Shown: piece after piece, positions 1 through 21,114 of the stretch | How the letters are laid out: each line of letters begins with the position of its first letter | Position numbering within the stretch: position 1 is the first letter of the stretch | Virus record (IMG/VR): IMGVR_UViG_3300042463_001774 | Location: 1-21,114 of that record | Length of the DNA: 21,114 bases | Reading direction: 5' to 3' (one strand) | Source of the DNA: a virus | Notes under the pieces: generated by a model | Database searches by the model: none | Seen by the model: only the letters and a program-made list of their open reading frames with translations | What the model was told of the DNA's origin: nothing | Translations under genes and position numbers: made by a program

Positions 1-257
1 AACTGCCCAGTCGCGATCAAGTCGTCGATGTGGCGCTGGTTACGCGCGAGCACGCCGGGATGGGTCTTCTCGTATTCGATCTCCTGCCAGCGATAAGCGA
101 TCCGCTTCTCGACGAAGCGGCGGTTGATCACCAGCGGCTCGGTGCCGTAGAGCCGCCGCCATTCCCGGGTCAATTGCGGCCAAGTCCAGGCGCTCAGCCC
201 GGCGATGCGGGCCGCCATCGGTGAAAGTGTGGTGGGGGAGGGAGATTCTCGCGTCAT
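1..257 (-). CDS. DUF2924-like protein, N-terminal part (3' end outside window)
   Basis: The frame is open from ATG 257 to the left edge; 85 codons are visible. It includes MAARIAGLSAWTWPQLTREW, RRLYGTEPLVINRRFVEKRI and AYRWQEIEYEKTHPG. The 'W-x-x-L-x-x-x-W-x-x-L-(Y/F)-G-T-E-P ... (K/L)-x-(I/L)-A-Y-R-x-Q-E' pattern is that of DUF2924, found beside large serine recombinase genes in prophages and genomic islands. GGAG lies 9 nt before ATG 257. Internal Met at 218 is a less likely start. Function unknown. Confidence 0.78.
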   Translation of the reverse strand, partial: MTRESPSPTTLSPMAARIAGLSAWTWPQLTREWRRLYGTEPLVINRRFVEKRIAYRWQEIEYEKTHPGVLARNQRHIDDLIATGQ

Positions 258-436
258 GCCTGTGGACTCCGGTGTGCGGGGTTGGCATGTACGCGTGGTT
301 CGGTCTGGAAGCCAAGTCCACGGTCAACCGGAGAGGCAAGACGTACAGTGCTCGGATCGACGTCGCGAGCGCGCAAACGGCGCAAGCCAAGCGCCAACAG
401 CCCGGCCGCTTCCGTGCGGCGCTGGGCGGGCGTCAT
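254..436 (-). CDS. Small protein of the kind paired with DUF2924 in recombinase loci
   Basis: A 60-residue protein. MTPAQRRTEAAGLLALGLRR followed by LRARD matches the pattern of short proteins encoded beside DUF2924 genes ('T-P-x-x-R-x-x-E-x-A-x-L-L-A-x-G-x-x-R-L-R-x-R'). The C-terminal LGFQTEPRVHA recalls their 'L-D-F ... H-A' ending. The start at 436 has no Shine-Dalgarno sequence. The stop overlaps the DUF2924-like start as ATGA. Copy F of the 31-bp element lies inside its coding sequence, a placement not seen for the other copies. Confidence 0.55.
   Translation of the reverse strand: MTPAQRRTEAAGLLALGLRRLRARDVDPSTVRLASPVDRGLGFQTEPRVHANPAHRSPQA
286..316 (-). repeat. Start-associated element, copy F
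   Basis: Minus strand: CTTGGCTTC, spacer CAGAC, then CGAACCACGCGTACATG (three differences from consensus in the right half). It ends 28 nt before the start codon at 257. Confidence 0.82.
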
Positions 437-615
437 GCGTGCAGGATCACAATCGTTGGAAGGAATCACAGGGTCTCTGAGGGATGTCAAACCAGCCGCC
501 AGTGTCACCGCAGCGATTGACTGCTGTATCGCAAGGCAACGCAATGCGAGGACGATGCCTTAGAGAGATCAACGATCCAATCGACGACGTGATTCGATCG
601 CCTGTCGCGGACCGG
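437..615. other. Spacer without a supported gene
   Basis: This 179-nt stretch follows the DUF3077-like stop. I see no gene, no clear -35/-10 pair and no strong terminator in it. It may hold a promoter for the left-hand genes. Confidence 0.4.
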
Positions 616-858
616 TCAGTCGTCTGCTGTTGATCTCCGCAGTGCGCCTGCGATGTCAAGCGCGAACTCGCACAAGTAAGCCAAGCCGCCGTCGATGCCG
701 GTTTCTGTACCAATCACCAGAAGGCGGCGCACCGCATCTTCGAGATCAGTCGCCTCGCGCAAGGCTGTGGCAGTCTCGACGCCGCTGGCGACCATCAGCA
801 AGGGGCGTTGTTCCGAAGGAATGTCGCGGAACGGGGTTTCGCGCGTCGTCTCGGTCAT
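616..858 (-). CDS. DUF3077/DUF6124-like small protein
   Basis: An 80-residue protein. FRDIPSEQRPLLMVASGVET, ATALREATDLEDAVRRLLVI and LAYLCEFALDIAGALRRS fit the small DUF3077/DUF6124-type family (hydrophobic strand, 'G-V-x-x-x-x-A-L-x-x-A-S' helix, then a C-terminal helix), which is common in Pseudomonas and relatives and has no known function. ATG 858 is chosen over 882 because GGGAG lies 7 nt before it. Confidence 0.75.
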   Translation of the reverse strand: MTETTRETPFRDIPSEQRPLLMVASGVETATALREATDLEDAVRRLLVIGTETGIDGGLAYLCEFALDIAGALRRSTADD

Positions 859-944
859 ATCCGCGCTCCCGAATCGGAACAAGCCGCCAAGCGCGATGAA
901 CGATGTTCGACCCGAATCGGGCCTGATAGAGTATTTGCAGCCAT
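855..944 (-). CDS. Possible 29-residue leader peptide
   Basis: A short frame, MAANTLSGPIRVEHRSSRLA plus nine residues, begins at ATG 944 with AGAGGA about 6 nt upstream, a very good ribosome binding site. It ends at a TGA overlapping the next gene's ATG (ATGA). The degenerate seventh element lies inside it. Its Ser-rich, basic composition is not distinctive, so it is either a translated leader that couples translation of the next gene or a chance reading frame. Confidence 0.4.
   Translation of the reverse strand: MAANTLSGPIRVEHRSSRLAACSDSGARI
895..918 (-). repeat. Degenerate seventh copy of the start-associated element
   Basis: Minus strand: GATTC, GGGT, CGAACA, then TCGTTCATC. This keeps the TTC, CGAACA and CGTTCAT blocks of the element but lacks 2-3 bases in the middle and one in the spacer. 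It ends 36 nt before the ATG at 858, matching the placement of the other copies. Confidence 0.5.
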
Positions 945-978
945 TGTCGTTCCTCTCGTGAACGGTGGTGGTTAGGGC

Positions 979-1004
979 GGCCGGGGTGTTAGCGCACCTC
1001 GGCC
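979..1004. terminator. Strong hairpin in the spacer between small-gene groups
   Basis: Arms GGCCGGGGTG and CACCTCGGCC flank a 6-base loop. The 10-bp stem has one G-U pair if read on the plus strand and one A-C mismatch on the minus strand. It lies between the stop at 1126 and the small ORF starting at 944. There is no clear T-run on the minus side, so a Rho-independent terminator is only one possibility. Confidence 0.4.
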
Positions 1005-1125
1005 GTCCGTGTTTCCGGCGTATGCCGGGGGAGTGGTGCTGGTGATGACGCGACCGTAGTTCTTGCGCGTCATGCGCCTACACGTGTGTGGTTGTTCTCC
1101 AAAGTGGGCAGCGTGGACATTTCGA

Positions 1126-1395
1126 TCACGTTCTCCGTCGGCCAGCGATCGTGTACTGGGCGTCGCGGATCTTCGCGAGATCGTCGAGTCTGCAGCGGGG
1201 GCTCAGACGATCTTCGACGGCAATGATGGTGGCGTGGAGGATGTCGCCGCGTTCCGCTGATGACTGTGCCTCGGCATAGCGAGCAATCTGTTGTTCGATC
1301 AGCATGCGTGTCGCCGTCATCGCTTCGATCAGGCGCTCCAGTTGGCGATGGCCTTCATCTTGGTCGGCAGTGGGCGTGGCGTGTTCGTCTTGCAT
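1126..1395 (-). CDS. Hypothetical helical protein (89 aa)
   Basis: An 89-residue, mostly helical protein: GHRQLERLIEAMTATRMLIE, then QQIARYAEAQSSAERGDILH and ATIIAVEDRLSPRCRLDDLA. The regular spacing of hydrophobic residues suggests a coiled coil or small helical bundle. ATG 1395 has no clear ribosome binding site. The upstream element is in frame, so an N-terminal extension of 10 residues from the ATG in the element is formally possible. No family recognised. Confidence 0.72.
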   Translation of the reverse strand: MQDEHATPTADQDEGHRQLERLIEAMTATRMLIEQQIARYAEAQSSAERGDILHATIIAVEDRLSPRCRLDDLAKIRDAQYTIAGRRRT

Positions 1396-1422
1396 GGCGA
1401 GATGTCCGTGTCGGTGTGGACA

Positions 1423-1453
1423 CATGAACGCGCTGTTCGCGGTGGAAGCCAAG
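1423..1453 (-). repeat. Start-associated element, copy E
   Basis: Minus strand: CTTGGCTTC, spacer CACCG, then CGAACAGCGCGTTCATG (perfect consensus). It ends 27 nt before the start codon at 1395. The preceding 145 nt back to the previous stop hold no gene that I can support. Confidence 0.88.
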
Positions 1454-1598
1454 TCCTTCAGCGCATCTTCTTCGCGAGAGAGCAATGATCGGCTTGTGAC
1501 CCGATCAGCGGCTCGCGCTGGCGTCAGACGCAGGCGCAACGAGCAAACATGGCTGCGGTCGACATTTTTTGCCGACCGTGCCGGCCGATGACGTGGCG

Positions 1599-1880
1599 TC
1601 AAACCGGTGGCGAATTCTGCGCAATGGCGTGCAGTTCAGCCTGTGCATCCGCCGCCAACCCGATCCGGGCGTTGACCGTCGCCCACGTGCAGACTGTGGA
1701 CAGCGCATGGTTCACGACACGCGACTTCTCGTGGAGCGGGGCTGCCTGATAACGCGCTTGGCAGCGTTCGATCTCACGCAACGCGTGTTCAAGCGCTTGC
1801 CGGATGTTGGTCAGTGCGTCCTCGCCTTGCGTGATGGCGCGGCGCGTGTTGAAGGCGTGTTCGTCGAAGTCAGTGCTCAT
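1599..1880 (-). CDS. Hypothetical helical protein (93 aa), possible paralogue of the gene at 1126-1395
   Basis: A 93-residue, largely helical protein: RRAITQGEDALTNIRQALEH, then REIERCQARYQAAPLHEKSR and VVNHALSTVCTWATVNARIG. ATG 1880 is preceded by AAGGGA at about 8 nt, a good ribosome binding site. Its core (IE-x-x-x-ARY-x-x-A ... R-x-(V/I)-x-x-HA) parallels that of the next small gene, suggesting an old duplication. No known family. Confidence 0.75.
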   Translation of the reverse strand: MSTDFDEHAFNTRRAITQGEDALTNIRQALEHALREIERCQARYQAAPLHEKSRVVNHALSTVCTWATVNARIGLAADAQAELHAIAQNSPPV

Positions 1881-1911
1881 TGGAGAAGTCCCTTGTGTGC
1901 AGGTGTGCATC

Positions 1912-1942
1912 CATGAACGCGCTGTTCGGCCATGAAGCCAAG
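1912..1942 (-). repeat. Start-associated element, copy D
   Basis: Minus strand: CTTGGCTTC, spacer ATGGC, then CGAACAGCGCGTTCATG (perfect consensus). It ends 31 nt before the start codon at 1880 and begins 63 nt after the previous stop. Upstream it also shares CTGTACGAC with the region before copy A. Confidence 0.88.
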
Positions 1943-2005
1943 CGGCAACGCTGTAGATTTGTGCGATAGACAAGCGTCGTACAGGTTCCAAAAGCAGCGT
2001 GCAGG

Positions 2006-2374
2006 TTATGTGTCCTGCTCGGCCAGCGGCGGCGCGAACCCGACGATCCTGTCGGTGCCAGACGCGGCGCGTCGGTTGATTTCGGCGAGGACATGCGCGC
2101 GCAGATCCGTGTCGCCGCGGTGAATCGCGAGTAGGAAGGTGGTGTCGAGCGTGGTCACGCACTCGGCGAGCGGAACGTCGTTGCTGGTGACATAGCGTTC
2201 GCCGTCTTCGAAGCCGATCTCGTAGGCTCCCGCAAGTGCATCGAGCAGCGTCTGGATGCGCGCGATCTCGGTGGGGTTGCCGGAGGCGGCGACCACATCG
2301 ATGTCGGTGTCGAAACGGTCGCGCACGATGCGGCGGTACGGGTCTTGATCGTTGCGGAACACGTGCGTTGTCAT
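2006..2374 (-). CDS. Hypothetical protein (122 aa)
   Basis: A 122-residue acidic protein. It contains RIVRDRFDTDIDVVAASGNP, LLDALAGAYEIGFEDGERYV, and a helical HRGDTDLRAHVLAEINRRAA. No family recognised. It starts 13 nt after the preceding stop and has a good GGAG with 6-nt spacing. It is the one gene in this block that is not preceded by a copy of the 31-bp element, so it is probably co-transcribed with the gene before it. Confidence 0.75.
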   Translation of the reverse strand: MTTHVFRNDQDPYRRIVRDRFDTDIDVVAASGNPTEIARIQTLLDALAGAYEIGFEDGERYVTSNDVPLAECVTTLDTTFLLAIHRGDTDLRAHVLAEINRRAASGTDRIVGFAPPLAEQDT

Positions 2375-2387
2375 GGGAGTCTCCGAC

Positions 2388-2711
2388 TTACCACACGATG
2401 CCGGTGGGGCTGGTGGCGATGCGCGCCAGCAACGCGGCGAGCGGCTCGACCTGCGCGCCTTCCGCGACAGGCGCGAGCAGCGTGCTGCCGGTGTCGATCA
2501 GTTCGATGCGGATGACGTCGATGCCGTTGCTGGCGTAGGCGACGTGCTTGCGGCCGTCGATGCGGCGCATGAGCGCGTTCGGTGTGCGTGCGCGCAGGAC
2601 TTCGCGTTGCCATGCATGCCGTCCACGCTTGCCGGGGACGCGCACCAGCAGGGTGGCGAGGAAGAATTCCTTGACGCGCTTGGGTTGCTTGGAGACGTTC
2701 GTTGTTTTCAT
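2388..2711 (-). CDS. Hypothetical protein (107 aa)
   Basis: A 107-residue protein with a basic N-terminus (SKQPKRVKEFFLATLLVRVP), a central WQREVLRARTPNALMRRIDG, and a beta-rich second half (HVAYASNGIDVIRIELIDTG) ending in SPTGIVW. I do not recognise the family. ATG 2711 has no clear ribosome binding site. The element upstream is in frame with the gene, so translation from the element's own ATG would add 10 residues; this is judged less likely because no purine tract precedes it. Confidence 0.7.
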   Translation of the reverse strand: MKTTNVSKQPKRVKEFFLATLLVRVPGKRGRHAWQREVLRARTPNALMRRIDGRKHVAYASNGIDVIRIELIDTGSTLLAPVAEGAQVEPLAALLARIATSPTGIVW

Positions 2712-2738
2712 GATCTGTCGATGTCCGTGTCGGGGTGG

Positions 2739-2769
2739 CATGTACGCGCTGTTCGGGACCGAAGCCAAG
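2739..2769 (-). repeat. Start-associated element, copy C
   Basis: Minus strand: CTTGGCTTC, spacer GGTCC, then CGAACAGCGCGTACATG (one T-to-A change). It ends 27 nt before the start codon at 2711. The leader after it shares CCGACACGGACATC with that of copy E. Confidence 0.88.
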
Positions 2770-2799
2770 CGATCCGCGCGTTTTATCTCGCGCACAGAT

Positions 2800-2985
2800 T
2801 CACCGGACGGCGACCGCCTTGCGGCCCTGCTCGACACCTGCGTTGTAGGCCGCTTCGAGGGCGTCGTGCAGGCGCTCAACTGACACTTCGTGGAAGTCCA
2901 GTCGATCCGAGCCTTGCGGCTGGAGCGTTTCGATGCCCAGCGTTTTCTGTGCGATGCGGGCGAGGAGTGGTTTGATCGTCTTCAT
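2800..2985 (-). CDS. DUF6900-like small protein
   Basis: A 61-residue protein. ARIAQKTLGIETLQPQGSDR followed by LDFHEVSVERLHDALEAAYN and AGVEQG fits the DUF6900 domain pattern (IA-x-x-x-L-x-I-x-T-L-x-x-x-x-S-D-x-L-D-F-x-x-V ... L-x-x-A-L-x-A-A-Y-x-A-G). This domain is frequent as a stand-alone small protein in phages and plasmids, with no known role. No Shine-Dalgarno sequence is evident before ATG 2985. Confidence 0.85.
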   Translation of the reverse strand: MKTIKPLLARIAQKTLGIETLQPQGSDRLDFHEVSVERLHDALEAAYNAGVEQGRKAVAVR

Positions 2986-3017
2986 GGTCGGTGCCGTGGT
3001 GGTGTGCGTGGGGATGA

Positions 3018-3048
3018 CATGAACGCGCTGTTCGATGAAGAAGCCAAG
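3018..3048 (-). repeat. Start-associated element, copy B
   Basis: Minus strand: CTTGGCTTC, spacer TTCAT, then CGAACAGCGCGTTCATG (perfect consensus). It ends 32 nt before the start codon at 2985 and begins 37 nt after the previous stop. An A-rich stretch (TAAAA) lies 15 nt ahead of it. Confidence 0.88.
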
Positions 3049-3085
3049 TTGAATTGGCTTTTATTCCGACGGGTTTGGAATTCGG

Positions 3086-3469
3086 TTATCCGAGGCGGGC
3101 GACGTAACGGGCGTAGTCGTAGCCCGACGGGTCGACGTAGAGGTAAGGGCGACCGGGCGCGCGGACTTCGATGCACAGGCAACCATCGGCGACGTTGCCA
3201 CCCTTGCCGGCGAGCCATGCCTGCGGCCGGCTCAGATCCGCCGCGAAGGCATCGAACTGGGCGATGGTCATTTCGACCGTTTCGGTGACGTAGATTCGAT
3301 GCTCGCCGGTCGCGCACATCTCGCGCAGAGAATCGGGCTTGCACGCGAAGGGCAGGCGCGCACCGAGTTCTTCGACCTGAATAGGGTTGCCGCGAAATTG
3401 CAAGGTGCGTGGCGTGCGCGGGATGTGGAGGGTCATGGTGTAGGGGGTGGCGAGCGTCATCGTGGGCAT
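3086..3469 (-). CDS. Hypothetical protein (127 aa) with GYDYARYV ending
   Basis: A 127-residue protein rich in beta-type sequence: QFRGNPIQVEELGARLPFAC, then HRIYVTETVEMTIAQFDAFA, ending EVRAPGRPYLYVDPSGYDYA plus RYVARLG. Proteins ending in 'DP-x-G-Y-D-Y-A-R-Y-V' occur in accessory regions of proteobacterial plasmids and prophages, but I know no function. ATG 3469 gives the longest form, with a weak GGAA upstream; an ATG at 3460 is possible. A copy of the 31-bp element lies 37 nt upstream. Confidence 0.75.
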   Translation of the reverse strand: MPTMTLATPYTMTLHIPRTPRTLQFRGNPIQVEELGARLPFACKPDSLREMCATGEHRIYVTETVEMTIAQFDAFAADLSRPQAWLAGKGGNVADGCLCIEVRAPGRPYLYVDPSGYDYARYVARLG

Positions 3470-3506
3470 GTGCGTTTTCCGCGTGGGCGTCGGCGATTCG
3501 ACGAGG

Positions 3507-3537
3507 ACATGAACGCGCTGTGTGCGAGAGAAGCCAA
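3507..3537 (-). repeat. Start-associated element, copy A
   Basis: Minus strand: CTTGGCTTC, spacer TCTCG, then CACACAGCGCGTTCATG. The right half differs from consensus at two bases (CACA for CGAA). It ends 37 nt before the start codon at 3469 and begins 77 nt after the tail-tip stop. Confidence 0.85.
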
Positions 3538-3614
3538 GCGCAAAATGATGTCGCGCCGCGACATCCGGACACGTGTCGTACAGCTTTCGTGGATGCGTTG
3601 ACGACGCACCTGGA

Positions 3615-6101
3615 TTACGCCAACCTGCGCAGGCTCACACGTTCGACGCGTCCCGCGAACGCAGCGTCGGCGGCGACACGCAGCGCGGTGTGCGCGTTCG
3701 CGGTGAGGGTGTCGACGAAGGTGCCGCTCGCGCCACGCGCCTCAACGTCGACGGGCGCGTTGCCGACGAATCCGACGCGCACCGTTCCGGCGGTGACCTG
3801 GGACAACACGAGCTCGATGCGATACACGCCACCGTCGACGAAGGCGAACGGTTGTTCGAGGGGCGACGCGACGCCTGCGGCCTTGACCGCGGCGCCCCCG
3901 GCGATCGACCAGCCAGCACCGAGCGTCCACGCGGCGGGCGTGTCGAAGTCGGCATTGGTCAGCTTTTCGCCGCATTCGCACTGCAGCGTGCGGATGTGTT
4001 TCTGTCGGCTGGACAGCGTGCCGCGCCGGCTCTCGACCTCGATGCGCAGCATGGCGTCGTTGGCGAGCAGCACATCGACGCTGTGCTGCGTCCCGGTGAT
4101 GCCGGTCGTCTCGTGCAGTACCGCGCCGCTGAGCGCGTGGACGATGCGCACGCGCGTCGCCGTGCCGGGTTCGGGACCGATGCTGCCGGCCTCGTGTTCG
4201 ATCAGGCGATCGCCCTGCAGGACGCGATCACGATGCGCCCACGCGAACGACACGCGCGCGAAGCTCGCGGCGGGCCAGGCGCTGCCGTTAATCCGCAAGC
4301 GACCCGGGGGATAGGGACGCGCGTGACGCGCGTCGAGGCGGACCTGCGCGATCGGTGCGAGCGCGGGATCAAGCGTGCCTTGCTGGGTGCGGGTCAGGAG
4401 TTTGGCGTCGATGATTTCGCCGGCCAGGTATTCGGTGGGATCGGCGCCGACGTAGGTGTCGGTGAACCAGACCCGAGCACCTGCGGCGTGCGGTACGGGC
4501 ACGGTGTCGACGCAGCCGCGCGCGATCGTCAGCGTGCCGGCGACCGCATCAATCGCGTCGATCCGGACCAGTTCGTCATCGATCAGGGCTTCGGTGCCGA
4601 CAATGACCAGATCGAGATCGCGCATGTCCGCCAGCAGGGCCTGCGTGTCGGTCGGCCCGAGCGCGCCCGCGAGGGTGGCTGTGGCCGAGAAGTCGCCGCT
4701 GGCCACCTCCTCGAAGGTGCCGCCCGACGTGCGCGTGGAGAGCACGTAGCCATAGGCAGGGCCATTCGGTCGCGCACCGAGCGCTACCACGAAGCCGGCA
4801 TCGTCCTCGACCAAGGCCAGATCCGCCGGCCGCAGACGACCGGCGAGATCGCGGTACGTGGCTTCGATCAGCCGCTGGGCCGGCAGCGGTTGCGGCCGGG
4901 GATCGGGCGGCGTCCACGGTCCGATCACAGGACGCAGATAGGTGGTCGCGGCCATGCCGTCGATGTCCTGCAGCAGGACCAGCGCAAGCGCGCCATCGGT
5001 GCGTGTGCCCTCGTCAACCTCCAGCACCCGCACCGGCATGCGCTGCACGCCCTTGCGTCGCCAGGACAGCGCGAGCACGTCGCCGCGCTTGATGCCCCAC
5101 CAGCGACGATCGACGGTGAGTTTGATCCGCTGCAGCAGGCTGCTCGCCGCCTGGGTTTCGCGCGCGGCCACGCGCTCGCACAGGGTGCGATTCCACAGTC
5201 CCGGCAGCGCACGACGATCGGCGATGACGCGCCCCTGCGCCTGGACGTTCGCCATGTTCTGGAACGTGGCCGCGATCTCGAGATTGGTCACGCAATCGCG
5301 ACCGAGCACCGTGACCTCGTTGACGCTGCCATCGAGCAGCGGCGTCTGCCAGCTCTCCACGGCCAGCACGCTGGTCTCATCGAGCAACGGCAGCGTCGCG
5401 ACGTCGTAGTCCGGGCGGAACAGCCGGTAGACGAACTGGCCGAGCATCGGATCGAACGCCCATAGCCCGCCGACATGGTTGTTCACCGTCTGCAGGAAAT
5501 GTCCCACCGAGTCCCCGCGCCGCCAGCCCAGGCACAGCCCGAACGCCTCGTCGTGCAACTGCTCGGCCGCGTGCAGGAAGCTCTCCGCGTGCAGCAGCGC
5601 CGGATCGAGTCCCACGCCCCACACCGTATCGGTGAGGCACTGGTAGTGGATGTGCGCCGCGTTCATGCCACGGCCGATGCGCGCGAGCGACGGTTCCCAC
5701 ACAGGCGTGGACCAGCCCTGCACGAAACGCCCCCAGCGCTTGGCCCACAGCTTCAGGTAGGGATTCATCGCCCCGACCATTCCGCGATAGAGCGTGGTGC
5801 AGAGCCCACGTCCCGCCGGCCACGGTCCGGGCACTTGCTGCTGCAGATACGGATCGGGCATCTGCGTCGCTTCGCCCATCCGGATCTGCAGCGTGCCGAC
5901 GAGGCCGCCTTCTTTCTTGTCGCCGCCGAAGAGCTGCGGCAAGTTGATCGGCAGCGTGCGACTGCCAGGCAGCTCGCCCTCGAACACCGGCTGGCCGCCC
6001 ACTTTCAAGCCCGCGAGATAGTCGTTCGGACCGATCGACTCACCCATGTACAGGTACATGAAATGGCGATAGCCGATCGTCGGCTTGCTCGACTTACCCA
6101 T
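3615..6101 (-). CDS. Large tail-tip protein with phage-tail_3 domain and C-terminal jelly-roll-like domain
   Basis: An 828-residue protein, probably the central fibre/tip protein that contacts the host (lambda gpJ or GTA 'megatron' analogue). The first about 200 residues are aromatic-rich with FMYLYMGESIGPNDYLAGLK and GMNAAHIHYQCLTDTVWGVG. Residues about 225-350 match the phage-tail_3 pattern: YRLFRPDYDVATLPLLDETS, NEVTVLGRD, the TFQNMANVQAQGRVI segment, and the final WWGIKRGDVLALSW. The middle holds beta domains. Residues about 714-828 look like a carbohydrate-binding jelly roll (NADFDTPAAWTLGAGWSIAG, then PLEQPFAFVDGGVYRIEL, ending FAGRVERVSLRRL). It is much shorter than the GTA protein and has no TIM-barrel hydrolase. 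It is the last gene of the tail cluster; 145 nt follow before the next gene. Confidence 0.82.
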   Translation of the reverse strand: MGKSSKPTIGYRHFMYLYMGESIGPNDYLAGLKVGGQPVFEGELPGSRTLPINLPQLFGGDKKEGGLVGTLQIRMGEATQMPDPYLQQQVPGPWPAGRGLCTTLYRGMVGAMNPYLKLWAKRWGRFVQGWSTPVWEPSLARIGRGMNAAHIHYQCLTDTVWGVGLDPALLHAESFLHAAEQLHDEAFGLCLGWRRGDSVGHFLQTVNNHVGGLWAFDPMLGQFVYRLFRPDYDVATLPLLDETSVLAVESWQTPLLDGSVNEVTVLGRDCVTNLEIAATFQNMANVQAQGRVIADRRALPGLWNRTLCERVAARETQAASSLLQRIKLTVDRRWWGIKRGDVLALSWRRKGVQRMPVRVLEVDEGTRTDGALALVLLQDIDGMAATTYLRPVIGPWTPPDPRPQPLPAQRLIEATYRDLAGRLRPADLALVEDDAGFVVALGARPNGPAYGYVLSTRTSGGTFEEVASGDFSATATLAGALGPTDTQALLADMRDLDLVIVGTEALIDDELVRIDAIDAVAGTLTIARGCVDTVPVPHAAGARVWFTDTYVGADPTEYLAGEIIDAKLLTRTQQGTLDPALAPIAQVRLDARHARPYPPGRLRINGSAWPAASFARVSFAWAHRDRVLQGDRLIEHEAGSIGPEPGTATRVRIVHALSGAVLHETTGITGTQHSVDVLLANDAMLRIEVESRRGTLSSRQKHIRTLQCECGEKLTNADFDTPAAWTLGAGWSIAGGAAVKAAGVASPLEQPFAFVDGGVYRIELVLSQVTAGTVRVGFVGNAPVDVEARGASGTFVDTLTANAHTALRVAADAAFAGRVERVSLRRLA

Positions 6102-6390
6102 GTTTCACCGCATCACGACGCGAACGCCACGCGCGTAGGCGCTGCATGAGGCTTCCATGCGGCGGCGAAACGACGATCGGGCGCAGCTGCGCAATCATGA
6201 TCGGGCGTCGTCGCACACGTCCGCGCACGAGCGCCGGCACGTCGACGGCCCACAGTGCGTGGACGACGCCTGCGACGATGCCGAACGCACCGAACGGGCG
6301 TTCGCCCGAGGCCCACAGCCATGCGCCGGAGAGCATCGAGCCCACGCAGGCGAGCACGATCCAGCCGCGATAGATCTGCTCACGACGCAT
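6094..6390 (-). CDS. Small two-helix membrane protein
   Basis: A 98-residue protein starting at ATG 6390 with AGGAA about 8 nt upstream, overlapping the previous gene by 11 nt. Two hydrophobic segments are visible: about 11-27 (IVLACVGSMLSGAWLWA) and about 36-55 (FGIVAGVVHALWAVDVPALV). The cytoplasmic-type basic tail has many Arg residues (LVRGRVRRRP and RLRAWRSRRD). This could be a membrane protein needed for tail-tip function or a holin-like protein, but it lies far from the endolysin and is not a recognised holin. It overlaps the large tip gene by 8 nt. Confidence 0.65.
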   Translation of the reverse strand: MRREQIYRGWIVLACVGSMLSGAWLWASGERPFGAFGIVAGVVHALWAVDVPALVRGRVRRRPIMIAQLRPIVVSPPHGSLMQRLRAWRSRRDAVKHG

Positions 6391-6649
6391 CGGGGTGTTC
6401 CTGCGTGTGCGTGTCGTGTGACGGTTCGGCGCACACCGCTTCGCTTGCGGCGATCGCCATCGCGCGGGCGACGAAGGGATCGTCGTGCAGATGCGGAAGC
6501 GCGGCGATCTCGATGCCCTCCTCGCACAACGCACGCAGATCGATCGCGTGCTGGCGGCACCAGGCGCGAATGCTGGGCGTACACAGCGCCCCGGCGGCCG
6601 GATCGACCGCGCGCACATGGCGCAAATGGATGCGCAGGCTGTCCATCAT
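6380..6649 (-). CDS. Small conserved tail-region protein, unknown function
   Basis: An 89-residue protein overlapping the previous gene by four bases. ATG 6649 and ATG 6646 are adjacent and either could serve. It contains two Cys in GALCTPSIRAWCRQHAIDLR and a helical LCEEGIEIAALPHLHDDPFV, then ARAMAIAASEAV. The pattern 'C-x-x-x-I-R-x-W ... G-I-x-x-x-x-L ... D-x-x-x-x-x-A' is seen in small proteins beside hub and tip genes in related siphophages. It lacks the Cys-His pair spacing and surrounding motif of NlpC/P60 peptidases, which occupy this place in lambda and gene transfer agents. Function unknown. Confidence 0.65.
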   Translation of the reverse strand: MMDSLRIHLRHVRAVDPAAGALCTPSIRAWCRQHAIDLRALCEEGIEIAALPHLHDDPFVARAMAIAASEAVCAEPSHDTHTQEHPDAS

Positions 6650-6873
6650 TTACCGCTCTTGGCTTTGATCGGTGTGGTGCGCAGATCGCCGTAGGCCAGG
6701 ACGTTGGGATCGTCGACCCACACTTCGCCGAAGATCACCAGCACCTCGCGCCCTTCTTCGGCGGTCGGCACGGAGAAGTCGGCGAGCGATGGCGGCTTTT
6801 GCGATTGCGGTTTGGGGCGCATCGCGACGCTGATCGCGAGAGCGAGAATGAGGACGACGACGTAAATCCACAT
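6646..6873 (-). CDS. Small membrane-anchored tail-region protein
   Basis: A 75-residue protein with one N-terminal hydrophobic segment (about residues 2-18, WIYVVVLILALAISVAM) followed by a soluble tail. The soluble part, PTAEEGREVLVIFGEVWVDD then PNVLAYGDLRTTPIK, resembles a short module ('P-T-A-E-E-G-R-x-(I/V)-x-V-(I/V)-F-G-x-V ... P-N-V-x-x-Y-G-D-L') common near tail-tip genes of siphophages. It sits between the hub and the large tail-tip gene. The molecular role is unknown. The ribosome binding site is weak. The stop overlaps the next start (ATGA). Confidence 0.72.
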   Translation of the reverse strand: MWIYVVVLILALAISVAMRPKPQSQKPPSLADFSVPTAEEGREVLVIFGEVWVDDPNVLAYGDLRTTPIKAKSGK

Positions 6874-6934
6874 GGCGAAGGCACGGCAATGCCGGCACGG
6901 GTAGCGCGCCGGACGAAGTGGAAGCGGAGGGGCG

Positions 6935-7732
6935 TCAGAACACTGGATCGTTGCCGAAGGGATTGCGCATGCCCTTCAAGGTCGGCTGGCCGCCGTAGTT
7001 CAATTCATTGCGGAATTTCGGGCAGCCGTTCGGCCCCATCGTGCGATCGCAGCCGGGCAGCGCGACGACGCGTGCATCCGGTGCCAGCGCCGCCGGGGTG
7101 AGCAGGCGCAAGGTGGTGCCTGCGTGCGTGACGATGAAGCGACGTTCGATGCCGATCGTCGATGTCCACTGCAGCACGCCGCCGTCGAAGTGGCCGTCGT
7201 CGAAGGCATCGAATGCCGCAGACATGACCGTGTAGCCCGTTGCATCACTGAGCACGGCCGGCACGGCATGCGCGTCCGGATCGGCATTGCACAGCCCCAG
7301 CCCCTGGCTGTAGAGCACCAGCGGACAGTTCGATTGCCAGTTCCGGCGCAACCCGAGGGTCTCGACAGCGGCGGCGAGCGACTGGCAACGCAACTTCGCC
7401 ACGCGGTGCGTTTCGTCCAGATCGGCGACGTGCCCGGTCCACCCCAGACGCACCTGACCGTCTCGCACGCGCACGCGCTTGAGGTCCAAGCGCAGCCGCA
7501 GGCCCGGCGGCACGGGGCGGAACAGGTTCAGCAGCGGCAGCTCGAGCGGCGCGGTGATCTCCAGCGTGTTTCGTGCCTCTTCCGCCGACTGCGCGATCCG
7601 CCCGCGCGTGAGCGCGACCGGGGCGTAGCGCTGGCCCTCGACGATCGCCTCGCGGCCGGCATCGGTGTAACGCCAGTGGACCAACCCGATCGAGAAGTCG
7701 TACAGCTCGATCTCGCGCGAGAGCAGCCCCAT
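6935..7732 (-). CDS. Tail hub protein, DUF2163 / phage BR0599 family
   Basis: A 265-residue protein with the BR0599 signature in its last third: GCDRTMGPNGCPKFRNELNY then GGQPTLKGMRNPFG, with conserved paired Cys and the 'N-Y-G-G-x-P ... N-P-F' ending. The N-terminal half is the DUF2163 domain, starting SREIELYDFSIGLVHWRYTD. Related proteins include the hub of the Rhodobacter gene transfer agent, which links the distal tail ring to the large tip protein. Two further Cys lie in NCPLVLYSQGLGLCNADP. It starts 2 nt after the previous stop with a strong GGAGGAG about 8 nt upstream of the ATG at 7732. The following 61 nt to the next start are noncoding. Confidence 0.88.
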   Translation of the reverse strand: MGLLSREIELYDFSIGLVHWRYTDAGREAIVEGQRYAPVALTRGRIAQSAEEARNTLEITAPLELPLLNLFRPVPPGLRLRLDLKRVRVRDGQVRLGWTGHVADLDETHRVAKLRCQSLAAAVETLGLRRNWQSNCPLVLYSQGLGLCNADPDAHAVPAVLSDATGYTVMSAAFDAFDDGHFDGGVLQWTSTIGIERRFIVTHAGTTLRLLTPAALAPDARVVALPGCDRTMGPNGCPKFRNELNYGGQPTLKGMRNPFGNDPVF

Positions 7733-7734
7733 GC

Positions 7735-9456
7735 CTACGGCTCCTCCGCGGGGATGCCGGCGAAGCTCACCGCGCAATCGAGCAGACCGGCGCTGTCGGC
7801 GTGGTGACGCAGTTCGACCGTATCGCTCGCGAGCGTGACCAGGGCCATCCAGCAGACCAGTCGGACCCATTCGGGTGAGACCACGCGTCCCAACGCGGCA
7901 TCGATCCGCAGCCGCTCGACGGCGTCGCCATTGGTCAGCGTCGCTTCGGACGACGCTTCGACGGCGCGGTAGAACACGGCGCCATCGGTCAGTTCGATGC
8001 GGAGGTGTCGTCGACCCGCCTGCTGGCGCAGGCTGCGGCTGACGCCGCAGGCGACGACAGTGAGCGTGAGCGCGGTCTCGCCGATGGTTTCCACCAGTTG
8101 CAGATCGTCGGTCCAGGTCGGCAACCACAGCGCCTCGGCGCGCCCCTGCAGCCCATAGAGCAGCGCGCGATGCGCGGCCCGTTCGGCGCGGCCGAACAGT
8201 CGCCAGGCGTGCGATTGCGTCGTCCACGCCAAACCCGAGAGATCGTCGACGTGCGTGCGGCCCACCTCGCCATCGAGCCGATCCAGACGTCGCTCGACGC
8301 TCGCGACCGGGTCGCGGGTTTCGTCGCCGCGATGCGCCAGCACCGGAACGCCGCGATAGCGCGTCGCCGGCAGCGCTGGCGGCCAGTCGCAGGGCTCGGT
8401 TGCCTCGAACCGGAGCTGCGTATGCATCAGCCGATCGTTGTGGCGACGCAATTCGGGGGCGTCGGTGAGGCGCGCTGTGCGGCACGGGATCAGGCGCGTA
8501 CCGATCGGCCACGCGCGGCGCGTCGGCGCGCGCAGGCCCATGCGTAGGCGTTCGCCTGTGATCCCCGCGACTTCGACCAGTTCGTAGTCCGCAACGTCGC
8601 GCCAGAGCATCGCGAGACCGCCGACGGCGAAATCCAGACCCGTGGTATCGATCGCAATCTCGGTCGTGCCCGCAGCAAGCGGCGCGCGTAACCACACCGT
8701 ATCGACGAACACCGGCAGCGCCCACACGCGACCCGTCCAGTCGAACAAAGCGTGCTCGACCCAGCGCCGCTCGTGCCGGTCGGCGAGGACGGCGAACTCC
8801 CATGTCCGCCGCGGCGCATCGCGCAGCGGTGTACGCGTGACGGTGCCGGCGACGGCGACCTGCACATCAGTGAGCCAGGCCAACGTCTCGATCAGCGCGT
8901 CGGTCCAGTTCGGCGGCAGCGACCAGGCGTTCAGGCGCAGGCCGTCGATCCGCACCGACCACGTCGCTCCGTCTGCGAACGACAGCATCGCCACTGCATC
9001 GATCACCGGCGGCCCATCGAGGCCGACGGTGATCGTCAGCACTTGCTCTTGCATCGGGCGCAACGTCATCGGCAGCGCCACGGGTGCGTCGAGGGCGCTG
9101 CCGGTATCGCCGTCCAGACGCAGCGCAGTCAGCGTCTGCGGGCGTGTGCGCCATGCGTTCCAGACGGCGATCTCGCGGGTGAGTTCGGAGACGACGTTGC
9201 CGAGTGAGAGCGCAATAGGGGTGAGGTGGATGCGATCGAAATAGTCCTCGGCGAAGCGGTGGGCCATGCGGCCGGTGACGGGCCAGGGCGTCGATGCCGG
9301 CGGCCGGAATGCACTGGCCCACGCGACGAGATGCTCACGCGCATACGTGGCAGGGGCGAACGCCCCCTCACCGAGCGTATTCAGTTCGATCGAGAGCGCG
9401 GGGTTGGTCGCGCCGAACTGGCGCGGCGTCGGCGCGAGTCCGATCAGCGCCGCCAT
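7735..9456 (-). CDS. Putative tail structural protein (573 aa), tail-tip assembly
   Basis: ATG 9456 overlaps the preceding stop by one base (TGATG). The 573-residue protein is beta-rich with no enzymatic motif that I recognise. N-terminal part: MAALIGLAPTPRQFGATNPA. Central part: WEFAVLADRHERRWVEHALF and DWTGRVWALPVFVDTVWLRA, which recalls phage baseplate or distal-tail strand repeats. Later: LLYGLQGRAEALWLPTWTDD. It lies directly before the DUF2163 hub gene, the position held by the distal tail protein in gene transfer agents and many siphophages. That makes a distal tail or tail-hub partner role plausible, but homology is not demonstrated. An extension of the frame upstream to 9804 is antisense-like shadow sequence. 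Confidence 0.72.
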   Translation of the reverse strand: MAALIGLAPTPRQFGATNPALSIELNTLGEGAFAPATYAREHLVAWASAFRPPASTPWPVTGRMAHRFAEDYFDRIHLTPIALSLGNVVSELTREIAVWNAWRTRPQTLTALRLDGDTGSALDAPVALPMTLRPMQEQVLTITVGLDGPPVIDAVAMLSFADGATWSVRIDGLRLNAWSLPPNWTDALIETLAWLTDVQVAVAGTVTRTPLRDAPRRTWEFAVLADRHERRWVEHALFDWTGRVWALPVFVDTVWLRAPLAAGTTEIAIDTTGLDFAVGGLAMLWRDVADYELVEVAGITGERLRMGLRAPTRRAWPIGTRLIPCRTARLTDAPELRRHNDRLMHTQLRFEATEPCDWPPALPATRYRGVPVLAHRGDETRDPVASVERRLDRLDGEVGRTHVDDLSGLAWTTQSHAWRLFGRAERAAHRALLYGLQGRAEALWLPTWTDDLQLVETIGETALTLTVVACGVSRSLRQQAGRRHLRIELTDGAVFYRAVEASSEATLTNGDAVERLRIDAALGRVVSPEWVRLVCWMALVTLASDTVELRHHADSAGLLDCAVSFAGIPAEEP

Positions 9457-10376
9457 CAGGGCGCGTCCCGTAACGCGACGCCGAAGGTGCCGCTGTGCTG
9501 CCCGCCGATCGGCCAACCGGCGCCGTTGCGCTGCACCGGGTGAACCGCGTGCAGCGGATAGGCCATCCAGCGTTCGGGGCCGTAGATCAGCGGCGCGGAT
9601 AGATCGAGGTGATCGAGCCGGCAGTAGCGGGCATGCGCGAGCGTGGCGACGATGGTCTGCCCTTGCGCCTGACGCGCCATCAGCACGTCGATCGGCAGCA
9701 GGACGGTGGCCTGGTTGAACTGAGAAGGCAACGCATGCAGCAGGCCGGCCTTGTGCGAGACGCCGAGCAGATCGCCGGTGTTGCCACCGACATTGGTGCG
9801 CCACGCGGGCGCACCTTCGAGTCCGCAGTGAATGAAGGACGAGTGATACGTTCCCGCGATGCTGGCGAAGAAGAACCCGAGCCCGAAGCCGTCATATGGC
9901 GCTGCGCCGAGCTGGGTGCCGGCATTGGTGTCGATGTAGCTCTTGACGCCCGCGCGTGTGCCGTCGACATCGCCGCGAAACGATCCGCTGCACCACAGGC
10001 CGGCGCCGCCGATCTGCGGCATCGACGACACGCCCCAGTTAAGGTGCTGGTGGCGATCGACGTTGTAGCGCAGCACCACGTAGAGTTCGTCAGGCGCATC
10101 GAACGCGTGCAGCACGTAGACGGCCGGCCACTGGATCGGCGCGTTGGCGATCGACAACAGCTTCACCGACTGCGGGCAGGCGCCGGTCAGCGCCGCACCC
10201 GCTTGGCCGGTGCCGGTCTGTAGCCGCAATTCCGTCGCCGTCGCGGTCAGTTGTACGAACGCGACGCCCTTGCTCAGGATGCTGTTGGTCAACGTCCAGC
10301 CGCGTGCGGTCAGTGTCGTCTCGATGGCGATCTTCAGTGCCGCGAAACTCGCGACCTGTCCGGTGAACGTCGCCAT
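9456..10376 (-). CDS. Putative virion structural protein, partner of the preceding gene
   Basis: A 306-residue protein starting at ATG 10376, overlapping the previous stop as TGATG. It begins MATFTGQVASFAALKIAIET followed by LTARGWTLTNSILSKGVAFV. The centre has DAPDELYVVLRYNVDRHQHL and NWGVSSMPQIGGAGLW, a combination I associate with virion proteins of Pseudomonas and related phages. The aromatic GFGLGFFFASIAGTYHSSFI and the C-terminal PERWMAYPLHAVHPVQRNGA follow. The upstream gene shares the design of an N-terminal 'A-GW' helix-strand unit and aromatic beta blocks, so the two may be distant paralogues or partners. Function is unknown; a tail-tip location is inferred from neighbours. Confidence 0.7.
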   Translation of the reverse strand: MATFTGQVASFAALKIAIETTLTARGWTLTNSILSKGVAFVQLTATATELRLQTGTGQAGAALTGACPQSVKLLSIANAPIQWPAVYVLHAFDAPDELYVVLRYNVDRHQHLNWGVSSMPQIGGAGLWCSGSFRGDVDGTRAGVKSYIDTNAGTQLGAAPYDGFGLGFFFASIAGTYHSSFIHCGLEGAPAWRTNVGGNTGDLLGVSHKAGLLHALPSQFNQATVLLPIDVLMARQAQGQTIVATLAHARYCRLDHLDLSAPLIYGPERWMAYPLHAVHPVQRNGAGWPIGGQHSGTFGVALRDAP

Positions 10377-11401
10377 CAGCTCATCTCTACCGCGACGTAA
10401 TCGCGCCACGTCGTGCGTGCGCCGTCCTGCAACACCACGAAAGCACGGCCGTTGACCGCACGAATCGCATCGACCGCCTGGCGCACGCTCATGCCGGTCT
10501 GGTCGATCACCGCGCTGCCTTCGAGCTGCAGCACATTCTCGGACGCGTTGTTGAAGCCGGAGACGAAACTCACACCGTCGAGCACGCCGTAGAGATTGCC
10601 GCTGCTCGGATAGCCGCGAACGTCGTTGTCGTAGGCGCCGAAGTTCATCTCGTACAGCTCCAGCGGTTGCGGCTGGTGCAAGGTGCCGGCGGGGACGAGA
10701 CAGCGATAGCCGCTGCCATTGCGCGCTACATACTCGCCAGCCAGTCCGGCGTAGGTGGTCTCGCTCGCCTGACCGTTGCCGAAGGGCGAGATCTGCACCT
10801 TCTTCCAGGTGCCGCCGGCATCGCGCAGGAACAGAAACCCATCGTTGTAGCCGGTGTCGCTGCTGCCCTTCCGGCCCTTGTAGGGAAACCAGTGCAGGTC
10901 GCTGTAGCGCTTGGCCTCGCGGCCGTCGAAGTGCCCGGCGACGATCAAGGGCGATGGAAATTCCTTCGGCCGCGCGTAGGCCAGCGCTTTGCCGACGTAG
11001 ACGTGCGCGTAGATCGGCGAACCGACCTTGAAGCTGCCTGCGATGCGACGCGGATTGGCGGTGAGGAAGTAGCTGACGGCTTGATTGTGAGCCGGCACGC
11101 CGCTGGTCTTGATGCCGGGCTGCGCCTCGAACGGTGCTGCCGGCACGTACCCGATCATCGTCGCGGCGAGCAGGTTGTAATAGTCGGCGGCGATCGACTG
11201 ATATGTCTTGAAGCCGACGGTGATCTCTTCCTCGCCCGTGGTGCCGGTGGAGCGCAAGATCAGTTCGCGCTCGGGGCTGGACGTGTCGTAGCGCAGCATC
11301 GTCCAACCCGCCTGCTCGGCGAGCGTCTGAATCGCATCGAGCAAACGGTAGTGGGCATCGTCGCCACCGGCCTTCACGAGCGTGTCGATCGCGTAGGCCA
11401 T
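10376..11401 (-). CDS. Putative virion structural protein downstream of tape measure
   Basis: A 341-residue protein. ATG 11401 overlaps the tape measure TGA by one base (TGATG). It has the look of a family found downstream of tape measures in proteobacterial siphophages: an N-terminal helix/strand (MAYAIDTLVKAGGDDAHYRL then QTLAEQAGWTMLRYD), the LRSTGTTGEEEITVGFKTYQ block, DYYNLLAATMIGYVP, an aromatic stretch with AVSYFLTANPRRIAGSFKVG, and YVGKALAYARPKEFPSPLIV. No enzyme motif is visible. The probable place is in the distal tail or as a tail-associated receptor-contact protein, inferred from position only. The frame is open upstream through the tape measure, but that part is shadow sequence. 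Confidence 0.7.
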   Translation of the reverse strand: MAYAIDTLVKAGGDDAHYRLLDAIQTLAEQAGWTMLRYDTSSPERELILRSTGTTGEEEITVGFKTYQSIAADYYNLLAATMIGYVPAAPFEAQPGIKTSGVPAHNQAVSYFLTANPRRIAGSFKVGSPIYAHVYVGKALAYARPKEFPSPLIVAGHFDGREAKRYSDLHWFPYKGRKGSSDTGYNDGFLFLRDAGGTWKKVQISPFGNGQASETTYAGLAGEYVARNGSGYRCLVPAGTLHQPQPLELYEMNFGAYDNDVRGYPSSGNLYGVLDGVSFVSGFNNASENVLQLEGSAVIDQTGMSVRQAVDAIRAVNGRAFVVLQDGARTTWRDYVAVEMS

Positions 11402-14244
11402 CAGCCGCCTCCGATGCGCTGGCGCAAGAAGCTGCCGTTGCGGTCGATCACGTTGAGAATCGTCTGTTCCATGCCACGGCTCTGCGCCATCGACTCGGCG
11501 AGCGCATCGGTGTTGATCGCATTGATCAGGCGCAGGTTGAGTTGCGGGTTCAGCCCGGCCGCCGCACGCGCCAGTCCGCCGTCGGCGAAATTCACGCGCG
11601 GCGCGCGGGGCAGCGACACGGACGGCGGTGCGGCATGCGCGAATCTTCGCGCGTGCCACGCTTCCAGCGCCGGCATGCCGCGTCGATTGAAGTCTTCGAG
11701 AAAGGGCAGCGCACCGGGTTGGCGCACGACGGCCGAACGCGTCACGAACTCGAAATCCGACAGCCACGCCGGGATGCTGTCAGAGGTCGCTGTGCCCGGT
11801 CCGCGCACATGGCCGCCGGTGGCGTAGCCGCCCCCGCCGTTGAAGGTCGCCTGCGCGATCAGCCCGGCGATGGTCGCGCCTTGCGCGATCGCACCGGCGA
11901 TGAAGGGAATGTTCTGCGGGAAACCCACCTTGCTGGCTTCGGCGACGTTGTTCGCAAGTGCCAGCGCCGCCTGCGCGATCGCGAACGCCTTGCTGAGCGC
12001 GAACAGCGCGCGATAGGTCGCGCTCTGCTCGCCGCCGAAAGACTTGGCGATGTCGGCGAGTTGGCCGAAGGTCGCGGAGGCGCCCGCGAGCAGCACTTGC
12101 GTCTGTGCCGATTGCAGTTGCGCGAGCGCGGTCTGGTGCTGGCGCTCGATGGCTTCTTCCTGCACATCCCACTGCGCATTCAGATCGGCGCGCTGCGAAC
12201 GGAATTGCGCAAGCAACGCGAGCTGTTCGGCATGCCACGCCGTGAGGCGAACACGCGATTGTTCGATCTGCGCCAACTCGCTGCCGGTCTGATCCAACTC
12301 CGGTGCCGCGCCGGGAATGGCATCGGGTTTGCGGAAGCTCGTCTGCACCACACGTGCCATTGCCGCATCGAACGCGGCCTTGGTCGCGATGCCGTCGCGC
12401 AATGCATCGTTCAGCAGGGCGACCTGCGAGCGTGCTTCCTCCAGCGCCACTTCGGTCGGCGTGCGCAGCGAAGCGCGGAGCGCCTCATAGGCACGCATGG
12501 TCTTCTCGAGTTCGGCCTTGCGCTCGCGTTCTGCTTCCGCAGCGGCGCGCGCCTTGTCGAGCGCTTCGGCCTCCTGGATCAGCTGCGCCTTGAGGGCGGG
12601 CGCGAGGGCTTTGAGCGCGCCCTGCGTCGTCTCATAGCGGATGCGTGCGGCCTCGCCAGCACGAGTCTGGCTGGCTTCGACCTCGCCGAGCAGCGCGATC
12701 TCGCGACGCAGGGATTCCAGTTCGCGCTCGGCCGACTCGCGCGCGCGATCGGCATCGGTGGCTTTGGGTTTCAGCGCGCGGGCGGCCTTCGGCGCTTTGA
12801 ACTGGTCGTCGATCTGCGCGCGGCGCGTGCGCTCGAAGGCGGCGAGCGACACGCCTTCGACCTGGGTCACACCACCGGCGCGCAGCGCGGCGATATCGCG
12901 TTCGAGTGCGCGCAGCTGCTGCGCTTTGGCGATCGCGCGGTCCTGGCCAAGCGCCGCCTGCGCGCGACCGAGGGCATTGATCGCGTTGGTCTGCTTTGCC
13001 TGCGTCGCCGCCTGTGCCTCCGCCTTCGCCTGTTCGGCGTTGGCCTCGCGCTGCAGGGTCGCCTGCTCTTGTCGCAGGGCACGGATGCGTTGTTTCGTGT
13101 CGGCGTCGACTTCGGAACTGGCGAGGACCGCATCGAGCGAGTTCAGGCCACCGAGTTCGCGCCATTCGTTGCCGATGCGTTCGAGTTCGTCGGTGGTCTT
13201 CGACAACCGGAACGCGAGATCGTCGCGGCCGATGTTGCGGATCGTCTGCCAGACGCCGCCGATGACCTTGCCGAGCGCGATCCACGCGCGTTCGAGCGAT
13301 CCCGCGCGCGCATACGCCTCCTGCACACGCTGCTCGTGGACACGCGCGAAGGTCTCGATGGCGAGACGTGCGGCGTCCTGCGCACGACCCTGCGCTTCGA
13401 GCGCGCGGACGTGCTGGTACACCTCGACCGAGAGGAAGCGGTACTGCTGGTTGAGCTCGAGTAGTTGCGCGGACGGCGCACGCGCCAGCGCGATCACCTT
13501 CTGCGTCGTATCCTCGATCGACGCGCCGGTCAGGGTCGAGAGATTGACCGCGGCGCTCGCGGCGAGTTCGAGCGTGTCGCCCGCGAGGGTGCCTGCGGCG
13601 GCCAGTGCGGTCAGCGCGGCTTCGGCGTTGCTGTACTCGCCGGTCGCCCCGCCGACAATGTCCTTCATCACGCGCAGCTGTCCGGCCGTGGTTGCAGCGG
13701 CGTTGCCGCTGGCGATCAGCGCGCGCTCGTAGGCTTGCGTTTCCCGATAGCTCGACACGGTTGCGACCGCGACGCTTCCCAGTACCGTTGCGACCAGCGC
13801 GACGCCTGCGACCAGCGGCGTGATCGCGCCGAGCAAGGCACGCGCGGCGGGCACTATGCCGCCGAAGGAATCCTTCAACTGGCCGCCCTGCTGGATGGCG
13901 ACCAGCCACGGCTTCTGACCACCGGCGAGCGAGGTGACGATATCGGTGATCTGCGCCGGCAGCATCCGCATTGCCTGCCGTGTCTGGCCGACGGATACGC
14001 CGTACTCGTTCACGGCCCGCGCGCCGACCTCTGTCGCGCGTGCGCCGCGGCGGTGCGCGCCCGCGACGGCGTCCTGCGCCCCGGCCTGCGCGGCGCTCGT
14101 GCGTGCGGCGGTCGCGCTGGTGGCGTTGAGTTGCGCCACGGCACGGTCGGCGCGACCCAGTGCGCCTTCTACACGCGCGAGGCTGGCCTCGGCCTGCGCG
14201 GAGTCGCCGCGGACCTTCAGATTGAGAACGAAATCCTGATTCAT
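11401..14244 (-). CDS. Tail length tape measure protein
   Basis: A 947-residue tape measure. The N-terminus (about 1-75) is a repeat-rich helical segment. Residues about 95-130 carry the family hallmark PAQITDIVTSLAGGQKPWLV and AIQQGGQLKDSFGG. A hydrophobic membrane-like segment follows at about 137-163. Long charged coiled-coil stretches occupy about 370-640. Near the C-terminus come a second hydrophobic region (IPFIAGAIAQGATIAGLIAQ) and a Gly-rich GGGGYATGGHVRGPG motif typical of lambda-type tape measure C-termini, which are often processed. At roughly 1.5 angstrom per residue the tail would be about 140 nm (inference from the family rule). It starts 21 nt after the chaperone extension stop without an obvious ribosome binding site. 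Confidence 0.93.
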   Translation of the reverse strand: MNQDFVLNLKVRGDSAQAEASLARVEGALGRADRAVAQLNATSATAARTSAAQAGAQDAVAGAHRRGARATEVGARAVNEYGVSVGQTRQAMRMLPAQITDIVTSLAGGQKPWLVAIQQGGQLKDSFGGIVPAARALLGAITPLVAGVALVATVLGSVAVATVSSYRETQAYERALIASGNAAATTAGQLRVMKDIVGGATGEYSNAEAALTALAAAGTLAGDTLELAASAAVNLSTLTGASIEDTTQKVIALARAPSAQLLELNQQYRFLSVEVYQHVRALEAQGRAQDAARLAIETFARVHEQRVQEAYARAGSLERAWIALGKVIGGVWQTIRNIGRDDLAFRLSKTTDELERIGNEWRELGGLNSLDAVLASSEVDADTKQRIRALRQEQATLQREANAEQAKAEAQAATQAKQTNAINALGRAQAALGQDRAIAKAQQLRALERDIAALRAGGVTQVEGVSLAAFERTRRAQIDDQFKAPKAARALKPKATDADRARESAERELESLRREIALLGEVEASQTRAGEAARIRYETTQGALKALAPALKAQLIQEAEALDKARAAAEAERERKAELEKTMRAYEALRASLRTPTEVALEEARSQVALLNDALRDGIATKAAFDAAMARVVQTSFRKPDAIPGAAPELDQTGSELAQIEQSRVRLTAWHAEQLALLAQFRSQRADLNAQWDVQEEAIERQHQTALAQLQSAQTQVLLAGASATFGQLADIAKSFGGEQSATYRALFALSKAFAIAQAALALANNVAEASKVGFPQNIPFIAGAIAQGATIAGLIAQATFNGGGGYATGGHVRGPGTATSDSIPAWLSDFEFVTRSAVVRQPGALPFLEDFNRRGMPALEAWHARRFAHAAPPSVSLPRAPRVNFADGGLARAAAGLNPQLNLRLINAINTDALAESMAQSRGMEQTILNVIDRNGSFLRQRIGGG

Positions 14245-14265
14245 GCGGCAGCGGGTGTGATGGCG

Positions 14266-14927
14266 TTAATCGCGTCCACGCAGGGCCTTCACGCGCGCTT
14301 CGGCAGCCTCGCCACCCCACACGGCGGTGGCCACGTCTTCGATGAAGTCCGCGCGACGGCGACGCTCATCTCGATCGACGGCCGCGAACATGGCGATCAA
14401 CTGACGCTCGGTGCGTCGGCCGAGTTGCTCGAGGTGCCCGTGCCCGGCAGTGGCGAGTCGGACGAAGAGATCGCGCCAGCCGACGCGCTGGCCGCGAGCG
14501 GGTGCGCTTCGAGGAGCTGGGCCTCGCGGACCTCCGCCAGCACCTCGCGCACGAAAAAAGCGGCGTTGACCGCGAACCAAGTCGCCAGGTACAGATCCAG
14601 ATCGTCCGGCGCGAGCACCTCGAGCCACGCCACCTCGACGTCGCCTGCCTGCGCCGCGATCGCGGGGATCACCGCACGATGACGCCCGAACAGCCGGCGC
14701 ACCTGAGCATAACGCAGCGTGCCGGCGTCGCTTGCGGCGACCAGATCCGCAATGAACGCGCTCGCGCGATCGGCGATCTCGAGCCCCTCGAAGAAGCCGT
14801 ACTCGCGGATCGTCACCGTGCGCCCAGCGATCACGAGCGTGCGATCGGGGTGCAGGACGGCGAGGTCGTCTGCGGCCGAGGCCGCCTCATCCACAGACGG
14901 TGGCGCCGCGGGAATCTTCGTGGCCAT
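14266..14927 (-). CDS. Tail assembly chaperone, frameshifted long form (gpGT-like), -1 slip at 14553-14559
   Basis: A -1 slip on T TTT TTC joins the first 125 codons of the short chaperone to a 95-codon frame ending at TAA 14268-14266, giving about 220 residues. The extension has no start codon of its own in a useful place, yet its C-terminal two thirds look like real protein: VGWRDLFVRLATAGHGHLEQ, then RRTERQLIAMFAAVDRDERR, then FIEDVATAVWGGEAAEARVK. This resembles T domains, which bind the tape measure while the G domain binds the tube protein. It ends 21 nt before the tape measure start, the same arrangement as lambda G/T/H. The first about 22 residues after the slip are low-complexity Arg/Gly/Pro, so a slip site further downstream cannot be excluded. 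Confidence 0.7.
14397..14927 (-). CDS. Tail assembly chaperone, short form (gpG-like)
   Basis: A 176-residue acidic protein in the position of lambda gpG, between tail tube and tape measure. Such chaperones coat the tape measure before tube assembly. The N-terminal part contains HPDRTLVIAGRTVTIREYGF and FEGLEIADRASAFIADLVAA, resembling tail chaperone beta/alpha folds. LDLYLATWFAVNAAFFVREV follows near residues 110-129, and the last 30 residues are Ser/Ala-rich. ATG 14927 overlaps the tube stop by one base (TGATG), and a GTG at 14930 is an alternative. A T TTT TTC slippery heptamer at codons 123-125 allows a -1 shift into a second frame that continues past this stop (see the longer form). Confidence 0.85.
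   Translation of the reverse strand: MATKIPAAPPSVDEAASAADDLAVLHPDRTLVIAGRTVTIREYGFFEGLEIADRASAFIADLVAASDAGTLRYAQVRRLFGRHRAVIPAIAAQAGDVEVAWLEVLAPDDLDLYLATWFAVNAAFFVREVLAEVREAQLLEAHPLAASASAGAISSSDSPLPGTGTSSNSADAPSVS
14553..14559 (-). promoter_or_regulatory. Slippery heptamer T TTT TTC for -1 ribosomal frameshift
   Basis: On the minus strand the heptamer TTTTTTC lies in the X XXY YYZ phase required for tandem -1 slippage: GCT TTT TTC in the zero frame, becoming TTT TTT then CGT in the -1 frame. The shift leads exactly into the frame containing the T-like extension. A run of six T is conspicuous in such GC-rich coding sequence. No downstream pseudoknot was established by eye. Confidence 0.7.
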
Positions 14928-15682
14928 CACGGCACCTCCGGCAGATCGAGCCGACCGAAGCCGCCGAGCAAGGGATCGGCCGCGGCCTCGGGATCGAACA
15001 GCACCGACGCGGTCATCTCGAACTGCCCGAACGACTCGTGGATCAGGCCGAGATTGGAGACCGGGTTGAACTGCACGCGATACAGGCGGACTTGCACAGG
15101 CGCACCGTCGAGCGTGTTGATGCCATCGAGGAACAGATAGCGTTCGGGCGCGGCGGTCGTGAGCATGGCGATGCTGACTCGCGCGCCATAGCGATACGCC
15201 GCCCGCAGGGGCATCGTGAAGGCAGCGAGATCGAGCAACTGCACGAGGCCTGCTCGCGCACTCTGGACGCGGTAGTGCGTGTTCGCCACCAGCGTGGCGG
15301 GCACAGCATTGCTGTCGGTGAGCACGAACTGGCTGACTGTGCTGTGATCGAGTGCAATCAGATCGTTCGCGGCGAGTGGCATCGGCAGCCGCTCGCCAGT
15401 GAGCGTGCCGCCGGCGATCGTGGCTTTGGTCGCGTACAGGCCGAGCAGCAAGTTGTCGATGTCGGCCCAGTTGATCGCGATCGACAGCTCGGCCTCCTTG
15501 CCCTTCTGCAGCACAGCAGAGGTCAGGCGATTGCCCGAGTACGACTCTTTGCGTGTCTCGGTCTCGGTCTTGAGCGTGAGATCGCACTTGGGCGCATCAC
15601 CGACCCAGCGTAGCGCGCCGGGCCGACCGCCCGCGAGGCGGGTGCCGAGATACAGGCCACCCTGAAAGGAGAAGTCCTTCAT
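14927..15682 (-). CDS. Major tail tube protein
   Basis: A 251-residue beta-rich protein, the likely subunit of the hexameric rings that form the siphovirus tail tube. The start is MKDFSFQGGLYLGTRLAGGR, then LRWVGDAPKCDLTLKTETET, with the 'K-x-E-T-E-T-R-K-E-S-Y-S-G' block seen in tail tube proteins. Beta segments such as ELSIAINWADIDNLLLGLYA and ending FGQFEMTASVLFDPEAAADP follow. It has a strong ribosome binding site (GAGGAG, 9 nt from the ATG), in keeping with a highly made protein. The frame is open further upstream, but that part is shadow sequence of the preceding small gene. The neighbours (terminator, gpZ, chaperone, tape measure) place it at the lambda gpV position. Confidence 0.85.
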   Translation of the reverse strand: MKDFSFQGGLYLGTRLAGGRPGALRWVGDAPKCDLTLKTETETRKESYSGNRLTSAVLQKGKEAELSIAINWADIDNLLLGLYATKATIAGGTLTGERLPMPLAANDLIALDHSTVSQFVLTDSNAVPATLVANTHYRVQSARAGLVQLLDLAAFTMPLRAAYRYGARVSIAMLTTAAPERYLFLDGINTLDGAPVQVRLYRVQFNPVSNLGLIHESFGQFEMTASVLFDPEAAADPLLGGFGRLDLPEVP

Positions 15683-15936
15683 GCGCTGGTCTCCTCGTGA
15701 TCGGCAGCGACGCGGTCGCTGTCGTGCGCGTCGTCGGGCGCATCGACGAGCCGATCGATGGTGGCGTCGGTCGCTGCGATCGACGCCGCGTCGAGCGTTG
15801 GCGGCGATGCGGTCAGGCCCCACGCCACGAGCAGCGCGGCATCGGCGTCGTTGACGGTGAGTTCGACGCCCTCAGGTGGCGGTGTGTAGGTGATGCCTTC
15901 GTGCGTGTGCGGGTGATTGAGACGAATGGTTTTCAT
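15679..15936 (-). CDS. Small conserved phage protein of unknown function
   Basis: An 85-residue acidic protein. The N-terminal half reads like a small beta-rich phage fold: MKTIRLNHPHTHEGITYTPP followed by VELTVNDADAALLVAWGL, in which a strand and a short helix ending in 'LVAWGL' recall DUF7210-type phage proteins. The C-terminal 35 residues are Asp/Ala-rich and probably disordered. It overlaps the gpZ-like gene by four bases (ATGA) and the tail tube gene by four bases (ATGA). Its place immediately before the tail tube suggests a tail-morphogenesis role, but no function can be assigned. Confidence 0.7.
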   Translation of the reverse strand: MKTIRLNHPHTHEGITYTPPPEGVELTVNDADAALLVAWGLTASPPTLDAASIAATDATIDRLVDAPDDAHDSDRVAADHEETSA

Positions 15937-16523
15937 GGTGAGGAGGCAGTGGGGGAAGGTGCGGCGGCGAACCGCAGGAGGCGATCGGCCTCGGCGGCGA
16001 GCACGCCGCGGGCGTAGTCGATGAGGCGCTCGGGCCGGCGGCCCTTGGCGAGCATTTGTGCGGCGGTGGCGCCGTACTCGGCCACCAGCGGCTGTCTCTG
16101 TTTGCCGGCGTACCGGCCTTGCTGCATCACGCGCTTGGGGCCTTCGCGCCGAAACACCTGGGCGTTGCGGTTCACGCCGACGCCGAGGAAGGCGTGCGCG
16201 CGCAGGTTGCGCTTGCCGCGGAGGACAGCGGCGGTCACCCCGCGCTTCGTTTGCCGTGCCGCGAAATTCCGCAAGCCGATGCCGCGGAAGCGCCCAACCA
16301 GACGCACGCCGTCATCGGTGGCGCGCGACTGCAGGTCTTGCGTGAGGCGACGCGCGCCGATCTGGTACTCGGCCTGGATATCGCGGCGCGCGTGGACCGG
16401 CAGGCGGCGACGCAGCGTGCCGATCGCGCGCGTGTGCAAGGCCGGGATCCGGGACGCGAGAGCGCTGAGGTTGCGCGAGGCAGCCAGCGCGCCGTCGAGA
16501 TCAGCGTGTAACGACGCGGTCAT
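15933..16523 (-). CDS. Minor tail protein, lambda gpZ-like
   Basis: A 196-residue, strongly basic protein. Lambda gpZ (192 residues) acts in joining heads to finished tails. Matching features are the helical N-terminus with repeated Ala/Arg, RRRLPVHARRDIQAEYQIGA resembling the family's conserved block, the VLRGKRNLRAHAF strand, and VFRREGPKRVMQQGRYAGKQ corresponding to the 'VF-x-R-x-G ... K-R-Q/P-L' block near the C-terminus. The start overlaps the preceding stop as ATGA. Gene order here is FII, terminator, Z, whereas lambda has FII, Z, U. Confidence 0.6.
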   Translation of the reverse strand: MTASLHADLDGALAASRNLSALASRIPALHTRAIGTLRRRLPVHARRDIQAEYQIGARRLTQDLQSRATDDGVRLVGRFRGIGLRNFAARQTKRGVTAAVLRGKRNLRAHAFLGVGVNRNAQVFRREGPKRVMQQGRYAGKQRQPLVAEYGATAAQMLAKGRRPERLIDYARGVLAAEADRLLRFAAAPSPTASSP

Positions 16524-16960
16524 GGTGGTCCCACGCGCCGATAGCGCGTGCCGAACATCACTTGCACCGCCATTGCGGCCACGCCATCAGGACGATCGAG
16601 CAATACCGCTTCCTGAAACTGCAACGGCAACGCCAGTGGCGACTGGAGGTAGCCATCCAGCACATCCTCGATGTCGGCCATCGCTTCGACGATGCGCGCT
16701 TGCGCGCTGTCGAGTTTGACCGGCACGAGCGCTTCGACGACGAACGTGAAGCCGCGCTCACTCGCGCTGCGCGCGTCATCGGGCACGAGCATCGTCAGCG
16801 GATAGAGCGTCAGGCGCGGCGCATCGTTCGGATCAAACGGCGCAGGTTCCAGACGCACGTCGCGACCGGCATCGGTGCGGTAGCCACCCGCCTTGCGGAT
16901 GGTGCGCAGGCGCGTCTGAACCAGCTCCAGAATCGCCCAAGGAATGGGTACCTCAGCCAA
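16520..16960 (-). CDS. Probable tail terminator / tail completion protein
   Basis: A 146-residue protein starting at TTG 16960, with GAGG 9 nt upstream, overlapping the joining-protein gene by 8 nt. Features are a helical start (IPWAILELVQTRLRTI), a central beta segment with RLTLYPLTMLVPDDA, FTFVVEALVPVKLDSAQARI, a helix with IVEAMADIEDVLDGY, and a final strand near VMFGTRYRRVG. This alpha/beta layout with a central ED-helix is typical of tail terminators such as lambda gpU, which cap the tail tube and dock to the head. The position after the joining protein and before the gpZ-like gene fits. I recognise the architecture, not a named family, so the role is an inference. Confidence 0.55.
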   Translation of the reverse strand: MAEVPIPWAILELVQTRLRTIRKAGGYRTDAGRDVRLEPAPFDPNDAPRLTLYPLTMLVPDDARSASERGFTFVVEALVPVKLDSAQARIVEAMADIEDVLDGYLQSPLALPLQFQEAVLLDRPDGVAAMAVQVMFGTRYRRVGPP

Positions 16961-17258
16961 GCAGCACCGCCTCGGTGACGAGACCGTCGTCGAGCACGAT
17001 GCGATCGATCCGCAATCGAGTCGTCGGCAGTTGCAGCCAGTCGCCCGTGCGCGGCGTCCACTCCGTGTTGCGGAATTTCACCGTCGTCACGCGCGAGACA
17101 CCCTGGCTGTAGTCGCCGAGTTCACGCACACCGAAGGTGATGACGACGCGCACGGGCTTCGGCGCCGCGCGTCCGCGTCGGACGAACGCCGGCTCGCCGA
17201 ACACCGCGAACAGGGCGTCGTGCGCCGCTTCGAAGGCGGGATCCAATGGCGTGCTCAC
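16953..17258 (-). CDS. Head-tail joining protein, gpFII-like
   Basis: A 101-residue protein starting at GTG 17258, overlapping the endolysin TGA by four bases (GTGA). It resembles lambda FII-type attachment proteins, which bind the portal/connector complex and form the surface on which the tail docks. It has a helical N-terminus ending in ALFAVFGEPAFV, then a beta domain with TGDWLQLPTTRLRIDRIVLD that parallels the 'GD-x-L ... F-x-V-D-R-x-x-x-D-D-G' pattern of gpFII. Length is close to gpFII (117). The reading frame remains open upstream through the endolysin region, but that part is Arg-rich shadow sequence without family character, so the GTG start is preferred. Assignment rests on size, position and the C-terminal motif. 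Confidence 0.65.
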   Translation of the reverse strand: MSTPLDPAFEAAHDALFAVFGEPAFVRRGRAAPKPVRVVITFGVRELGDYSQGVSRVTTVKFRNTEWTPRTGDWLQLPTTRLRIDRIVLDDGLVTEAVLLG

Positions 17259-17779
17259 GCGAGGTCTCGCGCGGCATACCGCAGGTTTTCGGCGATGCGC
17301 CGCGTCCAGCCGCGCCCGAACGCCGCGAAGCGCTCGTGTTCGACGTAGAGGTCCAGGCGCAGAGCGAGCAGGCGCTGGATCAACACGCGCTGGTCGGCAG
17401 CCTGAATCGCGGCCAGCGTGAGCGGCCCGAGCTGCCCATCGACGCGCACGCCGACCAGCCGCTGCAGCCAACGCACCGTGCGCCCGACGCCGTGGTTGAC
17501 GGCGGCATCGAGCGCTTGAAACGCGAGCGCGGGCGGCAACGCATCGCCCTGCAGCGGTGTCCAAAAATCCCGCCGATAGAGCGCGATCGCCTCGGCGCGC
17601 GTGAGCATGGCGATGTCGAGCGTCGGATAGGTACGCTGGCTGATGCCCCAGCGCGTCCGGCCTCCGGCGTCGCGCGGATCGTCGGCATCGCCGCCCTCGT
17701 GGATCAGGACGCGGTCGATCGCGCGGGTAAATCGATCCCCGACCGCCGGCGATGCCGCCAGTCCTGTGGTGGTGGTCAT
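17255..17779 (-). CDS. Endolysin, glycoside hydrolase family 108 muramidase with PG-binding domain
   Basis: A 174-residue peptidoglycan hydrolase. The N-terminus (about 17-85) is the GH108 domain: VLIHEGG with the predicted catalytic Glu28, DPRDAGGRTRWGIS (the GG-x-T-x-x-GIS signature), and YRRDFWTPLQGDALPPALAF. The rest (about 88-174) resembles the PG_binding_3 domain, with DAAVNHGVGRTVRWLQRLVG and VDGQLGPLTLAAIQAA. No signal peptide or membrane anchor is visible, so export would need a holin or the enzyme would have to ride in the virion. The start at 17779 has GAGG 6 nt upstream, overlapping the capsid stop region. The gene sits between major capsid and head-tail joining genes, an odd location for a lysis gene. 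No holin or spanin pair is adjacent. Confidence 0.9.
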   Translation of the reverse strand: MTTTTGLAASPAVGDRFTRAIDRVLIHEGGDADDPRDAGGRTRWGISQRTYPTLDIAMLTRAEAIALYRRDFWTPLQGDALPPALAFQALDAAVNHGVGRTVRWLQRLVGVRVDGQLGPLTLAAIQAADQRVLIQRLLALRLDLYVEHERFAAFGRGWTRRIAENLRYAARDLA

Positions 17780-17787
17780 GGAGAGCC

Positions 17788-18798
17788 TCAGATGATCGAG
17801 AGTTTCACCAGCACGCTGGGACGCAGACACAGCGGCAGGGGATTGGACTGCGTATGCACATCGGTGCCGCGGTCGAACTTGCGCGCGTCGAGCTTGGCGT
17901 ACAGCGGCTGGCCGAGGGTGTTGACGGTCTCGTTGAAGTCGGCCGGCGCGTTGTAGGTCGCGAAGGTGTTGAGGGTGCCGACCGGAAACGCGTGTGCTTC
18001 GCCGGGGGCGATGAAGCGCCGCACGGTGCCCTCCAGATCGGACGCTTTGCCGCGGTACTCCTCGAACACCAGCCCGCCGAAGTTGAAGCCTTTGCGCACA
18101 TCGTTGATCAGGACCGCGCCCTGCTGCCACTGTGCGTAGGCGGTCTTGACGTCCTTGTGCGAGGTCAGCGCAGCGAAGAACTCCTGCGAGCACAGCACCC
18201 GCGCACCGGTCATGAATTCGCCGAGCAGCCCTTCTTCGATCAGCGCGAGGGTCTCGATGCACTTCTGCTTCACATCGGTGCCGTTGTTCGGGTTGTCGAT
18301 CCCAAACGGGACGTGCTGCTGGGCGATGCGGAACTCGTCGTAGAGGTCGTAGAGCACGCTGCCGTCTGAATCGAGAATCTGACCCTTGAGCGCGCCCATC
18401 CGCAGGTGTTCCAAGGTGATCGCGTGTTTGTTGCGCATCATCTCCAGACGCTCGGCCACGACGCTCGCGATCGATTCGAGCTCGGTCTCGGAGCCGAAGG
18501 CACGCAAGCCGCTCACGTCGGCCGGCAGGATGACGTCGTCGTGCGGGATATGCGGCGCGACGAACGAGCGCATCCGGCGCTTGGGGCTGGCGCTGAGCGT
18601 GCCCGGTGCGCCGAGGGGCCGCGTCGGCAGCAGAGTCAGCACGCCGGCCTTTTCCTCGACCAGAATCTGGCGCAGGCGCACCGGCTTCTCGGGGAAGAGG
18701 TCGAGTTCCTGCAGCCGGCCGTAGCGGTTTGGAATCAGGTTGATGGCGGCGGTGAGCGCGGCCATCGAGAACGCGGGGTTACTGAAGGGATTCTGCAT
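17788..18798 (-). CDS. Major capsid protein (lambda gpE family)
   Basis: A 336-residue member of the phage major capsid protein E family, the subunit of the icosahedral shell (HK97 fold). Family features are the N-terminal AALTAAINLIPNRYGRLQEL, FPEKPVRLRQILVEEKAGVL, the HIPHDDVILPADVSGLRAFG region and the C-terminal NETVNTLGQPLYAKLDARKF segment. Length is close to lambda gpE (341). It begins inside the end of the decoration gene (20-nt overlap) with only a weak ribosome binding site, so it may depend on coupling, although it must be the most abundant product. It is followed after 8 nt by the endolysin gene, not by the FI/FII genes expected from lambda. Confidence 0.93.
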   Translation of the reverse strand: MQNPFSNPAFSMAALTAAINLIPNRYGRLQELDLFPEKPVRLRQILVEEKAGVLTLLPTRPLGAPGTLSASPKRRMRSFVAPHIPHDDVILPADVSGLRAFGSETELESIASVVAERLEMMRNKHAITLEHLRMGALKGQILDSDGSVLYDLYDEFRIAQQHVPFGIDNPNNGTDVKQKCIETLALIEEGLLGEFMTGARVLCSQEFFAALTSHKDVKTAYAQWQQGAVLINDVRKGFNFGGLVFEEYRGKASDLEGTVRRFIAPGEAHAFPVGTLNTFATYNAPADFNETVNTLGQPLYAKLDARKFDRGTDVHTQSNPLPLCLRPSVLVKLSII

Positions 18799-19186
18799 GG
18801 GTCGTGCTCTGCGGATACTGACGGACGAGGATGCCGAGCGCCGTCAACTGCGCGAGGGCAGCAGCGGTCTGCTCGGATGTGAGGGAGGTGGGCAGCACGA
18901 GCACGCCACCGAACACGATCGCGTGGCGCGCCACCACGACGCTGCGTTTGCGTTCGGTCGCGGACGTGGCGACCGCTTCGATCAGCACACCCGCGACGGT
19001 CTCGCGGCCATCGCTCGCCGTGGGATCGAGGGCGACAATTTCGTGCGTCGCACTGACGCGCCCGACCACCGTGCCGAGCGCCAGTGTCTGGCCAGGCGCG
19101 ATGACGACCTCGTCGCGCGAGTAGAGGTTCGGCGCTTCGTACTTGAGCAGGTCGCCGAGCGTGATCGGTTCGTGAAGAACGGCCAT
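18779..19186 (-). CDS. Head decoration protein (lambda gpD-like)
   Basis: A 135-residue protein of the HDPD/gpD family, which adds trimers to the expanded capsid surface and stabilises the packaged head. The start MAVLHEPITLGDLLKYEAPN matches the ordered N-terminal arm of the family. The body is beta-rich with GQTLALGTVVGRV and AVATSATERKRSVVVARHAI, and it contains the expected 'modified value / control' type strands. Length is typical (lambda gpD is about 110). It starts 3 nt after the protease stop and has a strong AGGAG 8 nt upstream of the ATG, formed from the last codons of the protease gene. It overlaps the capsid gene by 20 nt. Its position between protease/scaffold and major capsid gene is the classical lambda D position. 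Confidence 0.9.
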   Translation of the reverse strand: MAVLHEPITLGDLLKYEAPNLYSRDEVVIAPGQTLALGTVVGRVSATHEIVALDPTASDGRETVAGVLIEAVATSATERKRSVVVARHAIVFGGVLVLPTSLTSEQTAAALAQLTALGILVRQYPQSTTHAESLQ

Positions 19187-19189
19187 CGC

Positions 19190-19576
19190 TCAGGCTCCTG
19201 CGGCTGTGGTCGTGCCGAGACGCTTGCGCACCGCATCGGCGACGGGATTGGCGGTGGTTGCGGCGGCGGCCGGTGCCGCATCCGCGAGGTGGTGCGAGGC
19301 GATCTCGACCTGATCGGCACGGGCCTGCAGCAGCACCTGGCGGACTTGCGACGCAGACAGGCGTGCCGCAAGAAACTCGATGGTGCGCTCGGGACAGCCG
19401 GCGAGCAGACACAGCTCGGCGACCGCGACCGCATCGGCGTGGGGATCCGCGGGGGGCGACACGGCGGACGTCGCCGGTGCAGGCGGGGCGACGGGCGTGA
19501 CGGCGGATGCAGTGGCCGGTGCGGGCACAGCAGGGGGCGTGGACGGCGCGGGCGCCGCCTCGGTGGGCACAGTCAT
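19190..19576 (-). CDS. Probable nested in-frame scaffold protein (Nu3-like)
   Basis: An internal ATG at 19576 (codon 304 of the S49 protease) is preceded by GGAG with a 6-base spacer, a good ribosome binding site inside the protease gene. Starting there gives a 128-residue protein sharing the protease stop codon. Its first 45 residues are Pro/Ala-rich. The rest is predicted helical (VAVAELCLLAGCPERTIEFL and following), ending in a basic segment, PVADAVRKRLG. In lambda, scaffold Nu3 is made the same way from an internal start in gene C, and the scaffold binds the capsid protein during assembly. The site and reading frame are seen directly; expression as a separate protein is inferred. Confidence 0.6.
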   Translation of the reverse strand: MTVPTEAAPAPSTPPAVPAPATASAVTPVAPPAPATSAVSPPADPHADAVAVAELCLLAGCPERTIEFLAARLSASQVRQVLLQARADQVEIASHHLADAAPAAAATTANPVADAVRKRLGTTTAAGA

Positions 19577-20485
19577 GGAGCACTCCGTGGGGGGTGGAAG
19601 GGAAAGCCGCATCGGTGACGCAAGCGGTGTGGAAGAACCCGGCGAACGGCCGCGCCCGCGCAAGGCGGTGGCGAAGTCGGCGAGGGTGGCGTCGAAGGAC
19701 GCAATGCCATCGGCCAGGCCCGCGGTGACCGCGTCCTCGCCGAAGAACAGCGCCGCCTCGGTCGCACGCACGGTCGCCACATCCAGGCCGCGCATCTGCG
19801 CGACGTGATCGACGAACAGCGCGTAGAGGCGGTCGATCTCGGATTGCAGCGCATCATTCGCCTGCGGCGTCAGCGGCGCGTGCGGGGTCGCATCGTTCTT
19901 GTGCGCGCCGGCATACAGCGCGGTCACGCTCAGGCCGTTCTGCGCGTTACGCACCGACTGGTCGATGTGCAGCGCGATCACGCCGATCGAGCCGACGCCG
20001 CCGGTCTGCGCGAGCGACACACGTTGCGCCGCGCAGGCGATCGCGTAGCCGGCCGAGAACGCACTGTCGCCGGCATGCGCCCAGATCGGTTTGGTCGCAC
20101 TCGCCGCGCGGATGCGTTCGGCCAACTCGAACACGCCACCGGCTTCACCGCCGGGCGAGTCGATGTCGAGCAGAATGCCCGTGACCTCCGGGGCCGCGAG
20201 CGCGGCGTCGAGATCGGCCGCGATGCGTGCGTAGGACGTGAGGCCCGAGGCGGCGTCGAGCCCGAGTGCGCGGCGCACCAGCGTGCCGTGAATTGGAATG
20301 ATCGCGATCCCCGGTAGCGATGGCGGCGGAGCTTGCGAGGTCGGCGTGATCGCCGGCAATGCGAGGTCCGTATGCGCCAGACCAATGCGCGGGCCGAGCA
20401 CGGCGAGCAGCGTGTCGAGTTTGGCGCGCGCGATCAGCAGCGGCGTCCCGTACAGACGGGACGCCAGGTGAACAAGTGAGGTCAT
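19190..20485 (-). CDS. S49-family head maturation protease (lambda gpC-like), with scaffold-like C-terminus
   Basis: This 431-residue serine protease should cleave portal and scaffold proteins during procapsid maturation. From the ATG at 20485, the N-terminal 270 residues form the ClpP/SppA-type fold: GILLDIDSPGGEAGG (SPGG near 110-113), DSAFSAGYAIAC with the likely nucleophile Ser144, the GGVGSIGV strand, and AGAHKNDATP with the likely general-base Lys196. The Ser-Lys spacing of 52 residues fits the family. From about residue 275 a Pro/Ala-rich linker leads to a helical C-terminus, probably the scaffold portion. ATG at 20485 overlaps the portal TGA by one base (TGATG). A GTG at 20488 would add one residue. 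No convincing Shine-Dalgarno sequence precedes it, so coupling to portal translation is likely. Confidence 0.93.
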   Translation of the reverse strand: MTSLVHLASRLYGTPLLIARAKLDTLLAVLGPRIGLAHTDLALPAITPTSQAPPPSLPGIAIIPIHGTLVRRALGLDAASGLTSYARIAADLDAALAAPEVTGILLDIDSPGGEAGGVFELAERIRAASATKPIWAHAGDSAFSAGYAIACAAQRVSLAQTGGVGSIGVIALHIDQSVRNAQNGLSVTALYAGAHKNDATPHAPLTPQANDALQSEIDRLYALFVDHVAQMRGLDVATVRATEAALFFGEDAVTAGLADGIASFDATLADFATALRGRGRSPGSSTPLASPMRLSLPPPTECSMTVPTEAAPAPSTPPAVPAPATASAVTPVAPPAPATSAVSPPADPHADAVAVAELCLLAGCPERTIEFLAARLSASQVRQVLLQARADQVEIASHHLADAAPAAAATTANPVADAVRKRLGTTTAAGA

Positions 20486-21114
20486 CACGTCGTCTGCGAA
20501 GAGGGTGCGTTGGCCGACGTCGCCGTCGGATGGTCATGTCTTGGATCGGAGTCGAAGACCAGGCCCAGCGCATCGGCACGGGCGTTGTCGGCGGCGATCT
20601 CGCGGTCGATGTCCTCGGCGTCGTAGCCGAAACTGGAGATCGCTTCCGAGCGCGAGAGCAAGCCGCCGCGGATAGCCGCGATCATCGCGTCGAATTCCTT
20701 CTTCGGATCGACCCACTGCCAGCCCTGCGCGACCCATTTCACGGCTGTGTAGGCGCGACGGCGCGCAACGCCACCGCGCGCGTAGCCGGGCAGCACCAGC
20801 GCGCCTTCGAGCACGGCCTGCGTCATCCACGCGCGCCACAGCGGGCGGCACAGCTGGTGGACGATGACGCCGTGCTGGATCGCTTCACAACGTCGCCGAA
20901 ATTCCAGCAATCCGGCCCGAATGGACGAGTAGTTCACCTGCGTGAGATCGCCGGTGAGCATCTCGTAGGTGATGCCCATCGCTGCAGCGACCGCGCGGAA
21001 CTGCTGGCGCATGAACTCGGCGTAGCTCGACCCGACATCCGCCGGCTGCGAGAACTTCACGTCCTCGCCTGGCTCCAGAAACTGCATCGTGCCTGGCTCC
21101 AGGCTGGCCGTAGC
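20485..21114 (-). CDS. Phage portal protein, lambda gpB-type, C-terminal part (5' end outside window)
   Basis: The reading frame is open to the right edge of the window, so only the last 209 residues are visible. Portal proteins form the dodecameric ring at the capsid vertex through which DNA is packaged and ejected. The visible part begins with the LEPG and FLEPGEDV region typical of lambda-type portals. It continues with YAEFMRQQFRAVAAAMGITY and the conserved LTGDLTQVNYSSIRAGLLEF core, then a charged tail ending in a low-complexity Ser/Thr/Pro stretch. An in-frame ATG at 21087 is internal, because the homologous region continues upstream of it. Its TGA stop overlaps the start of the protease gene, as expected for the lambda B-C gene order. 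The family assignment is strong; the length of the missing N-terminus is unknown. Confidence 0.93.
   Translation of the reverse strand, partial: ATASLEPGTMQFLEPGEDVKFSQPADVGSSYAEFMRQQFRAVAAAMGITYEMLTGDLTQVNYSSIRAGLLEFRRRCEAIQHGVIVHQLCRPLWRAWMTQAVLEGALVLPGYARGGVARRRAYTAVKWVAQGWQWVDPKKEFDAMIAAIRGGLLSRSEAISSFGYDAEDIDREIAADNARADALGLVFDSDPRHDHPTATSANAPSSQTT

Follow-up and report, generated by a model that had tools for sequence, protein, structure and literature searches.

What does a short sequence do that recurs before one small, unrelated gene after another? In the 21,114-nt stretch of viral DNA analyzed here (the window), the element CTTGGCTTC-N5-CGAACAGCGCGTTCATG is found six times, always on the minus strand and each time ahead of the ATG of a different gene (Table 1). 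A search of all 21,114 bases allowing three mismatches recovered exactly these six copies and found no match in 100 dinucleotide shuffles, and there are no further copies elsewhere in the virus record. The preliminary description of this DNA had reported six copies with the same left nine bases throughout, three perfect matches, and no copy in the head and tail operon, all of which our search bears out. Five of the positions it gave are also correct, but the rightmost copy, placed at 3507-3537, lies one base away, and the distance to the start codon reaches 38 nt rather than 37 nt. The gene at 2006-2374, which it took for the only small gene lacking a copy, does follow closely behind its neighbor, but the gene at 616-858 is a second such case.

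Table 1. Element copies and genes of the small-gene block, in window coordinates. Mismatches are to the element consensus.
Feature	Position	Strand	Details
Element copy 1	3508..3538	-	2 mismatches; 38 nt 5' of ATG, gene 3086-3469
Small gene, 127 aa	3086..3469	-	array family c3
Element copy 2	3018..3048	-	perfect; 32 nt 5' of ATG, gene 2800-2985
Small gene, 61 aa	2800..2985	-	DUF6900, E 2.3e-21
Element copy 3	2739..2769	-	1 mismatch; 27 nt 5' of ATG at 2711
Small gene, 107 aa	2388..2711	-	array family c8
Gene without element copy	2006..2374	-	directly behind 2388-2711
Element copy 4	1912..1942	-	perfect; 31 nt 5' of ATG, gene 1599-1880
Small gene, 93 aa	1599..1880	-	array family c6
Element copy 5	1423..1453	-	perfect; 27 nt 5' of ATG, gene 1126-1395
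Small gene, 89 aa	1126..1395	-	array family c12
Small gene without element copy	616..858	-	preceded by 267-nt gap
Element copy 6	286..316	-	3 mismatches; 28 nt 5' of ATG at 257
DUF2924 gene, 5' part	1..257	-	runs off the window

A contig that extends 1 kb further than the window, and shares 99.98% identity with it across 6.6 kb, carries the DUF2924 gene in full (E 4.7e-37) and, behind it, a large serine recombinase (Resolvase, E 1.2e-37). The copy at 286 thus heads a DUF2924 and serine recombinase operon, so that the six copies include the phage integration operon, a point that earlier work on this DNA missed along with the spread of the element over many hosts. No intrinsic terminators were found between the window genes on the minus strand, and the element-less gene at 2006-2374, lying directly behind an element-bearing gene, would be co-transcribed with it. 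The 267-nt gap before the other element-less gene contains a structured stretch that differs from the element: positions 939-1011 on the plus strand give a sub-threshold match to the SymR antitoxin RNA (44.5 bits against a gathering threshold of 61, E 1.2e-5), and the opposite strand (1009-937) gives a sub-threshold match to the R1162 plasmid antisense RNA.

The element is not private to the phage of the window and is more widespread than first thought. More than 400 distinct copies were collected from viral contigs and from prophages of Beta- and Gammaproteobacteria, Acidithiobacillus, and Nitrospira. Among viral contigs the strict pattern occurs in 84 stretches and a looser one in at least 119, and in bacterial genomes it was found in at least 118 stretches, the carriers including Burkholderiales, Rhodocyclales, Lysobacterales, Pseudomonas, Halotalea, Methylocaldum, Nitrosomonas, and Nitrospira defluvii. 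An exact match was found in 9 (about 3%) of 274 genomes sampled evenly from a single class, that of a Thiomonas genome (Gammaproteobacteria). Copies are grouped in islands within a genome; most of the islands examined are tailed prophages that carry a recombinase, an HTH/ImmA-type regulator, replication genes, methylases, terminase, head, and tail genes, and some consist of a recombinase module alone. In one Luteibacter record (L143), about 3 kb separate a tmRNA gene from an element-bearing recombinase module (791-1144 and 4163-5669), which may point to integration at ssrA. The spacing of the two halves is rigid, as the correct pattern matches 22 of 22 genomes and a version with the right half shifted by one base (longer) matches 1 of 22, and the reversed pattern gave zero matches in the scans. 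No gene common to all carriers was found, the recombinase module and DUF3489 coming nearest.

Wherever it occurs, the element is tied to gene starts. An ORF begins within 90 nt of 413 of the 416 distinct copies, mostly at 26-38 nt and typically about 33 nt downstream, where the start codon has a ribosome-binding site; under a strict test for an ATG with a Shine-Dalgarno motif, 319 of the 416 qualify, compared with 9% of random positions. The downstream proteins form 44 sequence clusters and are mostly small, comprising DUF3489, DUF6900, DUF2924, and unnamed families, and ten cluster representatives tested showed no match to known defense families. Arrays of these genes occupy two sites. At the first, between the early genes and the terminase, 286 of 286 copies (counted without dereplication) are antisense to the terminase and lytic operon, so the array genes there need a promoter of their own; at the second, behind the tail genes, 86 of 89 copies, likewise not dereplicated, are on the same strand as these genes, and the window is of this type. 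A 36-kb contig of the window type (G031) has both arrays, an antisense one with DUF3489 and a tail-side one like that of the window. The antisense array usually ends with the gene for phrog_8020 (L066:2093-2461 and relatives), a conserved all-helical protein of 122 aa for which a confident model (pLDDT 90) found no solved structural relative. The proposal that the element controls each small gene, which random placement inside unrelated genes or loss from relatives would have spoken against, is supported on both counts. Of 130 sites in related prophage regions, 122 are followed 15-65 nt later by a start that has a ribosome-binding motif. Among the remaining eight, most show the usual spacing to an ATG and none resembles a random intragenic site. 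Relatives with the same small genes have kept the element.

Two readings other than transcriptional control can be weighed on this layout. The first is that the element is coding, its frame 1 (LGFxxEQRVH) being either the C-terminus of the upstream small protein or a leader peptide. This is the case locally, in that DUF2924 operons such as that of AcaML1 (gp5) have the element inside the end of the upstream small ORF, but other copies often have frame 1 closed directly or a few codons upstream, and frame-1 stops are unphased to the downstream start beyond the effect of common ATGA starts. As a general explanation the peptide is therefore largely refuted, and we give it hardly any credence. A plus-strand reading as MNALFxxEAK was likewise rejected, as synonymous variation is nearly lacking in the constant blocks of the six copies. 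The second, that the element is a recombination boundary by which small genes are exchanged as cassettes, draws on the gene content and order of the arrays, which vary freely among phages with the same families permuted and each accompanied by its own copy, and on the precedent of Cluster O phages, in which deletions occur between 17-bp repeats (PMC4351075). The preliminary description had raised this option, and the shuffled gene order fits it. It leaves unexplained, however, the one-sided orientation, the fixed distance to the start, the copy before the integrase, the invariant bases, and the phased A/T tracts and start-site signature described below, and exchange may be a by-product of repeated promoters; we consider it very improbable.

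The sequences flanking the element suggest a different role. In a first set of 141-172 dereplicated copies, A/T tracts extend about 28 bp upstream of the element, with three peaks at element coordinates -4, -15, and -26 (z up to 10.7) and a return to baseline beyond -30. The tracts are one helical turn apart, with a period of about 11.5 bp that is distinct from the codon period and a power of 0.099 against 0.018 for the largest circular-shift control. On the other side, relatives have five less-constrained bases past the element end and then a conserved YRYCRYMA at positions 36-43, in which positions 36 and 38 are pyrimidines and 37 is rarely T, followed by a T-poor, unstructured leader past position 38. 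Constraint thus extends to both sides, and the 31 bp first given for the element are slightly short. A second set of 50 further copies, with flanks unrelated to the first, reproduced the tracts (0.81, 0.60, and 0.53 against 0.37) and the start-site signature (Y36 in 100%, R37 in 90%, Y38 in 90%, and C39 in 90%), with a ribosome-binding motif and start in 49 of 50 (median 33 nt, interquartile range 31-35). The copies in the window are partly exceptional, as their A/T tracts vary and in three of six the purine of position 37 is replaced by C, so the exact start may differ between copies. An inverted repeat, GAAGCCAAG, upstream of CTTGGCTTC was rejected, as just 4 of the 172 dereplicated copies have it.

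In UP elements, A/T tracts lie near -41, -52, and -62, and transcription start sites show a pyrimidine-purine preference. We infer from sequence geometry alone that each copy is the core of a bacterial RNA polymerase promoter and where its +1 lies. The +1 would be element position 37, the conserved purine of the Y-R-Y at 36-38; TTGGCT (positions 2-7) would then span -35 to -30 and GTTCAT (positions 25-30) -12 to -7, with a 17-bp spacer between them and a six-base discriminator before +1. The upstream tracts would fall near -41, -52, and -63 as putative contact sites for the alpha C-terminal domain, and the transcript would have a leader of 22-33 nt carrying the ribosome-binding site. Accessory genes or short operons and the integrase operon would in this way be expressed from the same promoter, apart from the lytic operon and presumably mainly in the prophage state. 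The directly observed basis for this is the position, spacing, and strand bias of the element, the phased tracts, and the start-site signature, and the occurrence of an element-less gene directly behind an element-bearing one also counts in its favor. We conclude that the element is probably a horizontally spread promoter class shared by prophage accessory genes and integrase.

The composition, with its phased A/T tracts and pyrimidine-purine start, is that of a general polymerase promoter with an UP element, but it is not that of a housekeeping sigma-70 promoter: the 17-bp spacing and the TTG of the -35 fit, whereas GTTCAT as a -10 does not. Counting against a promoter are the missing A at the second position of this putative -10, the conservation of positions 36-43, which is more than an initiator needs, and the variable tracts and the C at position 37 noted above for copies in the window. 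The non-consensus -10, the fixed N5 gap, and the invariant bases outside the hexamers could instead indicate an operator or silencer, at which a prophage protein binds both blocks and controls a promoter located elsewhere. No sigma-70-like promoter was found in positions 1-3800 of the window, the copies with their flanks score below shuffles as sigma-70 promoters, and the start-site signature and phased tracts match polymerase geometry; we therefore regard an operator as unlikely, although it would be compatible with a promoter if the two overlap. The constant position, mostly 27-38 nt before starts, and the conserved bases up to position 43 would also suit an RNA leader element acting post-transcriptionally, for example through small-RNA pairing or protein binding near the ribosome-binding site. 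Folding gave no structure common to the copies (mean MFE z about 0), the element has no match to Rfam covariance models, and helix-phased A/T tracts are a DNA feature, which makes this option, also raised in the preliminary description, quite improbable.

If the element is a promoter, the wide departure of its -10 from the sigma-70 consensus, together with a spacer, GAACAGCGC, that hardly varies, suggests that it is probably read with a dedicated factor, which would more likely be a prophage activator than an unusual host sigma factor. By-eye comparison with the sigma-32, sigma-54, sigma-28, and ECF consensus sequences gave no fit, and a LexA-like GAAC-N5-GTTC was rejected as GAAC is not constant. 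A phage sigma factor (PF04542, region 2) was found in none of 40 viral records, many of them fragments, the control being found in 10 of 14 genomes; a phage single-subunit RNA polymerase (PF00940) was also found in none of the 40, with the control genomes equally silent. The best available candidate reader is DUF3489, a protein with two predicted winged-helix domains and weak MarR/ArsR-like matches, the gene of which is itself preceded by the element. It occurs in 53 of 62 carriers, whereas the next of the array proteins tested occurs in 48, and each of the 16 bacterial genomes with at least three copies has it, a co-occurrence that is confounded by DUF3489 being an array gene itself; it is absent from four viral fragments and from five bacterial genomes in which the element is present just once or twice. 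Isolated recombinase modules without nearby prophage genes keep the element, which would favor a host factor unless these are unregulated remnants. That the element represents a previously undescribed promoter class with its own cognate factor, perhaps DUF3489, and defines a portable integrase and antisense-array regulon spread horizontally across several phyla is a broader proposal, which we advance tentatively and with some doubt.

Several known systems share parts of this arrangement. The CII-dependent promoters of lambda and the MotA-dependent middle promoters of T4 each have a common non-consensus region that is read with a phage activator. They resemble the element in having such a region, but their sequences are different, T4 middle promoters retain a TATAAT -10, and the activator is putative for the element. 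Morons are accessory genes expressed from their own promoter independently of the lytic operon, as would be the case here; their promoters are normally individual and unrelated, whereas one promoter-like class would be common to all the genes described here and the integrase. The parallel drawn earlier with Cluster K mycobacteriophages holds better for the ESAS, with its putative promoter and inverted repeat, than for the SAS, which holds a Shine-Dalgarno sequence (PMC11373665). The element has neither GGGATAGGAGCCC at 3-9 bp from the start nor an inverted repeat; it lies 27-38 nt from the start and is without a Shine-Dalgarno core. The ESAS, a repeated sequence of about 46 bp found like the element before unrelated small genes, is now thought to hold a promoter, and some of its genes are expressed in the lysogen (PMC3203893, PMC11373665). 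It differs in sequence, has SigA-like hexamers and a 15-17 bp inverted repeat, is linked to the SAS, and is described in Cluster K; the element has no inverted repeat and no canonical -10 and is spread across phyla. In S. aureus prophages, a conserved int promoter is read by the host sigma-H (PMC2869324). It too is a short conserved region before the integrase that lacks a housekeeping-sigma consensus and ends before the Shine-Dalgarno sequence, but it serves only int, is found in staphylococci, has another sequence, and has a proven host sigma factor, whereas the element serves many genes and has only a candidate reader. Our search of the literature on the sequence and on repeated phage start elements found no description of the element.

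If this reading is correct, one DNA signal marks a regulon of uncharacterized small prophage genes and integrase in about 3% of the sampled Gammaproteobacteria genomes and would provide a simple handle for locating such genes and predicting their starts. It also poses the question of which factor reads a promoter that is constant across Acidithiobacillus, Pseudomonas, Thiomonas, and Nitrospira, for which AcaML1, a described inducible phage with four element copies (before gp4, before gp28, and at 21111 and 22243), is a ready model. The annotated start of AcaML1 gp30 (20791-21153) lies upstream of the element at 21111-21141; translation more likely begins near 21075, at a start codon preceded by the element and a ribosome-binding site.
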